A model generated the notes under the pieces. The model had not been told where the DNA came from and ran no database searches. It worked only from the letters and a program-made list of their open reading frames with translations. Shown here piece after piece: positions 1-39,495 of a DNA stretch of 39,495 bases (position 1 is the first letter of the stretch; each line of letters opens with the position of its first letter). Source of the stretch: Planctomycetia bacterium. GTDB taxonomy: Bacteria; Planctomycetota; Planctomycetia; Pirellulales; PNKZ01. Made by a program: the position numbers and the translations under genes. The DNA lies in NCBI GenBank assembly GCA_021413845.1, contig JAIOPP010000119.1:1-39495 (forward strand), read 5' to 3'.

Positions 1-631
1 TAGCTCGTTGGGCTATCGACCCCCGGCACCCGAGGCCGTTCAAGCTTGGTCTTTTCGCTACGCTGCGCTCCGCGAAAAGACCAAGCTTGATTCTTGAAGA
101 AACTAACGCAACACTTGGTATCACGCGTGGGGGCAGGTCAAGATAATTCAGACGGCTTTTCCAATAACGCCCCAGAAGCGTAGGTACGGAAACGAATTCT
201 CCATCTATCGGTTTACGATAGGAGAATCGTGGAATTTCCTCGCCTTCCACATCTTCCGATACTCGAAAGCAAAGGTGAGAGAAGTCGACTTGGCGATGCT
301 GAGAATTGGTACGTGATTCGCCGGCAAACGACTGGTGAAGGACCGAAAGACGTTGTTGACCGTCGAGCAAATACCAAATTTGCTTGTTAGTCGTATCAAA
401 GGTAGGAAGAATGTTAAGCGAGGGGCGAAGGAGGTCGCTACTTTCTCGTCCCGTCTCCCAAATCGTCAATGCACCTATCGGCATACCACGATAAATACTG
501 TCCAAGAGCGCCGCGGCTTTTGGGCCATTCCATACAAACTCTCGCTGCAGCCGTGGGATCGCAAATACCCTACGTTCAAGGCAGTCTCGAAGTTGACGAA
601 CCGACTTTTGCTCGAACCGTAGCTTACTCAT
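1..631 (-). CDS. DUF262 (GmrS/ParB-like) protein, N-terminal part, runs off the left edge
   Basis: Reading the minus strand from the ATG at 631-629 gives 210 codons with no stop before the window edge. The N-terminal half has the DUF262 pattern: IPRLQREFVW at residues 25-34, LLDSIYRGMPIGALTIWE at 42-59, and the nucleotide-binding signature YLLDGQQRLSVL at 87-98. DUF262 is the N-terminal domain of GmrSD-type modification-dependent restriction enzymes and of many defence proteins, often followed by an HNH (DUF1524) domain, which would lie outside this window. An AAAAAGGG stretch 7-14 bases before the ATG may be the ribosome binding site. Base composition is clearly more A+T-rich than neighbouring carB, which suggests transfer. 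From about residue 182 the frame is made of a palindromic repeat (40-90), and residues 182-210 do not look like DUF262. The gene may therefore be disrupted or have an altered C-terminus. Family call is firm; intactness is uncertain. Confidence 0.78.
   Translation of the reverse strand, partial: MSKLRFEQKSVRQLRDCLERRVFAIPRLQREFVWNGPKAAALLDSIYRGMPIGALTIWETGRESSDLLRPSLNILPTFDTTNKQIWYLLDGQQRLSVLHQSFAGESRTNSQHRQVDFSHLCFRVSEDVEGEEIPRFSYRKPIDGEFVSVPTLLGRYWKSRLNYLDLPPRVIPSVALVSSRIKLGLFAERSVAKRPSLNGLGCRGSIAQRA
40..90. repeat. Perfect inverted repeat inside the DUF262 frame
   Basis: Arms of 19 bases at 40-58 and 72-90 are exactly complementary around a 13-base GC-rich loop (59-71). No T-run follows on either side, so it does not look like a terminator. 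It resembles a REP-like dispersed palindrome. It lies in the open frame of the DUF262 gene and adds no stop codon. Confidence 0.75.
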
Positions 632-632
632 G

Positions 633-658
633 GAATAACCCTTTTTGGTTGGTTATTC
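633..658 (-). promoter_or_regulatory. Inverted repeat just upstream of the DUF262 start codon
   Basis: The 8-base arms GAATAACC (633-640) and GGTTATTC (651-658) are perfectly complementary. They begin two bases upstream of the ATG at 631 and overlap the likely ribosome binding site. They could form an RNA hairpin over the start or an operator. The function is inferred from position only. Confidence 0.35.
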
Positions 659-762
659 GAGAGTAATCTCAACAGAGCATGACCACAAACAAATCTACCT
701 ATATGTCGCTTATATACAGTGGCACTTAATTAGTGACGGTAGTCCATTGCTACACTTGGCAC

Positions 763-3700
763 TTACACCCTCATCGCCGCCGGCGGCGGGGCTAGGTGCG
801 GGAAGCGGTCTTGTAGGGCTTGTACCGTCATGCCTTCGGTGCGGAGCGCTTCGATCGCCAGCAGCGCGGCGTCGACGGCCGGGATCGTCGTGATGCACGG
901 CACTCCGTGCGAGACGGCCGAGGCGCGGATCTTCCCTTCGTCCGTTCGCGCGCCCTTGCCGCTCGGGGTGTTGATGATGAGCTTCACCGTGCCGTCGACG
1001 AGGTAGTCGAGCAGGTTCGGGTTCCCCTCTTGCAGCTTGCGCACGACTTTCACTTCGATGCCGGCCTCGGTGAGCACCTTGGCCGTCCCTTCGGTGGCGA
1101 GCAGCGTGAAGCCGAGCTCCTTAAGCTTTTGGCCGATGCGCACGCCGTGTTTCTTCGTCGGTCCGGCGAGGCTGATGAAGATCATCCCTTCCGTCGGCAA
1201 GACGACTCCCGCGCCCAGTTGGCTCTTGGCGAACGCGATGCTGAACCGTTCGCTGACGCCCATTACTTCGCCGGTCGAACGCATCTCGGGCCCGAGCACG
1301 ATATCGACGCCGTGGAACTTGATGAACGGGAAGACGCTTTCCTTGACGCTGACGAACGCCGGAATCGGATCGGTCGTCACCCCTTGCTCGATGAGCGAAA
1401 CGCCGGCCATGATCTTCGCGGCGATGCCCGCGACGGGGACGCCCGTCGCCTTGGCGACGAACGGCACGGTGCGGCTTGCGCGGGGGTTCACTTCGAGGAC
1501 GTAGATCGTCGGGCGCCCCTCTTCGCGCTTCACGGCGAATTGGATGTTCATGAGCCCACGCACGTTGAGCTCGATGGCGAGCTTGCAGGCCGCTGCGCGA
1601 ATTTCGGCGGAAACCGGCCCGGCCAGGCTATACGGCGGGATGGCGCAGGCCGAGTCGCCCGAGTGGACGCCGGCCTCTTCGATGTGTTCCATGATGCCCG
1701 CCACGACGACGGTCTCGCCGTCGCAGAGGCAATCGACGTCGACCTCGATGGCGTCTTCCAAGAAGCAATCGATCAGCACCGGCTGACCCTGCGACACGGC
1801 GAACGCTTCGACGGCGAACTTTTCGAGCTGCGCGTTGTCGTAGCAGATTTCCATCGCGCGGCCGCCGAGCACGAAGCTCGGACGGACGAGAATCGGATAG
1901 CCGATCTTGGCCGCTTCGCTGCGGGCCTCGGCCATCGTGCGGGCGATGCCGTTCGGAGGTTGCTTCAAACCGATGCGCTGGAGCAGCCGCTGGAATTTTT
2001 CACGGTCTTCGGCGTCTTCGATCGTATCGACGCTGGTGCCGATGATCGGCACGCCGTTGCTCGCCAGCGCTCGCGCGAGGTTCAGCGGGGTCTGACCGCC
2101 GAACTGCACGATCACGCCGTCGGGCTCGACGACGTCGCAGATGTTCAAGACGTCTTCGACCGTGAGCGGCTCGAAGAAGAGATAGTCGCTCGTGTCGTAG
2201 TCGGTGCTCACCGTCTCGGGGTTCGAGTTCACCATCACCGACTCGATGCCGAGTTCTTCGAGCGCATAGCTGGCGTGGCAGCAGCAATAATCGAACTCGA
2301 TCCCCTGCCCGATCCGGTTGGGCCCGCCGCCGAGAATCATGATGCGGCGCTTGCCCGGCTCTTTGCGCGGGGCTTCGCATTCGTCTTCGTAGGTCGAATA
2401 GAAGTACGGCGTGAAGGCTTTGAACTCGGCGGCGCAAGTGTCGACCGATTTGAACACGGCCTTGATGCCGCGGCGCTTGCGTTCCGCGCGAACGTTCCCT
2501 TCCGTCATCTGGAAGATGTGCGACAGCTGCCGATCGGAGAAGCCGAATTGCTTCACGCGTCGCAGCAGCAGGTCGTCGACGGCGTCGAGCGAACCGATCG
2601 CGCGTAAGCGGTCTTCCATGTCGACGATCTGCTTCAAGTTGTCGAGGAACCAGGGGTCGATCCCCGTGATGCCGAACACTTCGTCGACCGTCATGCCGGC
2701 CTTCAGCGCATAGCGCAGATACCAAACGCGGTCCGGGTTCGGGCGGCCGATCTTCGCGCGGATGTCGTCGAGCGACGGGCGACGGTCCGTGTACCACAGG
2801 TCTTTGCCGTCGGATCCGAAGCCGAAGCTGCCGACCTCGAGCCCTCGCAAAGCTTTCTGAAAGCTTTCCTTGAACGTGCGGCCGATCGCCATCGTTTCGC
2901 CGACGCTTTTCATCTGCGTCGTCAGCGTGTTGTCGGCGTCGGGGAACTTCTCGAAGGCGAAGCGCGGGATCTTCGTGACGACGTAATCGATCGTCGGCTC
3001 GAAGCAGGCCTTGGTCTCGCGGGTGATGTCGTTTTGCAATTCGTGCAGCCGATAGCCGACCGCGAGCTTCGCCGCGATCTTCGCGATCGGGAAGCCGGTC
3101 GCCTTCGACGCCAACGCGCTCGAGCGACTGACGCGCGGGTTCATTTCGATCACGATCATGCGACCGGTTTTCGGGTCGATCGCGAACTGGATATTCGAGC
3201 CGCCGGTTTCGACGCCGATCTCGCGAATGACCGCGAGCGAGGCGTCGCGCATCCGCTGGTATTCCTTGTCCGACAAGGTTTGCGCCGGGGCGACCGTGAT
3301 CGAGTCGCCGGTGTGGACCCCCATTGGGTCGAAGTTCTCGATCGCGCAGACGATCACGACGTTGTCGTCGGCATCGCGCATCACTTCCATCTCGTACTCT
3401 TTCCAGCCGAGAATCGATTCTTCGAGCAGCACTTCGCTGATCGGCGAAAGATCGAGACCGTGGCGGACCATGCGCTCGAAGTCGGCTTTGTTGAAGGCTA
3501 TGCCCGAGCCGGAGCCGGCGAGCGTGAAGCTCGCGCGAATCACGCACGGCAGGCCGATCTCTTGCTGGGCCTTCACCGCATCTTCGTAGTTGCGCACGGT
3601 CTTGCCGCGGCAAACTTCCAGGCCGATCTTTTCCATCGCCTGCTTGAAGAGCTCGCGCTCTTCCGCTTTGCGGATCACGTCGGGCCGAGCGCCGATCATC

Positions 3701-4041
3701 TCGACGTCGTACTTCTCCAAGATGCCGCGCTTCGCCAAGGCCATAGCGAGGTTCAAACCGGTCTGGCCGCCGAGCGTCGGCAAGAGCGCGTCGGGCCGTT
3801 CGGCCGCGATCACCTTCTCGACGATCTCGACCGTGAGGGGCTCGATGTAGGTCCGATCGGCGGTCGCCGGATCGGTCATGATCGTGGCCGGGTTCGAGTT
3901 GACCAGTACGACTTCGTAGCCTTCTTCGCGCAAGGCTTTGCAGGCTTGCGTGCCCGAATAGTCGAACTCACACGCTTGTCCGATGATGATAGGACCGGAG
4001 CCGATGATCAGAATCTTATGGATATCGTCGCGACGTGGCAC
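763..4041 (-). CDS. carB: Carbamoyl-phosphate synthase large subunit
   Basis: CarB makes carbamoyl phosphate from bicarbonate, ATP and ammonia delivered by the CarA glutaminase subunit, feeding arginine and pyrimidine synthesis in the cytoplasm. The protein has 1092 residues, normal for the family, with two homologous ATP-grasp halves. The first opens with [17 protein letters not shown] near residue 15, and the second with [16 protein letters not shown] near residue 565. A C-terminal MGS-like allosteric domain starts near residue 950 ([15 protein letters not shown]). The frame is open up to 4137, but I choose the GTG at 4041: AGAGGT lies about 7 bases before it, and the protein then starts [16 protein letters not shown] as in homologues. 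carA is not adjacent. argH, which uses the arginine-branch product, lies 1.4 kb away but diverges, so it is not in an operon with it. Confidence 0.97.
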
Positions 4042-4270
4042 GGCAGCAAGACCTCTTAAGCGGGGGCGACCTGACAGGAGCAAGCGCAGCCGCGAGGCCT
4101 CGGAAGAGGAACCGGCTGCGGTGTAAAATCCCACCAAGTTACCACGATGAGAGGCGGGGGGACAAGTGGCGGGATCGCGCTTCGATCAAGCCGATTGCAG
4201 AGGCCGACTTACGACGAATGTGAGCGAACGTCGCCGACCTTTTCGCGAAGAACGGCAGCGACCGCAACTC

Positions 4271-4561
4271 TCACAACTTCGGAGGATTTCCTCGCGCGGC
4301 ATGCCAAACGCGCAAAATCAACACCCCTTCGACAACAGGCCGATAGTAGACGACATAGTTGCCGACCGGGAAAAGCCGCACGTCTCGCTTCCGGCTCGAG
4401 CGAAGCTGCTCGCCGATCAGCGGATGGTCGGCGAGTCGACGAAACGTCTCGTTGAAACGGTCGATCATCGACTCGGCCGCCGAACGATTTTCGATCGTGA
4501 TTGCCGAAACGATTTCGAACAGATCCTCTTCCGCACGCCGAGCTCTGAGAAACTGCGGCAC
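4271..4561 (-). CDS. parE: ParE/RelE-family toxin
   Basis: A 96-residue protein with the ParE-type layout: an N-terminal helical hairpin (ARRAEEDLFEI, then IENRSAAESMIDRF) and a central LADHPLIGEQL. It ends in beta strands with RDVRLFPVGNYVVYYR and ILRVWHAAR, the usual ParE C-terminal signature. ParE toxins of known function poison DNA gyrase; RelE relatives cut mRNA on the ribosome, and sequence alone does not decide which applies. The start is GTG at 4561-4559, sharing one base with the TAG stop of the upstream antitoxin (TAGTG), which implies translational coupling. It is the second gene of the pair, the usual ParDE order. Confidence 0.88.
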   Translation of the reverse strand: MPQFLRARRAEEDLFEIVSAITIENRSAAESMIDRFNETFRRLADHPLIGEQLRSSRKRDVRLFPVGNYVVYYRPVVEGVLILRVWHAARGNPPKL

Positions 4562-4824
4562 TAGGCCGGCTTCCGCGTTGAGTCGTCGGGGTACGCTTCA
4601 CGAAGGCGGCGCTTAAGCTCATCGGGATTCCATTCGGCTCGATAGCCCGATTCGTATTCGTCGATCGCTTGATCGCAAAGTTCCAGGCGCGCAGCAAGAT
4701 CCCCTTGAGCGGCACGCATTTCCAGCACTGCCGCTTCTAGGAGTGCCTTTCGCGAAGGATAGGCTCCGAGCGACAATGCGTCGTTGATAACTTGTTCGAC
4801 TTGAGGAGACAGTGCATCACTCAT
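4561..4824 (-). CDS. parD: ParD/CopG-like antitoxin
   Basis: An 87-residue protein starting at the ATG at 4824. Residues 1-35 (SPQVEQVINDALSLGAYPS, then RKALLEAAVLEM) fit the short ribbon-helix-helix domain of ParD antitoxins. The acidic C-terminal half (residues 45-80, with many Asp/Glu) would wrap the toxin. The frame extends upstream to a TTG at 4860, but the promoter core lies in that stretch, so ATG 4824 is preferred; no strong Shine-Dalgarno is seen. The gene overlaps the toxin start by one base. It should repress its own promoter through the inverted repeat just upstream (see 4832-4878). Confidence 0.8.
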   Translation of the reverse strand: MSDALSPQVEQVINDALSLGAYPSRKALLEAAVLEMRAAQGDLAARLELCDQAIDEYESGYRAEWNPDELKRRLREAYPDDSTRKPA

Positions 4825-4831
4825 GCAATTG

Positions 4832-4878
4832 AAATTACCAGTTTCGCGAGGCAGCGTCAAAATGGAACAACTGGTAAT
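4832..4878 (-). promoter_or_regulatory. Putative autoregulated promoter/operator of the ParDE pair
   Basis: On the minus strand there is TTGACG (4860-4855), a 17-base spacer and TAATTT (4837-4832), the spacing of a housekeeping-sigma promoter with a strong -35 and weak -10. Two perfectly complementary 10-base half-sites, ATTACCAGTT (4834-4843) and AACTGGTAAT (4869-4878), bracket it. One overlaps the -10 and the other lies just upstream of the -35. This matches the layout of toxin-antitoxin autorepression. Binding by ParD here is inferred. Confidence 0.6.
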
Positions 4879-4907
4879 GGTTCACTTTGAAATTGCGAGA
4901 ATTCACC

Positions 4908-5150
4908 TTAGTCGGAAAGCGACGTGAACACTTCAACCGATGCGCCTAGTTTCTCAAAAGCTCCTATAGCCAGCCGGACATCGTGGTAATCTAAATTGTC
5001 CGAAATCAGCATCGGCAAGCCGTTTTCCAACTCTGCCTTAACGGCCGCCGGCGGGATTAAGTCGCGAGAAGACATCGCGCGAACGAGCCGTAGTACCTCA
5101 AGAGGATGTGGCCCCACCGCGAGCAACCGAATTCCAAATAGTGGTGACAT
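4908..5150 (-). CDS. Orphan L7/L12 C-terminal-domain-like protein
   Basis: An 80-residue protein whose residues 8-75 resemble the C-terminal domain of ribosomal protein bL12. The pattern is a first strand RLLAVGPHPLEVLRLVRAM, a helix with IPPAAVKAELENG, LPMLI, then a last helix and strand ending AIGAFEKLGASVEVF. In bL12 this fold contacts translation factors. Here the N-terminal dimerisation domain and hinge are absent, so it cannot be the stalk protein itself. Such stand-alone domains are usually annotated as hypothetical. It sits upstream of and codirectional with the ParDE pair, 83 bases away, but the pair has its own promoter. The ATG at 5150 has only a weak AGGT upstream. The domain resemblance was judged by eye. 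Confidence 0.6.
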   Translation of the reverse strand: MSPLFGIRLLAVGPHPLEVLRLVRAMSSRDLIPPAAVKAELENGLPMLISDNLDYHDVRLAIGAFEKLGASVEVFTSLSD

Positions 5151-5198
5151 CCGAATAGTTTACCTGTTCGCGCATTATATTGCCCCCATGCCCAAAGA

Positions 5199-5339
5199 TC
5201 ACCAGCATAGAACAGCTTGAACCGTCCCAATCACGGCAGCCGACATAATCGCCACGCTCAACACCCAACGAACTACTCTGAATGCACGTTTGCCTGCTTT
5301 TGCGTCGTTCCCGGCGATTGACGCTTCGGGGAGCGCCAT
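5199..5339 (-). CDS. Possible 46-residue single-pass membrane peptide
   Basis: A short open frame from ATG 5339 to TGA 5199. It encodes a basic N-terminal half (residues 11-25 with Lys/Arg) followed by one hydrophobic segment, WVLSVAIMSAAVIGTVQAVL, at residues 25-44, ending in CW. That is a plausible positive-inside single membrane span. There is no clear Shine-Dalgarno and I know no family, so it may be a chance frame. It lies between the L12-like gene and argH. Confidence 0.3.
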   Translation of the reverse strand: MALPEASIAGNDAKAGKRAFRVVRWVLSVAIMSAAVIGTVQAVLCW

Positions 5340-5409
5340 TTAGAGTTAAACTGTTTGCGAGGCTTCACATCCATCGATCTCGTCTTCCATTCGGCGGCAA
5401 CCCTACGAC

Positions 5410-6792
5410 GTGAGCAACAAGGCTTGGAGCGGAGTTTTTGAGCAGGCGACCGACAAGCGGGTCGAGAAGTTCACCGAAAGCGTGAGCTTCGACCACCGGT
5501 TGTATGCGCAAGACATCCGTTGTTCCACCGCGCATGCCCAAATGCTCGCGCAAGTCGGCCTCATCTCCGCAGACGAATGCCGCGCTATCGAGCAAGGACT
5601 CGAAGAGATACGCCAGGAAATCGAGCAAGGCCGGTTTCCCTTCCGCACCGAGCTCGAAGACATCCACATGCACGTCGAGCGGGCCCTCATCGACCGCACC
5701 GGCGACATCGGCCGCAAACTGCATACGGCCCGCAGCCGTAACGATCAGGTCTCGACCGATCTTCGCGTTTGGGTTCGCGACGCCATCGACGAGCTCGACC
5801 TCCGGCTCGTCGACTTGCAGAAAGCGTTCGTCGGCCGGTGCGCAGCTGATGCCGATGTCATCCTTCCCGGCTATACGCACATGCAACGGGCACAGCCGGT
5901 GCTCGCGCCGCACTACTGGCTGGCCTACACGGAAAAGCTCGAGCGCGATCGAGGTCGCCTGGCCGATTGCCGGAAGCGGCTCAACGTGCTCAGTCTCGGC
6001 GCAGCCGCGCTCGCGGGCACGACCTTGCCGATCGATCGCTTCGACGTTGCCCGCCGGCTCGGCTTCGACGCCGTCGCCGCGAACAGCCTCGACGTCTCAA
6101 GCGATCGCGACTTCGCCGTCGAGTTCGCGTTCGTCCTGACGCTCATCGCCGAACACCTCAGCACCTGGGCCGAAGAGTGGATTCTCTGGTCGACGACGGA
6201 GTTTAACTTCCTGAAGCTGCCGCAGACCTTCTGCACCGGCTCGTCGATAATGCCGCAGAAAATCAACCCCGACGTGCTCGAGCTCACGCGCGGCAAGACG
6301 GCCCGCGTCGTCGGCAACCTGACGCGGCTCCTCGTACTGATCAAAGGCCTGCCGCTGGCCTACAACCGCGACTTGCAAGAAGACAAAGAGCCGCTGTTCG
6401 ACTCGGCCGACACGGTGCGGATGTGCCTGGAGCTCGCCGCTCCGCTCGTCGCCGGAGCCGAATTGAAGCGCGACGTCATCGCGGCCCGGCTCGACCGGGG
6501 CCATCTCGACGCCACGACCTTGATGGAATACCTGATTAAGCAAGGGGTTCCGCAGCGCACCGGCCATGAGATCGTCGGCAAGCTCGTGCGCACGGCGCTC
6601 GACCGCGATTGTCGCTTGGCCGACCTGCCGCAAGCCGAATTCACCGCCGCCCATCCTTGCCTCGACGAGCGGGTCTTCGCGATCCTCGGGCCGAAGCAAG
6701 CGGTCGAGGCGTTCGTCAGCTACGGTTCGACCGCGCCGCGCGAAGTGGCCCGACAAGTGGCAGCGTGGACACAGAAGCTCGGCCTGAGCTAG
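5410..6792 (+). CDS. argH: Argininosuccinate lyase
   Basis: ArgH cleaves argininosuccinate to arginine and fumarate, the last step of arginine synthesis; the active enzyme is a tetramer. The 460-residue length is typical. The fumarase/aspartase superfamily signature GSSIMPQKINPD is at residues 277-288 and carries the catalytic serine on the flexible loop. GYTHMQRAQP at 154-163 carries the conserved His, and HTARSRNDQ is at 105-113. The start is GTG at 5410, giving SNKAWSGVFEQATD, the usual ArgH N-terminus. It is monocistronic here: carB is divergent and more than 1 kb away, and the next gene starts 143 bases downstream. Confidence 0.97.
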   Translation: MSNKAWSGVFEQATDKRVEKFTESVSFDHRLYAQDIRCSTAHAQMLAQVGLISADECRAIEQGLEEIRQEIEQGRFPFRTELEDIHMHVERALIDRTGDIGRKLHTARSRNDQVSTDLRVWVRDAIDELDLRLVDLQKAFVGRCAADADVILPGYTHMQRAQPVLAPHYWLAYTEKLERDRGRLADCRKRLNVLSLGAAALAGTTLPIDRFDVARRLGFDAVAANSLDVSSDRDFAVEFAFVLTLIAEHLSTWAEEWILWSTTEFNFLKLPQTFCTGSSIMPQKINPDVLELTRGKTARVVGNLTRLLVLIKGLPLAYNRDLQEDKEPLFDSADTVRMCLELAAPLVAGAELKRDVIAARLDRGHLDATTLMEYLIKQGVPQRTGHEIVGKLVRTALDRDCRLADLPQAEFTAAHPCLDERVFAILGPKQAVEAFVSYGSTAPREVARQVAAWTQKLGLS

Positions 6793-6935
6793 AGAACCCC
6801 TCGTACCTTTGGAGAGAGACCGGATCGTTGGAGTGAGGACTTGTGCTGCGCAACGGACCCGCGCTTGAAGAAACCGTTTGATGCGTGCCTTGTTCGTCGT
6901 GTTTTAACGTCGCGTCTTAGCTAGGTCGTGTTGCC

Positions 6936-9368
6936 ATGAGCCGACATTCCATTCCTTTCGTGCTCGCGTTATTCGCCGCGGTCGCTGGTTCGACGGCGCA
7001 AGCCTTCGGGCAAGCTGCCCCTGCCGCACCTGCCGCGGCTCCTGCCGCCGGTGCCGCTCCTGCGAAGCCGCCGGCCGCGAAACCCGCCGCCGCTGCGCCG
7101 GCAGCCGCCCCGGCCGAGCCTGCCGAACCGGAAAAGTATGCCGACCCGGCCGTGCAGGCGTTGATGGATACCAAGCCGGAGACGCCGCAAGATCTCGTCA
7201 ACGTGATCGCGCTACTGCTCGACTTGAAGCAACCCAAACCGGCAAAGACGTTATTTACGAAGCTACTCGCCGCGGCCACGGAAGAAGCCGATCTCGCGGC
7301 GCTCGGCAAGAAGGTCGGCAGCGCAGCGCTCTATCGATTGGCCGAAGTCCCCGAATTCCGACCGCAAGGGCTCGAGTTCGTCCGCAAAGTCACGGCGGCG
7401 ATGGATCGCGCGGCCCGCAATCCCGACCGCCTCGCCGAGTTGATCGAACGCTTGAAAGAACCCTCGCTCGAGGTTCGGCTGGCGGCGATCGCCGAACTCC
7501 GCAGCGGTCGCGAACAGGCGGCGCTCGCGTTATTAAATGTCTTGCTCGCTCCCGACCGGTCTGCGGAGCACGGCGGCGTTCGCGCGGCGCTGGCGTCGCT
7601 TGGTGCCGACGGCATCGAACCCCTCGCGCTCTTCGCCGCCGCCGGCAACGAATCGCAACGCACCGCCTCGCTCATGGCGCTCGGACTCACCGACGACCGC
7701 GAAGCGCGCGAGCCGCTCTACGCCGCGGCCTTCGCGCCACAAAGCGCGTCGCACGTGCGGCAGATCGCTTCGCAGGCGCTTGCTCGTCGACTGGGGAAAC
7801 TGCCGAGCCCGATCACGGCTGCGGCCGAGCTTTATCTAGACGCCAAGCGTCTCTACTTGTCGCCGATTGCACCGGAAGACCTCACGGCTCCCGCCGGCGT
7901 ATGGCATTGGGACGTCGCCGCGAAGAAACCGGTTCTCGCGGCAACGACGCGCCGCGCCGCCGTACTGGCCCAAGCGGCCCGACTCGCCCGTACGGCCGCC
8001 GAGATCGCCGACCGCGATCCGAGCGCCGTCACGCTAGCGCAAGCCGCGAGTTTGGAGGCGGCGCTGCTCACCGCACCCGTAGCGAAACCACAACCGGCGA
8101 CGGAAGAAGCTCCAGCGGCGGAAGCCGATCCGGCTGCGCCGAAAGCCGCCGCAACTCCTGCGGCCGCGGCATCTAATCCCGTAATGCAGTGGAGCGTCGA
8201 CGTCAAACCTACCGCCGCGGAATTGCGACGACTGCTGGAGTTCGCCGCCGCAAACGATCGGGTCGCCTCGGTCGCCGCCGTCGTCGGCTTGTTGGCGAAC
8301 GCCGAGGGAGTGCGTTCGCTCGACGGAGTCGGCGGCCGGCCGTCGCCGCTGGCAAAACTCATGACGCATCCCGACCGTCGGATTCGCTTCGCCGCGCTCG
8401 AAGCGATCGTGAAGCTGAACCCGCAAGAGCCGTTCGTCGGTTCCAGCGCCGTGGCCGACGCGCTCGGCTACTTCGCGGCGTCGACCGGCTTGCGCAAAGC
8501 GCTTGCCGTCGATGCCAACATCGCCCGCGCTCGCGACCTCTCCGGCATTACTTCGAGCCTCGGCTTTCAAAGCGATACCGCGTCGACGGCCCGCGACGCC
8601 GTGCGCATGGCGTCGGCCGATCCCGACCTGGAATTGGTCGTGATGTATCGGCCGATGCTGCTCGCCGAGCTCGGCCAATTGCTCGCTCAGTATCGAGCCG
8701 ACTACCGCACGGCCCGTCTGCCTGTCGTCGTCTATTGCGAGCCGCAGGATGTCGAGCGAACCCGTTCGTTGATCGCCGGCGATCCGTTGGCGATCGCGAT
8801 TTATCAGCCTCGCTCGACCGAGCAATTCGTCATGCAAACGTCCGACTTCGCGGCGGCCGCTTCGGCTTCGCTCGTGCCGGCCGCCGAACGGGTGCAAGAA
8901 GCCCGCAGCGCGCTGGCATCGATGGCAGGCCTGCTCGCGAAGCAAAACAAAGTCTTCAACCTGCGGTCGTTCGAGACCGCGCTCTTGGCCGCGGCTTGGA
9001 GTCCGGCCGTGTCGCTGGAGGCGAGCCGCGTGCTCGGCTACTTCGGTTCGCCGGCCGGGCAGCGCACGCTGGTCGATGTGGCGAGCTCGGAGAGTGGATC
9101 GCTCGAAGCTCGCAAAGCCGCGAGCGAGGCGTTTCGCGAGAGCGTTTATCGCCACGGCACGCTCCTCACGAAGAGCGAGATCGAGCGGCAATACGCGCGC
9201 TACAACGCTTCCGCCACGCTCGACAAAGAGACGCAAGCCGTGCTCGGCAGCCTGCTCGATGCGATCGAGGCGCGCGCCGTGAAAGTGCCCGGCATCGCGA
9301 CGGCGCAGCCCGCCGTCGTCACGCCGCCGGCAAGCCCCGTGAAAAAGGCTGCGCCGGCGTCGCCATGA
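6936..9368 (+). CDS. Exported HEAT-repeat protein
   Basis: An 810-residue protein with a Sec signal peptide (residues 1-24, ending near TAQAFG). An Ala/Pro-rich linker follows at about 26-66, then mostly alpha-helical Ala/Leu-rich sequence. HEAT-like repeats are visible, for example LKEPSLEVRLAAIAELRSG near residue 170 and HPDRRIRFAALEAIVKL near residue 475. HEAT repeats form a superhelical protein-binding scaffold; no catalytic motif is seen. It would act in the periplasm or at the outer face. A second low-complexity Ala/Pro/Lys stretch lies near residue 385, and the C-terminus is Pro/Lys-rich. Its TGA stop overlaps the ATG of the sigma-54 activator gene (ATGA), so the two are probably co-translated. 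The function is unknown. Confidence 0.85.
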   Translation: MSRHSIPFVLALFAAVAGSTAQAFGQAAPAAPAAAPAAGAAPAKPPAAKPAAAAPAAAPAEPAEPEKYADPAVQALMDTKPETPQDLVNVIALLLDLKQPKPAKTLFTKLLAAATEEADLAALGKKVGSAALYRLAEVPEFRPQGLEFVRKVTAAMDRAARNPDRLAELIERLKEPSLEVRLAAIAELRSGREQAALALLNVLLAPDRSAEHGGVRAALASLGADGIEPLALFAAAGNESQRTASLMALGLTDDREAREPLYAAAFAPQSASHVRQIASQALARRLGKLPSPITAAAELYLDAKRLYLSPIAPEDLTAPAGVWHWDVAAKKPVLAATTRRAAVLAQAARLARTAAEIADRDPSAVTLAQAASLEAALLTAPVAKPQPATEEAPAAEADPAAPKAAATPAAAASNPVMQWSVDVKPTAAELRRLLEFAAANDRVASVAAVVGLLANAEGVRSLDGVGGRPSPLAKLMTHPDRRIRFAALEAIVKLNPQEPFVGSSAVADALGYFAASTGLRKALAVDANIARARDLSGITSSLGFQSDTASTARDAVRMASADPDLELVVMYRPMLLAELGQLLAQYRADYRTARLPVVVYCEPQDVERTRSLIAGDPLAIAIYQPRSTEQFVMQTSDFAAAASASLVPAAERVQEARSALASMAGLLAKQNKVFNLRSFETALLAAAWSPAVSLEASRVLGYFGSPAGQRTLVDVASSESGSLEARKAASEAFRESVYRHGTLLTKSEIERQYARYNASATLDKETQAVLGSLLDAIEARAVKVPGIATAQPAVVTPPASPVKKAAPASP

Positions 9369-10447
9369 GCCCTTCTTCTCGCAGCTTCGATCCGCACGAC
9401 CAAAGCGGACCTCCCATTCCGGGCCTGATCGGCGGCGGCCCGGCCATGGAGAAGGTTTATCAGCTGACGCGCCGGGTCGCCGGCTCGAACGCCAGCGTGC
9501 TCCTCTTAGGCGAGACCGGAACCGGCAAAGAACTGATCGCCAAGGCGGTGCATACGTTGAGCCCGCGCGGCAGCGGCCCGTTCGTGCGTGTGAATTGCGG
9601 TGCGCTTTCCGAGAGCCTGCTCGAAAGCGAGCTCTTCGGGCACGTTCGCGGCTCGTTTACCGGCGCGATCGACAACCGCACCGGCCGCTTCGAGGCGGCG
9701 CATACCGGCACCGTGTTTCTCGACGAGATCAACTCGACGACGCCGAAGCTGCAAGTGAAGCTGCTCCGCGTGTTGCAAGAGCGGGAGTTCGAGCGGGTCG
9801 GCGACACGGCGACGATTCGGGTCGATGTCCGTGTGATCGCGGCGAGCAATCGCGACTTGGCCGACGAAGTCGAGAACGAACGGTTTCGAGAAGATTTATA
9901 CTACCGTTTGAACGTGGTTCCGATCCGACTGCCGCCGCTGCGCGAACGACGCGACGACATCCCGGAACTCGTCGGCCACTTCCTGAATATGTACAACGAG
10001 CGGAACGACCGCTACGTGGTCCATATCGATCAACGGGCCATGCAAGCGTTGCAAGACCATCACTGGCCGGGGAACGTCCGCGAGTTGCAGAACTACATCG
10101 AGCGGGCCGTCGTGATGGCTCCCGGCGATGAGCTGACGCTGGACTTGCTGCCGGAAAACGTGCAGGGTGGCGAGCCGGCAAAGGGGCGCAGCCCCCGCTT
10201 CAAAGGGACCGATCTCGAAACGCTCACCTTCGAGCTGGTGCAGCAAGGCCTGACGACGGCCTCCCCCAACGAGACCGAATTGCACTCGAAAATCGTCGAT
10301 CGGGTCGAAAAAGAGCTGATCGTGCAGATCCTCGCGGCATGCGACAACGTACAGATCAAAGCGGCCGCGAAGCTCGGAATCAACCGTAACACGCTCCATA
10401 AAAAGCTCAAAGATTACGGCCTGGAAGACGGGAACTTGAAGGAATAG
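9365..10447 (+). CDS. Sigma-54-dependent transcription activator (AAA+ plus Fis-type HTH, no receiver)
   Basis: A 360-residue bacterial enhancer-binding protein. The AAA+ domain has Walker A GETGTGKE (residues 49-56), the sigma-54-contact loop GSFTGA (96-101, with Ser for the usual Ala), and Walker B VFLDEI (117-122). It also has YYRLNVVPIRLPPLRERRDDIP and HHWPGNVRELQNYIERAV. The C-terminus (about 315-355) is a Fis-type helix-turn-helix, LIVQILAACDNVQIKAAAKLGINRNTLHKKL written here as two abutting parts LIVQILAACDNVQIK and AAAKLGINRNTLHKKL. There is no receiver, PAS or GAF domain, so activity must be set by a partner protein, by level, or be constitutive. I take the start as the ATG at 9365 overlapping the previous stop; the open frame extends far upstream but there shadows the HEAT gene. 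Confidence 0.93.
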   Translation: MSPSSRSFDPHDQSGPPIPGLIGGGPAMEKVYQLTRRVAGSNASVLLLGETGTGKELIAKAVHTLSPRGSGPFVRVNCGALSESLLESELFGHVRGSFTGAIDNRTGRFEAAHTGTVFLDEINSTTPKLQVKLLRVLQEREFERVGDTATIRVDVRVIAASNRDLADEVENERFREDLYYRLNVVPIRLPPLRERRDDIPELVGHFLNMYNERNDRYVVHIDQRAMQALQDHHWPGNVRELQNYIERAVVMAPGDELTLDLLPENVQGGEPAKGRSPRFKGTDLETLTFELVQQGLTTASPNETELHSKIVDRVEKELIVQILAACDNVQIKAAAKLGINRNTLHKKLKDYGLEDGNLKE

Positions 10448-10574
10448 CCCGCCGTGGGGCGTAGAATGTAGAATCGGTTTCCGCCGCTCGCGGCGGAGGC
10501 CGGCCGTCGAAGTCGCTCCTGCCGATGCCCTGCGCAGCCCCTCCCCTTCTCTTTCAGGTCTCGATCGCCCCGCC

Positions 10575-11474
10575 ATGCTCGCCGGAATCAGCCTTACCTG
10601 TTTCACCGCCAGCTATACCGTAGCGCTCGGGCTTGAAGCGACGCGCATGTGGTTTCGGAGCGGCTTGCGCGGCGCGCTGATGCTCGGCTTCGGCGCGGCC
10701 GGCGTGATCGCGCATACGCTCTTCCTCGGCTACCGCGCCACGCTCTCGACCTCGGCGGCTCCGCTGTCGAGCGAGTTCGATTGGTATCTGATCGCCGCGT
10801 GGGCCTTGGCCGCCGTGTATCTCGGTTGGACGTTTCGCCAGCTGAATGCCCCGAACGAGCGCCGCACCGCGGTCGGCTTGTTTTTGTTGCCGCTGGTGCT
10901 CGCGCTCGTCGCGGCGGCGCAGTTTTCGGCGGCACGCGAACCGCTGGCCCGCGAGCAAGCCTCGGGCATCTGGCTCACGATTCATTTCTGTTGCCTCGCG
11001 ACCGGCTTCGTGAGCGTGTTGCTCGGCTTCGCGACCGGCGTAATGGAGCTCGTGCAAGCGTATCGCTTGAAACACAAACTCCGCGCGCAGCAAGGGCTCC
11101 GGCTCCCGAGCCTCGAATGGTTGCAACAAACCGGCCTGCGCACCCTCTTCGCTTCGTTCACGCTTCTCTCCCTCGGCTTGCTTACCGGCATGATCTTGAA
11201 CCTCGTGAAGGGGCAGTTCTCTTGGAGCGATCCGGTCGTGTGGCGATTCGGCATGGTCGTCCTCTGGCTCGCCGCCGCTTCGACGTTCGTCGTCGTTTAC
11301 AAGCCCGCGCGGCAAGGGCGCAAGATCGCGTATCTCACGATCGTCTCGGCGCTGGTCGTCGTCGTGTCGCTCGGCCTCGGGCGATTGCTGCCGAGCGGCC
11401 ACGGCGCGCCGAAGCATCGCTCCGGCATTGCAGCCATCGTCTGCCCTCCGCAAGCCGGCCGAGGTGCGGTATGA
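10575..11474 (+). CDS. HemX/CcsA-family membrane protein
   Basis: A 299-residue integral membrane protein with about eight hydrophobic segments. It resembles the CcsA/CcmC/HemX cytochrome-c-assembly family; a conserved-looking His occurs in GIWLTIHFCCLATGF near residue 138. Family members handle haem at the membrane, and in Bacillus HemX is encoded with hemA and lowers HemA levels. The same adjacency here, with an ATGA stop/start overlap to hemA at 11471-11474, favours a HemX role over cytochrome c biogenesis. The classic tryptophan-rich WWD motif is not evident. The 127 bases upstream contain a 7-bp hairpin (10480-10497) with no T-run. Confidence 0.8.
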   Translation: MLAGISLTCFTASYTVALGLEATRMWFRSGLRGALMLGFGAAGVIAHTLFLGYRATLSTSAAPLSSEFDWYLIAAWALAAVYLGWTFRQLNAPNERRTAVGLFLLPLVLALVAAAQFSAAREPLAREQASGIWLTIHFCCLATGFVSVLLGFATGVMELVQAYRLKHKLRAQQGLRLPSLEWLQQTGLRTLFASFTLLSLGLLTGMILNLVKGQFSWSDPVVWRFGMVVLWLAAASTFVVVYKPARQGRKIAYLTIVSALVVVVSLGLGRLLPSGHGAPKHRSGIAAIVCPPQAGRGAV

Positions 11475-12745
11475 AATTACAGATGGTCGGCTGCAGCCAT
11501 CACAACGCCTCGACCGAAGTGCGAGGCCGGATCGCGTTTAGTCCGGCGCAAGCGGCCGAAGCGCTCCGTACGCTGCGCTCGCGCTGGCCCGCCGCCGAAG
11601 CGGTGCTCATCTCGACCTGCAATCGGATCGAGCTCTACACGGCCTCGGAGGAGGATGACGCCACTCCCTCGCATCAAGAGGTCGTGCAGTTCTTCGCCGA
11701 CTTTCACGGCCTCGAGCCGATCGAAGTCTTCGACGACCTCTTCGAGCGTTCGGGCGAAGATGCGGTGCGGCATTTGTTCACGGTCGCCGCGAGCCTCGAC
11801 AGCATGGTGCTCGGCGAAGCGCAAATTCTTTCGCAAGTGAAGCAAGCCTACGAGCTGGCGACGAAGCAACAGTCGGTCGGCCCATTGACGAACCAAGCGT
11901 TTCAAGCGGCACTGAAGGTGGCGAAGCGCGTCGCTACGGAAACCTCGATCAACGAGAAACGGGTCAGCATCCCGAGCGTCGCGGTGCAGGACTTCGCGAA
12001 GAACATCTTCGAGCGGTTCGACGACAAGCGGATTCTCTTGATCGGCGCCGGCGAGATGGGGGAAGAAACCCTCACGTATCTCAAGAGCGAAGGGGCGCAA
12101 GACTTCGTCGTCGTCAATCGAAACTTCGATCGGGCCCGCGACTTGGCGGCGCGCTTCGGAGGACGAGCCGCGGAGTGGGAATACTTGCCGATGTTGTTGG
12201 TCGACGCCGATCTCGTCGTCTCGACGACCGGCGCGACGGAGCCGATCGTCACGCTGGCGGACTATCGCAAGATCGAAGATGAACGCTTTCAGCGCGATCT
12301 GTTTATTCTCGATCTCGCGATCCCGCGCGACTTCGACCCTGCGATCGGCGATCGTCTCGGCGTCTATCTCTATTCGATCGACGATCTCGAAGAAGCCTGC
12401 CGCCGCAATCGGGCCGAGCGCGATCGGGAGCTGCCCAAAGCGCTCGGCATCGTCGAGCTCGAAACCTCGCGTTTCATGGCCGATCTGCATCATCGCGCTA
12501 CCGCGCCGATTATTAAGCGACTCAAGCAGGGCTGGCAGCAGCCCAAGGAAGATGAGCTCCGTCGGCTGTTCAGCAAGCTCCCCGACCTCGACGATCGAGC
12601 CCGCGAGTCGATCGCGGAATCGTTCGAGCGGCTGATCAATAAGCTGCTGCACCCGCCGCTGGAGTCGCTACGGGATGAAGCTCGCCACGGCGTGCCGCAC
12701 GGCTTGCTCGATGCGCTGAAGCGGTTGTTTCATTTGAAAGAGTAA
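11471..12745 (+). CDS. hemA: Glutamyl-tRNA reductase
   Basis: HemA reduces glutamyl-tRNA(Glu) with NADPH to glutamate-1-semialdehyde, the first committed step of C5-pathway tetrapyrrole synthesis. The 424-residue length fits. The substrate-domain motif STCNRIELY at residues 48-56 carries the catalytic Cys50. AASLDSMVLGEAQILSQVK is at 106-124, the NADPH Rossmann motif GAGEMG is at 192-197, and the C-terminal helical dimerisation domain follows (about 310-424). The start is the ATG at 11471 inside the HemX-like gene's stop region; the open frame reads further upstream but only as a shadow of that gene. No hemL, hemB or hemC is seen nearby. Confidence 0.96.
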   Translation: MKLQMVGCSHHNASTEVRGRIAFSPAQAAEALRTLRSRWPAAEAVLISTCNRIELYTASEEDDATPSHQEVVQFFADFHGLEPIEVFDDLFERSGEDAVRHLFTVAASLDSMVLGEAQILSQVKQAYELATKQQSVGPLTNQAFQAALKVAKRVATETSINEKRVSIPSVAVQDFAKNIFERFDDKRILLIGAGEMGEETLTYLKSEGAQDFVVVNRNFDRARDLAARFGGRAAEWEYLPMLLVDADLVVSTTGATEPIVTLADYRKIEDERFQRDLFILDLAIPRDFDPAIGDRLGVYLYSIDDLEEACRRNRAERDRELPKALGIVELETSRFMADLHHRATAPIIKRLKQGWQQPKEDELRRLFSKLPDLDDRARESIAESFERLINKLLHPPLESLRDEARHGVPHGLLDALKRLFHLKE

Positions 12746-12746
12746 T

Positions 12747-12767
12747 GGGCAGTGGGCAGTGGTCGGT
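12747..12767. repeat. Short tandem heptamer repeat
   Basis: Two exact copies of GGGCAGT and a degenerate third lie directly after the hemA stop. Too short to classify; it may be part of a dispersed intergenic repeat. Confidence 0.3.
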
Positions 12768-12853
12768 TGAAGACGGATTACCGTTCACAAGCCGGTAAGT
12801 CGTCGCGCTTGCGGTTTCGCGGTAACGTCGCAACCTACAAAGGTCATGCCGCT

Positions 12854-13966
12854 ATGCATACTTCGCCTCACGAAGATCTCTCGCGTCGCCTGTTCCTCGG
12901 GCGCTCCTGCTGCTCGCTCGCTGCCGTAGGCTTCGCTACGCGGGCGAGCGCCGCTGCCGACGTCGAGGGAGAACACTCGAAGCAAATCGACAAGGTCGTA
13001 CACAAGAATCTGAAGGCCGGCGGGCCGGGCATCGCCGTGTTGGTTGTGAGCGCAGGGGAGATCGAACACGCCCGGGGCTACGGCTTCGCCGACATCGAAA
13101 CGAAGCGGCCGATCACGACACGGACGCCGTTCGATCTGGCGTCGGTGTCGAAGCAGTTCACCGCCATGGCCGTGATGATTCTCGCCGAGCGCGAGCAATT
13201 GACGTTGCGCGACGACGTGCGCAAGCATCTTCCTGAGTTGCCCGCGTTCGATGAAGATCGCCCGATCCGCATCCTCGATCTGTTGCACCACACGTCGGGC
13301 CTCACGGATTACATGGAGTTGTGGACCGGGACCGATGCCGAATTCGAGAAGTTGCCGACCCTCGGGGTATTGAAGATCGCGGCGAAGCACAAGCTCGGGC
13401 ACAAGACCGGCACGCAGTACGAATACTCGAACACGAACTACGCGCTGCTGGCGATCCTCGTCGAGCGTGTCGCGAAGATGACGTTCGCGAAGTTTCAGGC
13501 GAAGGAGATCTTCACGCCGCTCGCGATGCGCGACTCGTTCGTTTACGACGGCTCTGTGCCGCATCCGAACGTGATTCCGCGCGGCTATAAGCGAACCGAC
13601 GACGGGGTCGAACTTGTCGGCAGCCCGAACGTGATCGTCGGCGACGGCAATCAGTTCAGCTCGATCGAAGACATGGCGAAGTGGGATCTTGCGCTGCGCT
13701 CCCATAAGCTCGTCTCGAAGCAGATGCAGCAACGGGCCTACACGCCGGGGAAGCTCGACGACGGCGAAGCGCACGACTACGGCTTCGGTTGGACCGATGC
13801 AAGCAGCGACGACCATCGGGCCGTTTCGCATGATGGAAGTTGGGCCGGTACGGCGACGTATATCTGTCGCTATCTCGACGACGATCTCACCGTCGTGATC
13901 TTGTCGAACGACGATGCGTTCGATGTCGACGCGCTCGGCGACAAGATTGCCGAGGTCTACTCGTAA
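12854..13966 (+). CDS. Tat-exported serine hydrolase (class C beta-lactamase/PBP-like)
   Basis: A 370-residue protein of the class C beta-lactamase / DD-peptidase fold. The nucleophile motif SVSK is at residues 97-100 (Ser97, Lys100). The tyrosine motif YSN is at 191-193, and a third motif HDGSWAG lies near residue 330, taking the place of KTG. The N-terminus has the twin-arginine pattern SRRLFLG followed by a hydrophobic stretch to about residue 35, so it is probably exported folded by Tat. I start at ATG 12854 because the frame upstream (to 12752) has no signal-like sequence. The family includes esterases, D-amino peptidases and penicillin-binding proteins; the substrate cannot be read from sequence, and antibiotic resistance should not be assumed. 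Confidence 0.87.
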   Translation: MHTSPHEDLSRRLFLGRSCCSLAAVGFATRASAAADVEGEHSKQIDKVVHKNLKAGGPGIAVLVVSAGEIEHARGYGFADIETKRPITTRTPFDLASVSKQFTAMAVMILAEREQLTLRDDVRKHLPELPAFDEDRPIRILDLLHHTSGLTDYMELWTGTDAEFEKLPTLGVLKIAAKHKLGHKTGTQYEYSNTNYALLAILVERVAKMTFAKFQAKEIFTPLAMRDSFVYDGSVPHPNVIPRGYKRTDDGVELVGSPNVIVGDGNQFSSIEDMAKWDLALRSHKLVSKQMQQRAYTPGKLDDGEAHDYGFGWTDASSDDHRAVSHDGSWAGTATYICRYLDDDLTVVILSNDDAFDVDALGDKIAEVYS

Positions 13967-14214
13967 CGCGTTCGCTCATGGTCGGCGGGATCGCGCACGT
14001 ATTGGTCGAAAGAGTGCTTTCCTGACGGCTGCGCGACCAATCGCAATTCTTCGATTCGGCGAAAGCGGCTCGCTATTCGACCTTTCCTCCCCGTTTTCCG
14101 GTATCTCCGGCTTATTCAACCATTCGGCATAGAGTGTGCATTACCTCCTCAAAGAAAGACGAAGCCATTAGGGCATCGTCGAATACTTACAACCGAAATT
14201 CTTCGGAGGATGAC

Positions 14215-14730
14215 ATGCGATATCTCTTTTCACTCTTGTTGGTCGGTGCCTGCTTATCGGCGATGCCTAAGACGGCGGATGCTCAAGTGGCTGCGAACGT
14301 CGCGGGCAACGTAGCTGGTGCGGCGGTGAATGCCGCAGTCGATGCCGATGCTTGGCGTTGGAAGTACCACAACAACAATTGGTGGTACTACGATCAGAAC
14401 AACCAATGGGCCGTGCATCATCAGAACAACTGGGTGTACCCGAACGCTCAAGGCGTCTACATGTACAACAACCAGAACATCTTCGGTGGGCCCGTGCGAT
14501 ACGGAGCCGGCTACCGCGGTAACGTTTACGGCAACGGCTATAACAACGGTTATTACGGCAACGGCTACGGGAACGGCTACTACAACAACGGTTACGGCAA
14601 TGGATACGGCAACGGCTACTACGGCGGCCGTGGCGCGAACACCGGAGCAGCGATCGGTGGCGCACTTGGCGGCGGGCGTGGCGCCAACATCGGTGCGGCG
14701 ATCGGCGGGGCGATCAACAGCGGTCGCTAA
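14215..14730 (+). CDS. Exported Trp/Asn/Tyr/Gly-rich protein
   Basis: A 171-residue protein. The Sec signal peptide is at residues 1-22 (cleavage near TADAQ), followed by an Ala/Val stretch. An aromatic-rich block with WKYHNNNWWYYDQNNQW around residues 44-60 comes next. Then there is a low-complexity Gly/Asn/Tyr region of repeating YGNG units, and finally GAAIGGALGGGRGANIGAAI. The C-terminal Gly-Ala pattern resembles glycine-zipper segments of small surface proteins. Start ATG 14215 has GGAGGA four bases upstream; the frame is open back to 14134 without such a site. A strong terminator follows. Function unknown, likely a surface or matrix protein. Confidence 0.78.
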   Translation: MRYLFSLLLVGACLSAMPKTADAQVAANVAGNVAGAAVNAAVDADAWRWKYHNNNWWYYDQNNQWAVHHQNNWVYPNAQGVYMYNNQNIFGGPVRYGAGYRGNVYGNGYNNGYYGNGYGNGYYNNGYGNGYGNGYYGGRGANTGAAIGGALGGGRGANIGAAIGGAINSGR

Positions 14731-14760
14731 CGGATAGCTGATAGCCGAGATAAAACGAAA

Positions 14761-14804
14761 AGAGCCCGCGCGATTTGAGAGAATCGCGCGGGCTCTTGTT
14801 TTTT
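14761..14804. terminator. Bidirectional intrinsic terminator
   Basis: Perfect 15-bp stem with arms 14761-14775 and 14782-14796 around a 6-base loop, then TGTTTTTT. An A-rich stretch before the left arm gives a T-rich tail on the minus strand. It ends the Gly-rich gene and can also serve the convergent rpsA. Confidence 0.9.
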
Positions 14805-14837
14805 ATGACGTGTTGGTGAGTGAGCAACTCAGCGAGC

Positions 14838-14887
14838 CGCCCCTCATCCGGCTGCTGCTGCCGCCACCTTCTCCCGCCGGGAGAAGG
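14838..14887. repeat. Intergenic palindrome-bearing repeat
   Basis: A CCCTCATCCGGCTGC-type segment followed by CCTTCTCCC (14867-14875) and its exact complement GGGAGAAGG (14879-14887), abutting the rpsA stop. This kind of element recurs between genes in many G+C-rich genomes; that is recollection. There is no T-run. Confidence 0.45.
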
Positions 14888-14888
14888 G

Positions 14889-16355
14889 TTACCAGTTCAG
14901 GCCGAACTGGGCGCCGCCTTTCTTTTTAGCCATGCCTCCCTTGAGGTTCTTCGGCTGCGGCGGCAGCGGAATTACCGGGGCGTTTTCCTCCGCTTCTTCT
15001 TCCGCCTGCTTTTTCAAGACCTCGGGATTGATCGATAGCGCCTTCATCGACAGGCTGATTCGCTTCTGATCCAGGTCGACGCTTAAGACCTTCGCTTCGA
15101 TCTCTTGCCCTTCCTTCAGGAAGTCGCTCACGCGCCAGACGCGCTGATGGGCCAGTTCCGAGATGTGAACCAAGCCGTCGATCCCCGGCTCGAGTTGCAC
15201 GAACGCGCCGACCTTGTCGAGCGTCCGCACGACCGGTCCGCGAATCACATCGCCTTGCTTGTACTTATACGAAGCGAGCTTCCAAGGATCTTCGAGCAGA
15301 TCGCGTAGCGACAGGCCGATCTTGCCGCTGGCTGGGTCGATGTTCACGACCTTCACCTTCACCTTATCCCCCGTGCTTAAGACTTCGCTCGGGTGCTTCA
15401 CGCGATTCCAAGCGAGCCGGCTGACGTGGATCAAACCATCGACGCCGCCGATATCGACGAACGCGCCGAAGTCTTGAATGCGCGTGACGATCCCTTCTTT
15501 CACATCGCCGACTTGCAACTCCGCCATCAGCTTCGTTTTCGCTTCTTCCTTCTCGCGCTCGATCACCGCACGACGGCTGAGCACCAGCCGACGCCGTTCC
15601 GGCTTGGCTTCCGTAACGAGCACGGTCCACTTCTCGCCGACGAACTGCGAAAAGTCTTCGACCCGATACACGGCGACTTGTCCGGCCGGAATGAAGCCTT
15701 TCAGATTGCCGACGTCCGCTTCGAGCCCACCCTTGTTGTGGCCCGAGATGCGCACGTCGATGATCGCCCCTTCCGAGATCTGCGACCAATCGCCGACCAC
15801 GGTCGGGCGGTTCGGGAGCGAGAGACCGTAGAAGTTTTCTTCTTCGTTGAACTTCCCGACGACGACCTCGACGATCTGCCCAAGCGTCGGCGGCTCGGTG
15901 AAGTTCGTGAGCGGCAGCACCCCTTGCGCGTTCGGGCCGAGCTCGATGAAGACGTCCCCTTGATAGATCTTGATCACGCGGCCGGGGCGGCGGCTATCTT
16001 GTGCGATCTCGACCAGCTTCGTCGACTTGCCGGCGGTGTCGACCATGTCGTTGAGCGACATCCCTTGGAGCGCTGCGGAAACTTCGGCTTCGAGATCGTC
16101 GGGCAAGCTCGAGCGAATGTTAGGGACCGGCGTCTTCACGCCCGACGGACGCCCGTCGCTCAGCACGCGCTCGGCGACCGCCTTCACGCGCTGCCCGCCG
16201 GGACGCTGCGTGCCGATCTTCACCTTCGGGCCGGCCTGCATGTCGTCGCCGGTCGGCGAAAGCGGAGCATCCGTTTGCTGCGCGGCGGCAATGGCAGGGT
16301 CGAGATCGGCGGTGGAGTTGGGGCGGGGATCGCTGCTGGAATTCGATTCGCTCAT
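14889..16355 (-). CDS. rpsA: S1 RNA-binding domain protein (ribosomal protein bS1 type)
   Basis: A 488-residue protein with four tandem S1 (OB-fold) domains at about residues 120-190, 200-265, 285-355 and 370-440. Examples are [37 protein letters not shown] and [20 protein letters not shown]. coli S1 has six and Bacillus YpfD-type proteins four, so this matches the shorter class. bS1 brings mRNA to the 30S subunit. The N-terminal 100 residues are a Pro/Ser/Asp-rich, probably disordered leader. The C-terminus is rich in Glu, then Lys/Gly. The start is ATG 16355; the frame extends only to a TTG at 16373. Downstream lies a bidirectional terminator. Confidence 0.88.
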
Positions 16356-16635
16356 GGAACGTGCTTCTTTCAAGACATCCGTGGGACGCGTGAAGCCTCG
16401 AGATTCGCGACCGGCAATGCCGAGCGCGTCGAGGCGGAAAACGAAGAGTCAAATGTACCAGTCGGCTGCGCCCCCTGAAAGATGCGGCCGACGACATGCA
16501 GCCCCGCGGATCACCGACGGTGAAACATCGGCGACGAAACATCGACAACGTCGCGATTTAGGGACTGCGAGCCGAAGCCGACGGGGGATAAAATGCGTGC
16601 TTTACGACGCTTGTTCTTTCGCTGAGGACCGACCC

Positions 16636-17235
16636 GTGGCGTTTGACGTCGAAAAGTATCCGTCGTCGGTGCGCGAGCTCTTGGTGCCCGAGCGGATCGC
16701 CGCGCTCGATGCCGGTGCGCCGAACCCCGCTGCGCGTTCGCGGTTGGCAGCGCTTCGCAGTTCCGACCTTGCGGCCGCCCGCAAGCCGGCCGACGGCGCG
16801 ATGGCCGAGGCCTGCCTAGCCGGGCTCTGGCTCTATCACGACTTTCTCAGCGAGTCGCATGCCTTGAGCCAAGAGATCGCCGGCGCGACCGGAAGCTACT
16901 GGCACGCCCTCATGCACCGCCGCGAACCAGACTACGACAACTCGAAGTATTGGTTTCGGCAAACGGGCGAGCATGAGGCGTTCGAGGCGTTACTCGCGGC
17001 GGCGCGTGCGGAGTTCTCCCGGCGTCCGGCAACGGCCGCCGAAGCCACGCGGGCCTTTGCGCCTATTGAAGTGCAAACGCTGATCGCCGCGCCGAAGTGG
17101 GATCCCTATCGCTTTGTCGACCTTTGCGAGGCTGCGACGAAGGGAGACCGCGAGCTGCAGCAAGCGTGCCGAACTTTGCAGGCGATCGAGTGGCATACGT
17201 TGTTTGATTATTGCTTTGAGCGCGCGGTGAGGTGA
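16636..17235 (+). CDS. Conserved hypothetical protein, 199 residues
   Basis: A soluble, mostly helical protein with no signal peptide or membrane segment and no family I can name with confidence. Central residues such as GLWLYHDFLSESHALSQEI and GSYWHALMHRREPDYDNSKY (roughly 58-105) are rich in His, Trp and Tyr, and may form a conserved core or metal/ligand pocket. It ends with EWHTLFDYCFERAV. The start is GTG 16636 with GAGGA 7 bases upstream; the longer open frame back to 15970 shadows rpsA. It diverges from rpsA, sharing a 280-base intergenic region. Confidence 0.75.
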   Translation: MAFDVEKYPSSVRELLVPERIAALDAGAPNPAARSRLAALRSSDLAAARKPADGAMAEACLAGLWLYHDFLSESHALSQEIAGATGSYWHALMHRREPDYDNSKYWFRQTGEHEAFEALLAAARAEFSRRPATAAEATRAFAPIEVQTLIAAPKWDPYRFVDLCEAATKGDRELQQACRTLQAIEWHTLFDYCFERAVR

Positions 17236-17347
17236 CACGGGCGCTACAGCGTGAGCGGACCGCGAAACCGCAAGCGAACCACGATCTCGCTGATGACGCT
17301 CGGCTCTGAATTGTCTTTACTGACCCCTGACCCCTTCCTCCTCTCCC

Positions 17348-17830
17348 ATGCCTTTTGAATTCTATTGTCCGCAAGGGCATCTGCTCGAGGGAGACGACGA
17401 GCAACTCGGCACGCAGGGGCGCTGTCCGCTGTGCGGGACGTTGTTCATGTTTCCGAAGTCGGCCGGGGTCGGAGCGGCGGGAGCGCGCTCGCGCGGCGCT
17501 TCCTCTTCCGGAGGTGCTGCGGCGCAAGAGCCGATTGCGCCGCAGGTCGCCGTGCCCGAGCCGCGGGTGTTGCAAGTGCTTTGTCCGCGCGGGCACGCGC
17601 TGGAAACGCCCGAAGAGATGCTCGGCACCGAGGTGATCTGCCCGCAGTGCCGAACGCAATTCGTACCGACCGTGGAGCGGAGCGTCGCTTATCTGCGGCA
17701 TAAGCAGCGCTACGAAAACCAGAAAGAAGACGCCAAAGGACGGTTCTGGATCGCGATCGCGGTGGTTGCGACGGCGATCGTCGTCGTGACGCTCATCGGC
17801 ATGGGCGTGTATTTGAAACGTCGCGGCTAG
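17348..17830 (+). CDS. Double zinc-ribbon protein with C-terminal membrane anchor
   Basis: A 160-residue protein with two similar Cys modules: CPQGHLLEG with CPLCG (about residues 7-31), and CPRGHALET with CPQC (about 79-103). Each is a CxxGH...CxxC zinc-binding pattern. They are joined by an Ala/Gly/Ser-rich linker. A single transmembrane helix (about 135-157, IAIAVVATAIVVVTLIGMGVY) is followed by KRRG, placing the zinc ribbons on the cytoplasmic side by the positive-inside rule if the C-terminus is inside, which is not settled. I know the module as a common planctomycete zinc-ribbon type; the function is unknown. It ends before the DUF1080 gene on the same strand. Confidence 0.78.
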   Translation: MPFEFYCPQGHLLEGDDEQLGTQGRCPLCGTLFMFPKSAGVGAAGARSRGASSSGGAAAQEPIAPQVAVPEPRVLQVLCPRGHALETPEEMLGTEVICPQCRTQFVPTVERSVAYLRHKQRYENQKEDAKGRFWIAIAVVATAIVVVTLIGMGVYLKRRG

Positions 17831-17941
17831 CGCGTAAGAGAGGCGTGACAAACGCTCGACGGCGCGATAAGGTGCAACCGCGCTATAAAGTCACTGCGCA
17901 GTGCGACCGGTTCGCCCGCCCTTCCCTTGAGGACTCCCGCC

Positions 17942-18802
17942 ATGTTCGTCGCTCCCGTTCGGCTTGCTTCGCTGACGAAGCCTTTGAATGCGCTCTCCGT
18001 CATCGCGTTGCTCGGCTGCGCATTGCTGGGCAGCAGCGCCGCAGCGCAAGAGCCGATCGTGCCGACTGACCGAATCGCGCTCTTCAACGGCACCGACCTC
18101 ACCGGCTGGTACACCTGGCTGAAAGACACGCAGCGCGAAGATCCGCGCAAGGTGTTCACCGTGCGCGACGGACTCCTGCACATCTCGGGCGACGGCTTCG
18201 GCTGCGTCACGACGAACCAGGCCTATCGCAATTATCATCTCGTCGCGGAGTTCAAATGGGGGCCGCGCACGTGGCATGAGCGCGCGAAGAAGGCCCGCGA
18301 TTCCGGCATCTTGGTTCATTCCTACGGTGCCGACGGCGCGTACAACGGCATCTGGATGCGTTCGATCGAAACGCAGATCATCGAAGGGGGCTACGGCGAT
18401 TTCATCGTCGTCTCCGGCGGGATCATCGATCCGAATCAGAAGCTGTCGATCAAAGCCGAGGTCGAGCAAGATCGCGACATGGAATGGGTCTGGCACGAAG
18501 GGGGCGAGAAGCGTGAGTTTCTGCGCGGCCGCGTCAACTGGTTCGGTCGCGATCCCGATTGGAAAGATGAGCTCGGCTTCCGCGGCAAGCAAGAGATCGT
18601 CCCTGCCGACGCCGAGTGGATCCGCATGGACGTGATCTGTCGCGACGATTCGATCACGAACCTCGTCAACGGCGTCGTCGTCAACCACGCGACGGAAGCG
18701 AACCCATCGACCGGCAAGATCCAGATCCAAGCCGAGCTTGCGGAGATCTTCTTTCGGCGGATCGAGTTGTACCCGCTCGGGAAAGCGCCGAAGTTCCGTT
18801 AA
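17942..18802 (+). CDS. Exported DUF1080 (3-keto-disaccharide hydrolase-type) protein
   Basis: A 286-residue protein with a signal peptide (residues 1-35, ending near SSAAAQE) and one DUF1080 domain. The domain is recognised by IALFNGTDLTGWYTW near residue 42, FTVRDGLLHISGDGFG, YHLVAEFKWG, RDSGILVHSYG and the C-terminal FFRRIELYPL. The fold is a concanavalin-like jelly roll; characterised members hydrolyse 3-keto-glycosides, and the family is greatly expanded in planctomycetes. The start is ATG 17942 with GAGGA 8 bases upstream; a TTG at 17927 is less likely. No dehydrogenase or transport partner is adjacent, so the substrate is unknown. Confidence 0.9.
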   Translation: MFVAPVRLASLTKPLNALSVIALLGCALLGSSAAAQEPIVPTDRIALFNGTDLTGWYTWLKDTQREDPRKVFTVRDGLLHISGDGFGCVTTNQAYRNYHLVAEFKWGPRTWHERAKKARDSGILVHSYGADGAYNGIWMRSIETQIIEGGYGDFIVVSGGIIDPNQKLSIKAEVEQDRDMEWVWHEGGEKREFLRGRVNWFGRDPDWKDELGFRGKQEIVPADAEWIRMDVICRDDSITNLVNGVVVNHATEANPSTGKIQIQAELAEIFFRRIELYPLGKAPKFR

Positions 18803-18808
18803 AGTAGT

Positions 18809-18966
18809 AGGCACGTTCCACGTGCCGTAACCACGTGCGCCTTTCGAGCGCGACGCACGCTCGCGCCACGTTCGACATCCGTTCAATAGCCCCGGATGCC
18901 TATCCGGGGGCGAGCCGTGTTCGTAGCTCGAAGCCCCTTGTGGCGGACGGCACGTGGAACGTGCCT
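18809..18966. repeat. Palindromic intergenic element bounded by 20-base inverted repeats
   Basis: Perfect 20-base arms at 18809-18828 and 18947-18966 (core GCACGTTCCACGTGC) enclose 118 bases. These include a nested hairpin, CCCCGGAT (18890-18897) and ATCCGGGG (18902-18909). There is no T-run and no gene inside. It looks like a REP/MITE-like mobile repeat; a search of the whole genome for copies would decide. Confidence 0.6.
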
Positions 18967-19593
18967 GCTGCATTCGGTGCATTCCTCGTCATTCGTCCTT
19001 AAAAACCGGCACAATCGGGCTTTATTATCGCAACCTACCTATGCCGCTCCCTAGCTAAGTGCTATAGTTGGGGCGTAACGAGGTGGTAAGAAGCGACGGC
19101 CCGTAGCGGTTTGCCCAGCAAACCATTGCGAGCGCTTTCGCCCCGAATGCTTCTTCTTGAAGCGGCCATTTTCCCCTGCAGCAGCGGCTTTCGAGCATTG
19201 GGCTCCAGTTCCGTGGTCCGCCGGGAAAAGTATCCGGCTCTCGACCGCGATTCACCGCTTGCCCCCTCCGCCGAGCAACACGACCGCTGCGCATTTACCA
19301 AATGCAAAGCGTCCGCTCGGTGCGTATTGGGGTCGTCCGGCTCTGCTTGCAGAGCGCGACGTGACGCGGCCGCCGGTCTTTGCAACAGCGCTTTCCTTTC
19401 CGAACACCGCACTCGCTCGAGTGCGAAATCGGAGCGAAGCGATTCGTTGCCACCGCAGCCTCCTTCGACGTCGACCCGGCGATTCTTTCGGCTGAGAACT
19501 CCACGTTCTTCGCCGCCGTGCGCTTGCCGCACCCGTCGCGACCGACGGGCCGTACCGATGTTTTCGTATTTGTGTTTCTAGGATGATTTTAGA
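18967..19593 (+). other. Long hairpin-rich leader region upstream of the DEAD-box helicase
   Basis: More than 600 bases without a convincing gene; overlapping frames on both strands look like chance. At least five short, tight, perfect hairpins are spread through it: 19108-19124 (7 bp, loop 3), 19291-19305 (6 bp, loop 3), 19340-19355 (6-7 bp, loop 2-4), 19408-19425 (8 bp, loop 2) and 19532-19549 (7 bp, loop 4). This is more than expected by chance and suggests a structured 5' leader or a separate RNA. Cold-induced helicase mRNAs in other bacteria have long structured leaders, so a regulatory UTR is a reasonable inference. A possible -10 (TATAGT) lies near 19062. Confidence 0.4.
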
Positions 19594-21111
19594 ATGACGA
19601 CGTTCCAAGACTTAGGGCTTTCCGAACCGCTGCTCCGCGCGATTGCCGCCGACGGTTATGAAACCCCGACCCCGATTCAAGCCCAGGCGATTCCGCACGT
19701 GCTCGCCGGCCGCGACCTTTTCGGTTGCGCTCAAACAGGCACCGGCAAAACCGCCGCGTTCGCCGTACCGCTCATCGAGCGGCTCATCGCCGACCCGAAG
19801 CAGGTCGCTCCGAAGCAATGCCGCGTGCTGGTTCTCGCCCCGACGCGCGAACTCGCCGGCCAAATCCATGAGAGCTTCCGGAGCTACGGCCGGAACACGA
19901 AGCTGCGCTCGACCGTCATCTACGGCGGCGTCAACCAACGTCCGCAAGCGACGGCGATGATGCGCGGCCTCGACGTCTTGATCGCCACGCCGGGCCGGCT
20001 GATCGACTTGGTCAATCAACGGCTCGTCGAATTGAAGAACGTCGAATACCTCGTGCTCGATGAAGCCGACCGAATGCTCGATATGGGCTTCATCCACGAT
20101 GTGCGCCGGATCGTGAAGATGATCCCCACGCAACGACAGACGTTGTTCTTCTCGGCCACGTTGCCGAAAGAAGTTCGATCGCTCGCCGACTCGATGCTCC
20201 GCGATCCGCTGGAAATTCAAACCACGCCTCAAGCTACGCCGGCGCAAACCGTCGAGCAATCGGTGTTCTTCGTCCCGCAGAAGCAGAAGCGACATCTCTT
20301 GGTGCATCTGTTGCAAGATGGTGCGATGAGCCGCGTCATCGTGTTCACGCGCACGAAGCATGGTGCCGACAAGCTGCAAAAAGACTTGGTCAAGTCGGGC
20401 ATCCGCGCCGAAGCGATTCACGGCAACAAGAGCCAGAACCAGCGCGAACGGGCCTTGGCCGCGTTCAAGTCGCAGAAGCCGCCGATCTTGATCGCGACCG
20501 ACATCGCGGCCCGCGGCATCGACGTCGACGGCGTGTCGCATGTCGTCAACTACGAACTGCCGCACGAACCGGAAACCTACGTGCATCGCATCGGCCGCAC
20601 CGGTCGCGCCGGCCTCACCGGCTCGGCCGTCGCGTTCTGCGATCCGGAAGAGCGTTCGCGTCTGCGCGACATCGAGCGCTTGCTCCGCAAGACGATCCCG
20701 GCCCGAGGGGAACTCCCGCAGTTCGATCCGGCGCTGGTCGCCGCAGTCCACGACACGAGCCCTGAGCGCGGCGATCGTGGCGAGCGTTCGCAAGGCCAAG
20801 GTCGCTCACGGAGCGTCATCGGCGGCGAAGCCCGCTCGGGTGGTCGCTCCGGCTCCGGCCGCAGCAACAGCGGCGGCGGTCGCGGTGGTCGGACGAATAC
20901 CCGTTCTTCGGGCGGTCGCCCCAGCGGCGGCTCTTCCCAAGGAGGGCATGGCGGCCACGGTCGAGCACACGGCTCCTCCGGCGGTGGCGCAAGCCGTCCG
21001 GCAAACGGCGGCGGCAACGGTACGGCACCCGCCGTGCATGCCCCGGCAAAGCCTGCCGGACCAGCTGCGGAAGGTCGCCCGCCGCAGAAAAAGCATCGCC
21101 GTGCCCTGTAA
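19594..21111 (+). CDS. rhlE: RhlE-type DEAD-box RNA helicase
   Basis: A 505-residue ATP-dependent RNA helicase. The Q-motif PTPIQ is at about 25-29, Walker A AQTGTGKT at 46-53, PTRELA at 83-88, DEAD at 156-159 and SAT at 187-189. FTRTKHGADKL is near 251, ATDIAARGID at 301-310 and HRIGRTGRAG at 331-340. Sequence around DEADRMLDMGFIHDVRR and AIHGNKSQ is closest to RhlE, which acts in ribosome assembly and RNA turnover. The C-terminal 120 residues are a low-complexity Gly/Arg/Ser/His tail that probably binds RNA or drives condensate formation. ATG 19594 is preceded by AGGATG. The long leader upstream and a strong terminator downstream show it is a single-gene unit. Confidence 0.93.
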   Translation: MTTFQDLGLSEPLLRAIAADGYETPTPIQAQAIPHVLAGRDLFGCAQTGTGKTAAFAVPLIERLIADPKQVAPKQCRVLVLAPTRELAGQIHESFRSYGRNTKLRSTVIYGGVNQRPQATAMMRGLDVLIATPGRLIDLVNQRLVELKNVEYLVLDEADRMLDMGFIHDVRRIVKMIPTQRQTLFFSATLPKEVRSLADSMLRDPLEIQTTPQATPAQTVEQSVFFVPQKQKRHLLVHLLQDGAMSRVIVFTRTKHGADKLQKDLVKSGIRAEAIHGNKSQNQRERALAAFKSQKPPILIATDIAARGIDVDGVSHVVNYELPHEPETYVHRIGRTGRAGLTGSAVAFCDPEERSRLRDIERLLRKTIPARGELPQFDPALVAAVHDTSPERGDRGERSQGQGRSRSVIGGEARSGGRSGSGRSNSGGGRGGRTNTRSSGGRPSGGSSQGGHGGHGRAHGSSGGGASRPANGGGNGTAPAVHAPAKPAGPAAEGRPPQKKHRRAL

Positions 21112-21137
21112 TGAGCCGCGGCATAGAATAACCATGC

Positions 21138-21188
21138 GGGAGATGGAGCCGCTCGCCTCAGGCGCTGGCGGCTCCGTCTCCCTTTTTT
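21138..21188 (+). terminator. Intrinsic terminator of the DEAD-box helicase gene
   Basis: 15-bp stem (21138-21152 with 21168-21182, one G-U pair) followed by six Ts (21183-21188). It separates the helicase from infC. Confidence 0.9.
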
Positions 21189-21256
21189 ACCTATCTATCG
21201 GGTAGCGTTTAACGTAAAGTTTTACTAATTCCAGTTTTACAAAAGGCCTTCCGACC

Positions 21257-21757
21257 ATCGAACACAAGCAAAAAGTGAATGAGCAGATCCGCGTTCCCCA
21301 AGTGCGGATGATCGGCGCCGACGGCGCTCAGTTGGGGATCATGAACACCGTGGACGCTCTGAACCAGGCACGCGAGGCGGGCTTGGATCTCGTCGAAGTT
21401 TCTCCGAACGAGAAGCCCCCGGTCGTCCGTGTGATGGACTTCGGCAAGTTCAACTACCAGAAAAACAAGCGCAAGAATAAGAACGTCACGCACCAGCAGC
21501 GGCTCAAAGAGATTCGTGTCCGCCCGCAAACCGGGGCCCACGACATCGACATTCGCGTGAAGCAGGCCCGCGGGTTCTTGGAAGAACGGGATAAGGTGTT
21601 GGTGACGCTGACCTTCCGGGGTCGCGAACTGGCCCACATTCAAGAAGGCCAAAAGATTCTCGACGGGATCGTTTTGCAACTGGCGGACGTCGCTAGCGTC
21701 GAGGCCCCCTCGATGCGTCAGGCGAAGCGTTTGACCTGCATTTTGGCCCCGAAATAG
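21257..21757 (+). CDS. infC: Translation initiation factor IF-3
   Basis: IF3 binds the 30S subunit, keeps it apart from the 50S and checks the start codon. The protein has the IF3 N-domain (VNEQIRVPQVRMIGADGAQLGIM), the linker with KFNYQKNKRKNKN, and the C-domain (RVRPQTGAHDIDIRVKQA, LTFRGRELAH). No ATG exists in frame between the upstream stop (21215-21217) and the gene. An AUC at 21257 lies 10 bases after AAAAGG, while the alternative GTG at 21275 has no Shine-Dalgarno and would begin right at the conserved VNEQIR. A non-AUG AUU/AUC start is the known basis of infC autoregulation in other bacteria, so I prefer AUC (166 residues). rpmI and rplT, usual partners, do not follow. Confidence 0.93.
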   Translation: MEHKQKVNEQIRVPQVRMIGADGAQLGIMNTVDALNQAREAGLDLVEVSPNEKPPVVRVMDFGKFNYQKNKRKNKNVTHQQRLKEIRVRPQTGAHDIDIRVKQARGFLEERDKVLVTLTFRGRELAHIQEGQKILDGIVLQLADVASVEAPSMRQAKRLTCILAPK

Positions 21758-22144
21758 CCCCCTGAGCGGAATGCATCGGCCTGGCCCGGCGGTTGGCGGC
21801 TGCCGATCGATTTTGGATCGGCGGGGGCTCCCGAAAGGGGCTCTAAATCCGGAACCGGGGTTTCGCTTCTCGGCGTTGGCGCCTATTTAATCGCGGTGCG
21901 TACCGGTTTGATCTCCGGTGTGCGGGTTCAGTTTCCGGTGTACCGGGGGGCGAAAACGGCCTGTTAGGCGGCATGGCCGTCAAAACCGGCCGGGAAAGAG
22001 CTTCGGGAACGGCCGGTTTTATTTTGGCCGATCCCGACGGCGCAATTATACTTAGATCGACCGGACGCTCGTCCTAAACTCCTTATGTCTATTTCGCGGC
22101 CTTGCCGCGTGCTTCGGTTCATCCTCATCGAGGGTCTCGCTCCC
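21758..22144 (+). other. Intergenic region between infC and the Gly-rich protein gene
   Basis: 387 bases without a gene. It contains a GATC-stem hairpin near 21805, an infC terminator-like hairpin at 21982-22020, and the promoter region of the next gene, where I see no clear -35/-10 pair. The usual L35/L20 genes are not hidden here in any frame. Confidence 0.6.
21982..22025 (+). terminator. Intrinsic terminator after infC
   Basis: Arms AAAACCGGCC (21982-21991) and GGCCGGTTTT (22011-22020) are perfectly complementary and followed by ATTTT. It lies 225 bases after the infC stop. Confidence 0.75.
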
Positions 22145-22936
22145 ATGAAAGTTTCCCGCTTCTTTTCGTTCGTCGCCCTCGTCGGGGCGCTGGTCGCATC
22201 GACTCCGAGCATGGTCACGGCAGCCGAGCCGAGTTCGAGCCGAGCGTTGAAGCCGGGCCAATACAATCCGGCCAACGAGACCGTCGAATTCTTCGCCGGC
22301 ATCAAGTCGGGCGAGATCGAAGTCAAGATGATCCATAAGGATGTGGCCCAAGGCAAAGTGTTCATCAAGAACGCCTCCGGCAAGCCGCTGAACGTGAAGC
22401 TGCCCGAGACCTTCATCGGCGTGAACGCTCAAATGGGCGGCGGCGGTATGGGTGGTGGTGGCGGAGGCGGCGGCCAAATGTCCGGCGGTGGCGGCATGGG
22501 GGGCGGCGGTGGTGGTGCCGGGGGTGCAGGCGGCGGCGGTGGCAACTTCTTCAACGTCGCGGCTGAAAAAGTCGGCGAAGTCCCTTTCGTCAGCGTCTGC
22601 CTCGAACACGGCAAGCCCGATCCTCGGGCCGCGATGAAGTATGAGATTCGTCCGCTCGACTCGATCTCGGCGAAGCCCGAACTGCGCGAGACGCTCAAGC
22701 TTCTCGGCCAAGGCTCCTTGTCGCAACGCGCCGCTCAAATCTTGGCTTGGCACTACAACTCGAACATGAGCATGGAAGAGTTGGCCGCGAAGCGAATCGA
22801 AAACCTCGCCGGCCCGAGCACTCCTTATTTCGAGCCGCAAGAACTTCGCGAAGCCCTGCAAGCGCAGGCCTATATCGTGAAGAAGCTTGAAGAAGCCGAA
22901 CTGGGGACGACCCCGGTCGTCGTGCCGAAGCTGTAA
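22145..22936 (+). CDS. Exported protein with central poly-glycine linker
   Basis: A 263-residue protein. The signal peptide is at residues 1-26 (cleavage near VTAAEP), followed by an N-terminal domain of about 75 residues (KSGEIEVKMIHKDVAQGKVF, IKNASGKPLNVKLPETF). A roughly 35-residue Gly/Met-rich linker at about 100-137 leads to a C-terminal helical domain (GSLSQRAAQILAWHYNSNMS, LREALQAQAYIVKKLEEAE). The wording VFIKNASGKPLNVKLPE is one I associate with a planctomycete-only family of unknown function. The start is ATG 22145 with GAGGG upstream; the frame is open to 22085. The periplasmic location and its role as a binding or scaffold protein are inferred. Confidence 0.8.
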   Translation: MKVSRFFSFVALVGALVASTPSMVTAAEPSSSRALKPGQYNPANETVEFFAGIKSGEIEVKMIHKDVAQGKVFIKNASGKPLNVKLPETFIGVNAQMGGGGMGGGGGGGGQMSGGGGMGGGGGGAGGAGGGGGNFFNVAAEKVGEVPFVSVCLEHGKPDPRAAMKYEIRPLDSISAKPELRETLKLLGQGSLSQRAAQILAWHYNSNMSMEELAAKRIENLAGPSTPYFEPQELREALQAQAYIVKKLEEAELGTTPVVVPKL

Positions 22937-22971
22937 GCAGCCGACGCGAGTAGGCGAAAACCAAAAAAACG

Positions 22972-23007
22972 GGCCGCGGCGAGAGACATTCTCGCCGCGG
23001 CCTTTTT
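22972..23007. terminator. Bidirectional intrinsic terminator
   Basis: 13-bp perfect stem (22972-22984 with 22990-23002) around a 5-base loop, five Ts after it and a run of As before it. It sits between convergent genes ending at 22936 and 23079. Confidence 0.9.
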
Positions 23008-23078
23008 CGTAGACGCAATACGCAGTCGTTCGGAAGTCCGGCGGACGAAGGCTTGCCCTTCATCTTCATGCCGCGCCT

Positions 23079-24617
23079 CTATTCCGGCCCCATGTAGTTG
23101 CTCTCCATCAGATCGCGGAGCACGAACGTCTTCTTGTCGAACGGCTCGTCGAGCTGCTTGAGGATGCGTTGATACGCTTTGATCAGGTCGACGACTTCGG
23201 CCGCCGTCTGATCGTCGATCATGAGGGGGTATTTGTCGAGAATCACCCGCCACCGGCGGAACGCTTCCTCGAACGTCTTCTTCGCTTCCCACGGCTTATC
23301 GTCGGCATCGCGGAGTGCTTTGTAGAAGTATTCCCGCGCCGTGAGGGCCTCGTTCGACTGTTCCATCTCGCTGCGGGCGAGCCAGTAGTCGTAGCTGTAA
23401 ACCTTGCGCATGCTCTTCGCTTCGGTGACTTGGACGCGCAACCGATTCACGTCTTCCGCCGTCCGTTGGGCTTCCGCACGCTTCGGCCCTTCCACTCGGG
23501 CCGCGATTTCCGTTTCGTTCGTCGACAGCGCGCGATTCGCCGCATAGGCCAAGTGCGATTCGATTTCGGTCCGGCTGTCTTCCGGCGTTTTCCACGCACG
23601 ACGCTGGTCTTCGGGCAGCGCAGCCTCTTTTTCCGCGTGGATCTTCTCGCGCAGGCCGGGAGTCAACGATTCGAATTTATCCTTCGCCTCTTGCAGAGCG
23701 ACCTCGTTTTTCTTCAGCGAATCCATCCGAAAAAAGTAGCCGTTCACCGAGGGGAACTCGCGCTCTCCGAATTCGACCCAATCTTGATGCGCCTTGAGCC
23801 AAGCCGCGCGGGCCCGATCGCCGAAGACCCCTTCCGACTCCAGCGCTTCGGCATATTTGCTCTGCGTCATCGGAACTTGGATGTTGAAGTTCTCAGGGCT
23901 CATCGAGCGCAAGACCGCGCCGCGACGATCGACCATGTCTTGCGCAAACCGCAGGTAGCGCTTGCCGTAGAGCCAGCTATCGCGCTCTTCCGCCCAACCG
24001 GCGTCTCCTTCGGCCGCCTGCGGTACGAGGAGTCGCCGGCTATCGACATCGCCGGAGAACAAGCGGCGAAACTCGCGCCGTTCGTCGGCTTGGCCGATCT
24101 TGTGGCCCGTATACCAACCGAGCCAGTAAGGATACCCCGGCTCCAATTCGTTGTAGTCCATCCCTTGATGCAGCAGCTTGAAACCTCGAATCACCCAATA
24201 GAACTTCTCGCGATAGTCGTCCCACACGGAAGAGATGTTGTAGGCGACGTTCCACGCTTGATGTTCCCACACCTTCACGTAGTACGGCTGGAGATAGGTG
24301 AGCTGTTTCAGCGACGCCATCAGGCTGATCCAGTCTTCTTGCTTCTGATACTCGGCGACCTTCTGCTGCAACACGCAGACGGCGACGCCGTGCAAGCCGA
24401 GCGAGACGTAGCGCACGGCGCTCGACGTCGGATCGATCTTGCCGAGCTGCGCTTGGCCGAGCTTGTATTCGGTGCGCAATTCCGAGAGCTTGCCGCCGCC
24501 GGTCTCCGAGCCCGACTCCGGTGCCACGGCAGCCGGGCGGCCGATCATCGACAGCGGGACCAAGAGCGCGGCGATGAGCGCCAAATACGTTACTTTGCGC
24601 TGAAACGAGCGATTCAT
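23079..24617 (-). CDS. Exported or membrane-anchored partner of the ABC-2 exporter
   Basis: A 512-residue protein with one N-terminal hydrophobic segment (residues 8-30, YLALIAALLVPLSMIG), either a signal peptide or an anchor. The rest is soluble and helical: VCVLQQKVAEYQKQEDWISL, a Trp/Tyr-rich block near 110-180 (YYVKVWEHQAWNVAYNISSV, YWLGWYTGHKIGQ), and a charged, coiled-coil-prone C-terminal half. The pattern suggests TPR-like helical repeats, which I cannot prove. Its ATG (24617-24615) overlaps the permease TAA stop (TAATG), so it is co-translated with it. Order ATPase, permease, this protein argues for a substrate-binding or periplasmic accessory role. Function unknown. Confidence 0.8.
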   Translation of the reverse strand: MNRSFQRKVTYLALIAALLVPLSMIGRPAAVAPESGSETGGGKLSELRTEYKLGQAQLGKIDPTSSAVRYVSLGLHGVAVCVLQQKVAEYQKQEDWISLMASLKQLTYLQPYYVKVWEHQAWNVAYNISSVWDDYREKFYWVIRGFKLLHQGMDYNELEPGYPYWLGWYTGHKIGQADERREFRRLFSGDVDSRRLLVPQAAEGDAGWAEERDSWLYGKRYLRFAQDMVDRRGAVLRSMSPENFNIQVPMTQSKYAEALESEGVFGDRARAAWLKAHQDWVEFGEREFPSVNGYFFRMDSLKKNEVALQEAKDKFESLTPGLREKIHAEKEAALPEDQRRAWKTPEDSRTEIESHLAYAANRALSTNETEIAARVEGPKRAEAQRTAEDVNRLRVQVTEAKSMRKVYSYDYWLARSEMEQSNEALTAREYFYKALRDADDKPWEAKKTFEEAFRRWRVILDKYPLMIDDQTAAEVVDLIKAYQRILKQLDEPFDKKTFVLRDLMESNYMGPE

Positions 24618-26467
24618 TACTTGGCGACCTCGACGAGCTTGAAGATCAAGAAACCGGCGAGAAACAGCGGTATCGCGAAGGCACCGGCCTGCAGGGCATG
24701 CTCGAAGACCAAGGCCGGCGACAAGTCGAATCCGCGGGCTACGTTTTCTACGTCGCTCATGCCCGCAAAGTCGGGCACGAATCGTAAAAGTCCTTCGACG
24801 ACCCAACTCATTTGCTTATCGAAGGCCTTGATGACTTCGGTCGTCATCCCTTCGTCGAGCTCGATCGCGGTGGCTTTCTGCTGCAAGACGCGGACGGCCG
24901 ATTCCAACATCCCGCCGCTATGCACCGCGGTTCCGAAGAGAGTTCCCTGGGCGACCGAGATCAACACCGGCTTCATCACGGCTGCGATGATCGTGATCGT
25001 CGTGGCGAGCATGGCGACCGGCCCGCTTAAGAACGTGCTCCAGAAGACGCCGATCGTGACGGTCAGCAGCGCTTGCAGCCAAATGCCGAAGAACGCCTTA
25101 GCGAAGTTCACATCGAAGCGCCCTTCGCGAGCGAGCAGATAAACATCCGTCGGGCCGACGCCGAAAAGTTGCGAACGGGGAATACATTGCAACTCGACGA
25201 TCACGGTTCCATCGTGAACCAGATTCTTAAACAGATCGATCGGCTTGCCGGCGACATCGGTGAGCGCCCGGGGAATGAACTGCTCGAGCGTGTAGTATTC
25301 GCGGGCGGCGAAATTGCGCGGAGCCGAGGTCAGGCCGGTGCTCGGGTTGCGTACGACGATGCTGCCGAGAATCGGTTTGTCGAGCCCTTCCTTCGTCGTG
25401 CGGAACAGGCGAATATCCATCTGGAGTCGCAGGCCGTCGGGGAATTCCGACTCGTAGACGTCGTCGTATTTATACATCGCGGCCGAAAGGGTGCCCCCCG
25501 CGACATAGCCGCGTTTCGTCCAATTGCCGACGTTGAGCCCCTGGCTGTTCGTGTTCCCTTCCGGATCTTTGAACGTCAGCGTGCCGAAGATCGGCACCCG
25601 CGCATGGAATTGTCCTTCGGGCGGGCCGACGGTGTAGACCATCTTGCCGTCGCGCTGGGAGCCGGTCACGCGATGCCAGTGGCTTTGACCGAAGCGTTCG
25701 AGAAAGCTGTCGGAGTCGTCGGCCGCGAGCTTCGACGAGTCGCTCATTTGGGTCGTGCCGTTGCCCTGAGGCCCGACCGCGATGCGGTGCTTATGATTGC
25801 GAACGGTCGAGGTCGTCCCTTCCTGCGTTCCGACTTCCGGAGCCGAGGCCCCCAGGCCCGACGTCGCGACGGTGCGCAGATCGGCTGCGGTGAGCGTGTG
25901 GGTATGGTCGAGCGAGCGGACCACGAAGAAGTAGCTGCTGATGCCCATGATCGCCAACGGCACGGTGCAGACGAACGCGAAGCCGAGCACGCGCCCGAGC
26001 ACGATCTCGCTCGGCCTCACCGGCTTCGTGACGATCGTGTAGATCGTCCGATTCTTGATGTCGTTCGGAAGGCTGAACGCGCTCGTCACCACGGCCATGA
26101 GCAAGACGAGGTAGTTCACCGCCGTGAGGACGAAGCTCACGTACAGAGCCGAGGGATCGACGCTTTCGGGATCTAAGAACCAAAGCGCGATCGCGAGCAC
26201 GAGCAAGAACAAGATGAGCCCCGCCACGGCTTGCTTGCGGATCGATTCCTTCACGCTCAGCCAAGCGATCGCGGCCGTGCGCCGCGGCGAAAGAAAGAGC
26301 AAGTCCTTCAGCGCCGACTTCGCGACGGCGAAGAGCCGGTCGCCGGCACTGAGCGGACCGTAGCGCAGAGCGGTAAACAGATAGCAGACCGCCACCGCGA
26401 CGCCGGCCGTTACGGCCATCGTCTGGAGCCAAGACTTAAAATCGAAGGGGATCGACTCGGGATTCAT
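24617..26467 (-). CDS. ABC-2-type permease with large extracytoplasmic insert
   Basis: A 616-residue membrane protein. Hydrophobic segments cluster at residues 15-32, 80-98, 105-128 and 160-185, then again at 455-510 and 590-612. Conserved ABC-2 features such as SLPNDIKNRTIYTIVTKPVRPSEIVLGRVLGF (given as SLPNDIKNRTIYTIVTKP and RPSEIVLGR) form the cytoplasmic coupling region near 135-158. Between the two membrane blocks lies about 250 residues of soluble sequence (about 190-450), beta-rich and with repeated Gly/Asp, probably outside the membrane. That is unusually large for this family. It is preceded by the ATPase gene 25 bases upstream and overlaps the downstream partner gene. Likely one half of a homodimeric exporter; the substrate is unknown. 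Confidence 0.87.
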   Translation of the reverse strand: MNPESIPFDFKSWLQTMAVTAGVAVAVCYLFTALRYGPLSAGDRLFAVAKSALKDLLFLSPRRTAAIAWLSVKESIRKQAVAGLILFLLVLAIALWFLDPESVDPSALYVSFVLTAVNYLVLLMAVVTSAFSLPNDIKNRTIYTIVTKPVRPSEIVLGRVLGFAFVCTVPLAIMGISSYFFVVRSLDHTHTLTAADLRTVATSGLGASAPEVGTQEGTTSTVRNHKHRIAVGPQGNGTTQMSDSSKLAADDSDSFLERFGQSHWHRVTGSQRDGKMVYTVGPPEGQFHARVPIFGTLTFKDPEGNTNSQGLNVGNWTKRGYVAGGTLSAAMYKYDDVYESEFPDGLRLQMDIRLFRTTKEGLDKPILGSIVVRNPSTGLTSAPRNFAAREYYTLEQFIPRALTDVAGKPIDLFKNLVHDGTVIVELQCIPRSQLFGVGPTDVYLLAREGRFDVNFAKAFFGIWLQALLTVTIGVFWSTFLSGPVAMLATTITIIAAVMKPVLISVAQGTLFGTAVHSGGMLESAVRVLQQKATAIELDEGMTTEVIKAFDKQMSWVVEGLLRFVPDFAGMSDVENVARGFDLSPALVFEHALQAGAFAIPLFLAGFLIFKLVEVAK

Positions 26468-26491
26468 ATCGGGGCGCTACGTCCTAAGAAG

Positions 26492-27418
26492 TTACGATTC
26501 TTGAGCGCGGCGTCCGGGACGCGCCTCGGCGTCTTGTACGATTTCCAAAAACAACTCTTCCAACGTCGTCGTCGGGTTGTCGATCCGTTGCAGCCGGCCG
26601 TGATGACGCTCGATCACGGCTTTGAGCTCGTCTTTGCAAGCTTCGGTCAAACCGGTGGCACGAATCTCGGTGACATCGCGCACCTTCAACAGCGCATCGA
26701 CTCGGCCGATCTCTTTCAACTCGCCTTGATGCAAGATCGCGATCCGATCGCAAACGTCTTGCACGTCGGCCAAGAGGTGGCTGCACATCAGCACCGTCTT
26801 CCCTTGCCGCTTTAAGTCGACGATCAGATCTTTCATCTCGCGGCAGCCGATCGGGTCGAGCCCGGTCGTCGGTTCGTCGAGGATGATCAGGTCGGGGTCG
26901 TTGATGAGGGCTTGCGCCAGACCGATACGGCGCGTCATCCCTTTCGAGTATTCGCGAAGTTGCCGTTTGCGGGCCGAGCTGATGCCGACGAGGTCGAGGA
27001 GCTTGGCCGTTCGTTCGCGGCGCACCTTCGCCGGCATGTTGAACAGCCGGCCGTAGAAGTCGAGGGTCTCTTCGGCGTTGAGAAACTTATAGAGATACGA
27101 CTCTTCGGGCAGGTAGCCGATCCGTTCGTTCTTCGTCACGTCGGTGGCCGACTTGCCGAGCACGAGGGCTTGGCCGGCGGTCGGAAAGAGCAGGCCGAGG
27201 AGCAGCTTGATGGTCGTGGTCTTGCCGGAGCCGTTGGGGCCGAGGAGGCCGAAGATCTCGCCGCGACGGACGTTGAGGTCGAGCCCTTTCAAGGCCCGGA
27301 CTTTTTGCCGGCCCCAGAAGTCGCGATAGACCTTCGCTAGGCCGCGCGTCTCGATGACGATCTCGCCCGAGGCCTGCGAGGCGACCGAAGCGGCGGGGGC
27401 GGGAGCGGAAAGTGTCAT
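26492..27418 (-). CDS. ABC transporter ATP-binding protein
   Basis: A 308-residue ATPase. Walker A GPNGSGKT is at residues 60-67, the signature YSKGM at 157-161 (a common ABC-2 variant of LSGGQ), Walker B LIILDEP at 177-183, and the switch His in CSHLLADVQ near 212. The closest functional type is the NatA/GldA/CcmA-like ABC-2 exporters. A 20-residue Ala/Ser-rich N-terminal extension precedes the domain. It is the first gene of the operon with the permease 25 bases downstream, so the promoter should lie in 27419-27800. Confidence 0.93.
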
Positions 27419-27800
27419 GCTTCTTTTCTCTCAAGGCGTTGTCCGGAATGCCTTTAGGCGAATCGCAGCCGCGGCATTTTTGCCGCTCGACGATCGCCGA
27501 AAGGAGCGAAGTGGTTCGACTTTGATAAGCCGGCCCTGCTTCACCGACCCGGCTTGGGCATAATAGGAGACCCCCGCAGGCCGATGCAAGCGGCCCCCCT
27601 GGGTTTCCCTGTTTCTACCGCAAAAACACACAGGCTCCTAACAAACGACAAATTTTTACGCGACAGGGGACCGATCTGCGTAGAGAGGTGTTTTTTAACT
27701 CGCGCCGCTTTGACCCCGCCGACCCGATTCGCTACACTACGGGACTACGTCAAAACCAGACTACAAATTATTCCGAGAATTCTGAGAAGGTTGATCGAGT
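27419..27800. other. Divergent intergenic region between the ABC operon and rpsR
   Basis: 382 bases with no gene. It holds the rpsR promoter (27710-27738) and an A/T-rich patch at 27615-27660. On the minus strand a TATTAT (27565-27560) could be a -10 for the ABC operon, but no matching -35 is seen. Confidence 0.5.
27710..27738 (+). promoter_or_regulatory. Likely housekeeping promoter for rpsR
   Basis: TTGACC (27710-27715), a 17-base spacer and TACACT (27733-27738), a good match in both hexamers and spacing. The start site would fall about 55 bases before the rpsR ATG. Confidence 0.65.
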
Positions 27801-28106
27801 ATGAGTTACGGCAGCAGAGAAGGTGGCGGCGGTGGTGGTGGTCCCGGCGGTAAGTCGGCCGCCAAGAAGCGCAGCAAGACGGCGATCCGCAGCAAGCGGA
27901 AAGACCCGATCTTCGTCGACGGCAAGCGTCCGCGCCCGATGTTCGTCGATTACAAAGACTTGGAGTTGCTCTCGAAGCTGGTGAGCCGACAAGGGAAGAT
28001 CATCGGCCGCCGCAAGAGCGGTTGCACCGCGGCAAGCCAACACGCCGTCGGCTCGGCCATCAAGCGAGCCCGCTTCATGGCGTTGTTGCCTTACGTCGCC
28101 GATTAA
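27801..28106 (+). CDS. rpsR: Ribosomal protein bS18
   Basis: A 101-residue 30S protein. The bS18 core is [20 protein letters not shown], then [27 protein letters not shown] at residues about 49-99. The conserved [13 protein letters not shown] region binds 16S rRNA beside uS6. It differs from the usual 75-80 residues by an N-terminal extension with [13 protein letters not shown] and a Lys/Arg cluster (residues 5-34), probably a disordered RNA-binding tail. GAGAAGG lies 10 bases before the ATG. The gene stands alone with its own promoter and terminator; the usual neighbours rpsF, ssb and rplI are absent. Confidence 0.95.
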
Positions 28107-28175
28107 GCTTCGGGCCGCTTACTTAGGTTCGGGCCGACGAAGCTCGACACACGAGTAGATACACACGAATAGATT

Positions 28176-28234
28176 AGGTCCGGTGCGCAAGCGTCGTCGA
28201 GCCCTCGACGACATTCGCGCGCCGGACCTTTTTA
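28176..28234 (+). terminator. Intrinsic terminator of rpsR
   Basis: Long stem whose outer arms AGGTCCGG (28176-28183) and CCGGACCT (28222-28229) pair perfectly, with an inner CGTCGTCGAG/CTCGACGACA-type stem, followed by five Ts. Confidence 0.85.
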
Positions 28235-28294
28235 TTTGGCTCGTGCAGGTTTATCTGGCTAACACAGGTTGATCGGCCGGCGCAGGTCGACTCT

Positions 28295-29767
28295 TTAGCG
28301 CGACGTCATCCAGCCCTGTGCGAGCGACATCGCTTCCGTGCGCGACTTCGCTTTGCGCACTTCGAACACCGCCACGTTTTGTTCATCGGCGGTCAGCTTG
28401 GCGACGAGTTCTTCGCGCGTCTCCTTCACTTGCTTCTCCGAGAGCGTAATGGCATAGGCGCGCATCGTGCGGGGCCCTTGAGGATAGCGCATCATGACGA
28501 CGTAGTGCGTCATGTTCTCGATCGGATCGACGTACGGCAAGTTCTTCAGATGCTTCATCAGGTCGGTGTCCATTTTGGCGAACTCGGAGCCGAAGTGCTT
28601 CACGAAAAGCCGCTTCTGATCTGCGGCGTTCGGACGTTCCATCGGCACCGAAGTCGCGATGTCGGCTAAGTATTTCTGAAACATCTCCCGCTTCTTTTCG
28701 CCGAGAAAATGGGCTAATGCCCACGACCACGCGTAGCCGTCGGCATCGAGCTCGGTCGCGGTGACGATCGCTTCGACCGTCGTGTTCGACGATTCCTTCG
28801 TCGATTGTTGAATGCTCTTTCTCGGGCCGCGCTTGAGCAACGTATCGATCGTCTTCATGCGCAGGTCGTTGACCTGCCCGGCCCCTTTCCAGGTGAGCCC
28901 CTTGCTGACCGAGGTCGGGGCGAAGTATTCGGGCAGTCCTTCGCTGATCCACATCGGCCAGCGCGACAACCGCTGCTGCACGCCGATGTTGTGCAACACT
29001 TGATGCACCCCTTCGTGAGCCACGGTCGAAATGATTTGCTTGAGCGCGTATTCCGGCGCGTCTTCGCCGAGATCCGATTGTTCGTACATCAAGACCCGAT
29101 TCGTGGCGCCGTCGTAAAACGCCGCCACACTCGAGCCGGCGAACATCCCGTGCATGTAGTCTTCCCATTCCTTGCGCGTGCGGAACATCACGACGACCAG
29201 CGGGTACGGCGGATCTTCCACCGTGAGCTTGCGCGCCTTGCAGTAGGTCATCAGGCCGGGATACAGCGACTCGAGGATTCGGCTCGTTCCCTTGTAGAAG
29301 AGCGCGCTCGTGTTGTAGACGTAGATGAAGTGCTTCGTGCTTTGCACTTCGTAGCCGGGAAACTTCTTCTGCAACTTGTCGGCGAGATATTTCTGCTCGA
29401 TGCCGACGAACGGCCGCTCGGTGATCGTCGCTTCGTCTTTCTTCACGACCGCGATCTTGCCGTCGGGCAGGATGACGACGAAACTGCTCCCGACCTCGAC
29501 CTGCACCTTCGCTACGACCAGTTCGTCGTCGTCGGACTTCACCAGCACGCGGCGACCGGCTCCGGCGATCGGCTCGGCGTCCGGGATCTTAAGGCCAAGC
29601 TCGCTCGGGTCGGCTCGGAGAACGGGCACGGTGCCGTCGTCTGCGGCGGCGGGCGTCGTTTTCGTTTGGGCTGCGGCGTGCGACACGAACGCGGCTGAGA
29701 AAAGCACGATGCCGGCGCAGGCAATCGCCTTGGGGATGAGTCTGCGGGGCCGGAAGTGAATCGCCAT
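28295..29767 (-). CDS. Exported DUF1570 protein, putative zinc metallopeptidase
   Basis: A 490-residue protein with a signal peptide (residues 1-33, cleavage near SHAAAQ). The N-terminal domain (about 70-120) looks like a small beta-rich module. A DUF1570 domain follows. Residues 248-260 contain HEGVH (251-255), an HExxH-type zinc motif, followed by WISEGLPEYF (273-282), whose Glu could be the third ligand as in gluzincins. This supports a peptidase-like site, though activity of DUF1570 proteins is not established to my knowledge. It is a family I associate with planctomycetes. ATG 29767; single-gene unit on the minus strand, convergent with rpsR. Confidence 0.85.
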   Translation of the reverse strand: MAIHFRPRRLIPKAIACAGIVLFSAAFVSHAAAQTKTTPAAADDGTVPVLRADPSELGLKIPDAEPIAGAGRRVLVKSDDDELVVAKVQVEVGSSFVVILPDGKIAVVKKDEATITERPFVGIEQKYLADKLQKKFPGYEVQSTKHFIYVYNTSALFYKGTSRILESLYPGLMTYCKARKLTVEDPPYPLVVVMFRTRKEWEDYMHGMFAGSSVAAFYDGATNRVLMYEQSDLGEDAPEYALKQIISTVAHEGVHQVLHNIGVQQRLSRWPMWISEGLPEYFAPTSVSKGLTWKGAGQVNDLRMKTIDTLLKRGPRKSIQQSTKESSNTTVEAIVTATELDADGYAWSWALAHFLGEKKREMFQKYLADIATSVPMERPNAADQKRLFVKHFGSEFAKMDTDLMKHLKNLPYVDPIENMTHYVVMMRYPQGPRTMRAYAITLSEKQVKETREELVAKLTADEQNVAVFEVRKAKSRTEAMSLAQGWMTSR

Positions 29768-30140
29768 AAACCGATATCTCAGCGTATGTTAAGTGGCGCG
29801 AACGAACCCGACCGTTCGCCCCTATCTTGGGCCAATGCTACCGGTTGCCAGGTGAATACGCAAAGTTTTTATGACAACCTTACGAAATTGCGAGTTCGTG
29901 CGGCGGCATGGTAAGGCCTTCAAACTCGGCTGGAAGGTTTTACAAAACAACGCCGCTCAATTGCGTACTGTCGGGCGGCTGCGAAATCTTTTTCGTAATC
30001 GTAAACATTCTCGTTGTCGCAACTTACGAATCAAGGAACGGGGCAGACGCCGAATGCCGGCAAGCTGCGAGGCATGGCAAGTGCATACTCGTCGGCTCGT
30101 TGAAATCTTTGCATCGCCTGCCGCCGGGAGCCCCCCCACG
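29768..30140. other. Intergenic region between the DUF1570 gene and a 71-residue gene
   Basis: 373 bases, more A+T-rich than the flanks in the middle. The frame of the next gene is open back to 29871, but that stretch is Arg-rich and shadow-like. I see no clear promoter, RNA gene or repeat. Confidence 0.5.
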
Positions 30141-30356
30141 ATGACCCGCCACGCTAAGTTCTTGTGGATGAAAGACCTGCTCGAGCACATGACCCGCTGC
30201 CACGAGCAGTGGGAAACGGCCGATGCTCGCAGCGAGCGGTTCCTGATGGATTCGATGCGGCGCGACGTCGAGGAATTTCGTCGGGTCTGCGACTCGATGC
30301 GGGCGGAGTCTCCCGCCCAGCTCGGCGCTGCTCGCAACGCCGCTGCCGCCGCTTAA
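30141..30356 (+). CDS. Small helical protein, 71 residues
   Basis: From ATG 30141. Residues 5-54 (KFLWMKDLLEHMTRCHEQWE, then SERFLMDSMRRDVEEFRRVC) form two amphipathic helices, so a helical hairpin is likely. The tail is Ala-rich. I recall near-identical small proteins in other planctomycetes but know no function. GGGAG precedes the start; the frame upstream to 29871 is rejected because its composition changes. It may be cotranscribed with folC, which starts 105 bases later. Confidence 0.65.
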   Translation: MTRHAKFLWMKDLLEHMTRCHEQWETADARSERFLMDSMRRDVEEFRRVCDSMRAESPAQLGAARNAAAAA

Positions 30357-30461
30357 GCTTTGTGATCGCTTCCGGAGGGTTCTGTTATCTAGCCCGCTGC
30401 CGGCAACGTCGGGTAGACTCCGAAGACTTAACTTCCTTTAAGTTTTCCGAGCCTCGTTCGC

Positions 30462-31913
30462 ATGTCTTCCGGCGACCCGCCCCTTCGCAACACGCTGCCG
30501 CCGGCCGACGACGCTCGCCGACGAGCGCTCGACTATCTCTTGAGCCGGATCGACTACGAGCGGAGCGTCGCGGTCCCTTACGGCGAGCCGCAGTATCGGC
30601 TTGATCGGATGCACGATCTGCTCGAACGGCTCGGCCGGCCCGATCGTAAGTTTCCGATCGTGCATGTGGCGGGTACGAAAGGGAAAGGTTCGACCTCGGC
30701 GTTCGTCGCGGCCGCGCTGACCGCCTGCGGAATCTCTTGCGGCCTCTTCACATCGCCGCACCTCGAACGCCTCGAAGAGCGGCTTGCGGTCGACGGCGAA
30801 CCTTGCACCGGCGACGAACTCGCGGCGCTCGTCGAACGGGTTCGCCCGACGGTAGCGGCGATGGATGCCGAATTGCTCGGGCGCTCGCCACCGGAAAGCG
30901 GCCCGACCTATTTCGAGCTCACGACGGCTCTGGCGCTTCTGCACTTCGCCGCGCGGAACGTCGCCGCGGCCGTGCTCGAAGTCGGCATGGGAGGTCGGCT
31001 CGATTCGACGAACGTCTGCCAAAGCACGATCTCGGTGATCACGAGCATCAGCTACGACCACACCAAGCAACTCGGCGATACTCTAGCCGAGATCGCTTGG
31101 GAAAAAGCCGGCATCATTAAGCCGGGCGTGCCGGTCGTCAGCAGCGTCATGGCGCCGGAAGCGTCGGTCGTCGTCGAGCGAACGGCGGCGGAGCGTGGCT
31201 GCCGCCTGTTGCAACTCGGCCGCGAGTTCGATTTCGTCTACCATGCGCCGCACCATCTCGAAGCGGCTCCGGCCGCGAGCGCGATCGACTTCGAGATGCA
31301 CGAGTTCCCGCGTCGCACCGGAGGCACTGCTTCCAAACAACTCGGCCAGGTCGAGTTCGGCCTCGCCGGCAAACATCAAGCCGCCAACTGCGCCACGGCC
31401 CTGGCGGTGCTCGAAGAGTTGCGGCGCTTAGGTTGGAGCTTGCCGGAGCGAGAAGTCCGTCGAGGGCTGCGCGAGTTGCGCTGGCCGGCGCGCGTCGAAG
31501 TGATTGCGCGCGAGCCGTGCGTCGTGCTCGATGCGGCGCACAACACGGCCTCGATTCAAGCGTTGCTTGAGACGCTTGATGAATGCTTCACCGCGCGGCG
31601 GCGCATCTTGCTCTTCGCGACGACGCTTGAAAAAGACGTCGGCGGAATGCTCCGTTTATTGTTGCCGAAGTTCGACCATGTCGTGCTGACGCGCTACTTG
31701 CAAAACGTGCGCGGCGTGCCGGTCGCCGAATTGCAATCGCTCGCGGAACAAATTCCGTGTCGCAACTGGCAGATCGCGCAAGACCCGACGGAAGCTTGGT
31801 CGCTCATTCAAGCGCTCGAACCTCGCGCCGACGATTTAATCTGCATCGCGGGCTCGTTCTTCATCGCGGCGCAGATGCGCAAAGTGATCGAAGCATCGAC
31901 GGCGGTAAAATAA
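30462..31913 (+). CDS. folC: Folylpolyglutamate synthase / dihydrofolate synthase
   Basis: FolC adds glutamate to dihydropteroate and/or to folates with ATP, keeping folates in the cell. The 483-residue protein has the Mur-ligase fold. The P-loop GTKGKGST is at residues 71-78, TSPHLERLEERLAVDGEP at about 97-114, YFELTTALALLHFA at about 149-162 and EVGMGGRLDSTNV near 173. DHTKQLGDTLAEIAWEKAGI is near 200, and the C-terminal domain has ARVEVIA and VVLDAAHN (near 360). It is longer than the usual ~420-430 residues, with a loop around 270-300. Whether it has both activities cannot be told from sequence. folP and folA are not nearby. Confidence 0.94.
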   Translation: MSSGDPPLRNTLPPADDARRRALDYLLSRIDYERSVAVPYGEPQYRLDRMHDLLERLGRPDRKFPIVHVAGTKGKGSTSAFVAAALTACGISCGLFTSPHLERLEERLAVDGEPCTGDELAALVERVRPTVAAMDAELLGRSPPESGPTYFELTTALALLHFAARNVAAAVLEVGMGGRLDSTNVCQSTISVITSISYDHTKQLGDTLAEIAWEKAGIIKPGVPVVSSVMAPEASVVVERTAAERGCRLLQLGREFDFVYHAPHHLEAAPAASAIDFEMHEFPRRTGGTASKQLGQVEFGLAGKHQAANCATALAVLEELRRLGWSLPEREVRRGLRELRWPARVEVIAREPCVVLDAAHNTASIQALLETLDECFTARRRILLFATTLEKDVGGMLRLLLPKFDHVVLTRYLQNVRGVPVAELQSLAEQIPCRNWQIAQDPTEAWSLIQALEPRADDLICIAGSFFIAAQMRKVIEASTAVK

Positions 31914-32262
31914 CGCCGCTGAGGAAAGTTGCGACGACTTATAAGATCCGTAACAGATGAGCGATCGTCGTTCATTGCGAAGCCGGCTCGAGTGTTCTTC
32001 GCGCAGCAGGATGCTTCAGCAGCGAAAACTAATCGGCCGAAGATCAACCGTTTCCGAAGCTGTTCGCCACTCTCAAGCCGAGGTTCCCCTCGCAGGGATT
32101 AGAGCTGCAGGCGAAGCCGGCGAAATCTTTAGGTTCCGGCCGCGCACCATCTCGACCGTGCATGCGTAGAATACCGAGAGGGGAAATTACGGCGCGCCGT
32201 GTGCATTACTTTATTTCGGTAGCGCAATCGCGCGTATCACTGTTTCTCAGAGGAGTTCTATC
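31914..32262 (+). other. Intergenic region upstream of a Gly/Tyr-rich exported protein gene
   Basis: 349 bases with no supported gene. Near its end is GTGTGCATTAC (32199-32209), also present before the other Gly/Tyr-rich gene (14134-14144), and AGAGGAG as ribosome binding site for the gene at 32263. Confidence 0.5.
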
Positions 32263-32655
32263 ATGCGACGTGTTCTTTTATCCTTGGTCGCTGTAGGCGG
32301 CCTGTCTTTATTCGCCGCCCAGGCCTCGGCTGCCGATCACTCGCCGTTTCAATTATTGGGCTCGCCCGCATCCGCGACCGTGAGTACGGCCGTTAACCAC
32401 GATGCCTCGCCGGTAACGGCGGTCGCGTATCGCCCGTATTACGGCTACAACCGTGGTTACTACGGTTACAATCGCGGCTACGGCGGCGGGTATCGTAACT
32501 ACGGTTCCTATTACCGTGGTGGGTACGGGGGTTACGGTGGCGGTTATCGACCTTACGGTAGTTACTATCGCGGCGGATACGGTGGTGGCTACGGTGGTTA
32601 TCCCGGCTACTACGGTGGTCGTAGCGGAATCGGCATCGGCTTCGGATTCTATTAA
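32263..32655 (+). CDS. Exported Gly/Tyr-rich repeat protein
   Basis: A 130-residue protein with a signal peptide (residues 1-23, cleavage after ASAAD). Residues 24-52 are unremarkable. From about residue 55 come repeats of YYGYNRGY and YRGGYGGGYG; the last residues are GIGIGFGFY. Tyr/Gly/Arg-rich tracts of this sort occur in surface or matrix proteins, and the role here is unknown. AGAGGAG lies 8 bases before ATG 32263. A terminator follows. It shares its layout with the protein at 14215-14730. Confidence 0.78.
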   Translation: MRRVLLSLVAVGGLSLFAAQASAADHSPFQLLGSPASATVSTAVNHDASPVTAVAYRPYYGYNRGYYGYNRGYGGGYRNYGSYYRGGYGGYGGGYRPYGSYYRGGYGGGYGGYPGYYGGRSGIGIGFGFY

Positions 32656-32783
32656 TCCATAGAAGTCGGGCCGAAACGAAAGTGCTCGCGCTCGGCGACT
32701 GCTAGGGAGAGATCCGTGGCGGGAAGTCTTCGGATGGCCCGCCCCTCCAACAGTCTCTTCCCGTCGTCGAGAGTGTGAGCCTG

Positions 32784-32834
32784 GAGAGTACCTAAGGACG
32801 AGCTTCGGCCCGCCCTTAGGGGCTCTCTTTTTTT
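32784..32834 (+). terminator. Intrinsic terminator of the Gly/Tyr-rich gene
   Basis: 14-position stem, one mismatch and one G-U (32784-32797 with 32814-32827), followed by seven Ts. It lies between convergent genes. Confidence 0.88.
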
Positions 32835-32860
32835 ATGCGCTCACGCCGTCAATAAAGCAA

Positions 32861-33592
32861 TTAAGCTTTGCGTCGTCCGCGCGGAGCCGCGGCGAGGGCA
32901 TCGACGATGAGCTGCCCCCAATGTTTCACGGCGGCATCGATATGCTTCGACATCGCGCGGGCCGCACCCTTCCCGTCTCCTTCGCCGAGTGCTAGCGCGA
33001 TGGCGAGATGCTCTTCGTTTTCTTCCGCCATGCGCGTGAAGTCGTTCCGTTGCTCGAAGCGGCTATAGCCGACATCGCGAAACGCGCGGAACAGCATTTT
33101 GAATCGCCCGATCGATTCGGCCAGCCGGCGACTACCGCACGCGTGCGCGACGAGATCGTGCAGGCGTGAATCGGCGGCGCGTGTCTCTTCCACGAACCGG
33201 GGCCCATCGATCTGCCGCCCCGCTCCGCCCGCCCCCGACTTCACCAAGCGTTTCAATTCTTCCACGAGCGACTTGAGCTCCGCGGGATCGGTGCGGCCGG
33301 CGGCGCAGCGCGACGCTTCCGATTCCAGCACGCGGCGGATCTGACAAAGCTCGGCCACGTCGTCGCGCGTGACTTGGCGCACGACCGCGCCGCGGTTCGG
33401 CAACAAATCGACGATGCCGATTCCCGCCAACTCGACGAGCGCCTCGCGGATCGGCGTCGGGCTCACGCCGAATTCGTTTGCCAACGACCGGACGACGAGG
33501 CGCTGGCCCGAATGGTAGCGACCGTCGAAGATGCCGTGCAAGATCGATTGCACGATCGTTTGTCGGCGCAGACCGTGAGAACAGGTGACCAT
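32861..33592 (-). CDS. GntR-family regulator, FadR/FCD subfamily
   Basis: A 243-residue transcription factor. The winged helix-turn-helix is at about residues 8-72 (TIVQSILHGIFDGRYHSGQR, SLANEFGVSPTPIREALVEL, then GIGIVDLLPNRGAVV). An FCD effector domain follows (about 78-225) with IRRVLESEASRCAA and three likely metal-binding His/Asp positions in DSRLHDLVAHACGS and NEEHLAIALALGEGD. FCD regulators sense small carboxylates or sugar acids and usually sit by their target genes. No such catabolic genes are adjacent; the RNase HII-like gene upstream is 230 bases away. The ligand is unknown. The C-terminus is Arg/Lys-rich. Confidence 0.92.
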   Translation of the reverse strand: MVTCSHGLRRQTIVQSILHGIFDGRYHSGQRLVVRSLANEFGVSPTPIREALVELAGIGIVDLLPNRGAVVRQVTRDDVAELCQIRRVLESEASRCAAGRTDPAELKSLVEELKRLVKSGAGGAGRQIDGPRFVEETRAADSRLHDLVAHACGSRRLAESIGRFKMLFRAFRDVGYSRFEQRNDFTRMAEENEEHLAIALALGEGDGKGAARAMSKHIDAAVKHWGQLIVDALAAAPRGRRKA

Positions 33593-33821
33593 ACGGGGAG
33601 TCGATCAGCGGCGGGGGGATTCGGGCCAGGCGCGAAGGGAACAGCACGCGAATTCAAGACAATCGACGTCGTTGATCGTAAACCAAGCCCGCCGGGTCGG
33701 CAAGCGGATCGCGGCTCGATCGGCTGCGCGGCAGATCGCATCGAAGCATCTATATCTACGCAACGGAGGATCGTTAAAACGGTACATTCCCTACCGATAC
33801 TGTTGCCGTCGATCCAGCGGT

Positions 33822-34790
33822 TTACCGACTGCGCCACCACAGGCTCTTGTCGAGCTTCAGCTTCCGAGCCGTCGCGCCGATGTCGCGGCGAAAGCGAGCG
33901 GCGTCCAGCGGATAGCCGGCCGTCGGGCGAATCTCCGGGAGATGCCGTTTCCAGAATTCGTTCCAAGCGCGCATCGTTGCTTCGCGCACGTACTTCGACG
34001 TCATCGAGGCCAGCGCGGCGGGCAGCCGCGTCTCGGAGCGGGGGCGAAATGAAATCTCGACCGAGCGGGCCGCTTCCGTCCAGCGGTAGGAGCTTTCCGT
34101 ACGCGACTCGCGCAACACCTGCACCAAGCCCTCGACGACATGTTCTTGCAGGGCCGGAGCATAGCTATTCCGCCCGCCGTGCTTATCGCAGGCGATGCTC
34201 ACGCGCCCTTCGTCGCAACGATCGAGCATGGCCCGCACGAGGCGGAGCGTTTCTTGCGTGAGCAGCGTACTCTTGTTGCCGTGGCGATCGACCTCGGCGT
34301 TGAACTCTTCCGGGAAGACGACCCGGCTGCGCATCGCAACCAACTCGACCCCGGCCGAGCGCAAGCCTGCGGCAAACCGCTCGGCGGCCGGTTCGACTCG
34401 CTCGCGGAGGCAGGCGAGCGGCACCGGCACGTCGACTTCGCCATGCCACGGTAGCCGCCACGCCGCTTCGTGGTCGACGCCGCAAACTTCGCGCAACAGG
34501 CCGCGTAGATCGGCGGGGCGCAAGCCGCAGGCCGCGAGCGCCGCTAAGACGCCGAACTCCAAGGCTTCGATTCCGCCGGTCGACGCATACACGGCCTTCG
34601 AGTCGGCGAGCCAGAGCCGGTCGTCGAGAATCGCTTTCCCTTTCCGAGAGACTGCGCAGACCGCGTGTTTCAGCGGCTCGTAAAGCTCGTCGTCGATTCC
34701 GTCGGGGACGCGCCAGAGCGTGGCCGTGATGACGAGCGGGCCGAGGTTCGGTCCGTAGCCGGCTTCGTCGGTGCCGATGCAGTATGGCAC
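33822..34790 (-). CDS. RNase HII-like protein with altered GRG motif
   Basis: A 322-residue protein whose N-terminus GTDEAGYGPNLGPLVI (residues 6-21) matches the RNase HII motif DEAGRGPLAGPV. It carries the first two catalytic acids (Asp8, Glu9), and LADSK is at 61-65. A third acid may be Asp202 in IACDKHGGR. The AKV/RD-like helix ASMTSKYVRE is at 261-270, with Glu270 in place of the last Asp. Known RNase HII cuts at a ribonucleotide in duplex DNA, using Arg in the G-R/K-G motif to read the 2'-OH; here Tyr12 replaces it. The protein is about 100 residues longer than typical RNase HII, with extra sequence at 70-190. GAGAGGGA precedes ATG 34790. It follows the 161-residue gene by 31 bases. Confidence 0.8.
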   Translation of the reverse strand: MPYCIGTDEAGYGPNLGPLVITATLWRVPDGIDDELYEPLKHAVCAVSRKGKAILDDRLWLADSKAVYASTGGIEALEFGVLAALAACGLRPADLRGLLREVCGVDHEAAWRLPWHGEVDVPVPLACLRERVEPAAERFAAGLRSAGVELVAMRSRVVFPEEFNAEVDRHGNKSTLLTQETLRLVRAMLDRCDEGRVSIACDKHGGRNSYAPALQEHVVEGLVQVLRESRTESSYRWTEAARSVEISFRPRSETRLPAALASMTSKYVREATMRAWNEFWKRHLPEIRPTAGYPLDAARFRRDIGATARKLKLDKSLWWRSR

Positions 34791-34821
34791 GGGAGATCCC
34801 TCTCAACGGCAAGCGATACGT

Positions 34822-35307
34822 TTACTTCGCCGCGGCGTACTTCTCGGCATACTCCAACGTCCAGAGATCGATCGCTTCGCGCAGCGGCTGAGCGTCGGCC
34901 TCGGAGAGCTTGCGGAATTGCATCCGGTTGAACACTTCCTTATTGCGCACGGTCCCTTTCGCCGTGATCTCGACGACATGCGCCGGCGAATACGGGCGGA
35001 CCGTGATCTCGATCCGGCTGTAGAGATTCTTCCGTACGCCGACGCCGAGGCCGACGTCGTCGCGAAAGCAGGCCGCGCCCCAACCTCGTTCGCCGACGAT
35101 CGACTCGAGCTGGAAGCCGGGAAAATGATCGGGGAGCTTGAGGAGGCACTTCTCGATATGCTCGGCGAGCTCCAAGCGAATCTGCGCGTGCAGCCGTTTC
35201 GATTCTTCTTCGGTCAGCGCACGCCCGGCCGCTTCTCGATCTTGAGCTTCGCGATTCTTCTCGCCGCGCGCGATCGCTTTTTCCAACCGATCTTCGAAAT
35301 CCATCAC
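34822..35307 (-). CDS. Conserved hypothetical protein, 161 residues
   Basis: A soluble protein: charged N-terminal helix (residues 1-45, DFEDRLEKAIARGEKNREAQ), then an alpha/beta region with FPGFQLESIVGERGWGAACF, VGVRKNLYSRIEITVRPYSP and VVEITAKGTVRNKEVFNRM. No family recognised; no signal peptide or membrane segment. It starts with Met-Met, so 35307 or 35304. It lies between tex (53 bases upstream) and the RNase HII-like gene (31 bases downstream) on the same strand, which hints at a nucleic-acid-related operon. Confidence 0.72.
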   Translation of the reverse strand: MMDFEDRLEKAIARGEKNREAQDREAAGRALTEEESKRLHAQIRLELAEHIEKCLLKLPDHFPGFQLESIVGERGWGAACFRDDVGLGVGVRKNLYSRIEITVRPYSPAHVVEITAKGTVRNKEVFNRMQFRKLSEADAQPLREAIDLWTLEYAEKYAAAK

Positions 35308-35360
35308 CGCGCCGCCCCTGATGCACCTAATTCGAAAAACAAACCCGAAGGTGATATGCG

Positions 35361-38300
35361 TTACGATGCCGGCGGCGGATCGACCGACTGCGGCGTCGCT
35401 GCTTCTACGGCCGGCGGCGCGCTTTCGTTCGTCGGCGCTTCGGCAGACTTTTCCGCGGTCGATTCATCGGCCGGTTTCGCCGGCTTCGGCTTCTTCGGGG
35501 CCGGCGGCTCCGGCGGAGCGACCGGAGTCGGAGCGATGAATTGCTTCAACTCGCCGAACGATTGTAGATAGGCCTTCCCTTCGCGCTTCGCCTTCGTGAG
35601 CTTCGCCGTCGGTGCCGGTGTGGCGGCGGCCTTCTTTGCCTTCTCGGCTTCGAATGCGGCGACGCTATCCTCGGCCGACTCTTTGTCGCGCCGCGGACGC
35701 CGATCGTCGCGACCACCCGACCGTCCACCGCCAGATTGCCCGCCGCCCGCTTGCCCGCCGCCGTAGCGCTGTCCGCCCGATGAGGAGCCTCCGGGCCGAC
35801 CGCCACCCTGTTGCGCTCCGCCGGGCCGACCGCCGCGATCGCCCCCTTGGCCTTGACCGGGTCCGCCGCGACCAGATCCGCCGCGGTTTTGGCCGCCCCT
35901 TTCTTGTTGCGGGCGACCTTCGCCGCCGGCCTGACCGGAGCGCGCTTCGGGCCGTTCGGCCGCTTCGCGCTTCGCACCCGGCGGAATCATCGTGAGCGAA
36001 ACGCGACGACGTTGCTTGTCGACCTGCAAGACCCACACCTTCACGATGTCGCCGACCGACACGACTTCATGCGGATCCTTCACGTATTTATCGGCCAAGT
36101 GGCTGATGTGTACGAGGCCGGAATCCTTCAAGCCGATATCGACGAACGCGCCGAAGTCGACGACGTTGAGCACCGTGCCGCGCAGCTCCATGCCCGAGGC
36201 GAGGTCGTCGATCTTCAGAATGCCTTGCTTGAAGATCGGCGGCGGCAACCCTTCGCGCGGGTCGCGCCCAGGCCGAGTGAGTTGCGTGATGATGTCGTGC
36301 AGCGTGAGCGTGCCGACGCGCATCTGGAGCGACATCCGAATCTTGTCGATGCCGCGCGACTTCTCCGAGATCTTCGCGACTTGCTCTTTGTCGGCGAGGT
36401 CCGTCGGCTTCGAGCCGAGCGCTTCCAACACACGCTCCGCCGTCTCGTAGCTTTCCGGGTGGATCCAGGTGCAGTCGAGCGGATTGTCGCCGGCCGTGAT
36501 GCGGAGGAAGCCCGCCGATTGCACGAAGGCCGCTTCGCCGACGCCGGAAACTTCCTTCAGCTGCTCGCGCGTCTTGAACGGGCCGTTCGTCTTGCGGTGG
36601 TCGTAGATGCGCTGGGCGGTGAGTTGGTTCAGCCCGGAGACGTAGCGCAACAGCGAAGGGCTCGCCGTGTTGAGGTCGACGCCGACGAAGTTGACGCACG
36701 ATTCGACGACGCCGTCGAGCGAGTCGCGCAGGTGCTTCGCTTTAACGTCGTGCTGATAAAGGCCGACGCCCAAACTATTCGCTTCGATCTTCACCAACTC
36801 GCTGAGCGGGTCTTGCAACCGCCGGCCGATCGAAACCGCGCCGCGCACCGTGGCGTCGCATTCGGGAAATTCTTCACGCCCCAGAGGGCTCGCCGAATAG
36901 ACGCTGGCGCCGGCTTCGCTGACGATCACATACGACACGCCGCCGCCGGCGAGCTCGTTGGTCAGCAGATCGGCGACGAACGTCTCGGTCTCGCGGCATG
37001 CCGTGCCGTTGCCGATGACGATCACCGAGAGCTGATGCTGCTTGACGACTTCGAGGAGCTTCGCCTTCGAGCCGGCGCGGCGTTCCGCATTGCCGACGAC
37101 GAACACGACGCCGTGCTCGAGCAAGTTGCCGAACTCATCGAGCGCGACCCATTTGCAACCGCTCTTGAAGCCGGGATCGAGCGCGAGCAAGCGCCGCTCG
37201 CGAACCGGAGGCTGCAAGAGCAGATTGCGCAAGTTCTTCGCGAACACTTCGACGGCATGCGCTTCGGCGGCGTCGGTCATCTCGCGGCGCAGTTCGCGCT
37301 CGAGGCTCGGCAACACGAGGCGCGTGAGCGCATCGCGACCGCAGCCGCGCAAGAAATCGGCATGGGCGTGGTTCGGCGGCACGAGCAACTCGTCGACCAC
37401 GGCCTCGGCGGCCGGCAGATCGCAGTCGAGCTTCACGCGCAGGATCTTCGCCTTCTCGCCCCGATTGATCGCAAGGACGCGATGCGGCGGCAAGTTCCTC
37501 ACGGCTTCGGTGAAGTGGAAGTAGTCGCGGAAGGCCCGTTGAAGCTCGGCAGCTTTCGCTTCGGCCTTCGTGAGAATCTTCTTCGGCTTCTTCTCTTTCT
37601 TTTTCTTCGGAGCGACGGCTTCCGCAGCAGCGCTCGGCACGGCAGCGCCTTCAACTGGCGCACCTTCAACTGCCGTAGCGTCAACAGATGCCGTAGCATC
37701 GCTTGCGGTTTCGCGAACCTCCGCAGCCACCTCAACAACCGGCGTTTCAGCCACCGGCTCGGCGACGATTGCTTCCGGCGCCGCAGTCGGGGCGACCTCC
37801 TGCGGGGCTTCTTCGGCAAGTCCTTCGAACAGCGGTTGGCTCGCGGCTGCTTCCGGTGCCGCTTCGGCCTTCGGCTCTTTCGCTTGCTTGCCGCCCTGTT
37901 GTTTCTCGTTTCGTTCGGCCGGCTTCGGTTCCGGTTCGACCGAGGTTGTCGTGAGCTTGCCGCTCTTTTCGAGGATCACGCGAATCCGGCCGCGGAAGTC
38001 GGCCCGTTCGCTGAAGAGCTCGGCCAAGATGTGGCCCGCGCCGAGCAGCGCGTCGGCCGCCGTCGGCACTTGCTTGTCGGAGTTCACGAAGTCGGGCAAT
38101 CGCGCGTCGAGGTTCGCAGCCAACGGATCGGCCGAGAGAATCTCCAACGCCAACGGCTCGAGCCCGCGCAGGCGGGCCGTGGTGGCGAGCGTTTGCTTCT
38201 TGGGCTTATACGGAAGATACAAGTCTTCCAAGCGGCGCGTCGTTTGCGCGGCTTCGATCCCCTTCGCCAACTCGGGCGTCAGCTTTCCTTGCGACTCGAT

Positions 38301-38549
38301 GGAGCGCAAGATCGTCTGCTTGCGCTCGGCAAGTTGGCGGTCTTTGGTCACGCGGTCGGCGATCGCCCGGATCGGCTCTTCGTCGAGCCCTCCGGTCTGG
38401 TCTTTCCGATAGCGGGTGATGAAAGGAATCGTGTTCCCTTCATCGAGAAGTTTGACGACCGCTTCGACACGCGGTTGCAGAAGCCCTAACGACTTGGCTA
38501 CGGCGGCGAGGTCGATCGTAACGGGAGATTCGATGCTCAGCAGAGACAT
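35361..38549 (-). CDS. tex: Tex-family RNA-binding protein with insertion and Gly-rich tail
   Basis: A 1062-residue protein; typical Tex is about 720-780. It has the Tex N-terminal helical domain (residues 1-200, with NTIPFITRYRKDQTGGLDEE), then an Ala/Pro/Glu-rich, low-complexity insert ending in a Lys cluster (about 204-325). Tex sequence then resumes (FRDYFHFTEAVRNLPPHRVL), followed by a YqgF-like domain (LALDPGFKSGCKWVALDE near 480). HhH modules come next (LNTASPSLLRYVSGLNQLTA), then an S1 domain ([20 protein letters not shown]). It ends in a Gly/Arg/Gln-rich tail of about 100 residues plus a Pro/Ala end. Tex binds nucleic acid and acts in transcription/RNA metabolism. I start at ATG 38549 (SLLSIESP); the frame extends to 38594. 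Confidence 0.92.
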   Translation of the reverse strand: MSLLSIESPVTIDLAAVAKSLGLLQPRVEAVVKLLDEGNTIPFITRYRKDQTGGLDEEPIRAIADRVTKDRQLAERKQTILRSIESQGKLTPELAKGIEAAQTTRRLEDLYLPYKPKKQTLATTARLRGLEPLALEILSADPLAANLDARLPDFVNSDKQVPTAADALLGAGHILAELFSERADFRGRIRVILEKSGKLTTTSVEPEPKPAERNEKQQGGKQAKEPKAEAAPEAAASQPLFEGLAEEAPQEVAPTAAPEAIVAEPVAETPVVEVAAEVRETASDATASVDATAVEGAPVEGAAVPSAAAEAVAPKKKKEKKPKKILTKAEAKAAELQRAFRDYFHFTEAVRNLPPHRVLAINRGEKAKILRVKLDCDLPAAEAVVDELLVPPNHAHADFLRGCGRDALTRLVLPSLERELRREMTDAAEAHAVEVFAKNLRNLLLQPPVRERRLLALDPGFKSGCKWVALDEFGNLLEHGVVFVVGNAERRAGSKAKLLEVVKQHQLSVIVIGNGTACRETETFVADLLTNELAGGGVSYVIVSEAGASVYSASPLGREEFPECDATVRGAVSIGRRLQDPLSELVKIEANSLGVGLYQHDVKAKHLRDSLDGVVESCVNFVGVDLNTASPSLLRYVSGLNQLTAQRIYDHRKTNGPFKTREQLKEVSGVGEAAFVQSAGFLRITAGDNPLDCTWIHPESYETAERVLEALGSKPTDLADKEQVAKISEKSRGIDKIRMSLQMRVGTLTLHDIITQLTRPGRDPREGLPPPIFKQGILKIDDLASGMELRGTVLNVVDFGAFVDIGLKDSGLVHISHLADKYVKDPHEVVSVGDIVKVWVLQVDKQRRRVSLTMIPPGAKREAAERPEARSGQAGGEGRPQQERGGQNRGGSGRGGPGQGQGGDRGGRPGGAQQGGGRPGGSSSGGQRYGGGQAGGGQSGGGRSGGRDDRRPRRDKESAEDSVAAFEAEKAKKAAATPAPTAKLTKAKREGKAYLQSFGELKQFIAPTPVAPPEPPAPKKPKPAKPADESTAEKSAEAPTNESAPPAVEAATPQSVDPPPAS

Positions 38550-39119
38550 ACGAGACGCGTGAGGTTGCGAGGATACGGATAGCGACGCCGGCACGACGTC
38601 GAAGGAGAGGCACCTTGCGATTGGGAAATCGCGAAATGCGAAGCCTGAAACCGGCTCCGAAAAGAGCGGCTCGGCCCTCCCTGTAGTAATGACCGCAGGA
38701 GAGATAACGACCCGGCAATCTAGGGGTTACGTCTGCCACTGTCAAGCGAACGAGCTTCCCTGCGCGTCGCGCATCCGGCTTGGAAATGAACTGCCCGACG
38801 AATCAACTCGACGAGGAGATTCGTCGCCAAGGTTGCAACGTCCTACCCAGTTTGACAATCGTCGACCATCGCTCGAACCATGAACGCTCCGTGTGACGGC
38901 TGATGGCTTCGCGCAGTAGGGCGCCGGCAACGCTGCGGAAGTCATTTTGAAATTCGTGCGTTTTTTACCAAAGGTCGTGCGCGTTTTCGGTCGATACATC
39001 GGTCGCCGCAGGAGAAGGCGAAGAATGGCTCTAAGCATGGGATGCTCGAGAGCCCGCCGCAGTCGGGAAACGGTTTCCGACATCTTCCGCGCGGTCCGCG
39101 TTTGAAGGGAATCTCTACG
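38550..39119. other. Divergent intergenic region between tex and a 79-residue gene
   Basis: 570 bases without a supported gene; frames on both strands lack recognisable sequence. It should hold both promoters. A partial direct repeat TCGTGCG/CGTGCG near 38956-38983 is the only local structure I noted. Confidence 0.5.
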
Positions 39120-39359
39120 ATGTCTCGAGCACGACTCCGCGTTTATCACGGTCCTGAAACTCTCCGCGGCCCGCACACCGAGCCTGCGGCCGAAAATACG
39201 GTTCGCGTGCCGTTCGGCGAGATCTACCCCCTGTTGGCCGACGCCGTGAACAACCGCCGCACTTGGTTGCGCGACTTCGAGCACGACGAACTCACGATCC
39301 CGACTGATCTCTACGAAGTGCTGCTGGCGTATCAATTCAGCCGCCGCCCTTCGGCCTAG
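39120..39359 (+). CDS. Small conserved protein, 79 residues
   Basis: From ATG 39120. Residues 27-72 (VRVPFGEIYPLLADAVNNRR, TWLRDFEHDELTIPTDLYEV) look like a compact conserved domain, ending QFSRRPSA. I associate this with a planctomycete-only small protein family of unknown function. GAAGGGA lies upstream of the start; the frame upstream to 39042 has a different composition. Its TAG stop touches the left end of the insertion sequence. Confidence 0.68.
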   Translation: MSRARLRVYHGPETLRGPHTEPAAENTVRVPFGEIYPLLADAVNNRRTWLRDFEHDELTIPTDLYEVLLAYQFSRRPSA

Positions 39360-39410
39360 AGCGCATCCCAAATTGCCGTAGCGCGATCGGCGGGAGTTGA
39401 GTAGGCTAGG

Positions 39411-39429
39411 CGATCACCGGAGGTGATCG
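39411..39429 (+). promoter_or_regulatory. Hairpin sequestering the transposase ribosome binding site
   Basis: CGATCACC (39411-39418) is perfectly complementary to GGTGATCG (39422-39429) around GGA, immediately before the ATG. The 3' arm contains most of GGAGGTGATC, an ideal Shine-Dalgarno, so the stem would hide it. Confidence 0.6.
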
Positions 39430-39495
39430 ATGATTTACTCGAAGGAATTCCGTCGTCAGATTTTGGCGGCGTGCGACTGCGGACAGGGGACGCAG
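39430..39495 (+). CDS. IS630-like transposase, N-terminal 22 residues
   Basis: Opens with MIYSKEFRRQILAACDCGQG, the start of the helix-turn-helix found at the N-terminus of IS630-family transposases (typical form M-x-Y-S-x-x-x-R-x-x-V-L-A-A). The DDE domain lies beyond the window. ATG 39430 is directly preceded by a perfect Shine-Dalgarno. Family call rests on 22 residues. Confidence 0.6.
   Translation, partial: MIYSKEFRRQILAACDCGQGTQ

Follow-up and report, generated by a model that had tools for sequence, protein, structure and literature searches.

The window analysed here is a stretch of 39,495 nucleotides from a Planctomycetia bacterium. Between positions 19060 and 19593 it holds no annotated-like gene, and this part stops directly at the ATG of a helicase gene. 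Do these bases form a structured RNA, does that RNA belong to the helicase mRNA, and what could it do there? The order at the locus is a 3-keto-disaccharide hydrolase, a repeat-rich gap, the leader, an RhlE-like helicase, and IF-3 (Table 1). The helicase contains the domains PF00270 (1.8e-53) and PF00271 (2e-32). An earlier note on this DNA had called it RhlE-type, which appears to be fair; the top NCBIfam models are RhlE2 (534 bits) and RhlE (497 bits), both below their cut-offs. Outside the window's own copies (L011 and L041), no locus showed IF-3 next to the helicase; most of the loci extend no more than about 1.5 kb beyond the match.

Table 1. Coordinates of the features at the helicase locus, as positions in the window.
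Feature	Position	Strand	Remarks
3-keto-disaccharide hydrolase	17927-18802		PF06439
Extended -10 promoter match TGCTATAGT	19060-19068	+	
5' leader RNA of the helicase mRNA	19075-19593	+	start predicted; conserved blocks shared with the leaders of 3 of 3 other genus genomes
P1, 5' strand GAGGUGGUAAG	19080-19090	+	close to the RNA's 5' end
P2 hairpin, outer pairs GCGA:UCGC	19093-19141	+	contains 19108-19124; from arm-swap tests and window fold
Tight hairpin	19108-19124		7 bp; variable tip of P2
Junction strand J2/3 AUGCUUCUUCUUGAAGCGGCC	19147-19167	+	GCGG able to pair with CCGC of J3/1
P3 stem-loop	19169-19229	+	UUUUCCC (19169-19175) with GGGAAAA (19223-19229); from arm-swap tests
Junction strand J3/1 UCGACCGCGAUU	19241-19252	+	most conserved block
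P1, 3' strand CUUGCCCCCUC	19258-19268	+	C19264 opposite U19084 in a pyrimidine mismatch
Domain 2 closing stem, 5' strand CCGAGC	19271-19276	+	
Remainder of domain 2	19277-19531	+	variable hairpins 19291-19305 and 19340-19355; window-specific insertion with 19408-19425
Tight hairpin	19291-19305		6 bp; variable part of domain 2
Domain 2 closing stem, 3' strand GCUCGG	19315-19320	+	
Tight hairpin	19340-19355		7 bp; variable part of domain 2
Tight hairpin	19408-19425		8 bp; within an insertion that aligned relatives lack
Terminal hairpin CCCGUCG-CGAC-CGACGGG (tight hairpin)	19532-19549	+	7 bp; conserved helix with compensating changes in relatives
Likely Shine-Dalgarno AGGA	19580-19583	+	from its place before the ATG
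RhlE-like DEAD-box RNA helicase	19594-21111	+	505 aa; Gly/Arg/Ser-rich tail; ATG at 19594
IF-3 gene	21275-21757		3' of the helicase

Hairpins and folded domains of the leader

The earlier note had counted five tight perfect hairpins in 19060-19593 and had held that chance would give well under one with a 7-bp stem. Both statements stand. With a perfect Watson-Crick stem of 6-8 bp and a loop of 2-4 required, five hairpins are present; dinucleotide shuffles had a mean of 0.57, and none of 1000 reached five. Four of the stems are at least 7 bp, compared with 0.17 expected (0 of 500 shuffles). When 146 sliding stretches of 534 bases were taken over the window, three held four hairpins with stems of at least 7 bp, and all three overlap 19060-19593. 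The fold of the whole leader is slightly better than that of shuffled sequence (z -1.96, with 2 of 100 shuffles folding as well). The count of tight hairpins is not conserved, since the leaders of four relatives have 2, 4, 2, and 0. The conserved core is mostly separate from the five tight hairpins.

The 5' domain (19080-19268) is a predicted, conserved three-way junction composed of P1, P2, P3, and near-invariant junction strands. P1 is formed by GAGGUGGUAAG paired with CUUGCCCCCUC, giving 4 bp, a U.C mismatch, and 6 bp. GAGG:CCUC of P1 in family f1 becomes AAGG:CCUU in family f7, where the strands read AAGGUGUGAG and CUUGCCCCUU; the pairs change together and the mismatch is kept. In part of family f15, AGGUGCGAG pairs with CUUGCUCCU and the mismatch is U.U. 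The outer half of P1 is irregular in some f15 rows, and many rows have gaps or no pairing at the last two outer pairs. The equivalent of J2/3 in other families is UCAUUC..UUCGA..GCGG. The second junction strand, J3/1, reads UCGACCGCGAYU, and its columns are mostly invariant (16 sequences). The two junction strands are joined by GCGG:CCGC, which is paired in 96% of cells. P2 and P3 are very different in sequence among species and keep their pairing. An extension of P1 (19072-19075 with 19269-19272) was considered and set aside; it would lie mostly 5' of the expected transcript start and is absent in L019, L059, and L060.

Covariation in related genomes had been put forward as a check, and when this was run the helices stayed paired while their sequence varied. 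In alignment A2, which was fitted to the structure and has 33 distinct but related rows, P1 and GCGG:CCGC gave 17 double-change cells compared with 6.5 in shuffles (0 of 500). Three of the five measures, namely paired cells, double-change cells, and covariation score, were above all 500 shuffles. The weaker measures were pairs with a double change, reached by 11 of 500 shuffles, and further pair types, reached by 160 of 500. The structure was also better than every slid version of itself. The covariation in A2 can be taken as support for the predicted fold and not as proof.

P2 and P3 are not alignable column by column, so an arm-swap test was used for them. In this test the pairing of each 5' arm with its own 3' partner was compared with its pairing to 3' arms from other species, with permutation within groups only. 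It covered 32 of the 34 rows of A2; L074 (a duplicate of L059) and L075 (a truncated copy of L052) were left out. Own arms gave -11.5 for P2 compared with -9.0 when swapped (sd 0.43), and -11.8 for P3 compared with -9.6 (sd 0.44); for each, 0 of 5000 permutations did as well. The own partner is far from the best in some sequences, ranking 17 of 32 for one P2 and 30 of 32 for one P3, and in the g32 group the P3 arms pair almost as well with those of others (-13.1) as with their own partners (-13.4). A held-out set of 20 sequences, found later and outside model building, was used as well. Its P1 and GCGG:CCGC are near-invariant, and their covariation does not exceed that of shuffles (the score was attained by 67 of 500). 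For its arm-swap test with unrestricted permutation, 15 of the 20 rows could be parsed (L111, L120, L122, L123, and L127 were dropped, and L113 has a wrong P3 end), and the own arms were matched by 0 of 5000 permutations for P2 and 2 of 5000 for P3.

Domain 2 follows the junction. Its closing stem, CCGAGC:GCUCGG in the window, reads CCGAAC:GUUCGG in relatives, and 5 of 6 keep the A-U to G-C pair. Conserved blocks lie near 19322-19335 and 19475-19484. The consensus fold of domain 2 for six close leaders has -114.8 kcal/mol, compared with -82.7 (sd 5.5) for column shuffles, of which 0 of 100 were as low. Double changes were found in 16 of its 71 pairs, and 368 of 426 cells are paired. By eye, the second domain differs in other families.

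Within the genus, searching directly with the DNA recovered parts of the leader from 3 of 3 other genomes, at the equivalent position ahead of the same helicase. Overall it gave matches in 5 of 57 genomes, the window's own included, with one match in G033. Four genus leaders, 432-534 nt long when measured from the -10 element, have several blocks in common. These are the promoter and GUAACGAGGUGGUAAGA at the 5' end, a mid-leader block UCGACCGCGAUUC..CUUGCCCCCUCCGCCGA (with some bases changed in L013), GCGUA..GGGGUCG..CUGCU, and a 3' block with the terminal hairpin. Between the blocks, sequence and length are variable. The earlier note's proposal of a candidate structured RNA is borne out by an element at the same place in related genomes, by helices that change yet remain paired, and by near-invariant junctions. 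From these comparisons, it is almost certain that 19075-19593 is a conserved structured leader RNA.

Promoter match, expected transcript, and other readings

The beginning of the RNA can be estimated from the promoter match, which places the expected transcription start at about 19074-19077. The best -10-like match is found 8-16 nt 5' of P1 in 30 of 32 homologues, the exceptions being L087 and L070. The match scores in this set are 5 to 8 of 8, with a mean of 5.97, compared with 4.73 in shuffles (the highest of 200 shuffles was 5.13). In a control region 370-300 bp upstream the mean score was 4.29 (31 loci). With the -10 match at this distance, P1 should sit at the extreme 5' end of the RNA. 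If the start is set 7 nt past the -10, P1 is predicted to begin about 1-10 nt after it in 30 of 32 sequences. The distance from P1 to the helicase start is about 245-514 nt in 32 sequences by an extrapolated alignment, and the window's leader is the longest, with about 520 nt from the -10 match to the helicase ATG. It is by position and promoter match only that the element is assigned to the leader of the helicase mRNA.

The region could in principle encode a small protein or a leader peptide, or consist of hairpins that came from repeats and have no function. Two long open reading frames, 19111-19581 (+) and 19062-19532 (-), have 156 aa each, and some relatives have long open frames too, on the minus strand (166 codons in L014 and 125 in L019). 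Weak tblastn matches were obtained between the window's reading frames and the relatives' leaders, with E 6.8e-5 over 34 aa (L013), 1.6e-4 over 31 aa (L014), and 0.003 over 135 aa at 31% (L012). However, these matches are short or weak, involve different reading frames in each relative, and lie partly inside blocks conserved as DNA. The two longest frames have no Pfam match, and the distances between conserved blocks fall into all three classes modulo 3 (16, 9, and 7 of 32, two of the 32 being mis-anchored). The frames appear to be long by chance, because the DNA is G+C-rich, and the same is seen in relatives. The earlier note had read the region as noncoding, and no clear conserved reading frame was found against relatives; a coding or attenuator leader is extremely improbable. 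As for repeats, a REP-like palindrome pattern occurs at 179 places in the genome (reversed control 0) and about 100 bp upstream of the leader. The leader itself has a single match in its own genome and is kept before the same gene across families, so a repeat-derived origin is already contradicted and barely conceivable. The palindrome pair, GGCACGTTCCACGTGCC / GGCACGTGGAACGTGCC, stands on both sides of another hairpin (18810-18826, 18890-18909, and 18949-18965), and such palindromes are often paired about 80-160 bp apart among the matches listed.

Other routes of control were also explored. Terminator-like sites in 18780-21300 numbered 2, compared with 3.5 (sd 2.2) in shuffles, and the one in the leader has a 5-bp stem. 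An attenuator based on an intrinsic terminator was rejected, as an excess of terminators is absent there. Release of an anti-Shine-Dalgarno pairing from P1 was likewise rejected; in 15 leaders the P1 3' strand paired with the Shine-Dalgarno region at a mean of -5.2 kcal/mol, compared with -6.1 for shuffled Shine-Dalgarno regions. Compared with E. coli 16S and 23S rRNA, the leader shows no significant similarity in sequence (best E 0.12). One 14/15 complement to 16S positions 536-550 (E 0.45) is not kept in the f7 and f15 strands, and mimicry of rRNA by sequence was set aside. A switch from junction to Shine-Dalgarno has no support from conserved pairing of the P1 3' strand, and no rRNA-like sequence that would explain recognition by the helicase was found against the E. 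coli rRNAs. Rfam 15 at the gathering cut-off gave 0 matches in the window and 20 helicase loci, a set that leaves aside the class B loci of f15 and most of f7. With permissive settings, 18950-19700 yielded a single Rfam match, which is on the opposite strand and has 17 bits compared with a cut-off of 40. The assembly that contains the window (G000), which is rated 99.6% complete, has no 16S or 23S rRNA match at E 0.001; the same search also came up empty in 4 and 5 of 14 control genomes, and either the search or the assembly may be the cause.

Distribution and other leader types

A covariance model of domain 1, R1, was built without helicase sequence. It matched in 10 of 391 phylum genomes, 14 of 149 genomes of family f15, and 28 of 33 of family f7. 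These are 45 distinct genomes (9 in the training set and 36 outside it) with one match apiece, and in 45 of 45 the match is directly upstream of an RhlE-like helicase. The earlier note's description of the region as a leader of the helicase is consistent with this, as with the promoter match before P1. R1 was without a match in 381 of the 391 phylum genomes at strict Infernal filters. The filters were strict in the two larger searches and laxer in f7, so the absences in the larger searches are soft.

Of 396 genomes of the order, 14 contain the pattern CGACCGCGATTN{2,8}CTTGCCCC, built on J3/1 (reversed control 0), and 13 of the 14 matches are upstream of the helicase, L058 being the exception. 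A scan of named records with the pattern gave Botrimarina colliarenosi Pla108, Adhaeretor mobilis HG15A2 (a complete chromosome), and Pirellula sp. PB1.007. There were 15 matches on named contigs, which largely duplicate genomes already counted and were not added to the totals. Ten scored above 115 bits with R1 and nine of those show a helicase; the tenth, L074, is apparently the same place as L059, and its stretch stops 354 bases past the match. The stretches of L073, L077, L079 (19 bits), L080, and L085 are without a helicase, and these matches appear chance-like. Apart from chance-like pattern matches, this leader RNA was seen only in planctomycetes. In family f8, which contains close relatives of the helicase (L015, L016, and L017), R1 missed the leaders, with one 7-bit match in L016 (E 1.7). 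These leaders share a CATCTTCTTGAAGCGGCC-like stretch with the window, clearest in L016, and the rest of the motif is absent. They are possibly a diverged class B, the class to which the window's leader belongs.

A second leader, class A, was identified in 13 of the first 30 helicase loci, 27 of which have a readable upstream region (L018, L025, and L028 are at contig ends). These loci are L020, L021, L024, L026, L027, L030-L036, and L038; 16 places had been listed, and L018, L029, and L037 were left out by eye. Like class B, the class A leader is structured, has a promoter match at its start, and stands directly before related helicases. Unlike class B, it is about 110 nt long and has another sequence and fold. 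It possesses three hairpins, CCAUUGG..GCCAGGUCCAAUGG, GAACGC..GCGUUC, and GGUCCUGGGAC..GGGACC, the last of which runs across the ribosome-binding site and covers the Shine-Dalgarno. By eye, a loop GCCAGG could pair with CCUGG. No gathering-level Rfam match was present in the 9 of 13 class A loci that were scanned. The class A model, R2, matched in 6 of 391 genomes, each time ahead of the helicase (6 of 6), with one (G005) in training; it had no match in the window and 39 other loci.

In a tree of 56 helicase proteins, with L047 dropped as too short and stops read as X, the leader types cluster strongly. Five changes are needed for three groups, compared with 21.4 in shuffles. Families f1 and f15 each contain both leader types, so the leader tracks the helicase clade rather than the species. 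Different helicase clades keep different structured leaders, and tight control of the helicase therefore seems to be under lasting selection. The helicase and leader of L048 (G017, family f12) were placed among family f7 in the tree, by transfer or as a misplaced contig. In family f13, L023 and L029 have leaders that share a 54-nt block, 96% identical and unlike class A or B, which is perhaps a third leader type.

Possible function and known systems

It is very likely, judging from its structure and position, that the leader controls the helicase in cis. Control by translation, mRNA decay, or Rho would be likelier than classical attenuation, because there is no excess of terminators and no clear leader peptide. 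The simplest reading is feedback by the helicase, since the helicase is the only shared partner and CrhR offers a precedent. With RNA unwinding in short supply, as might occur in the cold, the folded leader would stay in one state. When helicase is plentiful, it could bind or remodel the 5' junction domain; the leader would then change state, and translation or mRNA stability would be lowered. Control of the leader by the helicase itself has slightly less than an even chance. The full proposal, a cis-acting structured leader that sets helicase output by feedback, may be considered evenly balanced.

The same structure could serve other purposes. A metabolite, an ion, another RNA-binding protein, or temperature could act at the junction, as in a riboswitch or thermosensor. 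A compact three-way junction with near-invariant strands, which is aptamer-like and typical of binding pockets, is indeed present, and a single target gene fits a dedicated sensor. However, all 45 model matches lie before one gene class, with no metabolic or transport gene that hints at a ligand, which suggests that the gene class points to none. The leaders, even at their shortest, are long for a simple thermosensor, and such sensing at the junction is unlikely. Autoregulation through mRNA stability is quite improbable, though the place of P1 close to the expected start would suit it: P1 would shield the 5' end from 5'-end-dependent decay, and the helicase would open P1 for the decay machinery. 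E. coli RhlE is described in passages of PMC3485376 as degradosome-associated in the cold. This reading leaves the near-invariant junction and domain 2 unexplained. The less likely option of an independent non-coding RNA, in which the leader is processed off and acts in trans, could draw on the promoter match of the RNA and its roughly 500 nt of structure. The constant place of the element directly upstream of the same gene and the lack of an excess of intrinsic terminators stand against it, and it is very improbable. Among these readings, feedback by the helicase on its own leader is the most likely.

DEAD-box proteins usually have little sequence specificity, a point against feedback through this leader. 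A gene-specific RNA before a helicase is a handle on how such a low-specificity protein regulates one mRNA. The leader is present in named strains, Adhaeretor mobilis HG15A2 and Botrimarina colliarenosi Pla108, so tests are practical. A further-reaching possibility is that this is the first conserved RNA specifically recognized by an RhlE-type helicase that tunes its own synthesis. The 5' junction would be a sensor of helicase activity, and two unrelated folds, class B and class A of sister clades, would do the same job within one bacterial class. This is rather doubtful on present comparisons. To our knowledge, few regulatory RNAs have been described from planctomycetes, and nothing was found in the open-licence PMC literature on a leader RNA of planctomycete helicases.

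Autoregulation of a DEAD-box helicase is known for DeaD/CsdA of E. coli. RNase E and PNPase, also proteins of RNA metabolism, are encoded by the genes of the rne-II and Actino-pnp leaders. CrhR of Synechocystis is the closest helicase for comparison; passages of PMC3485376 describe it as needed for its own regulation. The likeness is a DEAD-box RNA helicase gene under post-transcriptional control (PMC3485376), with autoregulation being a proposal for the leader described here. CrhR differs in that the main text of PMC3485376 contains the term 'UTR' 0 times and the passages on CrhR give no leader structure. The rne-II and Actino-pnp leaders are likewise candidate cis-regulatory structured RNAs (Weinberg 2010, PMC2864571). 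They belong to other lineages and are both Rfam families, whereas the leader here matches no Rfam family in the window or the helicase loci scanned. The Rhodopirellula-1 motif is a candidate cis-regulatory RNA of Proteobacteria and Planctomycetes; it is rated ambiguous as an RNA and has no Rfam number (PMC2864571), and it could be either identical with or distinct from the class A or class B leader. The leader family described here appears to be new; structured cis leaders of RNA-metabolism genes are, as a kind, already known.
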